Assembly: GCA_949529445.1 (NCBI GenBank)
Contig: CATISA010000018.1
Span: 1 to 64,000 of the forward strand
From: Alphaproteobacteria bacterium UBA4588
GTDB lineage: Bacteria; Pseudomonadota; Alphaproteobacteria; Puniceispirillales; Puniceispirillaceae
DNA: 64,000 bases
Reading direction: 5' to 3'
Every line of letters starts with the position of its first letter. Position 1 is the first letter of the stretch. This document shows positions 1 to 64,000 of the stretch, piece after piece. The position numbers and the translations under genes are program-made. A model generated the notes under the pieces. That model was given only the letters and a program-made list of their open reading frames with translations, made no database searches and was not told the DNA's origin.

Positions 1-2
1 CC

Positions 3-713
3 CTTGATGAGGGGCAGTCTCATTATCTGGCAAATGTGATGCGTCAGAAACAGGGTGCGTTTATTGAGCTGTTTAATGGCCGTGATGGCAGTTGGCAGGC
101 CGAATTAGTCACTCTTTCACGCAAATCTGTTGCTGTGAAATGTGTGCAACAAACGGCCGCACAACAAGCTAGTCCAGATGTCTGGTTGCTGTTTGCCCCG
201 GTGAAGCGTGCCCGGCTCGATTTCATGGCCCAGAAAGCAACAGAGCTTGGTGTCTCCAAAATTTGGCCTGTAGATACTGAATATTGTCAGATGGGGCGGG
301 TGAAAACAGATAGGCTAGAAGCCAATGCCATTGAAGCAGCAGAACAAACAGTCCGGCAGGATGTTCCGGATATAGGGCCTTTTTTGCCATTGCAGGTAGT
401 TCTCATAGATTGGCCTGAGGATAGGGTGTTGATTTTCTGTGATGAAGGTCTTGCCGGTGATGCGCCCTATGCGCCGCTAGAGCGACTCGCAATGGCAACA
501 GGCAAAAAAGCAGCTATCCTTATTGGTCCTGAAGGCGGGTTTTCTCCTGCTGAACGTGAAATGATTTTATCCCATTCTTCTGCCTTGCCTATTCATCTTG
601 GGCCTCGCATATTAAGAAGTGATACTGCAGCTTTATCTGCGCTCAGCCTCTACCAAGCTGTCTGTGGAGATTGGCGTTTAACAGCTCTTACTTCTACCCA
701 CCTTGGTTCATAA
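3..713 (+). CDS. rsmE: 16S rRNA m3U1498 methyltransferase RsmE, 5' truncated
   Basis: The product methylates N3 of U1498 in 16S rRNA, using S-adenosylmethionine, in the cytoplasm. The frame is open to the window edge: codons before the first internal GTG (position 36) encode DEGQSHYLANV, the usual N-terminal RsmE segment, so the true start lies outside. The C-terminal SPOUT (knotted) methyltransferase domain is clear, with IGPEGGFS at about 522-545 and LGPRILRSDTA further on, which form the SAM-binding knot. gshA follows after 12 bases, a common alphaproteobacterial pairing. Apart from the missing N-terminus nothing is odd. Confidence 0.93.
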   Translation, partial: LDEGQSHYLANVMRQKQGAFIELFNGRDGSWQAELVTLSRKSVAVKCVQQTAAQQASPDVWLLFAPVKRARLDFMAQKATELGVSKIWPVDTEYCQMGRVKTDRLEANAIEAAEQTVRQDVPDIGPFLPLQVVLIDWPEDRVLIFCDEGLAGDAPYAPLERLAMATGKKAAILIGPEGGFSPAEREMILSHSSALPIHLGPRILRSDTAALSALSLYQAVCGDWRLTALTSTHLGS

Positions 714-725
714 AGTGATTATTGA

Positions 726-2096
726 ATGACAAATTTTTCTTTTCCTGATGGCGAAAAAACGCTGACTGCTGAAGTGCTCTCAAACTGGTTACAGGCTCAG
801 GCGCGTGAAAAGTCAGATTGGAAAATTGGAACAGAGCATGAAAAATTCCTGTTTCATAAGGGAACGTTTCGCCCAGTTTCCTACGAAGGGGAGCAAGGGA
901 TAGGCGCCCTACTAGAGGCGCTCCGGACGCGTTATGATATGCGCCCCATTATGGAGCATGATAATATTATCGGATTACTAGATGATGCTGGTGGCTCGAT
1001 TACGCTTGAGCCGGGCGGCCAGTTTGAGCTTTCCGGTGCGCCGTTAAAGACATTACATCAAACATGCAAAGAAACAGGCATGCACCTGAAACAGATGATG
1101 TCTGTGACCGCTGAGCTTGAATTATGTATGCTTGGTGCAGGGTTTCAGCCCCTGTGGGGACGAGATGATTGCCATTGGATGCCTAAAGGCCGCTACCGTA
1201 TTATGCGTGATTACATGCAGAAGAAAGGGTCTCTTGGACTTGATATGATGCTGCGCACCTGCACAGTTCAGGTTAATCTGGATTTTTCTTCAGAACAGGA
1301 TATGGTCCAAAAATTCCGGTCGTCACTCGCGCTTCAGCCTGTTGCAACAGCTCTCTTTGCTAATTCGCCTTTTAAGGATGGGGTGCCGTCAGGATTGCAA
1401 TCTACCCGGGCTCATGTCTGGACAGATACCGACCCTGATAGATGTGGTATTCCGGCCTGCGTGTTTGATCCGAATTTTGGTTATGAGATGTGGATTGAAT
1501 ATCTGCTTGATGTGCCAATGTATTTTCTGCATCGCGGCGACGATTATCTTGATGTGTCTGGCTTATCATTCAGAGATTTCATGGAAGGCCGACTGCCCGG
1601 CTTTGAAGGAAAGTATCCTGACATGCAGGATTTTCAGGATCATATGACAACCGCGTTTCCGGAGGTTCGCCTGAAAGGTTATCTGGAGATGCGAGGAGCA
1701 GATAGTGGTGGCTGGTCGAACATCTGCGCGCTTCCGGCGTTCTGGGTTGGGTTGCTGTATGATGAGCAGGCTCTTGATGAGGCATGCGCCCTGATTGAGG
1801 GTGTTGGCGCCGATGATGTTGAACAGGCCAGAATGTCTGCCTGCCGTGAGGGCTTGTCGGGCACGTATGATAGTCGGTCCATGCTTCAGATGGCATCAGC
1901 CTGTGTTGATATTGCAGAAGCTGGTCTTGCCCGGCGGGCGGAAAAAGACGCTGATGGCGAAGATGAAACTAAATTTCTGACGCCCCTTAAACAGATTGTT
2001 AGCGAAGGCCGTACACTCTCTGATATTATGCTGGACAAATATCGGACTCACTGGGATGGCGATATCACTCACATGTTCCGTGAATATCATTATTAA
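726..2096 (+). CDS. gshA: Glutamate-cysteine ligase, plant/alphaproteobacterial type
   Basis: This enzyme joins glutamate and cysteine in the first, ATP-dependent step of glutathione synthesis. The 456-residue length and motifs fit the GCS2/plant-type family rather than the E. coli GshA fold group: KIGTEHEKF (about 33-41), the glutamate-rich ITLEPGGQFELSGAPL (92-107), RTCTVQVNLDF (177-187) and a C-terminal MRGADSGGW. The ATG lies 12 bases after rsmE, so the two are probably co-transcribed. No gshB is present in the window. Confidence 0.95.
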   Translation: MTNFSFPDGEKTLTAEVLSNWLQAQAREKSDWKIGTEHEKFLFHKGTFRPVSYEGEQGIGALLEALRTRYDMRPIMEHDNIIGLLDDAGGSITLEPGGQFELSGAPLKTLHQTCKETGMHLKQMMSVTAELELCMLGAGFQPLWGRDDCHWMPKGRYRIMRDYMQKKGSLGLDMMLRTCTVQVNLDFSSEQDMVQKFRSSLALQPVATALFANSPFKDGVPSGLQSTRAHVWTDTDPDRCGIPACVFDPNFGYEMWIEYLLDVPMYFLHRGDDYLDVSGLSFRDFMEGRLPGFEGKYPDMQDFQDHMTTAFPEVRLKGYLEMRGADSGGWSNICALPAFWVGLLYDEQALDEACALIEGVGADDVEQARMSACREGLSGTYDSRSMLQMASACVDIAEAGLARRAEKDADGEDETKFLTPLKQIVSEGRTLSDIMLDKYRTHWDGDITHMFREYHY

Positions 2097-2183
2097 AAAC
2101 CAAATCCTGTAACAGTCAGCTTCAACCCGTTTACCTGGGGGCTGTCTTGTTCATCATAAGTATGAGCGCGAGAGGAACAGATT

Positions 2184-3386
2184 ATGGCAGGTCTCCTGCT
2201 TGTTGTTTTTATAAACTTTGTTGGGATTGGGGCCTTGATTCCTATCCTGCCTTTTACGGTTGTTGACCAGCTTGGTTATACTGAATCAGTGATGACTTTG
2301 CTCTTGGCCTGCTTTTCACTAGCGATGTTTATCGGTAATCCTATTCTAGGACGTCTATCAGATAAGCTGGGCAGAAAACGTATCCTTATAGCATCGATCA
2401 GCGTTGCAACAGCAGCACATTTCTGGTTTGCAATTTCAGAAGATATCACAATATTATTTATCTCCCGTATTCTGGCCGGATTTGGCGCTGGCAATATTGG
2501 CGTCATTCAGGCGATTATTGCAGATAACTCTGAGCGTCAGGACAGGGCGCGGATGATGGGTCTTATGGGGGCCTGTATTGGGGCTGGCTTTGTTCTCGGC
2601 CCTGCGCTTGGTGGGCTTTTGGCCGGTATTGGCAATGGGCCTGCGCATCAGATGCCATTTCTGGTTGCTGGATTATTCTCCGCACTCTCTCTTGTGATGG
2701 CATTCCGTCTGCCTGAGAGCTATCCTGCTAACGCTGATATGGTTCACGCTAAAACATCGTTTTTTGCCCGTGTTGCCGCGCTGATATCAGGCCCATTAGG
2801 GCTGTTTGCCGCTGCCTTTTTCCTCTTAAATTTGTCATTTGCACAGGTTGAGGCTGCTTATGTATTGGTTGTGCGGGATTTACTAGGGTTTGGCAGCCGT
2901 GAGACTGGGTGGCTATTCGCTTATATCGGTATCTGCATCATTATTGTTCAGGGTGGTATAATTGGCAGAGTAGTGCCACGATTTGGTGAAATGCGGGTGA
3001 TTCGCGCTGGTATTTACTGTCTGATTATAGGTCAGATAGTAACAGTGATGCTGGCGACGATCTTTGCCGATGGCGGCACCTTACTGATACATATCATGGT
3101 CGCAACTAGTTTTGTGTGTATTGGATTTGCTTTGACAAATCCAACCCTATCTGCTGCATCATCAGCAGCCTCACGGCGAGATGAAATGGGCGGTGCATTA
3201 GGGCTTGTGCAAGGGTTTGGCTCGCTTGGTCAGGTTATTGGTTTGACTGCCGCAGGGCCGCTCTATCTTAGCGGTGGTGGCGGCTTATCATTTGGTTTTG
3301 CCGCCCTTATTTCGGTCTGTCTTCTGCTGATAGTGTTTTTTATTGCACGCATGTGGCCCAAATTATCCTCAGCTGCTGCTGCCTAG
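2184..3386 (+). CDS. MFS transporter, TetA/DHA1-like exporter
   Basis: A 400-residue integral membrane protein of the major facilitator superfamily with about 12 hydrophobic segments. The cytoplasmic loop 2-3 carries motif A, GRLSDKLGRKR (residues 56-66), and the first helix region has the ALIPILPF pattern of tetracycline/DHA1-type drug:H+ antiporters. The substrate cannot be read from sequence. The protein starts almost inside the first helix, but the ATG has an AGAGGAA ribosome site eight or so bases upstream. It is convergent with tldD and the two genes overlap by four bases. Possibly transcribed with gshA through an 87-base gap. Confidence 0.85.
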   Translation: MAGLLLVVFINFVGIGALIPILPFTVVDQLGYTESVMTLLLACFSLAMFIGNPILGRLSDKLGRKRILIASISVATAAHFWFAISEDITILFISRILAGFGAGNIGVIQAIIADNSERQDRARMMGLMGACIGAGFVLGPALGGLLAGIGNGPAHQMPFLVAGLFSALSLVMAFRLPESYPANADMVHAKTSFFARVAALISGPLGLFAAAFFLLNLSFAQVEAAYVLVVRDLLGFGSRETGWLFAYIGICIIIVQGGIIGRVVPRFGEMRVIRAGIYCLIIGQIVTVMLATIFADGGTLLIHIMVATSFVCIGFALTNPTLSAASSAASRRDEMGGALGLVQGFGSLGQVIGLTAAGPLYLSGGGGLSFGFAALISVCLLLIVFFIARMWPKLSSAAAA

Positions 3387-4831
3387 GCAGCTTGGGTGCC
3401 GCCAACGGTGATGCCACCAATCTTTAAGGTAGGTTGCCCCACACCAACAGGAACGGACTGGCCTGACTTCCCGCAGGTGCCTATGCCGGGGTCAAGTTCC
3501 GTATCATTGCCGATCATTGTGATTTTTGACATTGCATCGGGGCCACTGCCAATCAGGGTCGCCCCTTTAACAGGAGCACCAATTTTACCATTTTCGACGA
3601 TATAGGCTTCAGAGGCAGAGAACACAAATTTACCTGAGGTAATATCAACCTGCCCGCCGCCAAAATTGGCAGCATAGATCCCTTTAGTCATACTAGAAAT
3701 AATCTCTTCAGCCTCATAGGCGCCGTTTTCCATGTAGGTATTTGTCATGCGTGGCATTGGCAGATGTGCATAAGATTGGCGGCGACCATTACCGGTAGGT
3801 TCAACCCCCATCAGTCGAGCATTCTGCCGGTCTTGCATGTAGCCCTTCAAGATGCCGTCTTCGATGAGTGTGTTATGACCAGAACGAGTACCTTCGTCGT
3901 CTATGGTAATCGAGCCACGCCTATCAGCAAGCGTGCCATTATCAACAACTGTCACACCTTTGGCAGCAACTTGCTCACCAATCCGGCCAGAAAATACCGA
4001 TGTTCCCTTACGATTGAAGTCGCCTTCAAGGCCATGCCCAACAGCTTCATGTAGCATAACACCTGGCCATCCGGCCCCTAGTACGATTTCCATTTCCCCG
4101 GCAGGTGCTGCAATGGAATCAAGATTAAGCAAAGCTAGTCTAAGGGCCTCGTCAATTTCAGGCTGCCACAGAGCTTCATCAAGGTAGTGGTTCAGCAGAA
4201 ATCTGCCGCCCATCCCGCTAGAGCCTAATTCCATCCGGCCATTCTGTTCAACAACAACAGCAATGCCGAGCCTTACCAGAGGTCTGATGTCAGCAAACCG
4301 TTCACCATCAGGCCGAATGATTTGCACAGCCTGCCAACTCCCCACAACAGAGGCTGTCACCTGCTTCACGCGGGGGTCGCTGGCGCGGGCATAGGCATCC
4401 ATTTTTTGCAGTAATGCAATCTTATCCTCAAAGGCTGTATGTTCGAGCGGGTTATCGCTGGTGTAAAGCGGCTTATTGGCGCCAGAAAGAGGTGGTAGTG
4501 CAAGTGTTCCTGAATGACCTGATGCTACTGAAGAGACTGTCTCGGCTGCACGCCGGAGCGCTGCCTCGCTTAATTCACCTGCATGAGCAAAGGCATCAGC
4601 CTCGCCAACAATTGCGCGCAGACCAAATCCAGATGATTCGTCATATGTTGCTGTTTTGAGTCGGCCATCATCAAAAGCAAGCGCTTCTGTGTGCCGCATT
4701 TCAAGAAAGAGGTCGCCATCATCCGCGCCATTTAGCGTGTCTGCCACAAGGCTGCAGACCTGGTCTTTATCAAGGCCGTTGCGGGAAAAAAATAACTCAT
4801 CTGTTTGGTGCAGTGCATCCATTATAATCAT
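3383..4831 (-). CDS. tldD: Metalloprotease TldD
   Basis: TldD forms a heterodimeric zinc protease with TldE/PmbA that degrades unfolded or modified peptides in the cytoplasm. The 482-residue protein has the HEAVGH (HExxxH) zinc site at 261-266 and the C-terminal GTCGKSGQ segment whose cysteine is the expected third ligand. No pmbA/tldE lies in this window. Two starts are possible: the first ATG sits only two bases after GGAG, while the in-frame ATG three codons later (4822) has a longer 11-base spacing. The ATG at 4822 may be the real one. Confidence 0.93.
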   Translation of the reverse strand: MIIMDALHQTDELFFSRNGLDKDQVCSLVADTLNGADDGDLFLEMRHTEALAFDDGRLKTATYDESSGFGLRAIVGEADAFAHAGELSEAALRRAAETVSSVASGHSGTLALPPLSGANKPLYTSDNPLEHTAFEDKIALLQKMDAYARASDPRVKQVTASVVGSWQAVQIIRPDGERFADIRPLVRLGIAVVVEQNGRMELGSSGMGGRFLLNHYLDEALWQPEIDEALRLALLNLDSIAAPAGEMEIVLGAGWPGVMLHEAVGHGLEGDFNRKGTSVFSGRIGEQVAAKGVTVVDNGTLADRRGSITIDDEGTRSGHNTLIEDGILKGYMQDRQNARLMGVEPTGNGRRQSYAHLPMPRMTNTYMENGAYEAEEIISSMTKGIYAANFGGGQVDITSGKFVFSASEAYIVENGKIGAPVKGATLIGSGPDAMSKITMIGNDTELDPGIGTCGKSGQSVPVGVGQPTLKIGGITVGGTQAA

Positions 4832-5139
4832 CTCTCCGAAATAGCAGGCATGGTGGTGGTGCAGAGCTCTTCGCGCGATTTTCTACCTCGCATAACAAAA
4901 TTCTCGCCCCCTGAGTATGGAGGCAGGTGAGGTCTGTTTCAAGGGGAAGTCTGAGGGTGTTTTTTTTGTGGTCATCAAAATGCTTTGCCGAGAGGTGGAT
5001 TGGTGCGCGACAGGCTGCCGCATAGGGCTTCCCAATGGTGAAAAAACCGGCTAAGACTGACTCGCTACATTGTAAGAGTTTGGTTAATGATGACACAAGC
5101 AAGAGTAGCTTATTAATTGACGTCAAGGGGGATAAACCT
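4832..5139. other. Intergenic region between divergent tldD and ctaC
   Basis: About 300 bases separate these divergent genes and should hold both promoters. I see no convincing sigma70-like pair, no RNA gene and no strong hairpin. A frame open from 5035 into ctaC gives a non-signal-peptide extension and is best explained as untranslated leader. Confidence 0.5.
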
Positions 5140-5985
5140 ATGAGACTGCACATTACGCTATGTGCTAGCATCATTTTCGCAGTAATTGGCTTTATTGCAG
5201 GGCCGGCGCTCGCTAGTGAGCCGCAGGCATGGCAACTCGGTATGCAAAACCCAGCGGGCTCAATTGCTGAAAAAGCGCAAAGCCTTCATGATTTGCTACT
5301 CATTATTATTACGGCTATTTCAGTCTTTGTATTGGCGCTTCTTGTTTACACCTGTGTGCGGTATCGCGAAGCCTCTAACCCTGTGCCGTCCAAGACATCT
5401 CATAATACAACAATCGAAGTTTTGTGGACGGTTATTCCAGTCCTGATTTTGGTTGTGATTGCGGTGCCGTCATTCCGGTTGCTGTATTATATGGATGAAA
5501 CCAAAAACACAGATATGGTAGTCAAGATCACAGGAAATCAGTGGTACTGGAATTATGAGTATCCTGACGAGAAAATTGGATTTGATAGTTACATCATCGA
5601 CGAAGCCGAACTCGAACCTGGACAGCCACGCTTGTTGAGCGTTGATAATCCGTTAGTTGTTCCTGAAGGAACGCGTATCAAGCTGCTAATCACCGGCAAT
5701 GATGTTATGCATTCTTTCTTTGTGCCATCACTAGCGGTCCAGACCTATTCCATTATTGGGCGGGTTAATGAAGTGTGGATCGATGTGCCAATGGGGGCAA
5801 AATCCTATTATGGTCAATGTAATCAGATTTGTGGTGTGAACCATGCCTACATGCCGATTGTGGTAAAGGCCGTCTCACAGCAGGATTATGCAACGTGGCT
5901 TGTTACGGCCAAAGATGAATTTGCGATGGGTGATAATGTTCAGCCAACTGGTTTACAAGATATTCAGCTTGCATCAGCCCAGTAA
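5140..5985 (+). CDS. ctaC: Cytochrome c oxidase subunit II
   Basis: Subunit II of aa3-type cytochrome c oxidase takes electrons from cytochrome c through its CuA centre on the periplasmic side. I start at the ATG preceded by AAGGGGGAT because it exposes a signal peptide (residues 1-26, ending ALAS). Two transmembrane helices follow (about 51-73 and 94-112), then the aromatic patch QWYWNYEY and the CuA ligands H191, C227, C231, H235 and M238. The residue between the cysteines that is usually Glu (CxExC) is Gln229 here. Length, 281 residues, is normal. It heads the cta operon. Confidence 0.96.
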   Translation: MRLHITLCASIIFAVIGFIAGPALASEPQAWQLGMQNPAGSIAEKAQSLHDLLLIIITAISVFVLALLVYTCVRYREASNPVPSKTSHNTTIEVLWTVIPVLILVVIAVPSFRLLYYMDETKNTDMVVKITGNQWYWNYEYPDEKIGFDSYIIDEAELEPGQPRLLSVDNPLVVPEGTRIKLLITGNDVMHSFFVPSLAVQTYSIIGRVNEVWIDVPMGAKSYYGQCNQICGVNHAYMPIVVKAVSQQDYATWLVTAKDEFAMGDNVQPTGLQDIQLASAQ

Positions 5986-6001
5986 TGGGTCGGTGTTTTA
6001 A

Positions 6002-7639
<1,638 letters not shown>

Positions 7640-7681
7640 GCCGGCATCTCCTCTGAGGGACAAAGGAAGGAAGAAAGCTGG

Positions 7682-8617
7682 ATGACAGCAATGCCGCAAC
7701 AACCAGGTTCATCAGGACCTCATATTATGCCAACCGCGGATACTTCGGTATCTTCGGTTGAAGCATTTTTTGCTCTGATGAAACCCCGCGTCATGAGCCT
7801 TGTGATTTTCACTGGGTTTGCGGGCATGTATCTGGCACCTGTTGATATGCATCCAGTGCTCGCGGTGATTTCTCTGTTTGCTATTGCGGCAGGTGCAGGA
7901 GCCTCCGGTGCGATAAATCAATGGTATGACCGAGATATGGATGCGCTGATGACCCGCACTCGTAATCGGCCAATACCTGCTGGTAAGGTTATGCCCGAAG
8001 AAGCGCTTGCATTCGGCATTGTGATATCAGTTCTATCCGTGATGCTCCTGTCACTTGCCAGTAATCTGCTCGCTGGAGGGCTGCTTGCTTTCACTATCTT
8101 TTTCTATGCTGTTGTTTATACGGTATGGCTAAAGCGCAGTACGCCGCAGAATATTGTGATTGGCGGCGCTGCGGGCGCTTTGCCGCCATTAGTAGGATGG
8201 GCGGCGATGACGGGTACTGTTACGCTTGAGCCTATTATTCTGTTCGCATTGATTTTTATCTGGACGCCGCCCCATTTCTGGGCGCTGGCCTTGGTAAAAA
8301 ATGATGATTATCGTGCGGCCAATGTGCCGATGTTGCCCGTTACTGCGGGTGCTGATGAAACACGCAAGCAAATCCTAATTTACAGTTTTGTTTTGATGGG
8401 AGCCGGTATACTGCCCTTTGCTATCGGAATGAGCGGTATTGCCTATGGAATTTTAAGCGTGATTATGGGCGCCTTATTTTTAGCATTCGCTCTTCGGCTT
8501 TATTTTGCCAAGACTGACAAAGCAGCATGGGACCTGTTCAAATTTTCAGTACTTCATCTGTTTGTGCTATTTGCTGGCCTTATTGCTGACAAGGCAATCA
8601 GCTTCATGCTGATTTAA
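7682..8617 (+). CDS. ctaB: Haem O synthase (protohaem IX farnesyltransferase)
   Basis: CtaB attaches a farnesyl group to haem B, giving haem O, the precursor of the haem A used by the oxidase encoded around it. It is a UbiA-family membrane prenyltransferase; the Mg-diphosphate site NQWYDRDMD lies at 79-87, followed by TRTRNRPIP, and about eight hydrophobic helices are present. A good AAGGAAGGAAG ribosome site precedes the ATG. It sits 42 bases after ctaD. The haem A synthase gene ctaA is not in the window. Confidence 0.95.
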   Translation: MTAMPQQPGSSGPHIMPTADTSVSSVEAFFALMKPRVMSLVIFTGFAGMYLAPVDMHPVLAVISLFAIAAGAGASGAINQWYDRDMDALMTRTRNRPIPAGKVMPEEALAFGIVISVLSVMLLSLASNLLAGGLLAFTIFFYAVVYTVWLKRSTPQNIVIGGAAGALPPLVGWAAMTGTVTLEPIILFALIFIWTPPHFWALALVKNDDYRAANVPMLPVTAGADETRKQILIYSFVLMGAGILPFAIGMSGIAYGILSVIMGALFLAFALRLYFAKTDKAAWDLFKFSVLHLFVLFAGLIADKAISFMLI

Positions 8618-8631
8618 TGGAAGGAATAATA

Positions 8632-8763
8632 ATGTCTGATCAACCTGAAACAGCGACCGAGATGAAGGTGATGCGTAAACGCAGCAACCTCTGGATTCTC
8701 GCTCTTATCTTTGGTCTTGCCGTGCTTTTCTATGTTGTGACTATTGTGCGGATGAGTTTGTAG
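8632..8763 (+). CDS. Small single-helix protein of the cta operon (CoxF-like)
   Basis: A 43-residue protein with a polar, charged N-terminus (to about residue 20, ending MRKRSN) and one hydrophobic helix (LWILALIFGLAVLFYVVTI). The ATG has an AAGGAAT site seven to eight bases upstream, and the stop is followed two bases later by ctaG, so it is embedded in the operon. Small membrane proteins at exactly this place are known in alphaproteobacterial oxidase loci and are usually annotated as CoxF or hypothetical assembly proteins. Its role is not established; position suggests oxidase assembly or stabilisation. The name is by context rather than by sequence signature. Confidence 0.75.
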   Translation: MSDQPETATEMKVMRKRSNLWILALIFGLAVLFYVVTIVRMSL

Positions 8764-8765
8764 AG

Positions 8766-9338
8766 ATGCAAGTAGTGAGCCCGTCCCCTGACCTATCGCA
8801 ACAGCAGTCAGTCCGCAATAAGCGGCTTCTGACGGTTGTGTTTGTTGTTGTTGCCGGGATGGTGGGGCTCGCTTTTGCCTCTGTACCACTCTATAAGCTT
8901 TTTTGTCAGGTAACTGGATATGGCGGTACAACGCAGCGTGCTGAGATAGCACCGCAAACAATTAATATGGCAGCCGCTCCTGTATCTGTTCGTTTTAATG
9001 CTGTCACTAATTCAAAATTAAACTGGTCGTTTGTTCCGGTAACAGAGCCTGTATCACTTGTTCCTGGTGAGCAAGTGACAGCATTGTACCGGGCAACAAA
9101 TTTGGGTAATGCGCCGTCGACAGGGACAGCCACATTCAATGTGACACCACAAAAGGCCGGGCCTTATTTTATGAAGCTAGAATGTTTTTGCTTCACCGAA
9201 CAGTTATTACAGCCGGGTCAATCGATGGATATGCCGGTAACCTTTTTTCTAGACCCAGAAATTGCGACTGATCTTAACACATCAGACGTTGATGAGGTCG
9301 TGCTTTCCTATACTTTTTTCGAGGCAATAGAGAGTTAG
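8766..9338 (+). CDS. ctaG: Cytochrome c oxidase assembly copper chaperone CtaG/Cox11
   Basis: CtaG delivers copper to the CuB site of subunit I. It has one N-terminal transmembrane helix (about 20-40) followed by a conserved YKLFCQVTGYGG (C47) and a periplasmic immunoglobulin-like domain bearing the copper-binding CFCF motif (C140 and C142). The 190-residue length is typical. It follows the small membrane protein with only two bases between and lies just before subunit III. Confidence 0.96.
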   Translation: MQVVSPSPDLSQQQSVRNKRLLTVVFVVVAGMVGLAFASVPLYKLFCQVTGYGGTTQRAEIAPQTINMAAAPVSVRFNAVTNSKLNWSFVPVTEPVSLVPGEQVTALYRATNLGNAPSTGTATFNVTPQKAGPYFMKLECFCFTEQLLQPGQSMDMPVTFFLDPEIATDLNTSDVDEVVLSYTFFEAIES

Positions 9339-9399
9339 TGTGAGTTATATTTTGTTGCGCCGGTCGGAGGGGACTGGGCTTTTTCAAAGGAGATGAAAA

Positions 9400-10185
9400 A
9401 TGAGTGGTGCACAACAACATCCCTACCATCTGGTAGAACCGAGCCCATGGCCGGCAGTCGGCTCTGCGGCGGCATTTATTGCAGCTATTGGCGCTGTGAT
9501 GTTTATGCATGACCGCGCCTATGGCGGCTATGTTTTGATGACAGGGATGGGTCTTGTTATCCTGACCATGTTCATGTGGTGGCGCGATGTTATCCGCGAA
9601 GCCGAATATCAGGGACATCATACTCCAATTGTTCAGATTGGCATGCGATATGGGATGATGCTTTTCATCTCATCAGAAGTCATGTTCTTTGTTGCATTTT
9701 TCTGGGCGTTTTTCGATCGTGCCTTTTTCCCTGTTGGGGGCATCTGGCCACCAGAGGGTATTCAAACTTTTGACCCGTTTGATTTACCTCTGATTAATAC
9801 ACTTATTCTGCTGTTATCAGGATGCACCGTGACATGGTCACATCATGCGCTGGTGAATGATAACCGTCGTGATTTTCTCTTAGGGCTATTTCTTACCATC
9901 ATTCTGGGTGCTTTTTTCACAGTGCTTCAGGCATTAGAATATGACCATGCCTCTTTTGCCTTCACGGATGGGATTTATCCTTCGGTGTTTTATATGGCGA
10001 CAGGCTTCCATGGCTTTCATGTGATTGTTGGAACATTGTTTCTAGCAGTATGCCTCTTCCGGGGATTGAAAGGGCATTTCACAGCCGACCATCATTTTGG
10101 CTTTGAAGCAGCAGCATGGTATTGGCATTTTGTCGATGTTGTCTGGTTGTTCTTGTTCGTGGCTGTTTACTGGTGGGGTGGTTAA
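9400..10185 (+). CDS. ctaE: Cytochrome c oxidase subunit III
   Basis: Subunit III stabilises the oxidase core and supports proton uptake. The 261-residue protein has seven hydrophobic helices, the conserved membrane glutamate E93 in SSEVMFF and the GFHGFHV-like motif before the last helices. The ATG is preceded by AAAGGAG. A DUF983 gene, frequent between ctaG and ctaE in related genomes, is absent here. A hairpin follows the stop codon. Confidence 0.96.
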   Translation: MSGAQQHPYHLVEPSPWPAVGSAAAFIAAIGAVMFMHDRAYGGYVLMTGMGLVILTMFMWWRDVIREAEYQGHHTPIVQIGMRYGMMLFISSEVMFFVAFFWAFFDRAFFPVGGIWPPEGIQTFDPFDLPLINTLILLLSGCTVTWSHHALVNDNRRDFLLGLFLTIILGAFFTVLQALEYDHASFAFTDGIYPSVFYMATGFHGFHVIVGTLFLAVCLFRGLKGHFTADHHFGFEAAAWYWHFVDVVWLFLFVAVYWWGG

Positions 10186-10227
10186 TTTAGACTTTCCGTG
10201 TCTCCCCTCTTGGCTCAGAGAGCAAAA

Positions 10228-10267
10228 AAGAACCGGTCTTGCATCTTTAACTGTAGGGCCGGTTCTT
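10228..10267 (+). terminator. Hairpin after ctaE, likely terminator or attenuator
   Basis: A perfect 9-base-pair stem, AAGAACCGG with CCGGTTCTT, encloses a 22-base loop. The descending arm ends in TTCTT but there is no long U run, so termination is probably partial. It separates the ctaCDBGE genes from the SURF1 gene downstream. Confidence 0.55.
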
Positions 10268-10314
10268 CTATATGGTAACAAGACATCTTGCTGGTCGCAT
10301 AGAAAGGCGTAGCC

Positions 10315-11037
10315 ATGTATTTTAGACCTTATCTTTGGCTAACCCTGTTATCTGTGCCAGCGCTGGCCCTGTTGCTGTTTTTGGGAAGCTGGCAGGTGCA
10401 GCGACTATTCTGGAAAACAGATCTAATTTCGACATTCACTGAACGGGCAGCTGCATCGCCAATTTCTGTAAGTGAGCTTGTTGGAAGTAGCAAAGATAAT
10501 CAGTTCCGCCGCCTTAGCCTATCAGGCACATTTCTGCATGATGATGAAGTCTATCTTGTTGGTCGGACCTATGAAGGAAATGCCGGGTTTCATGTCGTTA
10601 CACCTTTGCGTCAGGACGATGATAGCATCATCTTTATTAATCGTGGATGGGTATCAGAAGATTACCGTCTGCCGGCTCAGCGCCCTTTTTCACTGACCAC
10701 AGGAGAGGTTCAGATTGATGGTATTATTCGCCTACCCCAACAGCAGGGCTATTTCGTGCCTGATAATGAGCCAGAGCGCGGTTTCTGGTTTACACTAAAG
10801 CCGAATGAAATCGCCCGTTTTAGAGACTATTCATCTGTTGAGACAAATTATTATGTCGACCAAGTGCGTACCAGTGACGTGATTACCTTGCCGATTGCAG
10901 CTGAGGTGCGCGTAGATGTCCGGAATGCCCATCTTAACTATGCTCTGACCTGGTTTGGGGTTGCCTTGTCTCTGATCGGGGTTTACATCGCATATCATGT
11001 GTCTGCAGGGCGACTTGGGTTTCGCACGAAAAAATAA
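10315..11037 (+). CDS. SURF1 family cytochrome oxidase assembly protein
   Basis: SURF1 proteins help insert haem A into subunit I. This 240-residue protein shows the family layout: an N-terminal helix (about 8-27) followed by LGSWQVQR, a periplasmic domain with FINRGWV (107-113) and a C-terminal helix (about 206-228). It lies between the oxidase genes and thrC, the usual alphaproteobacterial order (often named shy1 or surf1). Confidence 0.93.
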   Translation: MYFRPYLWLTLLSVPALALLLFLGSWQVQRLFWKTDLISTFTERAAASPISVSELVGSSKDNQFRRLSLSGTFLHDDEVYLVGRTYEGNAGFHVVTPLRQDDDSIIFINRGWVSEDYRLPAQRPFSLTTGEVQIDGIIRLPQQQGYFVPDNEPERGFWFTLKPNEIARFRDYSSVETNYYVDQVRTSDVITLPIAAEVRVDVRNAHLNYALTWFGVALSLIGVYIAYHVSAGRLGFRTKK

Positions 11038-11092
11038 AGAGATTATCTCTTTGTTATGGCATAATAGGATTAGAGAGAAAGGCTGCCGAAAG

Positions 11093-12499
11093 ATGCGCTA
11101 TATAAGCACGAGAGGAATGGACACAGACCGGTCTTTCGAAGATGTGTTGTTGAATGGGTTAGCCCGAGATGGCGGTTTGTATCTCCCCAAAACATGGCCG
11201 CATCTAAGCGCTGATGAAATACGCAGCATGTCTTCTAAATCCTACGCTGAAATAGCGGGCATGATTATCGGGCGTTTCACAGGTGGATATCCAGAACAGT
11301 CACAGATCACAGCAATGGCCGATGATGCCTATAAGGGATTTAACCATCGTGATGTTGCACCTTTGGTAACACTTGATAATAACCTGCATGTCTGTGAGCT
11401 GTTTCATGGTCCTACGATTGCGTTCAAAGATTATGCTATGCAATTTTTATCGCGTGCCTTTGATGATGCGTTGACCAAGACAGGCAAGAGGGCTGTTATT
11501 CTCGGCGCAACATCTGGTGATACCGGCTCAGCAGCTCTGGAAGCCTTCAAGGGACGCGAAAGTGTTGATGTTTTCATCCTGTTTCCCGAAGGGCGCGTCT
11601 CTCCTGTTCAGCAGAAGCAGATGACCTCTGTGCTAGATGCCGGTGCACATGCTGTTGCTGTTAAGGGTACTTTTGATGATTGTCAGGATTTAGTGAAAGC
11701 CAGCTTTAATGATGCAAGCTTCCGCGATGCTGTTAATTTATCAGCAGTGAACTCAATTAATTGGGCACGATTGGTACCACAAATTGTCTATTATTTTACG
11801 GCTGCGGTTGCACTTGGTGCACCAGATAAGCCAGTCGCCTTTTCGGTACCGACCGGTAATTTTGGTAACGTATTTGCGGGATGGGCCGCGCTGCAAATGG
11901 GTTTACCTATCGAAAAGCTTATTGTAGCCTCTAACCGTAATGATATTCTGACGCGCTTTTTTGAAACAGGACAGATGGTACGCGATGATGTTGCACCATC
12001 ACTTAGCCCGTCAATGGATATTCAAGCATCATCTAATTTTGAGCGGCTCCTGTTCGAATTGCTAGAACGTGATAGTGATAATGTGCGTACGCTGATGCAA
12101 GGGTTTAGCGAAACAGGCCGGTTTGATGTTAGTGCGGACGTGCTGACACGTGCGCTTGAAACATTTTCAGGCTTCCGTCTTGATGATGAAGGAACACGGG
12201 CGGAAATTACCCGAACAGCTGCGGAGACAGGTATGGTTATCGACCCGCATAGTGCTGTTGGTCTGTCAGCTGCGCGAGCGGCTCGTGCTACACGACTTGT
12301 GGCAGATGATATACCAATTATCTCTCTTGCCTGTGCGCATCCTGCTAAATTCCCTGATGCAGTAAAAAGTGCGACAGGGGCGCATCCCGTGCTACCAACC
12401 CATATGGCGGATCTAATGGAGCGTGAAGAGCGTTTTTCTGTGATAGAGAAAGATATTTCAGATGTTCAGGCGTTTGTGAAAGCAGGTATGCGCTCATGA
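11093..12499 (+). CDS. thrC: Threonine synthase
   Basis: A PLP enzyme that converts O-phosphohomoserine to threonine. MRYISTRG is the normal N-terminus and its ATG has an AGAGAAAGG ribosome site; a longer frame open from 10997 runs inside the SURF1 gene and is not credible. The PLP lysine is K112 in GPTIAFKDYAMQF and the SGDTGSAA phosphate loop follows. At 468 residues it belongs to the long, fungal/proteobacterial type. The stop overlaps the next start by four bases (ATGA), implying translational coupling. thrB is 5 kb away. Confidence 0.95.
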   Translation: MRYISTRGMDTDRSFEDVLLNGLARDGGLYLPKTWPHLSADEIRSMSSKSYAEIAGMIIGRFTGGYPEQSQITAMADDAYKGFNHRDVAPLVTLDNNLHVCELFHGPTIAFKDYAMQFLSRAFDDALTKTGKRAVILGATSGDTGSAALEAFKGRESVDVFILFPEGRVSPVQQKQMTSVLDAGAHAVAVKGTFDDCQDLVKASFNDASFRDAVNLSAVNSINWARLVPQIVYYFTAAVALGAPDKPVAFSVPTGNFGNVFAGWAALQMGLPIEKLIVASNRNDILTRFFETGQMVRDDVAPSLSPSMDIQASSNFERLLFELLERDSDNVRTLMQGFSETGRFDVSADVLTRALETFSGFRLDDEGTRAEITRTAAETGMVIDPHSAVGLSAARAARATRLVADDIPIISLACAHPAKFPDAVKSATGAHPVLPTHMADLMEREERFSVIEKDISDVQAFVKAGMRS

Positions 12500-13761
12500 C
12501 ACGCTGTATGAGCACCCTATCAAACGGGATACGTATTGCCTCCATTACCATGCCAGAGGCTCATTCAGTCTCGCTAGGTATTTGGATAAAAGCCGGCGCC
12601 CGTGACGAGAGGGATTCAGAGGTTGGCATTGCCCATTTTCTTGAACATATGGCGTTCAAGGGCACTGCTAACAGAAATGCTGCAGCAATTGCAGCTGAAG
12701 TCGAAGATGCTGGCGGCTATGTTAATGCCCATACAAGCCGTGAAGAAACAGCCTATTATATTAAATTACTGCCAGAGGATATTGAGCTTGCAGGTGACAT
12801 ATTGTGCGATATCCTGACCGCAAGCACTCTTCCCGAAGATGAGATTGAGCGTGAGCGTGGGGTGATTCTGCAAGAGCTTGGTCAAGCAATAGATTCTCCA
12901 GATGACATCGTTTTTGAAAATTTCAATGCAGCCTGTTATGGCGACCATATTCTTGGTCAGTCCATCCTTGGAACGACGGATAGTGTATCATCATTTAGTC
13001 GTGACGAACTAAGGGCCTTTATGGATCGTCATTATGGGACGGCCCAGATGTTTGTCTGTGCGTCTGGAAAATTAGATCATGACCAGCTCGTGCGAATGTG
13101 TGAAAACAGGCTGTCATCTGTTTCCAAAACAACACTTCATGCGCGCAGCACACCGGAATGGAAAGGTCAGACTAAGATCGTAGAACGCGAGTTAGAACAA
13201 TGCCATGTGGTTTTTGGTCTACCAGCTCCTTCTGCGACATCAGCCGAGCGATATGCGCTTTTGGTGTTGTCGAATATTTATGGTGGTGGCATGTCATCAC
13301 GTCTATTCCAGCAGGTTCGTGAAGAACGTGGATTATGCTACTCCATTTTTTCATTTGGTCAGCTGATCTCAGATACTGGTTTGTTTGGAATCTATGCCGG
13401 CACGTCTGAAGAATCCCTCAACGAAATGCTAGAAGTATCTGCACGCGCCTTTGGCGATGTTGCATCTTCGGTCAGTGATGTGGAAATGGCGCGTGCCCGC
13501 ACCCAGCTCAAGGCCTCGGTGATGATGGGGCTCGATTCCTCGACAGCCTTGAACGATCATTTGGCGCGTCAGGTTTTGATGTTTGGCAAAGTGCCACAAA
13601 CAGAGAATATTATTGCTGCTATCGAAGCTGTTACGGCAGATGAAGTTCGTACATTGGCTCAAAAATTGATTTCTAGCTCAACACCAAGTCTCTCATTGGT
13701 TGGCCCCGCGGCACATGCGCTAACAACAGACCAGCTATCATCCTTTATGATGCGCGGCTAG
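12496..13761 (+). CDS. M16 family zinc peptidase, MPP-beta-like
   Basis: A 421-residue peptidase related to the mitochondrial processing peptidase beta subunit. The inverted zinc motif HFLEH is at 47-51, and the distal glutamate E127 (ERGVILQE) lies at the expected distance of 75 residues. The C-terminal half has GGGMSSRLFQQVREERGLCYS, the inactive-domain signature of the family. It is coupled to thrC by ATGA overlap, an order common in alphaproteobacteria. The cytoplasmic or membrane-associated substrate is unknown. Confidence 0.93.
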   Translation: MTRCMSTLSNGIRIASITMPEAHSVSLGIWIKAGARDERDSEVGIAHFLEHMAFKGTANRNAAAIAAEVEDAGGYVNAHTSREETAYYIKLLPEDIELAGDILCDILTASTLPEDEIERERGVILQELGQAIDSPDDIVFENFNAACYGDHILGQSILGTTDSVSSFSRDELRAFMDRHYGTAQMFVCASGKLDHDQLVRMCENRLSSVSKTTLHARSTPEWKGQTKIVERELEQCHVVFGLPAPSATSAERYALLVLSNIYGGGMSSRLFQQVREERGLCYSIFSFGQLISDTGLFGIYAGTSEESLNEMLEVSARAFGDVASSVSDVEMARARTQLKASVMMGLDSSTALNDHLARQVLMFGKVPQTENIIAAIEAVTADEVRTLAQKLISSSTPSLSLVGPAAHALTTDQLSSFMMRG

Positions 13762-13777
13762 GCGCTGGCATGTATCG

Positions 13778-14359
13778 TCAGGCAGTTCCGCTTGTTGATG
13801 AGAGTGAGCCTGCAGTAATGCCCAGAAGCGCAAAGCTACGATCCCAGATAACATTGCTATCTGTTGTAAAAAGCATGTCAGGGTCCGCAGCAAGATGAAA
13901 CCACATATTCTGCCGCATTTCTTCTTCAAGCTGGCCAGAAGACCAGCCAGCATAGCCAAGCATAACTTTGGTCATAACAGGCCCAAACCCACGGGAGATT
14001 TCTTTTACCATATCAACATGAATAGAAAGGCAAATATCCTTGGTAACCGGAATAGTATCTGGCATCATATGGTCGTTTGAATGAAGAATGTAGCCACGTT
14101 GTGGGTCAACGGGACCTCCAATATAAACAGGATCGTCAGCGTCAAAATGTGGCATTTCAATGCCTAGTTTTTCATTTAACTGGCTGAGCGTAATGTCACT
14201 ACTTGGGTTATTTATTACCAGACCCATTGCAGCCTTATCGTCATGTTGGCACATGAATATCGCTTTATGTTTAAAGCGAGGATCTGTCATCTGAGGCGTT
14301 GCAACCAACAGCTGGCCCGCTAGATTTGTTGGTATTGTTGTCGGCTCTTTACCTGTCAT
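13778..14359 (-). CDS. YqgE/AlgH family protein (UPF0301)
   Basis: A 193-residue protein of the widespread UPF0301 family, recognised by GQLLVATPQM near the N-terminus, GLVINNP (46-52), YIGGPVDPQRGYILHS in the middle and GYAGWSSGQLEEEM. The biochemical role is unknown; Pseudomonas AlgH has been linked to alginate regulation but this does not transfer safely. It converges with the M16 peptidase gene (16-base gap) and is divergent from the DsbD-like gene. Confidence 0.92.
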   Translation of the reverse strand: MTGKEPTTIPTNLAGQLLVATPQMTDPRFKHKAIFMCQHDDKAAMGLVINNPSSDITLSQLNEKLGIEMPHFDADDPVYIGGPVDPQRGYILHSNDHMMPDTIPVTKDICLSIHVDMVKEISRGFGPVMTKVMLGYAGWSSGQLEEEMRQNMWFHLAADPDMLFTTDSNVIWDRSFALLGITAGSLSSTSGTA

Positions 14360-14447
14360 GTTTAAACATTAGCCTTGTTTGCTGATAGGTGCAATCAACA
14401 GGCACGCTTATCCTAGAATTGACTGTTGTCTCAATGCCGGATATTTC

Positions 14448-16610
14448 ATGAGGAAAGCCAGTGATGCTATCGAAAATCAAATGATATATAAAACTTGTGA
14501 AACCCGACATCAAGCGCCTATCAAGGGATCTGTTTATGTAAATAAACTCATTGTCACTGTTATGATGCTGCTGGCTTGTGGGCTGGCATCAGCGTGTTTT
14601 CAGCCAGTAAAGGCTGATGCGGTTATAGAAACAGATTTTGTCCGGATCAGCCTTATCTCTGGCAGTGAGGCTGCAGGTCAGAATAATACGGTCCCTGTTG
14701 GTCTCCGGTTTCAGTTGCAGTCTGGCTGGAAAGTCTATTGGCGTAGCCCGGGAGAGGCTGGTCTTCCGCCTGTATTCACCCCTAATGCTCTGCTGTCATC
14801 TGTGGTGGATACAGCGTTGCAATTTCCGGTGCCGACGAGGTTTTCACTTTTTGGCATTGATACTTACGGATATGGCGGCGATGTAATCCTGCCGGTGAAA
14901 ATAAAGAGGCTTTCAGGCAGCGTCGGTGACATCTTTATCGCAGGTCAGCTTGAAGCGCTCATATGTTCTGATATCTGTGTGCCTGTGTCTGGTGCACTCT
15001 CATTGACCATTCCTAGAGGACAAGCACTCCCCTCTGTCTTTGCTCAGCAGATTGCCCAGGCTGCCGCACAGGTGCCATCAGCACTCACCGGCCCTGATAT
15101 CAGCCTTAAAGATATGGTGCTAGAGCCGGGCATACTGTCCCTCCGATTTTCTGATAGAACTCCCGATATTACCGATATTTTTGTTGAGACTGACGTAAAT
15201 GGCTATAGTTTTGGGGCGCCAAAAAAAATTTCTGCAAACTTTTATCAGAGCCCGGTAGTTGGCCCTGACCTTCAGCCCCTTATCGGCACAGACCTACGAC
15301 TTACAATTGACGCTGGCAGTCAGTTCACAGAAATTACAGCGCCTGCTATAAAGGGTAATATCGGGTTATCTTCAGGTGTTGGCAGGTCCCTTTCATCGAT
15401 ATTGTTCCTTCTAGTGATAGCGTTTCTGGGTGGTATGATTTTAAATGTGATGCCATGTGTGTTGCCGGTGCTCACGATTAAGCTTGCTAGCATAGCTGAG
15501 ATGGGTGGCCAGGAGCCTATGATTATTCGGCGCCGAATGCTTGCAACGGCTGCGGGGATTCTCACAAGTTTTGCTGTTCTGGCAGCAGGGCTTATTTTCG
15601 TTCAACTTGCTGGGCATAGCGTTGGTTGGGGAATCCAGTTCCAAAACCCGTATTTTCTGTGTTTCATGGCGGTTGTCATGGTTTTGTTTAGCCTATCTCT
15701 TTTTGATGGGATTAGTGTGCCAATCCCTAGCTTTATAAACCAAATCTCTGCTGGCAATGATAGCAATTCTAATAGAGGTGCTGATTTTTCAAGCGGATTC
15801 CTTGTCACGCTTCTGGCAACGCCATGTTCAGCACCTCTTGTCGGAACAGCAGTAAGTTTTGCACTTGCTAGTCCGCCACCTCTGTTGGCTACTGTTCTAA
15901 TGGTTATGGGGGCAGGGCTGGCTGTGCCGTATCTACTCGGCGCAATAATGCCCAATTTTATAAGTCTGCTGCCGCGTCCAGGGAAATGGATGCTGCGCGT
16001 GAAACAAGCTCTTGGTATTGGCTTGCTTGGGACACTTGTTTGGCTGCTTTGGCTAGTACAGTCCCAGCTGGGCGTTAGTGGGCTTATTGGGCTCTTATTA
16101 TGTCTTGGTGGGCTATGTTTTAGTCTGTTTCTAACACCTGCATGGATGCGCGGGCTACAACAGGCTACAGTGCTTGTTCTCCTGACGGGCGCGGTCATCC
16201 TGCCGTCGCTTATCACTGGCAGTGCTAACCAGACACGCCTCTTAGCACAAGCTAGCGATGACTGGGATGTTTTCTCACAGCAGGCTCTTGATGACGCCCG
16301 TGAACAGAATAAACGAGTATTTGTTGATGTGACCGCAGAGTGGTGTGTTACCTGTAAGCTAAACAAGGCATTTGTGCTTGAAGATGAGGATGTGAGAACA
16401 GCATTGGGGGCTGATGATATTGTGCGGTTGCGGGCAGATTGGACGTTGCCAGATGACGATATTTCAGCCTATCTCTTTAGTTTTGGCCGGTTTGGTATTC
16501 CGTTTAATGCTGTTTATGGTCCAGCAGCAAAAGAGCCTCTTATTCTATCTGAACTTTTATCAGCTGATGAGGTTATTTCAGCACTGGCAAAATTTGGCTC
16601 ACTACCTTAG
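14448..16610 (+). CDS. DsbD/ScsB-like membrane thiol-disulfide reductase
   Basis: This protein moves electrons from cytoplasmic thioredoxin to the periplasm. After a signal-like hydrophobic segment comes a periplasmic domain (to about residue 300 of the annotated form) with LQSGWKVYWRSPGEAG, as in ScsB-type proteins, then a DsbD-like eight-helix region with MPCVLPVL and ATPCSAPL, each with the redox cysteine, and a C-terminal thioredoxin domain with WCVTC (C633, C636). The start is uncertain: ATGs at 14379, 14448, 14481 and 14562 are in frame and none has a good ribosome site. Close to c-type cytochrome functions it could serve maturation. Confidence 0.88.
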   Translation: MRKASDAIENQMIYKTCETRHQAPIKGSVYVNKLIVTVMMLLACGLASACFQPVKADAVIETDFVRISLISGSEAAGQNNTVPVGLRFQLQSGWKVYWRSPGEAGLPPVFTPNALLSSVVDTALQFPVPTRFSLFGIDTYGYGGDVILPVKIKRLSGSVGDIFIAGQLEALICSDICVPVSGALSLTIPRGQALPSVFAQQIAQAAAQVPSALTGPDISLKDMVLEPGILSLRFSDRTPDITDIFVETDVNGYSFGAPKKISANFYQSPVVGPDLQPLIGTDLRLTIDAGSQFTEITAPAIKGNIGLSSGVGRSLSSILFLLVIAFLGGMILNVMPCVLPVLTIKLASIAEMGGQEPMIIRRRMLATAAGILTSFAVLAAGLIFVQLAGHSVGWGIQFQNPYFLCFMAVVMVLFSLSLFDGISVPIPSFINQISAGNDSNSNRGADFSSGFLVTLLATPCSAPLVGTAVSFALASPPPLLATVLMVMGAGLAVPYLLGAIMPNFISLLPRPGKWMLRVKQALGIGLLGTLVWLLWLVQSQLGVSGLIGLLLCLGGLCFSLFLTPAWMRGLQQATVLVLLTGAVILPSLITGSANQTRLLAQASDDWDVFSQQALDDAREQNKRVFVDVTAEWCVTCKLNKAFVLEDEDVRTALGADDIVRLRADWTLPDDDISAYLFSFGRFGIPFNAVYGPAAKEPLILSELLSADEVISALAKFGSLP

Positions 16611-16654
16611 ATTACCCCGATGCCGATATTATTTTTTTCAAAGGATTAACCGAA

Positions 16655-17140
16655 ATGTCTCTTGAAGCTGGATTTACCATCCCGTCCGCGATGTTCTATA
16701 CGAAGGATGATGACGGCATTAATGCAAATGATACAGTCGAGTATTTTGCAGGCCGTAAAATTGTGGTGTTTGCCCTTCCGGGCGCTTTTACAACCACTTG
16801 TTCTTCCCGTCATCTGCCATCTTATATTGAGCATCATGATGCGTTGAAATTAGCAGGGGTTGATGCGATCGCATGTCTTGCGGTTAATGATGCGCATGTT
16901 ATGCACGCTTGGGCCGCTGCCGAGGGTGCTACTGGCAAAATAGATATGCTAGCGGATAGCACAACAGCTGTGAGTGCTGCACTGGGCATTCTCTTTGATA
17001 TGGGTGGCATTCTAGGTAAGCGCGCAACACGCTGTGCGTTTATTGTCGAAGATGGCGTTGTTGGTCATGTCTTTATGGAAGAGGTTGGCGCATTTGAAGT
17101 ATCTGACGCTGGCACCGTTCTGGCAGCATTAACAGCCTAA
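16655..17140 (+). CDS. Peroxiredoxin, Prx5/hybrid type
   Basis: A 161-residue thiol peroxidase that reduces H2O2 and organic hydroperoxides. The peroxidatic cysteine C49 lies in PGAFTTTCSSRHLP, the TxxC pattern of the Prx5 subfamily, which is usually reduced by glutathione/glutaredoxin or thioredoxin. Two further cysteines (in DAIACLAV and ATRCAF) exist, and I cannot tell if either resolves. An AAAGGA site precedes the ATG. It follows the DsbD-like gene by 44 bases and converges on rnhA. Confidence 0.94.
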   Translation: MSLEAGFTIPSAMFYTKDDDGINANDTVEYFAGRKIVVFALPGAFTTTCSSRHLPSYIEHHDALKLAGVDAIACLAVNDAHVMHAWAAAEGATGKIDMLADSTTAVSAALGILFDMGGILGKRATRCAFIVEDGVVGHVFMEEVGAFEVSDAGTVLAALTA

Positions 17141-17153
17141 CGCCTATCAGACA

Positions 17154-17603
17154 TTAAAATTGCCGCGCCTCTGTGCTTGCAAGCTCGTCACACCGCTCAT
17201 TCAAGGGATGTCCTGCATGTCCCTTGATCCATTGCCATTCTATCTGGTGAGACTGGGTTGCTGCATCAAGACGTTGCCATAATTCTTGATTGGCAACAGG
17301 TTGTTTTTTAGCATTTTTCCAGCCATTGCGCTTCCAGCCTGCAATCCAGTTCTGTATCCCATTCAGAACATAGCGGCTATCAGATACAACTGTGATGCTA
17401 ACAGGACGTTTCAGGGCTTCAAGCCCCATGATAACAGCCATTAATTCCATCTGGTTATTTGTCGTATCGGCAAGCCCCCCGCTGAGCACACTTTCATGTT
17501 CTCCCCATTGCAGAATGGCGGCCCATCCACCGGGGCCTGGATTGCCAAGGCAGGCGCCATCTGTATGCAATGTAACGGACGGTGCTGGCATATCAGTTAT
17601 CAT
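17154..17603 (-). CDS. rnhA: Ribonuclease HI
   Basis: RNase HI cleaves the RNA strand of RNA-DNA hybrids. All active-site residues are present: D15, E53, D75, H129 and D139, each exactly five positions beyond the E. coli numbering, plus the GNPGPGGW loop. I place the start at the ATG that overlaps the thrB stop (ATGA); a GTG two codons earlier is less likely. The protein is then 149 residues. The ispH-thrB-rnhA order is typical of alphaproteobacteria. Confidence 0.96.
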
Positions 17604-18565
17604 GACCACAGACCATAAGCTTCAGGTCCCGGCGCTGTATCATGGAACCGAAGCTTGGCATAATATTCCATCGGATTAAGCGGTTTTACCATGGCATCTG
17701 CAGGTGTATTTATCCAATCATAAAGCCGAGTTAAGAAAAACCTCATCGCCGCGCCTTTACATAATAGCGGTAATGCCTGTTTTTCAGCGTCGCTTAAGGG
17801 GCGCTGCTCTTGATAGGCTGATAATATCGTTGATGATTTTGTGACGTTAAAGCTACCGTCAGCATCAAAGCACCATGAATTTAAAGTCACCGCAATGTCA
17901 TAGGCCAGAATATCATGGCAGCCAAAATAAAAATCAATGATGCCAGTAAGCTTGTCTCTCACAAAAAGTGCATTGTTTGGGAATAAATCTGCATGGATAA
18001 AGCCGCGAGGCAGGGACTTTGGCCATTTAGTGAGTATATCTGTTAGCTGAGATGCTGCTTTTTCTCTGATATCTTGTGGCAGGTCGGGAATCTCGCCAGT
18101 GATAGACGCTAGTAAAGGCGCCCAGCTTTCTGGTCCGAGCGCATTATGACGCATTATCGTGAAATCATCAGACTTGATATGAAAGTGCGCCAGAGCGCTT
18201 CCCAAAGCCGCGCATTTTTCTCGGTTAGGAAAGCGGTGCGATGTGCCGTCAAGGAAGCTTACCATAGCAGCTGTTCGGCCAGCACATATTTGCAGAATGG
18301 CGCCTGTTTTATCCTTAATGGGGACAGGGCATTGCAGACCCTTTGCTGATAAATGTTCCATCAATCCGATGAAGAAAGGCAGGTCAGCTTCATCAACACG
18401 CTTTTCATATAAGGTCAGGATATAATGTGCTTTTGTGGTGCGCACGAGGTAATTAGAATTTTCAACACCTTCAGCGATACCCGCAAAGCTCAGCAACTCG
18501 CCTATATCGTAGCGCGCAAGCAGCGCTGCAAGTTCATCATCTTCTATATGAGTATAGACTGCCAT
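17600..18565 (-). CDS. thrB: Homoserine kinase, APH-fold type
   Basis: The enzyme phosphorylates homoserine, supplying the substrate of the thrC product encoded 5 kb away. It is not the GHMP-type ThrB of E. coli but the choline-kinase/aminoglycoside-phosphotransferase fold used in alphaproteobacteria, with HADLFPNN (191-198) and the metal-binding DFYF (211-214). Length, 321 residues, is normal. It lies 12 bases after ispH and is coupled to rnhA. Confidence 0.94.
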
Positions 18566-18577
18566 TCGCCTGCCTAC

Positions 18578-19528
18578 TTATGCCTTTGTCAGGATCGATG
18601 GGAGTTTAAACTGCATATTTTCAGAAATAAAATTTTGATATTCAGTAGTTAGCTGATAGCGCGTCTCAAGAAGGTTGCGCACCTCATCGACCAGAATTTC
18701 AGGAGCAGATGCTCCAGCTGACAATGCAATGACATCCGCTTTATCCACTAGGTCTGTATTGATTTCTGATGCATCTGCTATCAAATGAGCCTCTGGAGCG
18801 CCAGCTTTCAGTGCCACTTCAACAAGTCTTTTTGAGTTGGATGAATTCTGTGCGCCGATAACAAGAAGAAGGTCAACATCGCCTGCTAATGCCTTTACAG
18901 CATTTTGTCTGTTTGTTGTTGCATAACAGATATCTTCACCGCGTGGGCCTGAAATATTGGGGAAGCGGTGTTGAAGAATGGAAATAATCTCAGCCGTCTC
19001 GTCTGTTGATAAGGTCGTTTGTGAGGCAAAGGCAAGGTTCACATTTTCTGGAGGTTCAATAGAAGCTGCATCTTCGACTGTTTCAACAAGACTCATCTCA
19101 CCATCTTTGACCTGGCCCATTGTGCCGATGACTTCCGGGTGACCAGCATGTCCTATCAAAAAGATGTGACGACCATGTTTAACATGCCTATCAGCCTCGA
19201 TATGCACTTTGGTGACCAGAGGGCAGGTTGCATCAATCGCAATCATATTTAATCTATCTGCATTTTCATGCACAGATTTAGCGACGCCGTGAGCTGAAAA
19301 AATAACGGGCGCACCAGTTGGCACCTCGTCCAGTTCTTTAACAAATACCGCACCTTTGGCAGCAAGATCATCAACAACTCTTTTGTTATGAACGATTTGA
19401 TGACGAACATAGACAGGGGCACCGTATTTTTCCAGCGCAACCTCAACAATACGGATAGCCCTGTCAACACCGGCACAAAATCCTCGCGGTGCTGCAAGTA
19501 TCAATTTTTTAGCAGGTTTATCGGCCAT
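18578..19528 (-). CDS. ispH: 4-hydroxy-3-methylbut-2-enyl diphosphate reductase IspH
   Basis: The last enzyme of the MEP isoprenoid pathway, giving IPP and DMAPP. The three cluster cysteines C18 (PRGFCAGV), C102 (DATCPLV) and C201 ([11 protein letters not shown]) and the catalytic E132 in GHAGHPEV are present. 316 residues. It heads an operon with thrB and rnhA. The dxs and ispA genes of the same pathway are near 57 kb. Confidence 0.96.
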
Positions 19529-19669
19529 AATAACCTATAACTGTTCTATCTTGGCGTGTGAGCAATGCGCAAAAGCATGCGGATAAATCTATCTGGTAAA
19601 CTTTGTAGCAGACTATCAATATTGTTGCTATAAAGCAGTGTGAAGAAATGACAAAAGAGTTTTCCTGCA

Positions 19670-20158
19670 ATGACCTATCCTACTGCTCTGTTTTATACTC
19701 GTTTTGCCGCGATAAGTCTCAGCCTTGTTATGCTTTCTGGCTGTTCAACCTTTGAGCCAGACCCTATCGGCTGTAATGAGCGGGTAACAGCACTGGAACT
19801 AGGCGCGCGCTCTAGTATCGCAGCGCTGGAGACTGCAGAGCCGCTAGAGGTGCGCTTAAATGGCGTGTCAGCCTCATGTGTAAATTATGAGACTGAAACC
19901 TACATTGATATCAGTGCAGGTTTGAAAATCATGCGCATGCAATCAGATATTGAAGATGTTGCGCAACTGGAAGTGCCATTTGTAGTTGCAGCAGTTGCTG
20001 GTGATGATACTGTTGTTGAGCATAGATCCCTCGGATTTAAAATGGCCTTGTCACATAATAAACGCACAATTTATCCAGTAGTAGAGTTTGGTATTACTGT
20101 GCCGGTGGATGGCCGTGCTGTTATTACGTTAACTCCGGATGCTGTAAAGATTAATTAA
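19670..20158 (+). CDS. Putative lipoprotein of unknown function
   Basis: I do not recognise this 162-residue protein. Residues 1-24 form a signal peptide and MLSGC is a clear lipobox, so lipidation at C25 is expected. Two further cysteines (GCNERV, ASCVNY) could form a disulphide. The rest is a mixed, beta-rich sequence with no catalytic motif that I can see. It stands alone, divergent from ispH, and ends just before a strong bidirectional terminator. No ribosome site is obvious beyond a purine-rich AAAAGAG. Confidence 0.75.
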   Translation: MTYPTALFYTRFAAISLSLVMLSGCSTFEPDPIGCNERVTALELGARSSIAALETAEPLEVRLNGVSASCVNYETETYIDISAGLKIMRMQSDIEDVAQLEVPFVVAAVAGDDTVVEHRSLGFKMALSHNKRTIYPVVEFGITVPVDGRAVITLTPDAVKIN

Positions 20159-20185
20159 GGCTAGCGGCTCACAGTACAGATGCTT

Positions 20186-20235
20186 ATATAACAAAAACCC
20201 CTCTCACATCGCCGTGACAGGGGTTTTTGTTATAT
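20186..20235. terminator. Bidirectional intrinsic terminator
   Basis: A 17-base-pair perfect stem (ATATAACAAAAACCCCT with its complement) is followed, after one C/C mismatch, by a further four pairs (TCAC/GTGA) and a six-base loop. With A-run and T-run on either side it can stop transcription both from the lipoprotein gene and from the converging ATP synthase operon. Confidence 0.93.
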
Positions 20236-20246
20236 GAACTAGCTTA

Positions 20247-20726
20247 CTATTTTGAGGCAGAGATTTGGGTCACTGACTGGTCAATCAGCTGAAGCGAGGC
20301 TTTTTCATCTAGGCTGGTTACCATCAAATCGCGGGCAGCATTTGCAGCGAGGGATGCCGCCGTGCCGCGGAGTTCAGTAATCAACGCAGCTTCCGCTGCT
20401 TTGATTTTTGCCGTAGCCTGTGCTTCGCGGCGCGCGACAGTATCTTTGGCGCGGGCTTCTGCATCTTCACGAATACGGTCTGCAGCAGTAAGCGCGTTTG
20501 CAATGATTGTTTTTGCTTCTGCTTCTGCTTCTTTTTTCAGGGCTTCAAATTTTTCTAGCTCACGCGCTGCATCTTTGCGCAGCTGTTTTGCTTCATCTAA
20601 CTCAGCACTGATTTTGTCTGCGCGTCCATCAAGCATTCCAACCAATGCCGCGCGGGCTTTTTTCCAGACTAAAATAATAAACAGGGCAAATCCGATTGCA
20701 ACCCAAGCTGATTCGTCAAAATACAT
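20247..20726 (-). CDS. atpF: ATP synthase F0 subunit b
   Basis: A peripheral-stalk subunit of the F1F0 ATP synthase. It has one N-terminal transmembrane helix (FDESAWVAIGFALFIILVW) followed by a long charged, alanine-rich coiled coil. The ATG preceded by AGGAGG gives 159 residues and lies immediately after the b' stop; a longer frame begins inside the previous gene. It is the last gene of the F0 operon, before the terminator. Confidence 0.94.
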   Translation of the reverse strand: MYFDESAWVAIGFALFIILVWKKARAALVGMLDGRADKISAELDEAKQLRKDAARELEKFEALKKEAEAEAKTIIANALTAADRIREDAEARAKDTVARREAQATAKIKAAEAALITELRGTAASLAANAARDLMVTSLDEKASLQLIDQSVTQISASK

Positions 20727-20727
20727 G

Positions 20728-21324
20728 TTACGATGCCTCCTGATTTGCACGTGCTGCCATAGCAATTTTTACTGACTTACTCACTGCTGCTTTTGTCGGT
20801 TTCAGGTTTGTTAGATGTGAGACAGTTAGTGCTGTAATTTCAGCCGCAACTTCATCTATGTTTACCATTGCGTCATCACGCATCTTCATCATCTTTTTTT
20901 CAGCCGTCTTGATCTTACGGTTAAGCTTTGTTGCCATTTCAGCTTCAGCTTTTTCAGCTGTCAATTTCGCTTCGTTCAGAGCATCGCGCGCTTTTTCAGC
21001 GGCTTCTGAACGGGCAGCTTCAAGAGATGCTTCATAGCTGAGGCGCATTTCTGTGACTTTACTGTCAGCGTCGCGCGCTTTTTCCAGATCGTTTGTAATT
21101 CTTTGTTGCCTGTCTTCAAGAACAGACCGGATGCGTGGTGTTACCATCACTGACATCAAAAGATACATAATCGCAAAGGTGACAATCAACCAGAACAGCT
21201 GCGTTGGCCATGTTGTTAAATCGAGCTGCGGCAGTCCGCCTGCTTCGTTGCCACCACCGGCGGCCCAACCAAAAGCTGGTGACATTAGCAATGTTACAAC
21301 TAGTAGCAGGGTTTTATGTTTCAT
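20728..21324 (-). CDS. atpF': ATP synthase F0 subunit b'
   Basis: The second b-type stalk subunit, typical of phototrophs and alphaproteobacteria, which pairs with subunit b. The chosen start (MKHKTLLLVV) gives 198 residues with a signal-peptide-like segment ending GWAA, then PQLDLTTWPTQLFWLIVTFAI, a transmembrane helix, and a charged coiled coil. A longer frame to 21417 has no ribosome site. Unlike b, the peptide may be processed at the N-terminus. Confidence 0.92.
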   Translation of the reverse strand: MKHKTLLLVVTLLMSPAFGWAAGGGNEAGGLPQLDLTTWPTQLFWLIVTFAIMYLLMSVMVTPRIRSVLEDRQQRITNDLEKARDADSKVTEMRLSYEASLEAARSEAAEKARDALNEAKLTAEKAEAEMATKLNRKIKTAEKKMMKMRDDAMVNIDEVAAEITALTVSHLTNLKPTKAAVSKSVKIAMAARANQEAS

Positions 21325-21511
21325 CTCGCACACCAATTCTGTTTGCTCATCTTTTTTACCGCAGTGATGGTTATACTGTGCAATGAGCTTTAGTATTGCA
21401 AAGCAGAGTCTTAACACAACGCATAAAGCAAGGCGCCTTAGCCTGTCTTTTTTTCACCTATTAAGCGGTCCCACATTCACCAAGAAGAGACCTCTCAGTT
21501 TCAAGTGGCAA

Positions 21512-21542
21512 TGTCCTGCCTACAGTTACAGCAGGCAGGACA
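21512..21542 (-). terminator. Perfect hairpin between atpE and atpF'
   Basis: TGTCCTGCCT and AGGCAGGACA form a 10-base-pair perfect stem with an 11-base loop, 17 bases after the atpE stop. No U run follows on the minus strand, so it is more likely an RNA stabiliser, processing site or partial terminator than a full stop. The rest of the 234-base gap shows nothing else clear. Confidence 0.6.
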
Positions 21543-21558
21543 GATATTTTATCTCGCC

Positions 21559-21786
21559 TTAAAGGGCAAAAAGCATCAGAAGGGCAACAACAAGAGCAAA
21601 CAGTGCGATCGCTTCTGTTAGCGCAAAGCCCAGAATTCCAATACCAAAAACCGCGTCACGTGCTGATGGGTTGCGCGCGATTGAGTTAACTAATGATGAG
21701 AAGATATTCCCAATACCTAGGCCAACGCCTAATAGCGGTAATACAGCAATACCAGCACCTATCATTTTTGCAGCTTCGACGTCCAT
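21559..21786 (-). CDS. atpE: ATP synthase F0 subunit c
   Basis: The proton-carrying rotor-ring subunit. It is a 75-residue hairpin of two helices joined by the polar loop ARNPSARD, with the ion-binding carboxylate E58 in helix 2 ([10 protein letters not shown]). Sequence around E58 fits proton rather than sodium coupling. The ATG at 21786, with GGAAGGAATATGAG upstream, is preferred to one seven codons earlier. Confidence 0.95.
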
Positions 21787-21888
21787 CTCATATTCCTTCC
21801 ATGTCAAAAGAGAGTTTAGTTTCGTTTTAAGATGCGAGACTTCTTAGCGAAGCGCTGACATCAGGTAGAAAAGGTTTCAAGTCAAAAA

Positions 21889-22632
21889 CTAGTGCAGATG
21901 TAGCGCGTCATTCAGATACATACAAGTCAAAATCGTGAACACATATGCCTGAAGAACAGCCACCAAAACCTCTAGTCCGGTTAAGCCAATAATTGCAATG
22001 AGGGGCAGGACGGAACCAGCCGCAGCAACCCCGCCTGCGCTTGCTATCATAACAGCAAGTCCAGCAAACACCTTCAGCATTGTGTGGCCTGCCAGCATAT
22101 TGGCAAACAACCGAACAGAAAGGCTAACGGGGCGAACAAAGTAAGAAATAACTTCGATAATAACGAGGAAAGGGATAAGGGCCTTTGGAGCACCAGACGG
22201 GACAAAGAAACTAAAGAAGTGAAATCCGTGTTTCACAAGGGCAATCAGCGTAACACCCAAAAAAATGGTTAATGCCATTGCGAAGGTTACCACAATTTGA
22301 CTTGTTGTTGTGTAGCTGTAGGGGATAAGACCCAGCAGGTTTGAGAACAAAACAAACATAAATAGGGTGAAAATTACCGGAAAATAAGGTCGGCCTTCAT
22401 TGCCAACGTTGCTGCGGACCATATCTGCAACAAACTCATACAACATCTCGGCAAGCCCCTGCATGCGGCCCGGAATAAGAGCGGCAGGGCGAATGGCGAG
22501 GGCAAGAAATACAACACTTGCCAGCACAGTTAAAACCATGAAGAGGCTAGAATTAGTGAAAGATACGTCGTAGCCAAAAAGGTTCAGGGCAAAAAGAACC
22601 TTGATAGTAAACTGTTCAACCGGTGAATGCAC
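21889..22632 (-). CDS. atpB: ATP synthase F0 subunit a
   Basis: The stator subunit that forms the proton half-channels. The essential arginine is R174 in SLSVRLFANMLAGH, and about five to six transmembrane helices span the 247 residues. It begins MHSPVEQFTIK, typical of alphaproteobacterial subunit a. It lies 20 bases after atpI and 100 before atpE. Confidence 0.96.
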   Translation of the reverse strand: MHSPVEQFTIKVLFALNLFGYDVSFTNSSLFMVLTVLASVVFLALAIRPAALIPGRMQGLAEMLYEFVADMVRSNVGNEGRPYFPVIFTLFMFVLFSNLLGLIPYSYTTTSQIVVTFAMALTIFLGVTLIALVKHGFHFFSFFVPSGAPKALIPFLVIIEVISYFVRPVSLSVRLFANMLAGHTMLKVFAGLAVMIASAGGVAAAGSVLPLIAIIGLTGLEVLVAVLQAYVFTILTCMYLNDALHLH

Positions 22633-22652
22633 CTTTGTCCTCCTACGCGTTC

Positions 22653-23039
22653 TTACTCTGAGCTGTCTTTTTTAGCTCTCGTCTCATAATCATCGGCGTA
22701 TCCGGCTGCCATTCCACGACCCGATACTGCGCGCCAGACATTTACCATGCCTGCCACGGCTCCCAGAAAGAACATCACCACAAGCATCAGCGGCGATGTA
22801 TCTAACCAGCGATCTAGAACCCATCCGCTCCCAGCGCCGACGATAAGTCCTGCAACAAGTTCGGATGAAACCCTGCCTGCTAATGCCATACCGCCTTGCG
22901 GGATAGTGGCTTGCGGCGGAGTATCATCGGCGATGCGGTGTTTTTGTTCCAGATGAGAAATTCGCTCAGATAAAGAAGAGCTGACTTTTGCGTCAGCCAC
23001 CGATACGGCCTTTTTATCTGAGGATTTTTCGTCTGCCAC
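22653..23039 (-). CDS. atpI: ATP synthase accessory protein AtpI
   Basis: AtpI assists c-ring assembly. The 128-residue protein has a charged N-terminal tail of about 55 residues and two helices (LVAGLIVGAGSGWVLDRWLD and LMLVVMFFLGAVAGMVNVWR), the alphaproteobacterial AtpI layout. It is the first gene of the F0 operon; F1 genes are not nearby, as is usual in this class. Confidence 0.9.
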   Translation of the reverse strand: MADEKSSDKKAVSVADAKVSSSLSERISHLEQKHRIADDTPPQATIPQGGMALAGRVSSELVAGLIVGAGSGWVLDRWLDTSPLMLVVMFFLGAVAGMVNVWRAVSGRGMAAGYADDYETRAKKDSSE

Positions 23040-23130
23040 CTGTGCTCCGCTTCTGACATCCTTCTTGCCTTAAACTTCTCTCAAAAAGGCGAAAAAAATT
23101 GCCTGTCGAAAAAGCTTAAAAATCGAGGTC

Positions 23131-23160
23131 ACACTAGTGCCGACCGGTCAACTTTGTCAA
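23131..23160 (-). promoter_or_regulatory. Candidate promoter of the F0 operon
   Basis: On the minus strand a perfect -35 box TTGACA is followed after 18 bases by TAGTGT, a weak -10. It is 92 bases before the atpI start, in the 208-base gap after smc. Prediction by eye only. Confidence 0.4.
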
Positions 23161-23247
23161 GTGATTCCACATGGTGACGACCTGCGGCAATGGCGCGCAT
23201 CAAAATAAGGTGATAGCTGGCCCTGATGAGCGAGGATTACGGCCTGA

Positions 23248-26200
23248 TTAGGCATGACCCATAACAGGGTCACGCATTTCCTCGGCAGTTTGCAAATCAA
23301 CAGAAACGAGTCGGCTGATTCCTTTTTGTTCCATGGTCACGCCAAACAGCCTATCCATGCGTGCCATTGTCATGCGGTGGTGTGTAACCACAAGGAAACG
23401 TGTTTGGGTCCGCTGGGCAATATCACGCAGCAAATCACAGAAACGCGCAACATTACTATCATCTAATGGTGCATCAACCTCATCCAGAATACAGATAGGT
23501 GCTGGGTTTGTTAAGAAAACAGCAAAGATGATTGCCAGTGCTGTCAGGGCTTGCTCGCCGCCAGATAACAAAGAGAGGGACTGCATTTTTTTGCCCGGAG
23601 GGCTCGCAAGAATCTCAATGCCGGCAAGTAATGGGTCATCAGACTCTGTGAGCCGTAATTCTGCATGACCGCCGCCAAATAAGGTTTTGAAGAGTTCAGT
23701 GAAATATTTATTCACATCATTAAAGCTTGCAAGCAATCGTGCGCGACCTTCTTTATTGAGGGTCGAAATAGCACTGCGGAGCTTGGCAATGGCCTCGACA
23801 AGGTCATCTTTTTCGGTCTGCATTTCTGTGACGCGGCTATCAATCTCTGCCATTTCAACTTCAGCGCGTAGATTAACTGGCCCAATCTGTTCCCGTTCAT
23901 TATGCAAGCGCGTAACACGAGCCTCTAGCGTATCAATTGGCTCATCAGACGCACCGTCTTTTAAACCGGCGATTTCGTCAAGCTGGGCAGGCGCACAGTC
24001 AAGTTTCTCGGCAATCCGCTCTCTGATGACTTCAAGGTCTGCCTCGCATCTTTCACGAGCGCCCTCGGCACGAATACCGGTTTCTCTCGCCGCTGTAAGT
24101 AGGCGTTCGGACTCGCGCTGTCTTGTGGTAAGTGCTTGTGTTTTTTCCTCAGCACTTCGCAAAGCATCTGCTTTTCCCTGACGCGCTATTTCTGCTGCCT
24201 CTTGAAGTGTTATCACTTTATCCTGCTCCCCCTTAATCAGACTGGGGCGCTGGCTTAATGTATCCATTTCTTGCTGGGCTGCTGCACGGCGGGCGGTCAT
24301 TTCAGAACGCCGATGAGCCGTTTGTGATAGGCGGGTCTGCCAGTCTTGCTGTTGACGAGCAATGTCTGTTTTACGTGCTGTTGCGGCGTGAATAGCTTGT
24401 GCGAGTTCGGCCTCAGTAGAGGCAGCATTATCAAGCGTAGCCCTGCAGGCTCGCGCAGTATTTTCACACGCTTCAAGCTTTTGCTCTAGCGCTGAGAGGT
24501 CATCATCAGTTTGTACATCACCCATCAGTGCAGTTCGATCCTGCAACGCATCAGCTCGGATTTGCTGTAAATCAACTTCGCGAGTGCGGGCATTTTGAAG
24601 GGCTGCACTAGCTTGCTCAGCACGGCGTCTGGCATCTGTTTCTTCGGTTTGTAGACGTTTAGCTGCCTCAAGAAGGCTGGCGCGCTCGCCCCGTATTTCG
24701 TGGCAGAGCTCTTCACTGCTTTGTAATTTTTGTTCTGCTGCGTTGCGTGTTGTTGTGGCTGTGCCAAGCTCCTCGGTAAGCTCCAAGACACGCTGGCGCT
24801 GGCGAATACGTTCTGCATCAGATGCTGCCTGAGCTGTTTTTACTAGACCATCCCAGCGCCATAAGGTGCCTTCACGACTCACAAGAGCCTGCCCAGGCGC
24901 GAGCTGATATTGCAGGTTTTCCCCGTCATGATCTTCGACAACAGCAATCCCGCTAATCGCGCGCAACAATGTTTCATTGCCACTAACAAAGTGAGAGAGG
25001 GGAGTGCCGATCTTGGGAGCTGTCATCTGTGATGTTGTAACTTCATCACGCCAAAACCCTTTAACAGATGGGGTGTATGATAAGGAAAGCTCACCGGCAA
25101 AACAAAGTGAAAGGGCAAGTTCCATACTGTCTGAAACTGTTACTAAGTCTGACATAGGCGTGCCTATCTGGCTATCTGATTCAGACAAAAGATAACTTAA
25201 GGCATCTAGCTCTGCGGTTAAACGGGTGACAATTGCATCAGCATCTCTGAAGCGAGCAAGGTCTTCCTCACGGCCAATATCAGCCACATTAAGGGCGGCT
25301 TCGCAAGCATCAAAGGCTGTATTGGCATTCTGCGCAGCACGTTCAGCAGCTTCATGACGCTCAGCAGCTTCATGGCCTTCAGTCTCTAGCTGGCTGATAT
25401 TCAAGCCTTCAAGATCTGCATCGGATCGGGCAATCCGTTCAGCGAGCTGGGCATCTTGTGCGCGTTTGCTTTCGCGGGCCGTCTGAACGGCAAGCTGTTT
25501 TGCCCGCAAGGTAGCGGCCTCAGTATCTGCTGCTGCACTTTTACTACGGGCGGTCTCTAATGCCTGACGAGCATTTTCAAGGTTTGGGCCTGTAAGAGTA
25601 ACGGCTTGGTCTTGCGCAGTTAGCTCATCTGCCAGCCCTTCTAGGGCTGCGCTTGCATCGCCATGTAGCGTGTCTTCACGCTCGGCGTCAGCATCAATTT
25701 GAGCAAGTTGTGATGTTAGTCGCTGCTGGGTTGAGACTATCTGCGCCAGTTCGCGTTCATAATCCCGTAAGGTAAGAGTAAATTTTTGTACTTCTGCAGC
25801 CTGTGCAGCTTCAGCATCTCTTAAGGCAGGAAGTGTGGCGGCGGCTGTTGAAAGTTCGACCGCAATCGCAGCATTATGACGGGTGGCTGTTTCTATTTCC
25901 TGACGGCAGACGGAATCTCGTTTTTTTGCTTCATCAGATGCGGCGCGCGCAATATACCAGCGGGCCCGCAGTAACTGCGCCTCAGCTGTGCGAATTCTAT
26001 CTGCAACCGAGCGGTAGCGTGCCGCCTGCCGTGCTTGCTTTACCAGTTGGGCACGCTGTTCTGATAATTGCTGGATAATATCATCAAGGCGCTCAAGGTT
26101 GGTTTCTGTGCCACGCAGCTTTAATTCGGCGTCTCGCTTGCGCTGGTGCAAGCCTTTGATATTGGCTGCTTCTTCAATGAGACTCCGTCTATCTTCGGGT

Positions 26201-26667
26201 TTTGCACCAACAATTGCCCCGATCCGCCCTTGTGAGACAATGCCAGATGAACGGGCGCCAGACGCGGTGTCAGCAAACAGAAGCTGAACGTCTTTGGCAC
26301 GAGCAGGCCGACCGTTAATCAGATAGTTTGAGCCTTTACCGCGCTGAACTTTGCGAATAATTTCAAGCTCGTCCGCATTGTTAAAGTCTGCTGGTGCTGT
26401 TCTGTTGCTGTTATCAATTTTTAGCAATATTTCTGCAAGATTACGTGCCGGTCTGTGTTCGGTGCCGGCAAAAATAATATCATCCATTTCGGTGCCGCGC
26501 ATCTGGCGGGCGGAACTCTCGCCCATGATCCAGCGCATGGCTTCGACAATATTAGATTTACCGCACCCGTTTGGTCCGACAATACCTGTTAAACCAGGAT
26601 CAATATCCATTTCCACCTTTTCAGCGAAGGATTTAAACCCTGCCATTGTCAGGTTTTGGAAAATCAT
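23248..26667 (-). CDS. smc: Chromosome segregation ATPase SMC
   Basis: SMC compacts and helps segregate the chromosome as a dimer with ScpA/ScpB. The N-terminal ATPase half has Walker A GPNGCGKS (31-38). Long heptad-like coiled coils flank a hinge near the middle. The C-terminal half has the signature LSGGEQ (1034-1039) and the Walker B end ILDEVDAPLDD (about 1060-1070). 1139 residues. It is downstream of the DsbA-like and DciA-like genes in the conserved mutY-linked cluster. Confidence 0.96.
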   Translation of the reverse strand: MIFQNLTMAGFKSFAEKVEMDIDPGLTGIVGPNGCGKSNIVEAMRWIMGESSARQMRGTEMDDIIFAGTEHRPARNLAEILLKIDNSNRTAPADFNNADELEIIRKVQRGKGSNYLINGRPARAKDVQLLFADTASGARSSGIVSQGRIGAIVGAKPEDRRSLIEEAANIKGLHQRKRDAELKLRGTETNLERLDDIIQQLSEQRAQLVKQARQAARYRSVADRIRTAEAQLLRARWYIARAASDEAKKRDSVCRQEIETATRHNAAIAVELSTAAATLPALRDAEAAQAAEVQKFTLTLRDYERELAQIVSTQQRLTSQLAQIDADAEREDTLHGDASAALEGLADELTAQDQAVTLTGPNLENARQALETARSKSAAADTEAATLRAKQLAVQTARESKRAQDAQLAERIARSDADLEGLNISQLETEGHEAAERHEAAERAAQNANTAFDACEAALNVADIGREEDLARFRDADAIVTRLTAELDALSYLLSESDSQIGTPMSDLVTVSDSMELALSLCFAGELSLSYTPSVKGFWRDEVTTSQMTAPKIGTPLSHFVSGNETLLRAISGIAVVEDHDGENLQYQLAPGQALVSREGTLWRWDGLVKTAQAASDAERIRQRQRVLELTEELGTATTTRNAAEQKLQSSEELCHEIRGERASLLEAAKRLQTEETDARRRAEQASAALQNARTREVDLQQIRADALQDRTALMGDVQTDDDLSALEQKLEACENTARACRATLDNAASTEAELAQAIHAATARKTDIARQQQDWQTRLSQTAHRRSEMTARRAAAQQEMDTLSQRPSLIKGEQDKVITLQEAAEIARQGKADALRSAEEKTQALTTRQRESERLLTAARETGIRAEGARERCEADLEVIRERIAEKLDCAPAQLDEIAGLKDGASDEPIDTLEARVTRLHNEREQIGPVNLRAEVEMAEIDSRVTEMQTEKDDLVEAIAKLRSAISTLNKEGRARLLASFNDVNKYFTELFKTLFGGGHAELRLTESDDPLLAGIEILASPPGKKMQSLSLLSGGEQALTALAIIFAVFLTNPAPICILDEVDAPLDDSNVARFCDLLRDIAQRTQTRFLVVTHHRMTMARMDRLFGVTMEQKGISRLVSVDLQTAEEMRDPVMGHA

Positions 26668-26740
26668 TACAGCGGGTCCTTACACATTTACAGTGCCCGT
26701 GCCTTTCGGCATTCGAACAGTCTTTGTCTGGTATGATAAA

Positions 26741-27403
26741 TTATAATCCTGCTTTATTCACTTCAGCCAGAAACGAATCATAATCAAGTGAGCCGCTGAA
26801 ACTTGTATCATCATTAACAACAAAGCTTGGCGTGGAACTTATTTTGAAATTACGGATAGCTTGCTGACGAATATCAACCAGAGCCTCTAGAAATGGTCGG
26901 TCGCTCATAATCAAATCAAAATCAGAGGCTGAAATGCCGGCAAGGCGTGCATAGTTTTTTAGGGCGGCGATAGGGTCGTCTGCGCCAATCCAGTTTTTTT
27001 GCTGACCAAGAAGTGTGCTGACCATTCTGAAATAGCTTTTCTCTGGTAAGGCGCGGCATAAGGCATGAGCCCGCAACGCAAGACCATCAAGCGGGAATGG
27101 CCGAAGCTCAAAACGAATACGCCCTGTATCGACCAGCTCCGCAACAACACGGGGATAGGTCTGTTCATGAAACTTAGCGCAATGACTACAGGTCATGGAA
27201 AAATATTCTGCTATGGTGATTCCTGCATCATCTGAACCAATGACCCGCGGTGCACGCGCCTGTTCAGCTGATAGAATAATGCTGGCAGCCTGCGCGCCAA
27301 ACGGCGAAGCATAGCTTGCTAATAGTGATGCGGCGCCTGCTAAAACCGTTCGGCGTTGAAGCGGTTTAATAACAGCAAATTGAGTGGGTTTAAAAGACAT
27401 CAC
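26741..27403 (-). CDS. DsbA-like thioredoxin-fold protein
   Basis: A 220-residue exported thiol oxidoreductase of the DsbA/DsbG group. The active site is C72-SH-C75 in SMTCSHCAKFH, and the cis-proline loop TPSF is near residue 192. The N-terminus has QRRTVLAGAASLL, a twin-arginine-like export signal ending near AQAA. Genes of this kind lie beside smc in many alphaproteobacteria, where they are often called DsbA or thioredoxin-domain proteins. Confidence 0.92.
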   Translation of the reverse strand: MMSFKPTQFAVIKPLQRRTVLAGAASLLASYASPFGAQAASIILSAEQARAPRVIGSDDAGITIAEYFSMTCSHCAKFHEQTYPRVVAELVDTGRIRFELRPFPLDGLALRAHALCRALPEKSYFRMVSTLLGQQKNWIGADDPIAALKNYARLAGISASDFDLIMSDRPFLEALVDIRQQAIRNFKISSTPSFVVNDDTSFSGSLDYDSFLAEVNKAGL

Positions 27404-27525
27404 ATATTCCTCGGATTAACGTCAGACAAGCCAGATGACCCATCTATCACATTGCGCTAGTCAATAGCATTACAATTTTATTATCGCAAAGCGGACAGGT
27501 GCTTTTCAAGCGACTTTTTTACCTC

Positions 27526-28056
27526 TTATTTCCGCAGCGCCTTTCCCAGCTTGATAAGCGAGGCGCGAACAGTAGGACTTTGTATCTTAGTCGTCATATA
27601 ATCCAGCCTATCAGGGGCAAACACAGCTTCCTGTTCTTGGTATGATGACCCTTCAGACAATGCAGTCCCACCTGTAGCTTGCCCCCGCGTAAGTCGCGTT
27701 TTTGCCAAGTCCTGACGAACTTTGATTCGGGCAACGGCCTGATAGCCATAACGGGCATTGACGGCTTCGCATAATTGTGCCGACTGAGAGATGGCTTCGG
27801 GGCCGCGCCCACTTCGAATAGACAGTGTTAATGTTGCTTTTGCAGTTGTACCGCGCGGGAAGGTCAGGTCAACAGGCAGCGACCAGTCAGCCGCTGGTCC
27901 GGCTATCTGAGGCCAGTGCAGAATAATTTTTGAGAGTGAAAAGCCGCGTTTCCGAAGCGTTGGGCTGATCAATTTGTCAGATAATGACGATAATTTACGT
28001 AAAGAACGGCTGCGTTTTGCCGGTGTTTTTACTCTGGTCATGTGCGGTATCTCCAC
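27526..28056 (-). CDS. DUF721 / DciA-like protein
   Basis: A 176-residue basic protein whose central part (LRKRGFSLSKIILHWPQIAGP, then W and the ATLTLSIRSG strand) fits DUF721, the family of DciA helicase-loading proteins. Whether this form loads DnaB is inference. ATG codons at 28056 and 28041 (MTRVKT) are both possible starts. It is divergent from mutY, the normal arrangement. Confidence 0.82.
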   Translation of the reverse strand: MEIPHMTRVKTPAKRSRSLRKLSSLSDKLISPTLRKRGFSLSKIILHWPQIAGPAADWSLPVDLTFPRGTTAKATLTLSIRSGRGPEAISQSAQLCEAVNARYGYQAVARIKVRQDLAKTRLTRGQATGGTALSEGSSYQEQEAVFAPDRLDYMTTKIQSPTVRASLIKLGKALRK

Positions 28057-28159
28057 ATTTTTCCATAATAGCTCGGCTTAATTCACTTTACCCGTCTCGC
28101 ATTTTCTATAAATAAAGGAAACATCACAAACAGTCTATGTCGATTGCTAAGGAAGCCTT

Positions 28160-29254
28160 ATGGCACCATCATCGCAGCGCAAAGTTAACGCGGCAGAGAG
28201 CAGAATACAGCATCTAGCAGAGTTGGCGCCCGCGTTATCAGATAATTTATTCAGGTGGTACGCCCATCAAGGGCGACATCTTCCGTGGCGCGCCCGCTGG
28301 CCAGAACTTACACCGGCCTATCATGTGTTTCTGTCTGAACTAATGTTACAGCAAACAGTTGTTGCGACTGTGTTACCATATTTTCAGCGATTTTGTGAAC
28401 GCTGGCCTGATATTCATGCTCTGGCTCGCGCGCCGTTAGATGATGTGCTCTCTGAATGGGCGGGACTTGGCTATTATGCGCGTGCCCGCAATCTGCACAA
28501 AGCAGCACAGCTTATCTCCACCGACTATAATGGCATCTTTCCCGATGATTATGAGACATTACAGACATTACCAGGGATAGGGCCTTATACTGCCGGCGCT
28601 ATTGCTGCTATTGCCTTTGATAAGCCAGCCATCGTTATTGATGGTAATATTGAGCGGGTGCTGATGCGTCTGATGGGGCTAAAGGCGCAGGTTGCTGAAG
28701 TAAAGCCAATTTTGCGGGTGGCCTATACGCAACTTATTCCAGCAACAAATCGATCTGATTTTCCACAAGCATTAATGGATATTGGCGCTTCTATTTGCCT
28801 GCCTAGAAATCCGCGATGTGCTCATTGTCCGCTGAAAGCGCAGTGCCGTGCTGATGAGGACGGGCTGGCAGCGGATATTCCGGTAAAGCCTGTAAAGATA
28901 GAAAAGCCGGTTAGAGCAGGTGCTGTTTATATTCTAACAGCCCAGAATGGAGATGTAATGATGTATCACCGCCCGCAGCGTGGGCTTTTGGGAGGGATGC
29001 TGTCTTTTCCGTCAGCAGGGTGGGATAAATCAGCCTTAACCATACCCAAGATAGCGGGTCTTGATGATATTGTTTGGCAGAAAAGTCCTAGGATTATCCG
29101 GCATGTTTTTACCCATTTTACAGCCGAAATGAGCATCTATTCTGCCACAGCACATCCTTTATTCATGCCGCCTGAGCCTTATGGCTGGCACCGGCCTATT
29201 GCCGATGATTGGCCACGATTAATGGCGAAATGCTTTCTTGATATTACCCTTTAA
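28160..29254 (+). CDS. mutY: A/G-specific adenine glycosylase
   Basis: MutY removes adenine mispaired with 8-oxoguanine. Catalytic residues E60 (SELMLQQT) and D161 (VIDGNIERV) are present, with the helix-hairpin-helix LPGIGPYTAGAI (137-148) and a 4Fe-4S site C213-x6-C220-x2-C223-x5-C229. A NUDIX-like C-terminal domain follows from about 250. 364 residues. It converges on purH with a three-base gap. Confidence 0.95.
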   Translation: MAPSSQRKVNAAESRIQHLAELAPALSDNLFRWYAHQGRHLPWRARWPELTPAYHVFLSELMLQQTVVATVLPYFQRFCERWPDIHALARAPLDDVLSEWAGLGYYARARNLHKAAQLISTDYNGIFPDDYETLQTLPGIGPYTAGAIAAIAFDKPAIVIDGNIERVLMRLMGLKAQVAEVKPILRVAYTQLIPATNRSDFPQALMDIGASICLPRNPRCAHCPLKAQCRADEDGLAADIPVKPVKIEKPVRAGAVYILTAQNGDVMMYHRPQRGLLGGMLSFPSAGWDKSALTIPKIAGLDDIVWQKSPRIIRHVFTHFTAEMSIYSATAHPLFMPPEPYGWHRPIADDWPRLMAKCFLDITL

Positions 29255-29257
29255 GGC

Positions 29258-30853
29258 TTAGTGATTAAAGTGACGTTGGCCTGTAAAGCCCATCACGATG
29301 CCTGCTTCATCTGCTGCAGCAATAACCTCGTCATCGCGCATTGAGCCCCCTGGCTGGATAACTGCCTGAGCCCCGGCATCAATAGCAGTCAGCAAGCCAT
29401 CAGCAAACGGAAAGAAGGCATCAGAGGCTACAACAGAGCCAATTGTGCGTGGTGCATCCCAGCCATGATGGGCTGCCATATCAGCTGCTTTTTGTGCTGC
29501 AATCCGGCAGGAATCCACACGGCTCATCTGGCCGGCGCCAATACCAGCTGAGATACCGTCTTTTACATAGACGATGGCATTTGATTTCACATGTTTGGTA
29601 ATTTTCCATGCCATCATCATATCATTAACTTGTGCTGCACTTGGCTTGGCTTTGGTCACAATATTCAGCTCATCAGCCGTAAAGCCTTTGGTGTCGGCAT
29701 CTTGCACAAGATAGCCGCCCAGAATGGATTTTACGGCTACTGCCGGCGCTTGGGGATTCGGCATACTTCCTGTTAAAAGTAGTCTCAGATTCTGTTTTTG
29801 CGCTAAAATTTCTGTAGCTTCATCCGTTGCTTCCGGTGCAATGACGACTTCAGTAAAGAGCCCGGCAATTTCACGTGCTACATCAGCATCGAGCATCCGG
29901 TTGCAGGCAATAATACCGCCAAAGGCACTGACGGGGTCTGCTGCCAACGCATCACGCCATGCCCCAACAAGCGAGCTATTACTGGCAACGCCGCAGGGGT
30001 TTGCATGTTTGATAATGGCTATTGTCGGCGCCTCAAATTCTGCAACAAGTTTCAGGGCGGCATCGGTGTCATTGATATTATTATAGGAAAGAGGTTTTCC
30101 TTGGATTTGTGTAGCGTTTACAACAGACGGGCCATCTTCTCCACTGTGATAGATTGCGGCTGATTGATGCGGATTTTCACCATATCGTAAGACAGCATTT
30201 CTGCGCCCTGTCACCAAAAGGTTTGGGGCAAAGCTGCTAGTGTCAGCCTCATTTGTTTGCGTTGTTAGCCAGTCGGTTATCATTTTGTCATAGGCAGATG
30301 TTCGCGCAAAAGCCTTGGCAGCGTATCGGCGTCGCATGTCGGCGCTGACAGTCCCGCCATTATCTAATGAATCAGCTATGTCATCATAATCAGACGGGTC
30401 TGTAACGACAGTTACAAAGGGATGGTTCTTAGCAGCGGCGCGTATCATTGCAGGGCCACCAATATCAATATTTTCAACCGCTGTTTCGAAATCAGCCCCG
30501 CGCGCAATTGTATCAGCAAAGGGATAGAGATTGACCACAAGCATATCAATTTCACCAATGCCATGTTCGTCAAGCGCTGCAAGATGTTCTGGCTTGTCAC
30601 GTCGTGCCAGCACACCGCCATGAATGGCAGGATGTAATGTTTTTACGCGCCCATCCATAATTTCAGGAAAGCCTGTCACTTCAGAGACGTCGGTTACATC
30701 GCATCCAGCATCACGCAAGAGGCGTGCTGTTCCACCAGTTGAGAGCAGCCTGATACCTGCCCTGCCAAGGCGCTGGGCAAAAGATTCAATTCCAGTTTTG
30801 TCGGAAACAGAAATCAGAGCTGTTTTAATCTGGCGCGGGCCGACATCAAACAT
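29258..30853 (-). CDS. purH: Bifunctional AICAR transformylase/IMP cyclohydrolase PurH
   Basis: PurH carries out the last two steps of IMP synthesis, formylating AICAR with 10-formyl-THF and closing the ring. The N-terminal cyclohydrolase domain includes [22 protein letters not shown] and [11 protein letters not shown]. The C-terminal transformylase has [11 protein letters not shown] and [11 protein letters not shown]. 531 residues, and an AAGGAG site ahead of the ATG. Its position after the heparinase-like and rsmB genes is common in alphaproteobacteria. Confidence 0.97.
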
Positions 30854-31015
30854 CGATAGGGAACTCCTTATGAGTAGGTTAATTTATCGCCGTATCAGGC
30901 AGCATGGAGTAAGCGAGCCTCGTGAAGTTCAGGATGCCACAGCGCTGACAGGACTAAAGTTAGGCAGGTTATGGACCAAAACAGGTCTGGATAACAAGGT
31001 ATGAATTTGCCGCAG

Positions 31016-32617
31016 TTAGATTTTTAGGCTTCGCTGGAATGCCCAGTTAACAACAAGGCTTCCAACTGTTTGGATTTGGTCAGCGGTGCTACGCACAACG
31101 ATTTGCTGGCAGCTCATGCGCCGGCCCTGATCAATATAGAGTGATGTATCAAGGCTGACCCGTCCACCTTTCGATTTAAAGACCCATCCAGCGTTCTGAC
31201 CACGAATTTTTAGTAAGATATGGCCGCCTCCTATCATGGCAGCACTCACCCCGGGGTGAAGATGAAATCTGATAATGGCTTCTGATGGAATTTCACCTGG
31301 TGCACTTGTGTAGGTCAGCTTATCTTGTCCTCGCAGATTGCCGCCGCCCATTGCTAGGAATAACTGCCGGCTATGCAAGAGCCCGTGTGAGCGCTCATAT
31401 CCTCCGTGGGTAAGGCTTATGAGACTGCCACCTGTGGCAGGGCCAACATCGCAGTCTATCACGCTTGCAAAGCGGTTTCTGAAAGCCGCCTCATTATCGA
31501 GCCCATCCAGTGTTAGTGTAGAATGAGCTGCCGTCTGGCTCAGGACAGTATTCAAGCGCCTATCTGGGCTTGTCTGTCCAGAATTAACAATCAGCATATG
31601 ACTGCCAACCGAAAATTCAAAAGCCGAGGTGCTTGCACAGATATTGGCCTCGGCATTTTGACTACTGCCAGTGTCACAGATAAGCGTATTGCGGCCTGAT
31701 GCAAGCCGGCTAAAGCCTGTTTCCGGTGCATGCTGGATGGAGCGGATACGTCCATTTACCCGGCTCAGAACCTCATTAATATTATCTACAGAGCTGCTCC
31801 CTGCTAGATTGAACTGGGCAAACTGACCGTTCCCGTGACGCCAGATTTTGGCAATGGCAGCCATCTGGGGAATGATTTCATCAAAAATAGGAAAGTCTAT
31901 CTGGCCAACATGGGCTAATGCCATCCGGCACTCAAGGATAATCCGCATGACCTCGAGATGCTGTTCAGGCTGTCGGCTTTTATGTCCCCCATCCTGATAC
32001 AGTTGAAATTTCACTTTTGGCACAATCAGATTACACAAGGCTTCAACATCACGTGCGCTTTTATAAAAAACAGCCTGGGCAATAATCAGCCCGCGCAAGG
32101 CAGAAAGCTGGGCAATGCCTGTTGGCATCCGCTGCCAATCAAGTGCAAGGCAGCGTGCTTGAAGGGCAAGTGATGCAGCTAATGCTGTCTGAAAACTCTC
32201 ATCAGCAGAATCGCCAAACCATCCATAGCAAAACAGTAAGGTCGATAACCGCTTGCCAATAATGTCAGGGCGCCAGCTCACCGCTGACCAAGACCGGTTC
32301 TGGGTCATCCAGTAGGTGAGGTGAGTGCGCACAAGTCCGCGGCCAGCAGTGCCGCCAGCTTCACGTACATCACGAATCCACTCAAAGCTATGATAGCTAG
32401 GGTCGGCCATATTTTCAGCGTTAGGGTGCTCGGAGACCGGCGTGCCATTCTTTTCAGTACCGCGCCACGGGTCTGATAATGTGACTAAAGGTAGAACAGG
32501 ATTTTCGCCACGTAACTGCCATGTGAAAAGCCGCGATTTACGGAACAGCTTTTCTAACTTGGTTAGCTCCCAGCGGAAGGAAACGGAGTCATGCTCTAAC
32601 GAGGTGTGTGGCAACAT
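31016..32617 (-). CDS. Heparinase II/III-like protein
   Basis: A 533-residue protein with the alpha-toroid N-terminal half (FEWIRDVREAGG, WRPDIIGKRLSTLL) and beta-sheet C-terminal half (STLTLDGLDNEA near the middle, FRLHPGV-like IIRFHLHPGVSA) of the heparinase II/III family. In alphaproteobacteria a member lies beside rsmB and purH very regularly. The polysaccharide substrate and even secretion are unclear: no N-terminal signal peptide is visible, so it may be cytoplasmic. It may be a housekeeping glycan lyase rather than a true heparinase. Confidence 0.88.
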   Translation of the reverse strand: MLPHTSLEHDSVSFRWELTKLEKLFRKSRLFTWQLRGENPVLPLVTLSDPWRGTEKNGTPVSEHPNAENMADPSYHSFEWIRDVREAGGTAGRGLVRTHLTYWMTQNRSWSAVSWRPDIIGKRLSTLLFCYGWFGDSADESFQTALAASLALQARCLALDWQRMPTGIAQLSALRGLIIAQAVFYKSARDVEALCNLIVPKVKFQLYQDGGHKSRQPEQHLEVMRIILECRMALAHVGQIDFPIFDEIIPQMAAIAKIWRHGNGQFAQFNLAGSSSVDNINEVLSRVNGRIRSIQHAPETGFSRLASGRNTLICDTGSSQNAEANICASTSAFEFSVGSHMLIVNSGQTSPDRRLNTVLSQTAAHSTLTLDGLDNEAAFRNRFASVIDCDVGPATGGSLISLTHGGYERSHGLLHSRQLFLAMGGGNLRGQDKLTYTSAPGEIPSEAIIRFHLHPGVSAAMIGGGHILLKIRGQNAGWVFKSKGGRVSLDTSLYIDQGRRMSCQQIVVRSTADQIQTVGSLVVNWAFQRSLKI

Positions 32618-32664
32618 TAAATTCTACTCTGATGAAGAATTCGGCGATATCAGCACTGAGGTTA

Positions 32665-34137
32665 TTATGACCTAACAGGTTGTAACCGCGCAACGAAAAA
32701 CCCATCACATCCCGTGCCAGCATTTGCAGAATCAGAGCTGATATGATCAAGACAGGAGGGCAGGATACGCGCCCAGCCTTTAGGATGAGACGCGGCTGAA
32801 AAGATCCCGAGTTCGGTTTCTGTGAAAGGCAGAAGTCGGGCCTGACCTGTTGCCAGAATAGTCTCTATCACTTCTTCGCCCTCTTCGGGCTGAAGCGAGC
32901 ATGTAACATAAAATAGCGCGCCATCATTTACGACCCAGTTAAGAGAGCGTTCGAGCAGAGCGATTTGTGTTTGCTGGAGCCGCATCAAATCGGGTGCTTT
33001 TTTGTGCAAAAAGATATCAGGATGACGCCGGAAAGTTCCTGTTGCAGAGCAAGGTGCATCAAGAATGATGAAATCAGATTGATACGGCGGTGTGTAATCC
33101 AGAATGTCAGCTTCAACAACCTCAGCAGAGAGTGAAAGACGTGCGAGATTATGATGTAACAGCGCTAGCCGGTCTGGATCTTTTTCGACTGCGCAGACAC
33201 GTGCTCCTGCTGCTGCAAGCTGGGCTGTTTTACCACCTGGTGCTGCACATAAATCAAGTACAGTTTTGTTGCTCAGACTGCCGCCTTGCGAGGCTATCAG
33301 CATTTCGGCAGGTAGGGCTGCTGCTGCATCTTGTATCCACCATGCGCCCTCATCATAGCCAGGTATTGCGCGAATATCACCAAGCGGGGGACAGCGTACA
33401 ATGTGTGAGGTAAGAACCTGTCCGCCCAGCGTTTCAGCCCAGAATGCGGCATCATTCTTCACAGCAATATCAAGCGGCGGCACGGCCATTGCCTGTTCGG
33501 CTAATTTGGTAAGTTCAGCTGCCCCCCATGAGTCACGCCAACGAGACGCTAGTCCCCGGGGAAGGTTTTCGATAATATTGGTGGCAGCAAGACGGTCGTC
33601 TAATTCGCGTTGTAAGCGCCTAAGAACAGCATTCACCATGCCTGATTTGCGCGGTGCAAGAACGTGTTTTGCGAGCTCAACAGTCGTATCAATAGAGGCA
33701 TGGGCTTCGGTACCGATAAAGACTAGTTGAGCGATTCCAATCATCAAAATAATCCGCGTTGGCATGTCCGTTTCTGGAGTCACCAGAGGAGCAAGAAGAG
33801 ACGCTATCTGGCCATTTCTGCGCAGGCATGTTGCAATCAGCAGGCGGGCAAAACTACGGTCGCGTTGCTCAAGCTCAGCCAGTGGTTGATGCGCATTAAC
33901 AGCGTCTGCCAGCATTTTATGATGGATGATGATGTCTGTTAGAATATGAAACGCAGCCGACCGGCTGGATAAGACATTCTTCATCTTTGGCATGGATGGG
34001 ACGCGCGGCTCAGACTGAGCACGATGCGATGATGACCTGCTACCTGAATGAGGCCGGCTCCGCTTCTTGTGTTTCAGCGGTGGGCGCTTCTTCAAACTTA
34101 ATTTAGGACGTGCTTTTGAGGAGGGTGTATCGTTCAT
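32665..34137 (-). CDS. rsmB: 16S rRNA m5C methyltransferase, RsmB family
   Basis: A 490-residue RsmB/NOP family methyltransferase that modifies cytosine 967 of 16S rRNA in the family prototype. An N-terminal NusB-like domain (about 55-185) precedes the Rossmann domain with LCAAPGGKTAQ (296-306) and the two catalytic cysteines C363 (DAPCSATG) and C413 (VTCSLQPEEG). The first 50 residues are strongly basic and low in complexity. An internal ATG at residue 50 or 52 could be a start, which would remove this tail. Confidence 0.93.
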   Translation of the reverse strand: MNDTPSSKARPKLSLKKRPPLKHKKRSRPHSGSRSSSHRAQSEPRVPSMPKMKNVLSSRSAAFHILTDIIIHHKMLADAVNAHQPLAELEQRDRSFARLLIATCLRRNGQIASLLAPLVTPETDMPTRIILMIGIAQLVFIGTEAHASIDTTVELAKHVLAPRKSGMVNAVLRRLQRELDDRLAATNIIENLPRGLASRWRDSWGAAELTKLAEQAMAVPPLDIAVKNDAAFWAETLGGQVLTSHIVRCPPLGDIRAIPGYDEGAWWIQDAAAALPAEMLIASQGGSLSNKTVLDLCAAPGGKTAQLAAAGARVCAVEKDPDRLALLHHNLARLSLSAEVVEADILDYTPPYQSDFIILDAPCSATGTFRRHPDIFLHKKAPDLMRLQQTQIALLERSLNWVVNDGALFYVTCSLQPEEGEEVIETILATGQARLLPFTETELGIFSAASHPKGWARILPSCLDHISSDSANAGTGCDGFFVARLQPVRS

Positions 34138-34323
34138 AGGCGCGAATAAACCAGACGCGCTTGCTCTTGTCTATCACCTTGGCATGATTTGATAACGATT
34201 CAGATGGGGATTGTAGCAGATTAGCTTGTCTTAGTCGCTGGACTGCCTATATGAACAAATGTGCTATATAATAGTGAAGGCGGCGCATTATATGCCCTCC
34301 GATCAGATTGCAGGAGACATGAA

Positions 34324-34494
34324 ATGACCTCACAGAATGAAAAAGAGTCATCTAAGACGCTGCCATCTACCCCTCAAGCGGCGAAAGATGAAGACACGCA
34401 TAATACTATGCCGCCCGAAAGGAATGGTCCCAAAGGTCCGGAGCCAACGCGTTATGGTGATTGGGAAAATGGTGGCAGATGCACCGATTTTTAG
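34324..34494 (+). CDS. SdhAF4-like assembly factor (DUF1674)
   Basis: A 56-residue soluble protein with the DUF1674 C-terminus GPEPTRYGDWENGGRCTDF, the family of mitochondrial SDHAF4 which binds flavinylated SdhA and protects it during complex II assembly. The preceding 35 residues are polar and disordered-looking. I use the ATG after the GGAGACATGAA context; a longer upstream frame is unlikely. No sdh genes are in this window. It is divergent from rsmB and precedes DUF1491. Confidence 0.88.
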   Translation: MTSQNEKESSKTLPSTPQAAKDEDTHNTMPPERNGPKGPEPTRYGDWENGGRCTDF

Positions 34495-34555
34495 CACGAC
34501 ATATAGCCAAGCCTTTCATGAGGTCTGGAATTGTCATTGAAAAAGAGAGCTGCTT

Positions 34556-34900
34556 ATGACTCCCCGTCTCACAACAGAACTTCTTGTAAAAGCAAGTATT
34601 CGCGCTGCTGAACAGATTGGCATATTTGCAAGCATCGTGCGTCATGGCGATGATAAGGCAGGAGCGCTTTTCGTTGAGTTGGATGTTGCGCCAGGACAGG
34701 CAGCGCTTCTGGTGCGGCGGAGCAGTTTTGAGGGTGGTTTTGAGTGGGATAGGCTGACTGGTGAGGGATTTGTTTCTGCACAGGACGTCTCAGAGCGATT
34801 GGCGCGTGAAATTGACCGTGACCCTGATTGCTGGGTCATTTCTGTTCAGGATAATCAGGGGCGCAATATTTTTACCCTTGAAGAGCAGTCAAAAAATTAA
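34556..34900 (+). CDS. DUF1491 family protein
   Basis: A 114-residue protein typical of the DUF1491 family, with TELLVKASIRAAE, GDDKAGALFVELD, and the C-terminal DPDCWVISVQD. No function is assigned. An alphaproteobacteria-restricted family as far as I recall. It is 61 bases after DUF1674 and is followed by the HisD-like gene. Confidence 0.88.
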   Translation: MTPRLTTELLVKASIRAAEQIGIFASIVRHGDDKAGALFVELDVAPGQAALLVRRSSFEGGFEWDRLTGEGFVSAQDVSERLAREIDRDPDCWVISVQDNQGRNIFTLEEQSKN

Positions 34901-35016
34901 ACCGGTTTGATGGAATGTATGGGCTTTCATTTGCCACATCCTATGATTTCGCCTATACACACGGCAGAATTTTTACGGCCTCTTCTCGCCCCATATCTAA
35001 TCTGAATGGATAGCAA

Positions 35017-36354
35017 ATGTCAGACGCCATTATCATTCATACGCTCTCGCAGCTGAACATAGAACAGATCCGCACATTGCAGGCCCGCACCGAAGATGAC
35101 CTTACCCAGTTTACTGAGAAGGTTATTCCGATCATTGACGATGTAAGGTTACGTGGTGATGATGCTTTGCATGAGTATGCCACGAAGTTTGATGGTGCAG
35201 ATATGGATGGCAAAGCTATCCTTGCGAGCTCGCAGGAGATCAAGCAAGCCTATGACAAGCTCGATGGCAAGCTGATAGAGGCACTTGAATATGCTGCTGA
35301 TAATATTCGCAGATTTCATGAACGCCAGAAGCCAGAGGCTGAATGGCAGATGGAAATTCGCCCCGGCATCTTTGTCGGAGAGCGTGCCTACCCAATAGAT
35401 AAAGTCGCACTCTATTCACCGCGCGGTAAGGGCTCCTTCCCGTCGGTGACATTAATGACGGCAATACCAGCAATTGTTGCTGGTGTGCCAGAGCCGATTA
35501 TTTTGACGCCGCCTGGACAGGATGGGATGATTGACCCGGCAACATTGGTAGCTGCTGATTTGGCTGGTGTATCGCAGATTGCCAAAGCAGGCGGTGCGCA
35601 GGCAGTTGCAGCGGCCGCCTTTGGGACTGCCTCTATTCCGAAATGTCGGAAAATAGAAGGGCCGGGGAGTCCATGGTTTGTTGCTGCAAAACGCTTGCTT
35701 GCCAATAAGATAGACTCGCGCCTTCCTGCTGGACCTAGCGAAGTTATTATTTTTGCCGATGGCACTCTTGACGCCCGCCTTGCAGCGCTTGATATTCTGA
35801 TTGAATCAGAACATGGTGCCGATAGTTCAGCCTTTCTTGTGACCACATCTGCAGAATTAGCACAGCAGGTGACGGCTATTCTGCCGGAATATATGGCGCA
35901 AATGTCTGATGAGAGGGCTACTTATGCCCGTGCAGTCCTGACAGGTAATAATGGCGGGATTGTGCTGGCAGAGACAAATGAAGATGCCTACCGGTTTATT
36001 AATGAATATGCACCAGAGCATTGCCAAATTTTATCAGCTGCGCCGGATGCACATATCGCAGCTCTGACAACAGCATCTGAAATTCTGACAGGCCCTTACA
36101 GTGCAGGCTCACTTGCTAATTATATGATGGGGCCGAATTGCGTATTGCCAACATCCGGTGCAGCACATGCCCATTCGCCCCTTGGTGTTCATGATTTTAT
36201 TCGTACAGCATCTCTTGGCAGGGTTGAAGCTGCCGGTTTTGACGAAATGGCGCCGCTAACCGAAATATTTGCTCGTTATGAAGGGTTTGATGCTCATGCA
36301 AATGCTGTTTCTGATATTAGACGCGCAATACTAGCCGAGAGTGAGGAAGTTTAG
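35017..36354 (+). CDS. HisD-family dehydrogenase with altered metal site
   Basis: A 445-residue member of the histidinol dehydrogenase family, with AGGAQAVAAAAFG, PAGPSEVIIFAD and the catalytic pair E334-H335 (APEHCQ). By alignment with E. coli HisD the metal ligands are Q259 to E263, H262 to H266, D360 to N368 and H419 to H427; H367 is C375 and GPGN is GPGS. Canonical HisD keeps these, so I withhold the name hisD. It may oxidise another amino or hydroxy substrate, or be an unusual HisD. No his genes are nearby. It is next to dusA, one base pair beyond its stop. Confidence 0.82.
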   Translation: MSDAIIIHTLSQLNIEQIRTLQARTEDDLTQFTEKVIPIIDDVRLRGDDALHEYATKFDGADMDGKAILASSQEIKQAYDKLDGKLIEALEYAADNIRRFHERQKPEAEWQMEIRPGIFVGERAYPIDKVALYSPRGKGSFPSVTLMTAIPAIVAGVPEPIILTPPGQDGMIDPATLVAADLAGVSQIAKAGGAQAVAAAAFGTASIPKCRKIEGPGSPWFVAAKRLLANKIDSRLPAGPSEVIIFADGTLDARLAALDILIESEHGADSSAFLVTTSAELAQQVTAILPEYMAQMSDERATYARAVLTGNNGGIVLAETNEDAYRFINEYAPEHCQILSAAPDAHIAALTTASEILTGPYSAGSLANYMMGPNCVLPTSGAAHAHSPLGVHDFIRTASLGRVEAAGFDEMAPLTEIFARYEGFDAHANAVSDIRRAILAESEEV

Positions 36355-37416
36355 GTGAACCCGCTCTTCAAGCAATCTGCCAGCACAGGGTCTAACAGAA
36401 AGCTTTCTGATGCTCGGCGCCTATCTGTCGCGCCGATGATGGATTGGACAACGCGCCATTGCCGCTATTTCCACCGGCTTCTGGCACCTGAAGCGTTGCT
36501 CTTTACAGAAATGGTCACAGCGGAGGCTATTTTACATGCGGGCCCAAAGCGGTTTTGCCAGCATGATGCCTCAGAACATCCGCTTGCATTGCAGCTTGGC
36601 GGCGCAGATGCAGAGCGGCTCGCGGCAGCTGTTGCTGCGGTTGGGCCATTTGGGTTTGACGAAATTAATCTAAATGTAGGATGCCCGTCTGATAGGGTTC
36701 AATCTGGCCGGTTTGGTGCGTGCCTCATGGCAGAGCCAAAACTTGTTGCAGGGCTTGTGCGTGCGATGAAGTCTGAAACAGAACGGCCGGTCACTGTTAA
36801 ATGCCGTATTGGGATCGATGATATGGATCCCGAAGAAGGGCTTGATAGATTTATAGATATTGTGGGTGGGGCTGGCGCTACTGTAATTTATCTCCATGCT
36901 CGCAAAGCATGGCTTAACGGGTTGAGTCCAAAAGAAAATAGAGATATACCGCCGCTTGATTATGATCGTGCGGCGCGACTGGCTCTACGATACCCAGAGC
37001 TTGATATTATTCTTAATGGTGGGCTAACAGATAGTAATCAGATTTCAGATGCAATTCTGCCGCTAAATGAGATGTATGGCGCCGCTGTTTTTGCAGGCGT
37101 GATGGTTGGTAGGTCAGCTTATCAGACGCCTGACAGGCTAGCAGATATGGCAGCAGACTATTTTGGTCACTCATCTGCTGATAGATATGATGTTTTGCAG
37201 GCAATGACGCACTATGCTGCAACGCAGATGCAAGACGGTATTCCCCTACATGCGATAACGCGCCATATGTTGGGACTGTTTCACGGTAAAAAAGGCGCCC
37301 GTCTCTGGCGGCAGCGTCTTGGCGAAGAAGCTCGAAATGAGGGCGTATCTGCGGATTTAATATTAATAGCGGCATCATCATGCCTCGCACTATTATCCAC
37401 TGAAAGGGTTGCTTAA
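36355..37416 (+). CDS. dusA: tRNA-dihydrouridine synthase A
   Basis: An FMN enzyme that reduces uridines 20/20a in tRNA D-loops. The TIM-barrel start LSVAPMMDWTTRHCRYFHRL is diagnostic of DusA and the catalytic cysteine is C110 in NLNVGCPSDRVQ. The GTG directly after the HisD-like stop is the start shown; no clear ribosome site is seen, so translation may be coupled. 353 residues, slightly longer at the N-terminus than usual. Confidence 0.94.
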   Translation: MNPLFKQSASTGSNRKLSDARRLSVAPMMDWTTRHCRYFHRLLAPEALLFTEMVTAEAILHAGPKRFCQHDASEHPLALQLGGADAERLAAAVAAVGPFGFDEINLNVGCPSDRVQSGRFGACLMAEPKLVAGLVRAMKSETERPVTVKCRIGIDDMDPEEGLDRFIDIVGGAGATVIYLHARKAWLNGLSPKENRDIPPLDYDRAARLALRYPELDIILNGGLTDSNQISDAILPLNEMYGAAVFAGVMVGRSAYQTPDRLADMAADYFGHSSADRYDVLQAMTHYAATQMQDGIPLHAITRHMLGLFHGKKGARLWRQRLGEEARNEGVSADLILIAASSCLALLSTERVA

Positions 37417-37989
37417 ATGAGTGTGCAGAAAACAGAGTCGAAACCAAAACACCGTGGCTATCTGGAATTTGGCCCGCTTTTACTCTTCTTTGCGACAAAC
37501 TATTTTACCAAAGACATTATGCTGGCAACGGCTGTCCTGGTTGCCTCAACGCTTGTTGCTCTTGGCCTGTCTTGGACATTAGATAGGCGGGTCCCAAAAC
37601 TTGCACTTTTTGGGTGTATTGCTGTCACGCTATTCGGGGGGCTTGCGCTACATTTTGATGATGAGTGGTATATCAAGATCAAACCAACAGTGATTAGTGG
37701 CGGGTTGGCGCTATTTCTTGCTGGTGGGCAGCTTCTGAATAAGGCCCCGCTGAAAGCCCTGCTAGGGCAACAAATGGCGCTGGATGATGAAGGCTGGCAA
37801 AAGGTAACATGGGTGTGGACAGCGATGTTTGCCGTATCTGCATGCGCGAATGAAATTGCATGGCGGTTACTCTCAACAGATGACTGGGTTACCTTTAAAA
37901 CCTTTGGTCTTACTGGTATATCCGTCGTTTTTGCTCTGATGACGATGCCGATTATCGCAAAGCATACAAGTGACGAAAAATACCGTTAG
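37417..37989 (+). CDS. YciB/IspZ family inner membrane protein
   Basis: A 190-residue multi-spanning protein related to intracellular septation protein A (YciB), with LEFGPLLLFFATNYF and the later KVTWVWTAMFAVSACANEIAW motif. About five to six hydrophobic segments. YciB acts in envelope integrity and cell length control in E. coli. The ATG follows the dusA stop directly, suggesting co-transcription with it. Confidence 0.88.
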   Translation: MSVQKTESKPKHRGYLEFGPLLLFFATNYFTKDIMLATAVLVASTLVALGLSWTLDRRVPKLALFGCIAVTLFGGLALHFDDEWYIKIKPTVISGGLALFLAGGQLLNKAPLKALLGQQMALDDEGWQKVTWVWTAMFAVSACANEIAWRLLSTDDWVTFKTFGLTGISVVFALMTMPIIAKHTSDEKYR

Positions 37990-38059
37990 GGAGGGCTGGG
38001 GAGCGCGTTATGTCGCACTCGTGATAGATTCAGTCGCGCCGCGTAGTCACACAATCTAA

Positions 38060-38070
38060 TGAATCATTCA
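38060..38070. promoter_or_regulatory. Short dyad upstream of the corrinoid protein gene
   Basis: TGAATCATTCA is an 11-base dyad (arms TGAAT and ATTCA) 71 bases before the start. A candidate operator, but short enough to occur by chance. No regulator is assigned. Confidence 0.25.
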
Positions 38071-38140
38071 AGTGAAGAGAGTAAGACTAATACGAGTATC
38101 GTTTTTTCAGGTGTGATGCCGCCTGCAGGAGGATTAATCA

Positions 38141-38845
38141 ATGTCAGATGAAGAAGATATTATTCTCGCCGATTTGGATGATGACGAACTTGTTCAGCAG
38201 ATGCATGATGATCTTTATGATGGGATGCAAGAAGAGATTGTTGAAGCCGTTAACATTCTTCTATCGCGCAAATGGACACCTTATGACGTTCTGACCAAAG
38301 CCCTTGTTGAAGGCATGACGATTGTTGGCATTGATTTCCGTGATGGCATTTTATTTGTGCCTGAAGTGTTAATGGCAGCGAATGCAATGAAAGCCGGCAT
38401 GGTTGTTCTCCGTCCACTACTGGCTGAGACAGGTGCCCCGCGGGTTGGCAAGATCGTCATCGGGACGGTCAAAGGCGATATTCATGATATCGGCAAAAAC
38501 CTTGTTTCTATGATGTTGGAAGGCGCAGGGTTCGAAGTTATCGATATTGGTATTAATAATCCGGTTGAAAATTACCTCGAAGCGATTGAAGAGCATAAGC
38601 CAGATATTCTGGGTATGTCAGCACTCCTTACAACAACAATGCCATATATGAAGGTCGTTGTTGATGCGATGATCGAAAAAGGTATCCGTGATGACTACAT
38701 CGTTCTTGTAGGTGGCGCTCCGTTGAATGAAGCGTTTGGAGAGTCCGTTGGCGCAGATGCGTATTGCCGCGATGCTGCTGTCGCGGTTGAAACAGCTAAA
38801 GAGCTTATTTCACAACGTCGTGAACAAGGCGCTCAGGCGAGCTAA
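38141..38845 (+). CDS. Corrinoid-binding (B12) protein, MetH cap plus B12 domain
   Basis: A 234-residue methyl-carrying corrinoid protein. Residues about 10-95 form the helical cap and 102-225 the Rossmann-like cobalamin domain, with the DIHDIG cobalt-ligand motif (H115 is the lower axial ligand), GMSALLTT and VGGAPLN. This matches the B12 module of methionine synthase and the corrinoid proteins of methylamine methyltransferases. It is a free-standing protein here. A strong AGGAGG site precedes the ATG. The neighbouring genes supply the pterin domain and an activator, so it is probably the methyl shuttle of a split MetH-like system. Confidence 0.93.
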   Translation: MSDEEDIILADLDDDELVQQMHDDLYDGMQEEIVEAVNILLSRKWTPYDVLTKALVEGMTIVGIDFRDGILFVPEVLMAANAMKAGMVVLRPLLAETGAPRVGKIVIGTVKGDIHDIGKNLVSMMLEGAGFEVIDIGINNPVENYLEAIEEHKPDILGMSALLTTTMPYMKVVVDAMIEKGIRDDYIVLVGGAPLNEAFGESVGADAYCRDAAVAVETAKELISQRREQGAQAS

Positions 38846-38875
38846 AGAATTTTTGTGATTATAAAAAAACGATAC

Positions 38876-38900
38876 GGGCCGGGGTGTATACTTCCGGCCC
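38876..38900 (+). terminator. GC-rich hairpin after the corrinoid protein gene
   Basis: GGGCCGG and CCGGCCC form a 7-base-pair stem around an 11-base loop, followed by TTATAG without a U run. It is likely a partial terminator or processing hairpin between the corrinoid gene and the rest of the module, and could raise corrinoid protein levels relative to the downstream enzymes. Confidence 0.55.
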
Positions 38901-38971
38901 TTATAGTCAGACAAAGCAGGCTGGTTAGCAGAGACTGAATAGTCCTTATCCTTTGTAAAACGGAGCAGATG

Positions 38972-39283
38972 ATGGCAAGCATCATGGTATTATACTGGCG
39001 TGATATTCCTGCGCAGGTGGTTGCAGAGCGCGGCCGTGGGCGTAAAAGAGAGCAGGCAAAAATTGAACTTCACAAGCGGTTTGCACTAGCAATTGATGAA
39101 GCTGCAATGCGCGATGGCGCTGATAGTACAGATGATTACCTTGCGGAATGGCGTCGTGGTGAGGCCCGGGAATGTGGTGAGGATTTACAAGCAGAGGTTG
39201 ATAACCTAGCTGCAGCGATTGAAGCTGATTATCCGCGTGAACGACTTGCAGCACTGGTTGCAAAAGGTGGTGCTGAAGGGTGA
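38972..39283 (+). CDS. Small PF13769-type protein in the methyltransfer module
   Basis: A 103-residue hydrophilic protein (from the second ATG, which has a better distance to GGAG; the first begins three bases earlier). N-terminal IMVLYWRDIPAQVVAERG and the DSTDDYLAEWRRG patch match what databases call a virulence factor (PF13769), a misleading name. In alphaproteobacteria such genes sit with MetF-like and corrinoid genes. I infer a part or chaperone of the split methionine-synthase machinery. No catalytic motif is apparent. Confidence 0.72.
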   Translation: MASIMVLYWRDIPAQVVAERGRGRKREQAKIELHKRFALAIDEAAMRDGADSTDDYLAEWRRGEARECGEDLQAEVDNLAAAIEADYPRERLAALVAKGGAEG

Positions 39284-39309
39284 TGTCGCAATCGGACCGA
39301 TGATAGACG

Positions 39310-39364
39310 AGCATAAGCGATCACATCTTGTCTGCTTATGGACAAAGTGATGCCTGGTTATGCT
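39310..39364 (+). ncRNA. Nested RNA fold in the leader of the MetF-like gene
   Basis: Outer arms AGCATAA and TTATGCT (7 pairs) enclose a hairpin made of TCAC/GTGA and TTGTC/GACAA with an 8-base loop TGCTTATG. That loop is also complementary to CATAAGC in the 5' arm, so two mutually exclusive folds are possible. It lies 37 bases before the start codon. A regulatory leader is possible; it matches no riboswitch class that I recognise. Confidence 0.4.
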
Positions 39365-39401
39365 AAATCTGAAAGAATGATATGGAAAAGGTTGAAGGCA
39401 G

Positions 39402-40313
39402 ATGAGTGTTTCGGTTGAAGCAATAGCAAAGGCAGGCGCAAATTGGTCAATAGAGGTAACACCAACAGGTGCGACAAAAATTAATAGTTTTGCGGCTTTG
39501 CTGGCTGAAAATACCAGTGTTAATGTCACTTTTCTGCCTGGTACAGACCCTAATGATACCATTGCGGTGGCAAAACGCCTGTCGGATGAAGGAATGAATG
39601 CTATTCCGCATATTGCGGCGCGCTCTCTTAGTGATAAAGATCAACTCGATGGATTGCTAAAACGCATGACATCAGAAGCGAATGTATCAGAAGTGCTTGT
39701 AATTGGCGGTGGTGTTGATAAGCCTGTTGGCGCCTTTGATAATACGATGCAGGTATTGAATACAGGTCTTATCCAGAAGTATGGAATTTCGCGGATTGGG
39801 GTATCTGGTCACCCAGAGGGTAGCCCTGATATTCATGATGATGCGCTTGCACAAGCCATAGCCGATAAAAATGCCTTTGCTGTTTCTGAGGGGCTAAGTC
39901 TCTATATGGAAACGCAATTTTGTTTTGATGCTGCCGCTGTTCTATCGTGGGAGCGCGCTATTCGCGAGGCAGGAAATGCATTGCCAATCAGGGTTGGTAT
40001 TCCAGGGCCGGCAACCATTAAAACGCTCTTCCGGTTTGCGCAGATTTCGGGCATTGGTCCGTCCATGCGCTTTATTGCTAAACAGGCCCGCAATGTTGCC
40101 AAGCTGATGACAGTACAGTCACCTCATCTGCTTCTTGCTGGGCTTGCTAATGGCATGAGCAATGCGCCAACAGGTGAAGATAAGTGCCTCATTCAGCATT
40201 TCCACTACTATCCTTTTGGCGGATTTGCCAAGACAGCAGCTTATGCTGATGCTGTTGCAAAAGGTCATATCAACCTCACTAAAGACGGAGGATTTGACGT
40301 ACAGGAAAGCTAA
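39402..40313 (+). CDS. MetF-like methylenetetrahydrofolate reductase, divergent
   Basis: A 303-residue protein of the MTHFR family, which reduces 5,10-methylene-THF to 5-methyl-THF. The N-terminal SIEVTP (E18) and VNVTFLPG, IPHIAARS (H70) and the C-terminal tract fit the family TIM barrel. The RGD motif that carries the flavin-site aspartate in E. coli MetF is replaced by GGGVD (102-106). It may be a divergent MetF or have another electron donor. The location in the corrinoid module suggests it supplies the methyl group. Confidence 0.83.
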   Translation: MSVSVEAIAKAGANWSIEVTPTGATKINSFAALLAENTSVNVTFLPGTDPNDTIAVAKRLSDEGMNAIPHIAARSLSDKDQLDGLLKRMTSEANVSEVLVIGGGVDKPVGAFDNTMQVLNTGLIQKYGISRIGVSGHPEGSPDIHDDALAQAIADKNAFAVSEGLSLYMETQFCFDAAAVLSWERAIREAGNALPIRVGIPGPATIKTLFRFAQISGIGPSMRFIAKQARNVAKLMTVQSPHLLLAGLANGMSNAPTGEDKCLIQHFHYYPFGGFAKTAAYADAVAKGHINLTKDGGFDVQES

Positions 40314-40382
40314 TTCGTGCTGTATCTGTCATAGGTTATCCCGAGTCTATTTTGTTAAGAGTTTTTCAGGAGTATTCATCAG

Positions 40383-41288
40383 ATGACTAGAACCGTCATT
40401 TCATCACATAAGCAGGAAATTATTATTGGATTTGATGCTCCGTTCTGCGTAATTGGAGAGCGAATTAATCCCACAGGCCGAAAATTGCTAGCTGCTGAAA
40501 TGGCAGAAGGTGATTATAGCCGCGTAGTATCAGATGCAATTGCCCAAGTAGAAGCAGGTGCTACTATGCTGGACGTTAATGCAGGTATTCCGATGGCAGA
40601 TGAGCCGCGGATTCTAGCTGAAGCTATTCAGTTAGTACAGTCAGTCGTTGATGTGCCACTTGCTATTGATAGCTCGATTGTTGAAGCGCTTGAAGCTGGC
40701 TTGTCCGTTTATCAAGGAAAGCCAATTGTGAATTCAGTTACTGGAGAAGAAGAACGTTTAGAAATAGTGTTGCCATTGGTGAAAAAATATGGCGCAGCGG
40801 TTGTCGCGATTTCGAATGATGAGACAGGCATTTCTGAAGATGCAAATGTGCGTTATGACGTCGCTAAAATGATTGTTGAACGGGCGGAAGATTATGGTAT
40901 TCCGCGCGAAGATGTGATTGTTGACCCGCTCATTATGCCGGTGGGCGCGATTAACCTTGCTGGTAGAACAGCGCTCGACCTGATTACCCGGCTACGCACC
41001 GAATTAAAAGTAAATACAACCTGCGGTGCATCAAATATTTCATTTGGCTTGCCGAACCGGCATGGTATGAATGCTGCCTTCCTGTCTATGGCAGCTGGAG
41101 CTGGCATGACATCGGCGATTATGAATCCACTTCATCCTGAAGAGATGACCGGTATCATGGGTGCAAATGTGATGAATGGTGTTGACCCTGAATGCCGAAA
41201 ATGGATCAAAAAATTCCGGGAGCCGGCTGCCGAAGGCGCTGCTGGAGGACGTGAGCGTCGTAGCAACAGGCGACGCGCTCGTGACTAG
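40383..41288 (+). CDS. Pterin-binding methyltransferase domain protein
   Basis: A 301-residue dihydropteroate-synthase-like protein equal to the methyl-THF-binding domain of MetH or to AcsE/MtgA methyltransferases. The motif GERINPTGR (25-33), the barrel strand TMLDVNAGIP (61-70) and DPLIMPVG are visible. It transfers the methyl between 5-methyl-THF and the corrinoid protein; direction cannot be read from sequence. The C-terminus is an arginine-rich tail (RRSNRRRARD). CAGGAG precedes the ATG. Homocysteine-binding residues are absent. Confidence 0.9.
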   Translation: MTRTVISSHKQEIIIGFDAPFCVIGERINPTGRKLLAAEMAEGDYSRVVSDAIAQVEAGATMLDVNAGIPMADEPRILAEAIQLVQSVVDVPLAIDSSIVEALEAGLSVYQGKPIVNSVTGEEERLEIVLPLVKKYGAAVVAISNDETGISEDANVRYDVAKMIVERAEDYGIPREDVIVDPLIMPVGAINLAGRTALDLITRLRTELKVNTTCGASNISFGLPNRHGMNAAFLSMAAGAGMTSAIMNPLHPEEMTGIMGANVMNGVDPECRKWIKKFREPAAEGAAGGRERRSNRRRARD

Positions 41289-41317
41289 CGCATATCTTGT
41301 CTGATAAGGATTTAAAC

Positions 41318-43348
41318 ATGTCAGATAATGGCGATCTTAAAATCGTTTTCACACCCTCTGGCCGTCAGGGTCAGGTGAAGGCAGGCACGAATCTTTTGCA
41401 GGCTGCACGTCAACTTGGCGTTGATATCGACTCTGTGTGTGGGGGACGTGCTATGTGTGGTCGCTGCCAGATTGATGTCGGGGTGGGTGAGTTCGCAAAA
41501 CATGGCATTCTATCGTCTGCTGAGGCTCTCACTCAGCCATCTGCCTCAGAAGCGCGCTATGCCGAAAAACGTAATCTGCCGCAGGGCCGCCGGCTTGCCT
41601 GCCAGTGTGAGCTTGTCTCTGATATTGTGATAGATGTGCCAGCAACAAGCCAGGTGCATAACCAGCTTGTTCGCAAAGAGGCTGATAACAGGCTGATTGA
41701 CCTTGCTCCGCCTGTGCGGCTTTGTTTCGTTGAGGTGCGTGAACCTGATATGCACGAGCCATCTGGCGATTTACGCCGGCTTGTCGAAGCTATTGAAGAG
41801 CAATGGCCAAGCCGTGTTACAGCGCCGATTAGCTGCGAATTGCATGTGATCAAACAGCTACAGAAAATATTACGGGCTGGCAAATGGCAAGTGACGATTG
41901 CGTTGCGTTCAGGCTACCAAATTGTGGCTATCTGGCCGGGGTTAAAGGAACAAATTCTAGGAGCCGCTGTTGATGTAGGGTCAACTACCATGTCGGCCCA
42001 TCTATGCGATATGAATAATGGTCAGGTGCTAGCCTCAACAGGAATTATGAATCCTCAGATACGTTTTGGCGAAGATCTGATGAGCCGGGTTTCCTATGGG
42101 TTAATGAATCCAGGCGGCGCTCAGGAAATGACAGCGGCCGTACGCGAAGGATTGCAGCAACTGATTGCAGGCGGGGCTGAACAGGCAGGATTTACCGCAT
42201 CAGATGTGCTGGAAGTTGTGCTGGTTGGCAATCCTGTGATGCATCATTTGTTGCTTGATATTGACCCTATTGAATTGGGTGGTGCACCATTTGCGTTGGC
42301 AGTTGATACAGCGGTTGATATCAAGGCAAATGATCTCGGGCTTTCTCTCCATCCGGGAAGCTCTGTTTATATCCTGCCCTGTATCGCAGGCCATGTTGGG
42401 GCTGATGCGGCAGGGGTTGTGCTGGCTGAAGGGCCGCATACAAGAGATGAAGTTGCGCTCCTGATAGATGTCGGTACGAATGCTGAAATTGTTCTGGGAA
42501 ATAAGCAAAGACTACTTGCGGCCTCCTCGCCAACAGGCCCGGCTTTCGAAGGTGCACAAATTAGCTCAGGTCAGCGTGCCGCCCCTGGTGCAATTGAACG
42601 GTTGAGGATTGATCCTGATACGCTTGAGCCACGCTTTTCAGTAATTGGCTCTGAGCTTTGGTCAGATGAAGAGGGCTTTGATGAGGCTATTCGTTTGACA
42701 GGCATCACAGGCATTTGCGGGTCTGGCATTATCGAGGCCTTAGCAGAGATGTATTTATCTGGGATCATTATGGCGGATGGCACAATTGATGGTAGCCTTG
42801 CGGAACGGTCTGGCCGGGTTGAGAGCGATGGCCGGACATTTAGCTACCGCGTCACTGATACGGTAAAAATCATTCAGAATGACGTGCGAGCTATTCAGTT
42901 AGCAAAAGCAGCCTTGCATGCAGGTTTCCGTTTGCTAATGGATAAGCTGGGCGTAGATAAAGTTGATAACGTTGTGCTGGCTGGTGCGTTTGGTACTCAT
43001 ATAGATCCCAAATATGCCATGGTGCTTGGTATGGTTCCTGATTGTGCGCTGGGTAATGTTATTGCAGCTGGTAATTCAGCCGGGGCAGGGGCCCGTATGG
43101 CGCTATTGAATATTCATGCCCGCGCTGAAATCGAAAAAACAGTGCGGCATATTGAGAAAATTGAAACAGCTGTTGAAGCTGATTTTCAGGATCATTTTGT
43201 ACGAGCAATGGCAATTCCACACAAAACAGACCCCTATCCAGCGTTATCGGCGGCTGTCTCTCTGCCGGCTCGGGATTTGAGTGATAATGTGCCGTCGGCA
43301 GACCCAACAGGTCGCAAACGAACCGGCAGACGTACCCGTTCAGCCTAA
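41318..43348 (+). CDS. 2Fe-2S/ASKHA corrinoid-activation protein, RamA-type
   Basis: A 676-residue reactivase. The N-terminal ferredoxin-like domain has C41-x5-C47-x2-C50 with a later C95 or C97, the plant-type 2Fe-2S pattern. A linker leads to an ASKHA ATPase domain with AAVDVGSTTMSAHL, LLIDVGTNAEIV, ICGSGIIEA and LAGAFGTH. Such proteins (RamA; DUF4445) reduce inactive Co(II) corrinoids to Co(I) using ATP. The ATG has AAGGA seven bases upstream; a TTG at 41297 is less likely. It is eight bases after the previous gene (or 29 from this start) and converges on ccmD. Confidence 0.93.
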   Translation: MSDNGDLKIVFTPSGRQGQVKAGTNLLQAARQLGVDIDSVCGGRAMCGRCQIDVGVGEFAKHGILSSAEALTQPSASEARYAEKRNLPQGRRLACQCELVSDIVIDVPATSQVHNQLVRKEADNRLIDLAPPVRLCFVEVREPDMHEPSGDLRRLVEAIEEQWPSRVTAPISCELHVIKQLQKILRAGKWQVTIALRSGYQIVAIWPGLKEQILGAAVDVGSTTMSAHLCDMNNGQVLASTGIMNPQIRFGEDLMSRVSYGLMNPGGAQEMTAAVREGLQQLIAGGAEQAGFTASDVLEVVLVGNPVMHHLLLDIDPIELGGAPFALAVDTAVDIKANDLGLSLHPGSSVYILPCIAGHVGADAAGVVLAEGPHTRDEVALLIDVGTNAEIVLGNKQRLLAASSPTGPAFEGAQISSGQRAAPGAIERLRIDPDTLEPRFSVIGSELWSDEEGFDEAIRLTGITGICGSGIIEALAEMYLSGIIMADGTIDGSLAERSGRVESDGRTFSYRVTDTVKIIQNDVRAIQLAKAALHAGFRLLMDKLGVDKVDNVVLAGAFGTHIDPKYAMVLGMVPDCALGNVIAAGNSAGAGARMALLNIHARAEIEKTVRHIEKIETAVEADFQDHFVRAMAIPHKTDPYPALSAAVSLPARDLSDNVPSADPTGRKRTGRRTRSA

Positions 43349-43486
43349 ATCTTTAGCTTTGTCGGATTTAGCAATATTGCGCGCGCGGATCAGTGAATGC
43401 AGGATACAGCCGCAGACAAATAGCCCTGCCAGAGCGTAGCTTGGCCAAATAAAGATGCCATATCCTGCCATATCAAAATTGGTCAT
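43340..43486 (-). CDS. ccmD: Haem exporter accessory protein CcmD
   Basis: A 48-residue single-helix membrane protein (helix about 9-32) with a basic C-terminal tail, at the end of ccmABC. CcmD helps release holo-CcmE from the CcmABCD complex. Its start overlaps the ccmC stop by four bases, so translation is coupled. It overlaps the end of the convergent activator gene by nine bases. The sequence motif is weak; the call rests on position, size and topology. Confidence 0.82.
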   Translation of the reverse strand: MTNFDMAGYGIFIWPSYALAGLFVCGCILHSLIRARNIAKSDKAKDLG

Positions 43487-44202
43487 GAGTAGTGTCCTCG
43501 TGCAGCCTGCCGGCGTTCTGCCAACATCCAGTTCATTCTGTGCAGAACAACCCAGAGAAAAAACAGCTGGAACCCTGCAAACATAAGCAGAAGCGGTGTT
43601 AGCATTGCTGCATCTATAGAAACCCCGCCAGAACGCAAAATACTTGCTGGTTGGTGCAAGGTATTCCACCACTCAACAGAAAATTTTACAATTGGCAGAT
43701 TGATAACGCCTACGAGCGCAAGAATGGCGGCAGGACGTACGCCGCGCCCTGGCCTGTCAAATCCGTTAGAAAGGGCGATGTGACCAACAAAGAAAAAGAA
43801 CAGCAAAAGCATAGAAGTCAGTCGAGCATCCCAGACCCACCATGTGCCCCATGTTGGATAACCCCATAAACTACCCGTAATAAGGGTGAGCCCAGCAAAC
43901 CCGCAGCCGATAGGGGCAATGGCGCGGGCCGCAATATCCGCGAGCGGATGCCGCCAAATAAGAGAAAAAAGCGCACAGATGCCGAGGCTAAGATAGCTCG
44001 AAAGTGCAAGCCACGCTGAGGGGACATGCACATACATGATACGAACAGTCTCTCCTTGCTGATAATCGGCTGGTGAGGCAAAGAGCGCATAATAAAGACC
44101 AGCCGTAAAGCTGAGTCCTGCTAGAAAAAGGCAGTAAGGCATCACGGGTGCAGTAATACGCTGAAAACGCCCCGGATTGGCAAGCTTGTCAAAAATACTC
44201 AT
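43483..44202 (-). CDS. ccmC: Haem exporter CcmC
   Basis: CcmC loads haem onto CcmE for cytochrome c maturation (System I). The haem-handling tryptophan-rich motif WGTWWVWD is at 118-125, with the external histidine H59 (YVHVPSAW) and a second in LHQPAS. Six helices. I prefer MSIFDKLANPGR as start; an ATG eight codons upstream is also possible. 239 residues. No ccmE, F or H genes lie in the window. Confidence 0.94.
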   Translation of the reverse strand: MSIFDKLANPGRFQRITAPVMPYCLFLAGLSFTAGLYYALFASPADYQQGETVRIMYVHVPSAWLALSSYLSLGICALFSLIWRHPLADIAARAIAPIGCGFAGLTLITGSLWGYPTWGTWWVWDARLTSMLLLFFFFVGHIALSNGFDRPGRGVRPAAILALVGVINLPIVKFSVEWWNTLHQPASILRSGGVSIDAAMLTPLLLMFAGFQLFFLWVVLHRMNWMLAERRQAARGHYS

Positions 44203-44286
44203 ATTATCCAGCTCCCATAAGAGCAATGCAACATATGCGGGTACAAAAAACCTGGATAGGTAGATAGCGTGCTTCTGCTCATTTTT

Positions 44287-44970
44287 CTACCTCTCTTCAA
44301 GTGCGGCAGAAAGTCCTGCCTGCCCTGCAAGCGGCGCCAGAACCAGAAGGACAGCTGTAAACGCGCCAAGTAGCAGAAGATAGACATGGGCTGGTATCTG
44401 AAGTGCTGAATCACTCATGCAGGCAGCATCTCCGGCAAGAACCCCAAAAATAAGAATAGGGACGGATAGGGGCAAAATAATCAGCGCAACAAGAAGTGCT
44501 GTTTTCCGTGCACCCAGCGTAATCGTCGCGCTGATAGTGCCCAGCAGCAATAAAGCCATCATACCCAAAGCGAGGCTTGCCAGTACATCACCTAGGCAGG
44601 AAAGTGGCAGATGAAGAATGAGCATCATTACAGGTGTCATAAGCAATAATGGCAGAACAGTCAGGCAGTACCAGCTTGCCGCTTTTGCCAAGACATATTG
44701 CCAGAGCCCTGCACCGGATAAGGCAACCTGTTCACACCATCCGGTGCGATAGTCAGCATCAAATAACCTGTCAAATCCTGGAAGGGCACTCAGCAAGGCA
44801 GCAATCCAGATAATCGAAATCCCTAGCTGCTGCAGTAGGTCAGGGCCGGGACCAAGGCTGAGGGGGAATAAAACGGCAATGAGGATAAAAAATCCTGCCT
44901 GCGCGAGACTATCTGTACTGGTGTGCCAGCCAAGCGCACATTCGCGACGGAAAAGAAAAAACAAGCTCAT
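44287..44970 (-). CDS. ccmB: Haem exporter membrane subunit CcmB
   Basis: The membrane part of the CcmAB ABC transporter. The 227-residue protein has about six helices and the CcmB patterns LGPGPDLLQQLGISIIWIAA and DYRTGWCEQ. The ATG overlaps the end of ccmA by four bases. In E. coli the complex uses ATP to release haem-bound CcmE rather than to move haem itself. Confidence 0.93.
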   Translation of the reverse strand: MSLFFLFRRECALGWHTSTDSLAQAGFFILIAVLFPLSLGPGPDLLQQLGISIIWIAALLSALPGFDRLFDADYRTGWCEQVALSGAGLWQYVLAKAASWYCLTVLPLLLMTPVMMLILHLPLSCLGDVLASLALGMMALLLLGTISATITLGARKTALLVALIILPLSVPILIFGVLAGDAACMSDSALQIPAHVYLLLLGAFTAVLLVLAPLAGQAGLSAALEER

Positions 44971-45629
44971 GACACATCCGTCTCTGGTGGTAGAAGAGTG
45001 ATGTGCTGTGAGGCATGATGTTGAAAGTCAGGGTTATGGCTTGCCAATATAACCCGTCCGCCTGCGTCCTTAAAAGCGTTAATATGCTTATGAAGCCGGA
45101 GCTGACTATCTGCATCAAGACCTGTCTCAGGCTCATCTAATAACCACAGAGCTGTTATGTCTGATGGGTCAAGAAGTGCTGTAAGGGCAAGGCGCTGGCA
45201 CTGTCCAGCGGACAAATATTTTACCTGACGATTTGCAAAGTCAGAAATCTGAAAAAGGTCATTATTAGAACGTTCAAATGCAGGATCTATGCGATGAAGA
45301 GCGGCAAGATGGCGAAGATTCTGCCAGCCTGTCAATTCCGGACTAAGGCCTGTGCAATTGCCAAGATATCGCGCTGGAAGAGGGCATTCTGGCTGATGCG
45401 GCCGATAAGCGGAGCCATCAAGCATAATGGCGCCGCTATGGGAAGGCAAAAACCCGGCAATCATGCGTAGTATGGTTGATTTCCCACTCCCATTCGGTCC
45501 TGTTAGGCAAACAACATCACCTGCGTTAACCAAGAAAGTCATCGGGAGGGAAAGACGCTTCCCACTGCGTTCTGCAGAAAGCTGTGATACCTTCAACGCG
45601 CCAGAATGAAATGTGACTTCTTGGGACAT
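44967..45629 (-). CDS. ccmA: Haem exporter ATPase CcmA
   Basis: The ATPase of CcmAB. Walker A GPNGSGKST is at 44-52, the signature is LSAGQ instead of LSGGQ, as in most CcmA, and Walker B is WLLDEPETGLD. 220 residues. First gene of ccmABCD; a separate acnB ends 48 bases upstream on the same strand, so read-through is possible. Confidence 0.95.
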   Translation of the reverse strand: MSQEVTFHSGALKVSQLSAERSGKRLSLPMTFLVNAGDVVCLTGPNGSGKSTILRMIAGFLPSHSGAIMLDGSAYRPHQPECPLPARYLGNCTGLSPELTGWQNLRHLAALHRIDPAFERSNNDLFQISDFANRQVKYLSAGQCQRLALTALLDPSDITALWLLDEPETGLDADSQLRLHKHINAFKDAGGRVILASHNPDFQHHASQHITLLPPETDVS

Positions 45630-45677
45630 GGCTATGGTATCAGAGGCGCTATTTCTTCAACTGCTTTGGGCGAAGTT

Positions 45678-48476
45678 TTAGAAGTGAGCTGACAAAGAGT
45701 TTCCTGCTTTAGTTGAAGGGGGTGAGAATTTTGTTAGGTCAATTCCCTTCACCGCTGTTTTGTACTCTTCAATAGTAGGCGTTCTGCCCAGAATTGCTGA
45801 CAGCACCACAACTGGTGTTGAGGCAAGAAGAGATTCACCCTTCTTATCTTCAGAATCCTCTACCACTCTGCCTTGGAAAAGCCGCGTAGATGTTGCCAAA
45901 ACAGTATCTCCCTTAGCTGCTTTTTCTTGATTTCCCATACATAAGTTACAGCCGGGACGTTCTAGATACAGAATATTCTCATATGTTTTTCGGGCAGTAT
46001 CTTTTGGAGCGTCATCATCAAATTCAAAGCCAGAATATTTTTGCAGAATACTCCAATCTCCTTCAGCTTTGAGTTCATCTATGATATTATAAGTTGGCGC
46101 CGCCACCACTAACGGTGCTTTGAACTCAACGGCACCGTCCTTTTCTTCAATGTTTCGGAGCATTTGAGCAACAATTTTTACATCGCCCTTATGCACCATA
46201 CAAGAACCAACAAAGCCTAAATCCACTAGCTTTTCTGCGTTATAATATGAAATAGGTCTAATCGTATCATGTGTATAACGTCGGGAGATATCTATATTAT
46301 TCACATCGGGGTCAGCGATCATTGGTTCATTAACTTCGTCTAAATCAATTGTCACTTCTTTAAAATATTGTGCATTTTCATCTGGCTTTAGGGCTGGGTT
46401 TTCTCCAGATGCAATCTCAGCAATGCGACGATTGGCTATCGTGATGAGCCCTTTAAGCATACCGTTGTCGTTATCCATACCCTTATCGATCATTGTCTGA
46501 ATGCGGCCAACGGCGATTTTGAGGGACTCTATTAGTGTCGCATCTTCAGAAATACATATTGACGCCTTGGCCTTCATTTCGGCTGTCCAATCTGTAAAGG
46601 TAAAGGCTTGGTCTGCAAGCAAAGTGCCTAGATGGACTTCAATAATTCTACCTTGAAAGACATTGTCCCCGCACTGTTTGAGCATCTGGATTTGAGTGGC
46701 ATGCACAATATCTCGGAAATCCATATGTTCAGCCATGGAACCTTTGAACGTTACTTTTACTGTTTCAGGGATGGGCATAGTGACCTCCCCTGTTGCTAAC
46801 GCAAGTGCTACCGTTCCGGAGTCTGCGCCAAAAGCAACTCCCTTAGACATTCGTGTATGAGAATCTCCCCCAATAATGATCGCCCAATCATCAACTGTGA
46901 TGTCGTTTAACACTTTGTGAATGACATCGGTCATTGCCGGATAAACACCATCGGGATCTCGAGCCGTAATGAGCCCAAAATGACTCATAAATTCCATGAG
47001 TTTCGGCGTATTTTCCTGCGCTTTGAAATCCCAGACAGATGCAGTGTGGCATCCGGACTGGTAGGCACCATCTACAGTAGGAGAAATCACTGTTGCCGCC
47101 ATACCCTCTAATTCTTGAGCTGTCATCAAGCCAGTAGTGTCTTGGGACCCAACAATATTTACCTTGACCCGCACATCAGCGCCGGCATGGAGGATCTTAT
47201 TGTCATCCACATCAAGCGCATTTGCGTTAAAAATTTTCTCGACCGCTGTTAATCCTTGATTCGGATGCGATACTCTTTTCGAGGGGGCAAAAGCAGATAC
47301 CAACTTAGTGTCTAGAGCGTCACAAGCAAAGCTTTGTAATTTTTTTCCAAAGACAATGGCATAAGAGCCCCCAGCTTTTATAAATTCGATTTTTTGAGGT
47401 GAAAATGAAGACGAGATATCTACTAGTTCTTCGTCACAATCTTCACTAAGTAGCTTTTTATCTCTAGTGTTGATGGTAAAAACTTTACCTGTCTCAACGG
47501 TATATTTTTCTTCAAGCACTGGTGAGCCGTCATTATTGAGGATTGGCTTACCGTCGGCATCTAATTTTTTTACCCAATTCTTAAGGTCTAAGCCTACCCC
47601 ACCGGTTACGCCAACAGTCGTTTGGAATATCGGAGAGATGCCATTTGTACCGGCAACGATAGGTGCGTTATTTACAAACGGAACATAAGGACTTGCCGGC
47701 TTGCCGGTCCATAGCGCGACGTTATTTATCCCAGACATTCGTGATGAGCCAACGCCCATTGTACCTTTTTCTGCAACCAGCATGACACGCTTGTCTGGAT
47801 GTTGTTTTTGGAGCGCCTGTATTTCAGTTTGAGCGGCTTCAGAGATCATACATTTTCCATGAAGCTCTCTATCAGAGCGGGAGTGAGCTTGATTGCCAGG
47901 AGAGAGTAAGTCAGTCGATATATCGCCTTCTGCTGCGACATATGCCACAACCTTTATCTGGTCATCAATATCTTCTAACTTCGTATAAAATTCTGCTTTT
48001 GAGTAGCTTTCGAGGATTTGTTTTGCGATGGGGTTACGCTCGTCATACGCCTTTTTCAAGCGCGCCATGTCAGCATCATACAAAAAGACTTGTGTCTTCA
48101 TAACATCGGCTGCGTCTCGTGCTATTTGAGGATTTTCCCCGAGCGCTAAATCCAGCAACACGTTAATGGAGGGGCCGCCCTTCATGTGTGAGAGAAGTTC
48201 AAAGGCAAATGCCGAAGAAATTTCATCTATTGTCATAGCGCCCGTGATGATTTCTTTCAGCATTCTGGCTTTACTTGCTGCAGCTCCCGTAGTGCCTGGC
48301 AGCGTATTAAAAATGAAAAATGTCAGTGACTGCTCTCTGTGCGGGCTGGATGGGTCCTTAATATTGGAAATGATCTCATCAAGCAGGGCACCATCATCTA
48401 TCGGTTTTGGCTGTAAACCCTGTTTTTTACGGTCGTTGATTTCATTTAGGTATTCGTTGTAAAGAACCATCATCAT
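45678..48476 (-). CDS. acnB: Aconitate hydratase B, long form
   Basis: A TCA-cycle enzyme with a 4Fe-4S cluster. The cluster cysteines are C759 (GSCMVHKGD), C843 and C846 (RPGCNLCMGN). At 932 residues it is longer than E. coli AcnB (865), and the 84-residue gap between C759 and C843 compares with 59 there. The N-terminal HEAT-like domain (KPIDDGALL, FAFELLSHMKGGPSINVLLDLALG) resembles Bacteroidetes sequences as I know them. The coding region is A/T-richer than its flanks. Three ATGs in a row; the third may be the start. Confidence 0.93.
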   Translation of the reverse strand: MMMVLYNEYLNEINDRKKQGLQPKPIDDGALLDEIISNIKDPSSPHREQSLTFFIFNTLPGTTGAAASKARMLKEIITGAMTIDEISSAFAFELLSHMKGGPSINVLLDLALGENPQIARDAADVMKTQVFLYDADMARLKKAYDERNPIAKQILESYSKAEFYTKLEDIDDQIKVVAYVAAEGDISTDLLSPGNQAHSRSDRELHGKCMISEAAQTEIQALQKQHPDKRVMLVAEKGTMGVGSSRMSGINNVALWTGKPASPYVPFVNNAPIVAGTNGISPIFQTTVGVTGGVGLDLKNWVKKLDADGKPILNNDGSPVLEEKYTVETGKVFTINTRDKKLLSEDCDEELVDISSSFSPQKIEFIKAGGSYAIVFGKKLQSFACDALDTKLVSAFAPSKRVSHPNQGLTAVEKIFNANALDVDDNKILHAGADVRVKVNIVGSQDTTGLMTAQELEGMAATVISPTVDGAYQSGCHTASVWDFKAQENTPKLMEFMSHFGLITARDPDGVYPAMTDVIHKVLNDITVDDWAIIIGGDSHTRMSKGVAFGADSGTVALALATGEVTMPIPETVKVTFKGSMAEHMDFRDIVHATQIQMLKQCGDNVFQGRIIEVHLGTLLADQAFTFTDWTAEMKAKASICISEDATLIESLKIAVGRIQTMIDKGMDNDNGMLKGLITIANRRIAEIASGENPALKPDENAQYFKEVTIDLDEVNEPMIADPDVNNIDISRRYTHDTIRPISYYNAEKLVDLGFVGSCMVHKGDVKIVAQMLRNIEEKDGAVEFKAPLVVAAPTYNIIDELKAEGDWSILQKYSGFEFDDDAPKDTARKTYENILYLERPGCNLCMGNQEKAAKGDTVLATSTRLFQGRVVEDSEDKKGESLLASTPVVVLSAILGRTPTIEEYKTAVKGIDLTKFSPPSTKAGNSLSAHF

Positions 48477-48533
48477 CTCAGAAAAATAGTGGTAAGGTCG
48501 GGAGGCTTATGAGCGATCTCCAGAATTATCGGT

Positions 48534-48562
48534 AGCATACTATTTTTGCCATACGATATCAA
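48534..48562 (-). promoter_or_regulatory. Candidate acnB promoter
   Basis: On the minus strand TTGATA (-35) is followed after 17 bases by TATGCT (-10), 58 bases before the acnB start. Five of six and four of six consensus matches. Predicted by eye only. Confidence 0.42.
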
Positions 48563-48624
48563 AACAAAAGGTAGTAAAGATAGTTTTATTCTGCCTAAAA
48601 CAGGGCTGTCCATAATGGGTCTTA

Positions 48625-48652
48625 TTGTTTTAAAAAACGGTTAAAATATAGT
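48625..48652 (+). promoter_or_regulatory. Candidate promoter for the helicase gene
   Basis: TTGTTT, a 16-base spacer and TATAGT lie about 140 bases before the start. The -10 is good, the -35 is weak, and the region is A/T-rich, so chance matches are likely. Confidence 0.28.
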
Positions 48653-48792
48653 TTTCGCTTTATTTGCTCGGAGTGCGGTCTTAAGAACCACTTAATATGA
48701 AGATTTATTTAGTTTGCAAATGGCTTTTTGAAATAGAAGATTGGCATCTATCCCTATTTTTATAAGTGCATTTTTTGAATGCAGAGATTTTT

Positions 48793-51576
48793 ATGTTGTT
48801 TTCAGATATTAAGCTTGTTCTTGGTCCGACCAATACAGGCAAGACATTTTATGCTGTTGACCGGATGATAGGTCATGCCTCTGGCATGATAGGGTTTCCG
48901 TTACGACTTCTGGCGCGGGAGAATTATGATAAGCTGGCAGCAAAGCTTGGTGCAGGGCAAGTTGCGCTTATCACGGGCGAAGAGAAAATCATTCCAGCCC
49001 ATGCCCGTTATTTTTGTTGCACCGTTGAAGCCATGCCGCTGGAACGTGATGTAGATTGCCTTGTTATTGATGAAGTCCAGCTTGCCGGCGACAGAGAACG
49101 CGGCCATATCTTTACCGATAGGTTGCTGCATGCGCGCGGGCGTCAGGAAACATTATTTCTTGGTGCTGAGACGATGCACCGCGTGCTGAAAAAACTGTTT
49201 CCAGACGCTGAGCTCATCCGTCGCTCACGTTTATCGCGTTTGTCATGGGCTGGCAGTAAAAAAGTAACACGCCTGCAGCGGCGCTCAGCCATTGTCGCTT
49301 TTTCGGCAGCAGACGTATATCGGCTTGCTGAGCTTGTTCGCCGTCAACGCGGTGGCGCTGCTGTTGTGATGGGGGCACTTTCCCCGCGAACCCGTAATGC
49401 GCAGGTTGAGCTTTATCAGAATGGAGATGTTGATTTTCTGATTGCAACAGATGCGATTGGGATGGGGCTGAATATGGATATTAACCATGTTGCGCTTGCA
49501 CAGGATGTGAAATTTGATGGCCGGCATATGCGCCATCTCAGTGCGTCTGAAATTGGCCAGATTGCCGGCCGGGCCGGACGCCATGTTACCGATGGAACTT
49601 TCGGTGTGACTGAAGAAGCGCGCGTTCTTGAGCCGGAAATGATTGATGCGATTGAGTCACATGTGTTTCCTGTAGTGCATGCGCTTTACTGGCGGTCTCG
49701 AAATCTCGATTTTAGCACAATTGGCGCGCTCAAACGTTCATTCGAAGCGCAGCCGCCATACTCTTTTATGTCACGAAAGGCAGATGCTGTTGACCAGCTT
49801 ACTTTGCAAACCTTATGTGAGCGAAGTGATATAGTAGCTCTTGCAAATAGCCCTGGCCGGATACGATTATTGTGGGATGTAGCGCAGATTCCTGATTTCC
49901 GAAATACGATGACCGATAGTCATGTTGTCATGCTAGCGCATATCTTTGATAGTCTTGCCCGCAATGGTGAGCTAGCAACAGAGTGGGTTGCAAATCAGAT
50001 GCAACATCTGGATAGAATAGATGGCGATATAGATACTTTGATGACACGGATTGCCCATATTCGTACCTGGACCTATATCACCCATAAAAATGGCTGGACC
50101 GAGGCGGGTCAAAACTGGCAGGATCTTGCCAAATCAATAGAAGATAGGTTATCGGATGAACTGCATAATCGGCTAACACAACGCTTTGTTGACCGAAGAG
50201 CAGCACATCTATCGCGCAAATTAAAGGAATCGACTGTTTTGATGACATCAGTAAAACTGGACGGCACTGTCCTTGTCGAAGGTGAAGACGTAGGGAGCCT
50301 GCATGGCTTTACCTTTACGCCAAGCCTGTCTGAAACAGATGAAAAGGCTGTAATACTCTCTGCAGCGCGCAAAGGCCTGCCAGACGAGATTGAGCGGCGT
50401 GTTACTGCACTTAGCCAGTCTGCTGACCCCGCTTTTACATTAACCGAAACAGGCAGAATAATGTGGCGGGAAGCAGAAATTGGCCGTCTATATCCGAGTG
50501 AACTTGTCTATGCGCCGCGTGTTGATGCTGTTGATAGCGACCTTCTGACGAGCGAACAAAAAGCCCGAATCCATGACAGATTAGCGCGCTTTATGAATGA
50601 TCATATTCGCACTGTGCTTGCACCTCTTTTGGCATTGTCACGTCCTGATGAGGTCAGCGTGCCAGCTGAGGCGGATCCTGAGCTAAACATGAAAGCTTCT
50701 GAAAGTGGTCGCGCGATTGCGACAGATAAAACTGCCGTACCGGCAGAAGCGAATTCTCCAACCGTAAACTCAAACCAACCAGAATCTGACAAACTGGCGT
50801 CTACCGCCGCCCAGCCAGCCCCGCTATCAGGTGTGGCGCGCGGTATCCTCTATCAGATGTATGAGAGATTTGGCACGGTCACGCGCGCTGACATAGCGCC
50901 GGCTATAAAGGGCATCCAAGAGACTGATAAACCTCATCTCGCACGGCTTGGTGTGCGGACTGGTATGGAAACGTTTTTCATGCCGGACATGCTTAAGCCT
51001 GCACCGATAAAGTTACGGGTTCTTTTATATAGCCTTTTTACCAAGACATTTCCGGATTGTGGCCCACCGCCAGAGGGCCGTGTTTCCTTCGACGCGGTAG
51101 ATGGAGTTGATGATAGTTATTGGATAGTCGCAGGCTACCGGCGGCTTGGTCAGAGGGTGATGCGCGTTGATATGGTTGAGCGCGTTGCCGCGCTTGTGCG
51201 CACTGCTGCACGTGCGGGTCAATTCAAAATTACAGACGAGATGTTATCCCTAGCAGGTGTATCGCGTGACCAGATGGCGCTTATGCTTAGCGATCTAGGA
51301 TGCCGTCAGACCGGTGAAGAACCCTCTGATGATCCGGAAAAGCCGGCTGTTGCGTTATTTGAACGGGTGCGCCCAAAACGACCAGCACATAAACCGCGGC
51401 AGGCCAATGAAGCAGCATGGTCGGCACGCAAAGATGAAAAACATAACCCCAAAAAGGGTAAGCTGGGCAGTCGGCAGTCGGCAGCAAAAGGCCAGCGTAA
51501 TGGTACTCCACGTAGCTCTGAAAAACAGCCTGATCTTAACTCACCTTTCGCAATTTTAGCGGCATTGAAAAAATAA
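48793..51576 (+). CDS. SUV3-type superfamily II RNA helicase
   Basis: A 927-residue helicase related to mitochondrial SUV3, which acts in RNA turnover. Walker A GPTNTGKT is at 11-18, DEVQ follows (VIDEVQLAGD), and motif VI is QIAGRAGRH. The C-terminal half has an acidic linker (about 600-670), a domain with RGILYQMYERFG, and a basic tail ending SPFAILAALKK. The ATG has a GCAGAG site; an upstream GTG is less likely. The order helicase-S4-fdxA-carD-rpoH is usual in alphaproteobacteria. Confidence 0.92.
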   Translation: MLFSDIKLVLGPTNTGKTFYAVDRMIGHASGMIGFPLRLLARENYDKLAAKLGAGQVALITGEEKIIPAHARYFCCTVEAMPLERDVDCLVIDEVQLAGDRERGHIFTDRLLHARGRQETLFLGAETMHRVLKKLFPDAELIRRSRLSRLSWAGSKKVTRLQRRSAIVAFSAADVYRLAELVRRQRGGAAVVMGALSPRTRNAQVELYQNGDVDFLIATDAIGMGLNMDINHVALAQDVKFDGRHMRHLSASEIGQIAGRAGRHVTDGTFGVTEEARVLEPEMIDAIESHVFPVVHALYWRSRNLDFSTIGALKRSFEAQPPYSFMSRKADAVDQLTLQTLCERSDIVALANSPGRIRLLWDVAQIPDFRNTMTDSHVVMLAHIFDSLARNGELATEWVANQMQHLDRIDGDIDTLMTRIAHIRTWTYITHKNGWTEAGQNWQDLAKSIEDRLSDELHNRLTQRFVDRRAAHLSRKLKESTVLMTSVKLDGTVLVEGEDVGSLHGFTFTPSLSETDEKAVILSAARKGLPDEIERRVTALSQSADPAFTLTETGRIMWREAEIGRLYPSELVYAPRVDAVDSDLLTSEQKARIHDRLARFMNDHIRTVLAPLLALSRPDEVSVPAEADPELNMKASESGRAIATDKTAVPAEANSPTVNSNQPESDKLASTAAQPAPLSGVARGILYQMYERFGTVTRADIAPAIKGIQETDKPHLARLGVRTGMETFFMPDMLKPAPIKLRVLLYSLFTKTFPDCGPPPEGRVSFDAVDGVDDSYWIVAGYRRLGQRVMRVDMVERVAALVRTAARAGQFKITDEMLSLAGVSRDQMALMLSDLGCRQTGEEPSDDPEKPAVALFERVRPKRPAHKPRQANEAAWSARKDEKHNPKKGKLGSRQSAAKGQRNGTPRSSEKQPDLNSPFAILAALKK

Positions 51577-51584
51577 GTTGGGTG

Positions 51585-52013
51585 ATGTCTAAACCATATA
51601 ATGACGGTCTGAAATCTGTTGTCCCTGTTCGCCTTGATAAATGGTTATGGTATGCCCGCTTTTTCAAGACACGGTCTCTTGCGACAAAATTCATCTCATC
51701 AGGTAAGCTTAGAATAGATGGCAATATTGTAAATAAACCCCATCGACAGGCCCAGATAGGATATATTCTGACATTCATTCTTGGCGAGCATACACGGGTC
51801 ATAAAGATACTTGATTTTGGTAGTCGCCGCGGCCCGGCACCTGAGGCGCAAGCGCTGTATGACGATCTTGCCCCGCTTGTCCCGCGTAATCAAAAAAAGG
51901 ATTCTGGAACGCACCGCCTTGATTTTGAGAGCAGAGAGAGGGGCAGTGGCAGACCAACAAAAAGAGAACGACGTGATACGGTTAAGCTAAAGGACCCACT
52001 TAGTTCAGCATAA
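51585..52013 (+). CDS. S4-domain RNA-binding protein, Hsp15-like
   Basis: A 142-residue protein with an S4 RNA-binding domain, VRLDKWLWYARFFKTRSLA, then GKLRIDGNIVNKPHRQ, and a basic C-terminal tail. Hsp15 (HslR) recycles free 50S subunits carrying nascent chains in E. coli. A GTG directly upstream of this ATG is an alternative start. It begins eight bases after the helicase stop and is probably co-transcribed. Confidence 0.9.
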   Translation: MSKPYNDGLKSVVPVRLDKWLWYARFFKTRSLATKFISSGKLRIDGNIVNKPHRQAQIGYILTFILGEHTRVIKILDFGSRRGPAPEAQALYDDLAPLVPRNQKKDSGTHRLDFESRERGSGRPTKRERRDTVKLKDPLSSA

Positions 52014-52038
52014 ATACAAAAACAAAAAGAGATGTGAG

Positions 52039-52512
52039 ATGTTTAGTACAGTAAAAAACTGGCTCAGCCAGAATGACACACAAGCCGTAACTGAGGTCAG
52101 CGAAAGTGTAGATCTTGCGCAGCTTGTAACAGCCCTTCTGGTCGAGGCTGCGGGTGCGGATGGCAAAATTGCAGATGAAGAATCCCAGCTTATTTCTGAA
52201 ATTATTTCAGCGCAGTTTGAGCTATCCGATGATGAGATGGTGACTGTTCTCAGTGATGCGGTAAATGACTATACCGACCGGATTGAAATTCACGGCCTCA
52301 TGCGCCGCTTGCGGGAGAGGGCTGATTATGAAGAACGGATTGGGGTTCTTGAACTTGTCTGGATGGTAGTGCTATCAGATGATAGGCTTGACCATATTGA
52401 GGCTCAATTGATGCGCAGACTTGCTGGTCTTCTTTATATTTCAGATGTTGATTCCGGATTGGCCGCCCAGACAGCTCGCACCCGTCTTGGGATAGATGCG
52501 GCAAGCGCGTAA
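52039..52512 (+). CDS. TerB-like protein (tellurite resistance TerB family)
   Basis: A 157-residue helical, acidic protein with a TerB-like core: LLVEAAGADGKIADEESQLI, the DDEM loop and VLSDDRLDHIEAQLMRRLAGLL. TerB proteins bind metal ions and often take part in stress and envelope complexes. No other ter genes are present, so a general housekeeping or stress role fits better than tellurite resistance. Spacing to its neighbours suggests co-transcription with the S4 gene. Confidence 0.82.
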   Translation: MFSTVKNWLSQNDTQAVTEVSESVDLAQLVTALLVEAAGADGKIADEESQLISEIISAQFELSDDEMVTVLSDAVNDYTDRIEIHGLMRRLRERADYEERIGVLELVWMVVLSDDRLDHIEAQLMRRLAGLLYISDVDSGLAAQTARTRLGIDAASA

Positions 52513-52556
52513 ATACTGACGTGATACGACTATTAATTAGATAAGGTAAAATAATT

Positions 52557-52895
52557 ATGACCTATATCGTCAATGATAAATGCATCATGTGCAAATATAC
52601 TGATTGTGTGGAAGTTTGTCCTGTTGATTGTTTTTATGAAGGTGAGAACATGCTTGTGATTCACCCTGATGAATGCATTGATTGCGGCGTATGTGAGCCT
52701 GAATGCCCACCAGAAGCTATCTTGCCTGATACAGAGCCTGGCGCGTCTGAATGGGTTGAGATGAACCGGAAATTTTCTGAATTATGGCCGAATATCACCC
52801 AGCAGAAACAGCAAATGCCTGATGCTGACAAACTGCGAGATACCCCTGGTAAGTTCGAAGCCCATTTCAGTGAAGCGCCCGGAACCGGTGATTAA
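52557..52895 (+). CDS. fdxA: 7Fe ferredoxin FdxA
   Basis: A 112-residue ferredoxin with one 3Fe-4S and one 4Fe-4S cluster. Cysteines C9, C17 and C50 should hold the 3Fe cluster and C21, C40, C43 and C46 the 4Fe cluster; C12 and C25 are the free cysteines known from Azotobacter FdI, here shifted by one. It is next to carD, a standard alphaproteobacterial pair. The electron partner is unknown. Confidence 0.95.
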
Positions 52896-53071
52896 ATAAG
52901 CGCGGTGGTCAGATCTGCCTGCTAAGTTGAATTTTTTGGGAAATTATGTTATACTCTCCCGACCGGCTTTTTGTCGGTAGGGATTACACAGCCTGTGCCG
53001 GTCGGCGCTGCGCTTAGAAACTTTGTCACTCACAAATTAACGACGCCCGCCTTTCCCGCAAGGGCTCGTGA

Positions 53072-53584
53072 ATGCGAATGATTATGGCCAAAAAAGAATT
53101 TATTTATCAGGATGGTGACTTTGTCGTCTATCCAACACATGGCGTTGGTAAAATTGTCGGCACAGAGACAAATGATATTGCTGGGATGCAAATTACGTTG
53201 CTCGTGATTCGCTTCGAGCAGGATCGAATGACATTGCGGGTTCCAATGGAAAAAGCAATGAGCCTTGGTTTGCGCACGCTCTCATCACGAAAGCATATGG
53301 ATGACGCTATCCTGACACTCAAAGGTAAGGCGCGCGTCCGCAGAACAATGTGGTCGCGTCGGGCGCAGGAATATGAGGCAAAAATTAAGTCAGGTGATCC
53401 TGTCTCTATTGCTGAAGTTGTTCGTGATTTGCGCAAGCGTGATACGCAAACCGAGCAATCTTACTCCGAGCGTCAGATGTATCAGGCTGCTCTTGAGCGT
53501 CTCGCCCGTGAGTTTGCAGCGATTGAAGATATTGATCAGGCAACAGCCGCTGTTCGGCTTGAAGATCTGATGGATGTCGCTTAA
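53072..53584 (+). CDS. carD: CarD family transcription regulator
   Basis: CarD binds the RNA polymerase beta subunit and stabilises open complexes. The 170-residue protein has the TRCF-interaction-like N-terminal domain, starting FIYQDGDFVVYPTHGVGKIVG, and a helical C-terminal DNA-binding region with AEVVRDLRKRD. The ATG with AAGGG seven bases upstream gives MRMIMAKKEF; the fifth residue (MAKKEF, 53084) is also a possible start. It lies between fdxA and rpoH, as usual. Confidence 0.94.
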   Translation: MRMIMAKKEFIYQDGDFVVYPTHGVGKIVGTETNDIAGMQITLLVIRFEQDRMTLRVPMEKAMSLGLRTLSSRKHMDDAILTLKGKARVRRTMWSRRAQEYEAKIKSGDPVSIAEVVRDLRKRDTQTEQSYSERQMYQAALERLAREFAAIEDIDQATAAVRLEDLMDVA

Positions 53585-53636
53585 ACCCTCATTACATTAA
53601 TCGGCATTTTTCTGGTGACGGTTGTTTATGCATGAT

Positions 53637-53671
53637 AATGACTAGTGACGTATGTTATCAGTCATTGTCAC
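53637..53671 (+). other. Possible H-type pseudoknot ahead of rpoH
   Basis: AATGAC pairs with GTCATT and GTGAC pairs with GTCAC in the crossed order of a classical pseudoknot, within 35 bases. It lies about 95 bases before the rpoH start. The same pairs could instead be overlapping protein-binding half-sites. No promoter is obvious nearby. Confidence 0.35.
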
Positions 53672-53762
53672 GGCAGAATGAAAAGACCCAAAACAATCTG
53701 GTAACGACCTGATCTGCTAGTGCGCCTGTTCCGTAACAAATAATGTGAATAAGGAGCAAATT

Positions 53763-54650
53763 ATGACACAGTTTAGTGCTAATGAGACACGGCAATCAGA
53801 TAATTCTTATATCCGCTACACGATGCAGCAACCACTTCTTGAGCGTGAGCATGAAGTTGAGCTTGCAACTAAATGGCGTGATGAGGGTGATGACCGTGCG
53901 ATGCATGAGCTGGTGATGGCCTATGCTCGTATTGTTGTGAGCGCTGCGGCGAGATATCGTTATTATGGTCTATCCAACGGCGATTTGATCCAAGAGGGTA
54001 ATATTGGATTAATGCAGGCTGCAAAGCGATTTGATCCCGACCGGGGGGTGCGGTTTTCAACCTATGCAGCTTGGTGGATCAGGGCGTCTATTCAGGACCA
54101 TATTTTGCGTAACTGGTCGATAGTTCGGACCGGTACAACAGCGGCGCACAAATCATTGTTTTTCAAATTACGTCGACTTCGGGCCCGGATCGGCGAAGCG
54201 GATGGCGGTCCTTTATCACATGAAGGTCGGCAGAAGATTGCCGAAACAATTGGTGTATCAGTAGCAGATGTTACTGTTATGGAACAGCGGCTATCTGGCG
54301 CAGATGGTTCGCTTAATGCTGCTGTCAGTCAAGAGAGCGAAAGTGAGGCGCAAGATTTTCTTGCCGACGACCGTCCAAACCCTGAACAGGTTGTGATTGA
54401 ACTCCATGATGGGGAGGTATTGTCGCGCTGGTTAAATGATGCATTATCCGAATTATCACCGCGTGAGCGCTTGATTATAATGAAACGTCGGTTGCAGGAT
54501 GAAGGGGCAACCTTGGAGCAGCTGGGCGGGGTGTTGGGCGTCAGTAAAGAGCGTGTTCGTCAGCTTGAGCATCGTGCATTAAAGAAGCTTAAAAAGAGTC
54601 TTGAAGAACAATCTGAATCACCGCTGGATTTACTTCCCCAGATTTCCTAG
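53763..54650 (+). CDS. rpoH: Heat-shock sigma factor RpoH (sigma 32)
   Basis: Directs RNA polymerase to heat-shock genes. The 295-residue protein has region 2.1-2.4 (DLIQEGNIGLMQAAKRFDP, FSTYAAWWIRASIQDHILRN), the RpoH box HKSLFFKLRR (129-138), and the region 4.2 helix-turn-helix TLEQLGGVLGVSKERVRQL. I use the ATG with AAGGAG seven bases upstream; a GTG six codons earlier overlaps that site. Many alphaproteobacteria have two copies; only this one is in the window. Confidence 0.95.
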   Translation: MTQFSANETRQSDNSYIRYTMQQPLLEREHEVELATKWRDEGDDRAMHELVMAYARIVVSAAARYRYYGLSNGDLIQEGNIGLMQAAKRFDPDRGVRFSTYAAWWIRASIQDHILRNWSIVRTGTTAAHKSLFFKLRRLRARIGEADGGPLSHEGRQKIAETIGVSVADVTVMEQRLSGADGSLNAAVSQESESEAQDFLADDRPNPEQVVIELHDGEVLSRWLNDALSELSPRERLIIMKRRLQDEGATLEQLGGVLGVSKERVRQLEHRALKKLKKSLEEQSESPLDLLPQIS

Positions 54651-54690
54651 ACTAGCTAAGTTTTTGAAACGCCGTTGAACGGAAACTAAG

Positions 54691-55644
54691 ATGCCGCACG
54701 CTTTTGATCGCGATGTTGACCTTCACGATGATATAAAGCCCTTTAATACGGGCACTCTTAATCGCGATGGTCATTCGATATATTACGAGCAATGTGGTAC
54801 ACCAGACGGCATTCCTGTGATGTTTGTTCATGGCGGTCCAGGGTCAGGATGTGCGCCGGCGCATCGCAGGCTGTTTGACCCAAAACGTTATCATGTCGTT
54901 TTGATTGATCAGCGAGGGTCGGGGCGCACAACGCCATTTGCTAGTATTAAGGATAACACAACCCAGCACCTTATTCAGGATATGGATGATATACGCCGTG
55001 CTATTGGTGTGTCGCAGCATTTCTTGTTTGGCGGGTCATGGGGAAGCACCTTGTCGCTTGCCTATGGTATTCGCTACCCAGAAAATTGTCTTGGCTTTGT
55101 TTTGCGCGGGATTTTCCTTGGCTCCAAAGCAGAGGTTGACTGGTTTTTATATGATATGGGCCGGTTCTTTCCAGAGGCATATGAACGCTTTATAGCGCCG
55201 ATATCGGCGTCGCAACGGGGTGATTTGCTCAGTGCTTATTACAGTCGCCTGACAAGCCCAAGCAAGTCTATTGCACTCGAAGCGGCACGTGCCTGGGCAG
55301 GCTATGAGAACTCTTGTGCTACATTGGCTGCCGCGCACCGCGATGCTGGACCAATGGCATTAAGTCTCGCTTTGCTTGAAGCGCATTATTTTACCAATAA
55401 TTGTTTTATGCCTCAAAATCACCTGCTTGATAATCTGAGCACTATTTCGCACCTACCTGCGTGGATTGTACAAGGTCGGCATGATGTGATCTGCCCACCA
55501 CATACGGCTCATACCCTTGCAAAAAAGTGGGGCGCACAGGCTAAACTTGTTCTGGTTGATGAAGCTGGACATTCTGCCTTTGAGGCAGGAATTGTTAGCC
55601 AGCTTATGAATGGCCTTTCCCATATCAGCAGACAAAAAGGGTAA
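54691..55644 (+). CDS. pip: Proline iminopeptidase
   Basis: An alpha/beta hydrolase of peptidase family S33 that removes N-terminal proline from peptides. The oxyanion HGGPGSG is at 47-53 and the catalytic triad is S116 (GGSWGS), D265 (GRHDVICPP) and H294 (EAGHSAFE). 317 residues, no signal peptide, so cytoplasmic. The 40-base gap after rpoH leaves co-transcription possible. Confidence 0.95.
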   Translation: MPHAFDRDVDLHDDIKPFNTGTLNRDGHSIYYEQCGTPDGIPVMFVHGGPGSGCAPAHRRLFDPKRYHVVLIDQRGSGRTTPFASIKDNTTQHLIQDMDDIRRAIGVSQHFLFGGSWGSTLSLAYGIRYPENCLGFVLRGIFLGSKAEVDWFLYDMGRFFPEAYERFIAPISASQRGDLLSAYYSRLTSPSKSIALEAARAWAGYENSCATLAAAHRDAGPMALSLALLEAHYFTNNCFMPQNHLLDNLSTISHLPAWIVQGRHDVICPPHTAHTLAKKWGAQAKLVLVDEAGHSAFEAGIVSQLMNGLSHISRQKG

Positions 55645-55819
55645 ATGTTGTTCGGGATGAAGTGATTAGAATAGTATGGTCCGGATAGTAAGACTGTGTG
55701 TATAGGTCGATAATGTCAATTTAGATTAATCTTAAAAACTATTGCGTAAATATCACATGCAGGATAAACAACCTTAAGTAAATATAGCGCTGTTGTTGAT
55801 GGGCTAAGGACCTTAGCGT

Positions 55820-56275
55820 ATGAGTGAAAATAAGCCAGATAAGAATTTTCGCGTTACGAATAACAATGCTGTTGATATGCATGTTGGTAAGCGGACCAGA
55901 TTGCGCCGTACTCTTCTTGGAATGTCTCAGGAACAGCTGGGCGTTGAGTTGAGTATCACCTTTCAGCAAGTTCAGAAATATGAGCGAGGGGCGAACCGGA
56001 TAAGCGCGTCTCGGTTGTGGGATATAAGCCAGATCCTTGATGTACCAATTACTTATTTCTTTGAGGATATGACAGACGATGTGATGAAGTCATCGCCGCG
56101 TCGGATTAGTCGTGGTGGCGACCATGATTTGGAAGATGACTCCATCCGTGACCCAATGGCACGACGTGAAACATTAGAACTTGTGCGTACTTATTATTCG
56201 ATTACGCAGCCTAAAGTGCGTAAGCGTATTGCTGAGATGGTCAAGTCAATTGCCGCAACAATCAATGAAAGCTAG
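55820..56275 (+). CDS. XRE-family DNA-binding regulator
   Basis: A 151-residue helix-turn-helix protein. The HTH is VGKRTRLRRTLLGMSQEQLG...FQQVQKYERGANRISASRL (about 22-66), and LVRTYYSITQPKVRKRI follows at the end. Similar small regulators in alphaproteobacteria include the PraR/PhrR group of rhizobia. The target is unknown. It stands alone with its own upstream region. Loss or gain of function cannot be read from sequence. Confidence 0.88.
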   Translation: MSENKPDKNFRVTNNNAVDMHVGKRTRLRRTLLGMSQEQLGVELSITFQQVQKYERGANRISASRLWDISQILDVPITYFFEDMTDDVMKSSPRRISRGGDHDLEDDSIRDPMARRETLELVRTYYSITQPKVRKRIAEMVKSIAATINES

Positions 56276-56365
56276 ATAAGAAGAGAGCAGAGGCAAAAGC
56301 TTTTTTTATGCAAGGTGCCAGCGCTTATGATATCTTACTGAAAATCTGATCAGAGGCGCATTAAA

Positions 56366-56623
56366 ATGTCTGACCCTAAATCAATACTTGAAACATTAAC
56401 GTTTGAGCAGGCGCTTGGCGAGTTAGAAGCCATTGTTGAACAGCTTGAAAGAGGTGATGTGTCATTAGACACTGCCATTGATGCTTATGCCCGAGGTATG
56501 TCGCTTAAAGCCCATTGTCAGGCACGCCTCGAAGAAGCACGGCTGCGGGTTGAAAAAATTAAGGTTCCGAGTGGTGATGCCACGTCACCGACCTCTGCGC
56601 CATTTGATCCGGCCGAGATGTAA
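56366..56623 (+). CDS. xseB: Exodeoxyribonuclease VII small subunit
   Basis: An 85-residue helical protein with LTFEQALGELEAIVEQLERGDVSLDTAI, the XseB signature. With XseA it forms exonuclease VII, which degrades single-stranded DNA. It is immediately before ispA (six bases), the common xseB-ispA-dxs arrangement. xseA is elsewhere. Confidence 0.95.
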   Translation: MSDPKSILETLTFEQALGELEAIVEQLERGDVSLDTAIDAYARGMSLKAHCQARLEEARLRVEKIKVPSGDATSPTSAPFDPAEM

Positions 56624-56629
56624 CTGCAT

Positions 56630-57523
56630 ATGGCCGTTATCCCGTCAGCCGATGCCGTTCTGAGCGCCGATGCAGCAGGGGTGACGCGCTGGCTTGAGAT
56701 GTATTTTCGTTCAATGAATGCGCCTGCGCCTGTTTTATCTGAGGCTATGTCTTATGCGGCGCTTAATGGCGGTAAGAGAGTGCGGGCCAGTCTTGTTCTA
56801 TCAGCTGCGCGTCTTGCTGGGGATGCCCGCCTAGCTGAACCTGTGGCAGCCGCCCTTGAAATGGTTCATGCCTATTCTCTTGTCCATGATGATTTGCCAG
56901 CGATGGATGATGCAGACACACGGCGCGGGATGCCGGCAACCCATATTGCCTTTGATGAAGCAATAGCAATTCTGGCAGGCGATGCTCTTCAAACAGAAGC
57001 TTTTTCCGTCTTAAGTACGAAATTGGACGATCTGCCTGCCGATAGAATTCTGGCGCTCATCCGGATACTTGCTGATGCATCTGGCGTGCATGGCATGGCC
57101 GGCGGACAGATGCTAGACATACAGGCTGAGAAAATGGTCTCTGACATGAACCGTACAAGAGCGATGCAGGAGCTCAAGACAGGCGCTCTTATCCGAAGTG
57201 CAGCGGTGATGGGAGTGATTGTTGGTGGCGGTGATGAAGCAATGCAGAATAATATCGGGGATTATGCTAACAGACTAGGTTTTGCCTTTCAGATAGCAGA
57301 TGATATACTTGATTACCGGTCGACCGGTGAAGTACTTGGCAAGCCGGTGGGGCGTGATGCGGAGCAAGAAAAAGCTAGCTTTGTCGTGCTGCTTGGCTTG
57401 GAGCAGGCAGAACAGAAGGCTGCTGAACTGATTGAAGAGGCCATTGCCCTGCTAGCACCTTATGCAAGCCGGGCTGATGAGCTAAGAGCACTCGCCGCAT
57501 TTTCGATTCATCGAAAATCGTAA
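56630..57523 (+). CDS. ispA: Farnesyl diphosphate synthase
   Basis: Condenses IPP with DMAPP and GPP to FPP. First aspartate-rich motif DDLPAMD at 87-93 and second near QIADDILDY (about 224-232); GGKRVR at 47-52. 297 residues, close to E. coli IspA. Its product feeds ubiquinone, undecaprenyl phosphate and the farnesyl haem made by CtaB in this window. No clear ribosome site is visible; coupling to xseB is likely. Confidence 0.95.
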   Translation: MAVIPSADAVLSADAAGVTRWLEMYFRSMNAPAPVLSEAMSYAALNGGKRVRASLVLSAARLAGDARLAEPVAAALEMVHAYSLVHDDLPAMDDADTRRGMPATHIAFDEAIAILAGDALQTEAFSVLSTKLDDLPADRILALIRILADASGVHGMAGGQMLDIQAEKMVSDMNRTRAMQELKTGALIRSAAVMGVIVGGGDEAMQNNIGDYANRLGFAFQIADDILDYRSTGEVLGKPVGRDAEQEKASFVVLLGLEQAEQKAAELIEEAIALLAPYASRADELRALAAFSIHRKS

Positions 57524-57545
57524 CGAGCACGTAGAAAAAAAGGAC

Positions 57546-57576
57546 CTGTCAGATAGATGTTACGGGACACTGACAG
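57546..57576 (+). promoter_or_regulatory. Inverted repeat upstream of dxs
   Basis: CTGTCAG and CTGACAG, seven bases each, are separated by 17 bases and lie 20 bases before the dxs GTG. It could be a leader hairpin or an operator, or it may be chance. Confidence 0.3.
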
Positions 57577-57595
57577 ACGCTAGGATTGTAAGATT

Positions 57596-59515
57596 GTGAC
57601 ACGGCCATCAACACCGCTTTTGGATACGATCACTGACGTAAAAGATGTACGCGCCATGCCTGAAGCATCGTTACACCAGCTCGCCGATGAATTGCGCGCT
57701 GATGTGATCTCAGCTGTGTCACAGACTGGTGGCCATCTTGGCGCTGGCTTAGGTGTAGTTGAGCTTACAGTTGCACTTCATCATGTTTTTGATACACCGC
57801 GTGATAGAGTGATTTGGGATGTTGGGCATCAGGCATATCCTCACAAAATTCTGACGGGCAGACGCGGAGACATTACAACTTTGCGTCAGGCAGGCGGCTT
57901 ATCCGGTTTTACGAAACGATCTGAATCTGAGTATGACCCATTTGGCGCGGGTCACTCCTCTACTTCTATTTCAGCTGGTCTTGGCATGGCGGTGGCCCGC
58001 GATCTTGATGGTCGAAATAATAATGTAATTGCGGTTATTGGCGATGGCTCAATGAGCGCAGGTATGGCGTTTGAAGCGCTGAACAACGCTGGGGCTATGA
58101 AATCTAATTTAATTGTGATTCTGAATGATAATGACATGTCGATTGCGCCGCCTGTTGGCGCTATGTCCGCTTATTTATCGGAACTTATTTCATCACGTCC
58201 ATTTCATTCTATCCGCGGATTGGTAAAGGAAGTTGCCAGCCGGTTTCCGGCCGAAGTGGAACGCACAGCAAAGCGGGCAAAAAATCTTGCACGTGATATT
58301 GTCAGTGGTCATTCATTATTTAGTGAGCTAGGATTTTTCCATATAGGTCCAATTGATGGCCATGATTTAGACCATTTACTGCCAGTCTTAAAAAATTTAC
58401 GGGATGGTGAAATTAATGGGCCTGTTCTAGTTCATGTCGTAACCGAAAAAGGCAAAGGCCATCCGTTCTCTGGCCCATCTGTTGAAAAATATCATGCCGT
58501 ACCGAAATTTGATGTCATTACTGGAGAACAGATAAAGGCATCCGGAAATAAGCCATCCTTTACATCTGTTTTTGCTGACACACTTGTGAGACTTGCCGAG
58601 CGTGACCCTAAGATTGTTGCAATTACAGCTGCGATGCCATCTGGTACTGGGCTTGATAAAATGATGAAAGCCTGTCCGGGCAGAGTATTTGATGTTGGGA
58701 TTGCCGAGCAGCATGCGGTGACGTTCGCAGCAGGTCTTGCAACCGAGGGCTTCAGGCCCTTTGCGGCGATTTATTCTACCTTTCTACAGCGTGGCTATGA
58801 CCAGCTTGTGCATGATGTAGCAGTGCAGAATCTACCTGTTCGTTTTGCAATAGACAGAGCAGGTCTTGTCGGCGCGGATGGGGCAACACATGCTGGTGTC
58901 TTTGATCTTGCCTACCTATCATGCCTTCCTAACATGGTGATTGCCTGCCCGGCTGATGAGGCTGAACTGGTTCATATGACAACAACACTTGCAGCATACG
59001 ATGGGGGGCCAAGTGCTGTTCGCTATCCACGCGGCTCTGGCACGGGTGTAGACCTTCCTCTTGAGGGTGATATTTTGACTCTTGGCCAAGGGCGCATTCT
59101 TAGCCAAGGACAGGATATTGCCCTGCTCAGCCTTGGTACCATGCTAAGTGTTGCCGAAGAGGTGGCTAACAGGTTAGCTGATGATGGCATATCGGTTACG
59201 CTTGCCGATGCACGATTTGCCAAGCCGTTTGATACAGAGATGCTGCGCTCTCTTGCTAGCACTCATCCGGCGATGCTGATTATTGAAGAAGGAAGTTCAG
59301 GCGGATTTTCTGCACTTGTGATGCAATTTCTTGCCAATGAAGGGCTGATGGATGACGGGCTAAGTGTTCGGGTCGCAACATTGCCGGATAGTTTTATTGA
59401 TCATGCTGAACGTGGCCGCCAGCTCTCAGAGTGCGGTCTAGATGTAACTACATTATATGAGCGGGCAACTATTTTATGTGCGACAGCCGCTAGTCCTGCT
59501 GCCAAGAGACGTTAG
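57596..59515 (+). CDS. dxs: 1-deoxy-D-xylulose-5-phosphate synthase
   Basis: A TPP enzyme catalysing the first step of the MEP pathway from pyruvate and glyceraldehyde 3-phosphate. TPP-binding GDGSMSAG (149-156), GGHLGAGLG (45-53), [16 protein letters not shown] and catalytic glutamate in [12 protein letters not shown] are present. 639 residues. The start is GTG with AGGA about ten bases upstream; no ATG is better placed. It is the rate-controlling gene of its pathway and sits next to ispA. Confidence 0.96.
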
Positions 59516-59518
59516 CCC

Positions 59519-60265
59519 ATGCGCAAGCGCGCTGATGTTAGTCTTGTTGAACGTGGGCTGGCACCAAGCCGTGAAAAAGCACGAGCTTTGATTAAAGAGG
59601 GTGCTGTCAGTCTTTGTGATGTTCCTATCGTAAAACCGGGTCAGCTGATTGCCCCTGATGCCTCTCTTAAAATTACAGGCGACCTGCTGCGGTGGGCATC
59701 ACGCGGCGCCTTAAAACTCCTTGCTGCTCTGGAAGCCTTTCCGCAAATTGATGTTAACGGCCGGATAGCTGCTGATATTGGCGCGAGTACGGGCGGTTTC
59801 TGCGATGTGCTTCTAAGCCGCGGTATTCAACATATCTATGCGGTTGATGTTGGGCACGGACAGCTTGATTCTAAACTGGCGCGGCATACTCGGATCACGA
59901 ATCTTGAGCGCACAAATGCGCGCGATATAACAGCATCAGTCATACCAGAGCTCTTGCAGATCATTACCTGCGATGTGTCGTTCATATCAGTGCAGAAGGC
60001 TCTTCCTGCTGTGCTGTCATTGGCAGAATCTGGATGCTGGCTTATCACGCTGGTCAAACCTCAATTCGAAGCAGGGCGTGCTGCTTTAGGCAAGAGTGGT
60101 GTGGTAAAAAATGAGGCAGACAGACAACGTTGCCTCAACGCAGTCAGCTTGTTTCTATCAGATAAGATGGGATGGCAGATTGAAGGTCATATTACATCAC
60201 CCGTTATTGGCCCAGAAGGAAATCATGAATTTCTGCTAGTGGCTCGATATCTGCCGTCAGCTTAG
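59519..60265 (+). CDS. tlyA: TlyA family rRNA methyltransferase
   Basis: A 248-residue protein with an N-terminal S4 domain (RKRADVSLVERGLAPSRE) and an FtsJ-like SAM domain, AADIGASTGGFCDVLLSRG, with catalytic lysine in VKPQFE. TlyA in mycobacteria 2'-O-methylates 16S and 23S rRNA; the haemolysin label is historical. It begins three bases after dxs, as in many alphaproteobacteria. Confidence 0.93.
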   Translation: MRKRADVSLVERGLAPSREKARALIKEGAVSLCDVPIVKPGQLIAPDASLKITGDLLRWASRGALKLLAALEAFPQIDVNGRIAADIGASTGGFCDVLLSRGIQHIYAVDVGHGQLDSKLARHTRITNLERTNARDITASVIPELLQIITCDVSFISVQKALPAVLSLAESGCWLITLVKPQFEAGRAALGKSGVVKNEADRQRCLNAVSLFLSDKMGWQIEGHITSPVIGPEGNHEFLLVARYLPSA

Positions 60266-60277
60266 CCTGCGCGTAGG

Positions 60278-61366
60278 TTAGAATAATGTTGTTTGGGCTT
60301 GGTGGCGCATCATCTGATCAAGCAAAACAATTGCCATCATCGCTTCAACAACCGGTACACCGCGAATGCCAACACAAGGGTCATGCCGTCCTTTGGTCAC
60401 GACCTCAACCTCATTTCCCTTGCGGTCAATGGATGTGCGCGGGGTAAGGATAGATGAGGTTGGCTTAATCGCAATCCGCGCTGTGATCGGCTGCCCTGTT
60501 GAGATGCCACCTAGAATGCCGCCCGCGTGATTCGAGGTAAATTCAGGACCGTCTTGCCCGGTACGCATCTCATCACCTGCTTCTATTCCCGGTAAGGATG
60601 ACAGGCCAAATCCAGAACCAATCTCAACACCTTTGGCTGCATTAATTCCCATCATGGCAGATGCTATTTCAGCATCAAGCTTGCCATAGATGGGTTGCCC
60701 AAGTCCGGCGGGAATTCCTGTTGCAACAACTTCTAAGATTGCGCCTGCGGATGAACCAGACTTTCGGACGTCATCAAGATAGGCCTCCCATTCTTGTGCT
60801 GTGATAGAATCACCGCAGAAAAAGGGATTATTATCAATCTCATCAGCAGAAAAACGACTTGGGTCGATGGCGTGTGGACCAATTTGAATGACAGAGGCCC
60901 GGATGCAAAACGCTTCACCTAGAATATGTTTTAAAGCAATATCAGCAATGGCCCCAGCGGCAACACGCATCGCTGTTTCGCGCGCAGATGAACGCCCACC
61001 GCCGCGATGATCACGAATGCCGTATTTTTCTTGATAGGTGTAATCAGCGTGGCCCGGCCGAAACTGGTGAGCAATTTCACCATAATCTTTTGAGCGCTGA
61101 TCAGTATTACGGATCAAAAGCCCGATAGGTGTTCCAGTTGTATGTCCTTCATAGGTGCCAGACAGAATTTCCACTTCATCTGCTTCGCGCCTCTGGGTAA
61201 CAAACCGGTTTTGACCTGGCTTGCGTCTATCAAGATAGGGCTGAATATCTTCGGCGCTGAGCGGTAAGCGTGGCGGCACGCCATCTACCACACAGCCAAT
61301 AGCTGGTCCATGGCTTTCACCAAAGCTAGTAAATGAAAAAAGGTTGCCGAAGGTATTGTCTGTCAT
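60278..61366 (-). CDS. aroC: Chorismate synthase
   Basis: An FMN-dependent enzyme that makes chorismate from EPSP, the last step of the shikimate pathway. The three signatures are visible: [16 protein letters not shown] near the start, [20 protein letters not shown] (about 120-140) and a C-terminal [19 protein letters not shown]. 362 residues. It converges on tlyA and is divergent-adjacent to fabI, which lies upstream on the same strand. Confidence 0.96.
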
Positions 61367-61387
61367 AGCTATCTGTTATGTTGCCAA

Positions 61388-62209
61388 TTACACAGTTGTG
61401 ATGTCTGGCGCATCAACAGCTTTCATGCCGACAACATGATAACCACAATCAACATGATGTGTTTCACCAGACACACCTGATGACAGATCGGAAAGCAGAT
61501 ACATACCAGCACCGCCAACATCATCAAGGGTTACGTTACGTTTCAGTGGTGAGTTATATTCATTCCATTTCAGGATATAGCGGAAATCACCAATGCCAGA
61601 GGCGGCAAGTGTTTTCATTGGTCCAGCAGACAAGCCATTTACCCGGATATTCTTGCCCCCAAGGTCGACAGCAAGATAGCGAACTGAGGCTTCAAGAGCA
61701 GCCTTTGCAACGCCCATCACGTTATAATGCGGCATCACCCGCTCAGCACCATAATAAGTAAGGGTGATCATTGAGCCTCCATCAGTCATTAATTCTGCAG
61801 CACGGCGCGCGAGGGCTGTAAAGGAATATACCGAGATATCCATTGTACGCTGGAAGTTATCACGTGTTGTATCAACATAGTCTCCCTTCAGCTCCTCTTT
61901 GTCTGAATAGGCGATAGCATGGACGATAAAATCAATGCTGCCCCACGTCTTTTTTAACTCGTCAAAGATGGCATCCATAGAGGCTTCATCTGTAACATCG
62001 CACGGCATGACAAGAGAGCTTCCAATAGAGGCAGCAAGCGGCTCAACACGTTTTTTTAACGCATCGCCTTGATACGTAAAGGCAAGCTCAGCCCCTTGGG
62101 CAGCCGCCGCCGCCGATATGCCCCATGCAATTGACCGTTCATTTGCAACACCCATCACAAGTCCGCGTTTTCCAGCCATGATGCCAGATACGTCAGCGAC
62201 ACTATTCAT
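61388..62209 (-). CDS. fabI: Enoyl-ACP reductase FabI
   Basis: NADH-dependent enoyl reductase that completes each fatty acid elongation round. The nucleotide motif GVANERSIAWG lies at 20-30, Y152, and the catalytic pair Y162 and K169 (YNVMGVAK) show the FabI spacing. The ATG with AGGGATT upstream gives 273 residues; a longer frame to 62260 lacks support. It is followed by aroC on the same strand. Confidence 0.96.
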   Translation of the reverse strand: MNSVADVSGIMAGKRGLVMGVANERSIAWGISAAAAAQGAELAFTYQGDALKKRVEPLAASIGSSLVMPCDVTDEASMDAIFDELKKTWGSIDFIVHAIAYSDKEELKGDYVDTTRDNFQRTMDISVYSFTALARRAAELMTDGGSMITLTYYGAERVMPHYNVMGVAKAALEASVRYLAVDLGGKNIRVNGLSAGPMKTLAASGIGDFRYILKWNEYNSPLKRNVTLDDVGGAGMYLLSDLSSGVSGETHHVDCGYHVVGMKAVDAPDITTV

Positions 62210-62320
62210 GAATCCCTCGTTATTTTTATGAAGAAGAACAGAAAAATTTCTGCTCCCCACTATATCAAAGTGAGGGTTTTGTGCAAGTAATCACAGCATT
62301 TAGGGTGATAAGAATATCCG

Positions 62321-62875
62321 CTATTTGATGGTATAGGTGACTGTCTTGCGGATTTCGATACGCTCTCCAACAGACAGAGGCTGTGAATGTTCTATCATCA
62401 GAATTCTGTCATCAGCTTCTATCTGCACGCGATAGCCAGTAATTTTTTCAACAATTTCTTCGAGAACAACTCGCTGGGTTGTGCATACCTCTTGTTGACG
62501 ATAGCCAATAATTTCACCGTTTTCAGCACCATCTTTGGCTTTTTTGCGGCCAACAAGGGCGCCTGCGACCGCGCCAACAGACCCGGCACCGTTACTATCG
62601 GATAGTTTGTTGCCAATGGCGCTACCTAAAAGGCCGCCAAGCAACATGGAGCCAATTTCGTTACTTTCTTTTCCTTCGGCATATAAAGGCACATCTTTAA
62701 TCTGGCATTGCTTCTCATTTGTAGGTGTTTTGCGGACATAAGACGACGTCACCGTGTCTACCTTCGTTACTGTACCAAGAACTGAGTCAATCCGTGTTTC
62801 TGCATGAACAAAACTTGTTAAGCTAACAACACTCACAAGAGCGGCAATCGTTCCAAAAATAAATGTGATATGCAT
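62321..62875 (-). CDS. Glycine-zipper outer membrane-type protein
   Basis: A 184-residue exported protein. Residues 1-25 are a signal peptide, and the glycine-zipper segment MLLGGLLGSAIGNKLSD continues GSVGAVAGALVG (about 75-110), the Rick_17kDa_Anti/2TM glycine-zipper pattern. Two cysteines, in KQCQIKD and EVCTTQR, might pair. ATG with GGGAG eight bases upstream; a longer frame to 63130 crosses the pdxH region and is rejected. Function unknown, probably envelope structure. Confidence 0.83.
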   Translation of the reverse strand: MHITFIFGTIAALVSVVSLTSFVHAETRIDSVLGTVTKVDTVTSSYVRKTPTNEKQCQIKDVPLYAEGKESNEIGSMLLGGLLGSAIGNKLSDSNGAGSVGAVAGALVGRKKAKDGAENGEIIGYRQQEVCTTQRVVLEEIVEKITGYRVQIEADDRILMIEHSQPLSVGERIEIRKTVTYTIK

Positions 62876-63074
62876 GGTCTGTGACTCCCAGAATGGTGTA
62901 AATTCTATCAATCTATTTATAAGGCTATGATAAAATTTTGGCAAATTTATGGCGGTGCGTCTTATCATGGATAGGATGCCTGCGCAGCTCTTGTTCTTAT
63001 CGATAATCTGCCTATCTTTATAATGAGAAGGCCACCTAAGCTTGAAAAAAAAGCTCTTTTTGCAAAAGGTATAG

Positions 63075-63716
63075 ATGACTATGACGACAGACAATAAATC
63101 AGCTTCATCGCTCGCAACCCCGCTTGGCATGGATCGTCTTTCTGAAAATCCCTACGCTCTTTTTGCCCGCTGGTTTGATGAGGCAAAGGCGGCTGAAATC
63201 AACGACCCAGATGCCATGGCGCTTGCAAGTGTAGATGAACGTGGGATGCCCTCAGTGCGTATGGTGTTGCTAAAGGAATGGTCTGAAGAAGGATTTGTTT
63301 TTTATACCAATTATGAAAGCCGCAAATCAGCAGAATTATTGATGACAGGAAAAGCTGCTTTTGTGATGCACTGGAAGTCGCTGCGCCGACAGGTTCGTGT
63401 TGTTGGACCCGTGGAGCAGGTACCTGCCGCCCAGAGTGATGCCTATTATAATTCCCGCCCCTATGGTAGCCGCATCGGTGCATGGGCGTCTATTCAGTCG
63501 CGTCCACTTGAAACACGCCAGGAGCTTTTAGATAGAGTGGCTGAGCTTGAAGCAACCTATCCTGAAAATCCGCCGCGTCCGCCACATTGGGGAGGCTTTA
63601 TCATTCGCCCTGATGAAATCGAATTATGGTCTGATGGTGAGTTCAGGCTCCATGACCGGTTTCGCTTTACCCGGAATGAAGCCAGAGACTGGCAGCCAGA
63701 CCGTCTCTACCCCTAA
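63075..63716 (+). CDS. pdxH: Pyridoxamine 5'-phosphate oxidase
   Basis: FMN oxidase producing pyridoxal 5'-phosphate from PNP or PMP. The FMN/PLP-binding motifs RMVLLKEWSEEGFVFYTNYESRK begin near residue 58 and PPRPPHWGGFIIRPDEIELW lies near the C-terminus. 213 residues, normal for the family. AAAAGG precedes the ATG. It is divergent from the glycine-zipper gene. PLP is needed by the threonine synthase of this window. Confidence 0.95.
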   Translation: MTMTTDNKSASSLATPLGMDRLSENPYALFARWFDEAKAAEINDPDAMALASVDERGMPSVRMVLLKEWSEEGFVFYTNYESRKSAELLMTGKAAFVMHWKSLRRQVRVVGPVEQVPAAQSDAYYNSRPYGSRIGAWASIQSRPLETRQELLDRVAELEATYPENPPRPPHWGGFIIRPDEIELWSDGEFRLHDRFRFTRNEARDWQPDRLYP

Positions 63717-63809
63717 TTTTTTCTTCGCTTGTTGTTTTTGCTAAAACTCGGTCGCATGTGAACAGATTTTTGGCCATAAAACTGATATGAAACGGAGATA
63801 AATTCAGCC

Positions 63810-63884
63810 ATGAGTGCGGCGACTGACCTGTTTAGTGAGGCCCATTCATCATCTGGTGTAAAAGGTATGGGAATTAAGGGATGA
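63810..63884 (+). CDS. Possible 24-residue leader peptide coupled to the next gene
   Basis: An ATG with ACGGAGA about 13 bases upstream opens a 24-codon frame ([20 protein letters not shown] then GIKG). Its stop overlaps the next ATG in the ATGA form, so it could couple translation. No known family. It may be non-coding sequence upstream of the real gene. Confidence 0.3.
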
Positions 63885-64000
63885 AAACACAGGCGCGTGT
63901 AGTCGTTATTGGCGGCGGTGTAGTAGGGGTGAGCACCCTTTACCATTTGGCAAAAAAAGGCTGGTCAGATGTTGTTCTTATTGAACGCAAAGAGCTGACC
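63881..64000 (+). CDS. FAD-dependent oxidoreductase of DMGDH/sarcosine dehydrogenase type, 3' truncated
   Basis: Only 40 codons fall in the window. [20 protein letters not shown] is a dinucleotide-binding GxGxxG Rossmann start, and LIERKELT fits dimethylglycine or sarcosine dehydrogenase-type enzymes, which demethylate N-methylated glycines onto tetrahydrofolate. The AAGGG site is immediately before the ATG. Its product would yield one-carbon units like those of the corrinoid module, but the distance is 20 kb and the substrate cannot be read. Confidence 0.75.

Follow-up and report, generated by a model that had tools for sequence, protein, structure and literature searches.

Histidinol dehydrogenase (HisD) is a textbook zinc enzyme; mammals lack it, and it has been put forward as a target for drugs. 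Of the metal-site residues of the Medicago enzyme, the aspartate is a constant zinc ligand. Until substrate arrives, the glutamine is paired with Glu397 (E. coli E356) and Ser277 (S237); histidinol binding brings this glutamine to the zinc and releases Ser277 for NAD+ (PMC5585171). The same work places Asn251 (E. coli N211) in contact with NAD and shows that His408 (E. coli H367) meets the substrate through its backbone carbonyl (PMC5585171). The equivalent of Asp360 is essential in CpHpsN, of which the D352A variant is inactive (PMC11382572).

The gene described here occupies positions 35017–36354 on the forward strand of the window, by which we mean the whole 64,000-nucleotide stretch of DNA that was analysed. 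The host genome (1.93 Mb, 98% complete) is that of a marine member of the SAR116 family. The open reading frame is intact and encodes a putative variant histidinol dehydrogenase of 445 residues that matches PF00815 (430 bits) and TIGR00069, the hisD family (407.5 bits against a cut-off of 243.8), over its full length. An AlphaFold model (pLDDT 85.5) supports the fold, and its top PDB matches are all histidinol dehydrogenases; because residues 372–387, the metal loop, have pLDDT values below 50, we drew no geometry from it. We refer to the PF00815 subfamily that includes this product as HisD*.

Directly upstream, on the same strand, lies a DUF1491 gene (34556–34900; PF07372), a neighbour kept at 18 SAR116 loci. 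Pfam assigns this reading frame to DUF1491 and not to DUF2948, the usual alphaproteobacterial hisD neighbour; the DUF2948 locus of this genome is elsewhere and holds hisG. The tRNA dihydrouridine synthase gene dusA (36355–37416, forward strand) begins at the base that follows the HisD* stop and is probably co-transcribed with HisD*, and a gene for an ispZ/yciB-like septation protein follows (37417–37989, forward strand). Farther downstream, between 38141 and 43345, is a row of genes for a corrinoid-binding protein (MtgC/MetH-like), a small PF13769 protein, an MTHFR-like protein, a pterin-binding methyltransferase and a RACo-type corrinoid reactivase. This row resembles a split MetH-like or B12-dependent demethylation set, and its position next to HisD*–dusA–ispZ is conserved in several SAR116 genera. 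We rejected the window neighbours as a clue to function: dusA, ispZ and rsmB are housekeeping genes, and the corrinoid set is a separate unit. The first-pass annotation had stated that no his operon is nearby, and tblastn searches of the whole window with hisA, hisB, hisC, hisE, hisF, hisG and hisH agree, giving no match at E 1e-3 with a working positive control.

Ligand positions in the HisD* metal site

We compared the protein with E. coli K-12 HisD, whose zinc ligands are Q259, H262, D360 and H419, in a MAFFT alignment. H262 is retained as H266 (35812–35814), H419 as H427 and the catalytic bases E326–H327 as E334–H335 (36016–36021), whereas Q259 is replaced by E263 (35803–35805) and D360 by N368 (36118–36120). 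H367 is C375 (36139–36141), and the NAD-contacting N211 is S218 (35668–35670), which turns GPGN into GPGS. All of these assignments, made at first pass from the sequence, were reproduced. The alignment adds three further changes, namely G133 to R136 in the NAD pyrophosphate loop (35422–35424; PGG to PRG), A212 to P219, and E356 to G364 (36106–36108), the last removing the partner of the glutamine ligand. The serine S237 is kept as S241, and the imidazole-binding E414 as E422 (36280–36297, together with H427).

These differences recur across a table of 67 sequences that comprises 37 HisD* proteins and 30 others (17 canonical and 13 HpsN-like). Position 259 is Glu in 37/37 HisD* and Gln in 30/30 others, and position 360 is Asn in 37/37 and Asp in 30/30; the two occur together in every HisD* protein and in 0/30 others, a full coupling that marks the E/N pair as the core of the change. 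Ser replaces N211 in 36 of the 37 (Asn in 30/30 others) and Arg replaces G133 in 36 (Gly in 17/17 canonical sequences). Position 356 is acidic in none of the 37, Glu in all 17 canonical and Val in all 13 HpsN-like sequences. Position 367 is more variable in HisD* (Cys in 19, Ala in 14, His in three and Asn in one). No HisD* protein departs from the catalytic dyad, H262, H419 or E414, and position 237 is Ser or Thr. The cofactor-ribose aspartate D59 is retained in 36/37 and Q188 in 30/37 (Q195 in the window protein), which would favour NAD+ over NADP+. The ratio dN/dS between the window gene and its nearest relative is ~0.07–0.11; given this low value and the presence of identical substitutions in 23 genomes whose proteins differ by up to ~40%, the changes reflect neither sequencing error nor decay.

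A changed charge had been suggested for this site, and the layout of charge is indeed altered: a carboxylate has moved from position 360 to position 259, and the acidic residue at 356 is lost. Because the ligand set (carboxylate, amide, His, His) is conserved and two positions are traded, the swap does not imply that zinc has been lost. The inactivity of CpHpsN D352A counts against a functional N360 in HisD* unless Glu259 compensates for it. The most economical view is a compensated swap in which Glu263 would act as the charged ligand in place of Asp360 and Asn368 as the neutral one, with the substrate held on a divalent metal, probably Zn2+. As the canonical glutamine joins the zinc only upon histidinol binding, thereby freeing the serine, the swap should alter the substrate gating of NAD+. 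The residues R136 (beside the pyrophosphate), S218 and P219 point to cofactor binding having been adjusted together with the metal site. Because the contact of Medicago His408 runs through a backbone carbonyl, Cys or Ala at 367 need not change the chemistry.

The first reading also raised a changed metal, which is possible but is not suggested by a ligand set that is the same in swapped positions. In its specific form, this alternative holds that the site binds a metal such as Mn2+, Fe2+ or Co2+ in vivo and that histidinol is still converted to histidine, so that it is a variant of the explanation we prefer and overlaps with it in confidence. It draws on the change at both non-histidine ligand positions, on the altered site charge that follows from the loss of Glu356 and on the in vitro activity of HpsN with various divalent metals (PMC11382572). 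We nonetheless consider it unlikely, as the ligand types are unchanged as a set (Glu, Asn, His, His versus Asp, Gln, His, His) and the neighbourhood gives no pointer to another metal.

Phylogeny and distribution of HisD*

Whether the same residues define a clade had been named as a check, and they do: in a tree of 67 sequences, 37 of them HisD*, built without the diagnostic columns, HisD* is monophyletic with support of 100/99. HpsN-like sequences form a separate clade (100/100), and HisD* groups with HisD, apart from HpsN. The window protein falls outside the HpsN clade and lacks its T237, V356 and Q/D ligands, so that tree and motifs together rule out an HpsN-type enzyme. Canonical HisD lies outside the HisD* clade; E. 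coli HisD forms a long branch beside it, and its position is uncertain.

Within the SAR116 family, HisD* is present in 23 of the 61 genomes searched, across seven genera and at 61–100% identity, and all 23 carry E, N, C, S and R at the five sites. Outside this family, it is encoded by 23 of 385 genomes sampled across the class, and it is known from Rhizobiales, Rhodobacterales, Halomonas, Granulosicoccaceae and Rhodospirillaceae-labelled metagenome-assembled genomes (MAGs), on 111 plasmid records (residues checked in nine) and, as a homologue with 43% identity, in the Bacillota species Monoglobus. The deepest HisD* branches are two alphaproteobacterial families, f136 and f161, and the three proteins that retain H367 all belong to the deepest branch, consistent with a later loss of this histidine. 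The SAR116 sequences are nested among later branches, with catabolic and plasmid relatives, and not beside the members found in his clusters.

Searches of the open-access literature for SAR116, Granulosicoccus and rhizobial HisD variants returned no published description of the subfamily, nor did we find a member with a published assay or structure; the solved structures of HisD relatives that we found are all outside HisD*. HisD* is thus a widespread branch, previously unsplit, that has probably not been described as such. Under the automatic label 'hisD', no fewer than three kinds of enzyme are combined: HisD, HisD* and HpsN.

hisD and HisD* in the SAR116 family

The host genome carries three PF00815 genes: the window gene, a gene on contig C75 and a contig-end fragment on C157. 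The latter two have Q/D/H ligands, T237/V356 and the GDK signature common to the HpsN-like clade; the second, canonical hisD that the first-pass annotation had advised looking for is therefore absent by PF00815 search. Other steps of histidine biosynthesis are dispersed, with hisE–hisF–hisA–(unknown)–hisH–hisB on C14, hisG on C133 at a DUF2948–hisG–UPF0262 locus and hisI on C9. All SAR116 genera are said to have genes for all 20 amino acids, in a statement for which the data are not shown (PMC8547437), and the gene content makes the host organism a presumptive histidine prototroph. Its genome has no urocanase, so a role in histidine degradation (hut) is unlikely here. The earlier suggestion of a new substrate finds no support for this copy, which is the only non-HpsN-type hisD-family gene beside a near-complete his pathway. 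That annotation had also named, as a finding that would refute its reading, a gene standing as the only hisD-family member of a histidine prototroph; here the gene is the sole member that is not of HpsN type.

Across the 61 SAR116 genomes, 23 have only HisD*, 28 have only a HisD that scores as canonical, none has both and ten have neither, nine of these ten being less than near-complete. This exclusivity is significant (Fisher p = 3e-9), although the genomes are related and it probably reflects one or few events. The remaining genome, G030 (98% complete), lacks both HisD types and hisB and is a probable histidine auxotroph, as expected where the pathway has been lost. hisB is kept in 22/23 HisD* genomes, the exception being G042, which is 73% complete.

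The ancestral locus points to a replacement. Genera with canonical HisD read murA–DUF2948–hisD–UPF0262–LMW phosphatase–infA–maf, in the same order as Rhizobiales. In HisD* genomes, all 17 of the old loci found read DUF2948–hisG–UPF0262 without hisD (murA is seen upstream where the stretch reaches, and a contig end truncates one locus), and in five canonical genomes recovered by the same search hisD is present in the slot. The order murA–hisG–hisD in Halomonas makes it likely that hisG and hisD were adjacent in the ancestor. It thus seems that, in half of the SAR116 family, HisD* has taken over from the ordinary enzyme, and it would there stand in for an ancestral hisD lost from its old place.

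The two halves of the family differ across most of the his pathway. In canonical-HisD genera, hisB lies inside a 528–648-residue reading frame of the hisC–hisB fusion type (in G015, L282 4089–5765), and G015 has a long hisG; in HisD* genera, hisB is a separate gene for ~200 residues, and hisG is short.

Genomic contexts and the role of HisD*

Beyond SAR116, HisD* is associated with histidine biosynthesis genes in f136 (three genera, 99% complete) and f161 (100%), in which it is the sole PF00815 gene per genome and belongs to a his cluster involving hisB, hisH, hisA, hisF and hisE. In f136 it lies between hisH and hisB; in f161 (G391) a hisC–hisB fusion on the same strand begins 38 bp downstream of it, and hisH, hisA and hisF come next. 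HisD* is thus the sole candidate for the hisD step in its own genome and in 22 relatives, and it sits inside his clusters in these two families. The Granulosicoccaceae and f35-type genomes examined likewise have no canonical HisD. In f35/Rhodospirillaceae-labelled MAGs (L281, L284, L267 and L123), a divergent hisG–hisB–hisH–hisF–MFS–hisA set stands beside mtnA, a class II aldolase gene, HisD* and an M19 dipeptidase gene, and some such MAGs carry additional hisA/hisF homologues; this set may represent a second, modified histidine-like pathway.

Other copies accompany a canonical hisD. Rhizobiales have both types, and Halomonas combines hutG–hutU–hutH–transporter–HisD* with a canonical hisG–hisD elsewhere. 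In a Hyphomicrobiales MAG (L097), a module of luxR, a DMFA2_C-like hydrolase gene, ABC transporter genes and HisD* adjoins hutH, hutG and hutU, and upstream genes resemble hutC, hutF and hutI by eye. At L097, L080 and related Rhizobiales loci, a LuxR regulator, an NMT1-type ABC transporter and HisD* accompany the DMFA2_C protein (N,N-dimethylformamidase beta-like), which could possibly hydrolyse an amide to feed HisD*. Rhizobial and rhodobacterial plasmids join HisD* to a hisC-like transaminase, an SDR, a PotFGHI-type ABC transporter, an alcohol dehydrogenase and an alpha-hydroxy acid oxidase, sometimes with a HutC-type regulator. A conserved HisD* operon on plasmids of Sinorhizobium, Shinella, Pacificitalea, Paroceanicella, Klebsiella and Pantoea (L286–L294), some of them conjugative, comprises genes for the ABC transporter, alcohol dehydrogenase, a hypothetical protein, SDR and alpha-hydroxy acid oxidase, often with the transaminase and regulator. 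A catabolic role is probable for the copies that lie close to hut genes or on rhizobial plasmids, and the plasmid group could use a substrate other than histidinol; histidine metabolism recurs in the contexts of the subfamily. Pseudomonas has a histidinol-utilisation operon, hinLGD, on which our literature search gave nothing and which we do not use as evidence.

As many relatives belong to plasmid or catabolic operons and coexist with a canonical hisD, the substrate may not be uniform across the subfamily. The window protein itself might accordingly act on another amino or imidazole alcohol, with histidinol oxidized by an HpsN-like paralogue or an unrelated dehydrogenase. The copies in Rhizobium, Sinorhizobium, Shinella, Klebsiella and Pantoea plasmid operons, with their transporters, oxidizing enzymes, transaminase and HutC-like regulator, and the coexistence of both types in Rhizobiales and Halomonas, would fit such a role. 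We judge it improbable for SAR116, where the two types are strictly exclusive and the ancestral-locus hisD is lost solely in HisD* genera; the f136 and f161 clusters, with HisD* as their only PF00815 gene, also speak against it. Moreover, HpsN-like paralogues are also present in SAR116 genomes with a canonical HisD, and CpHpsN is inactive on histidinol (PMC11382572). A degenerate or non-catalytic homologue, for which one could cite the changes at two metal-ligand positions, at an NAD contact and at a conserved histidine, is very improbable in view of the low dN/dS, the identical substitutions across 23 genomes, the dyad and remaining ligands invariant in 37/37 and the lack of an alternative HisD candidate in the genome; dN/dS and fixation rule out a sole, decayed HisD.

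We therefore think it likely, with good though incomplete confidence, that the window gene encodes the histidine-biosynthetic histidinol dehydrogenase of its SAR116 lineage, with a rewired zinc site, and that it replaced the ancestral hisD. The protein would oxidize L-histidinol to L-histidine in two NAD+ steps, using the E334–H335 bases, the domain-swapped His427 and Glu422. The best reading is thus of an ordinary metabolic role, the last step of histidine synthesis, presumably performed by an unusual enzyme in place of the standard one. A bolder and distinctly more tentative extension is that the metal site is inverted, with a permanent Glu and a switching Asn, an altered substrate-gated NAD+ order and possibly a different metal preference; that the enzyme displaced canonical HisD in several lineages; and that plasmid and hut-linked members diversified to other imidazole or amino alcohols. 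A large natural subfamily in which two ligands are always traded together offers a ready test of ligand roles in a substrate-gated mechanism, and SAR116, which is abundant in the ocean, offers an example of a core biosynthetic gene being cleanly replaced.

Compared with known systems, HisD* is closest to canonical HisD (E. coli 1KAE, Brucella and Medicago 5VLD; EC 1.1.1.23), which provides its top PDB matches by sequence and fold. The two share the PF00815 fold, Glu326–His327, H262, H419, S237, E414 and a genomic role in histidine synthesis, but they are only 31–40% identical, and HisD* has Q259E, D360N, N211S and G133R, lacks E356 and usually has Cys or Ala in place of H367. HpsN, the R-DHPS 3-dehydrogenase (8V35 and 8WWE), has the same fold and catalytic Glu–His, and both it and HisD are zinc enzymes that perform a four-electron alcohol-to-acid oxidation, a property predicted for HisD*. 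Its identity to HisD* is lower (22–34%), the tree excludes HisD* from it, and HpsN-like sequences hold the Q and D ligands, mostly with T237 and V356. The plasmid 'hisD' genes of Sinorhizobium, Rhizobium, Shinella, Klebsiella and Pantoea, annotated merely as hisD, belong to the HisD* subfamily itself, with E259/N360/R133/S211 and 50–53% identity to the window protein, and differ from it in A367, in I/V356 and in their placement within transport and oxidation operons.
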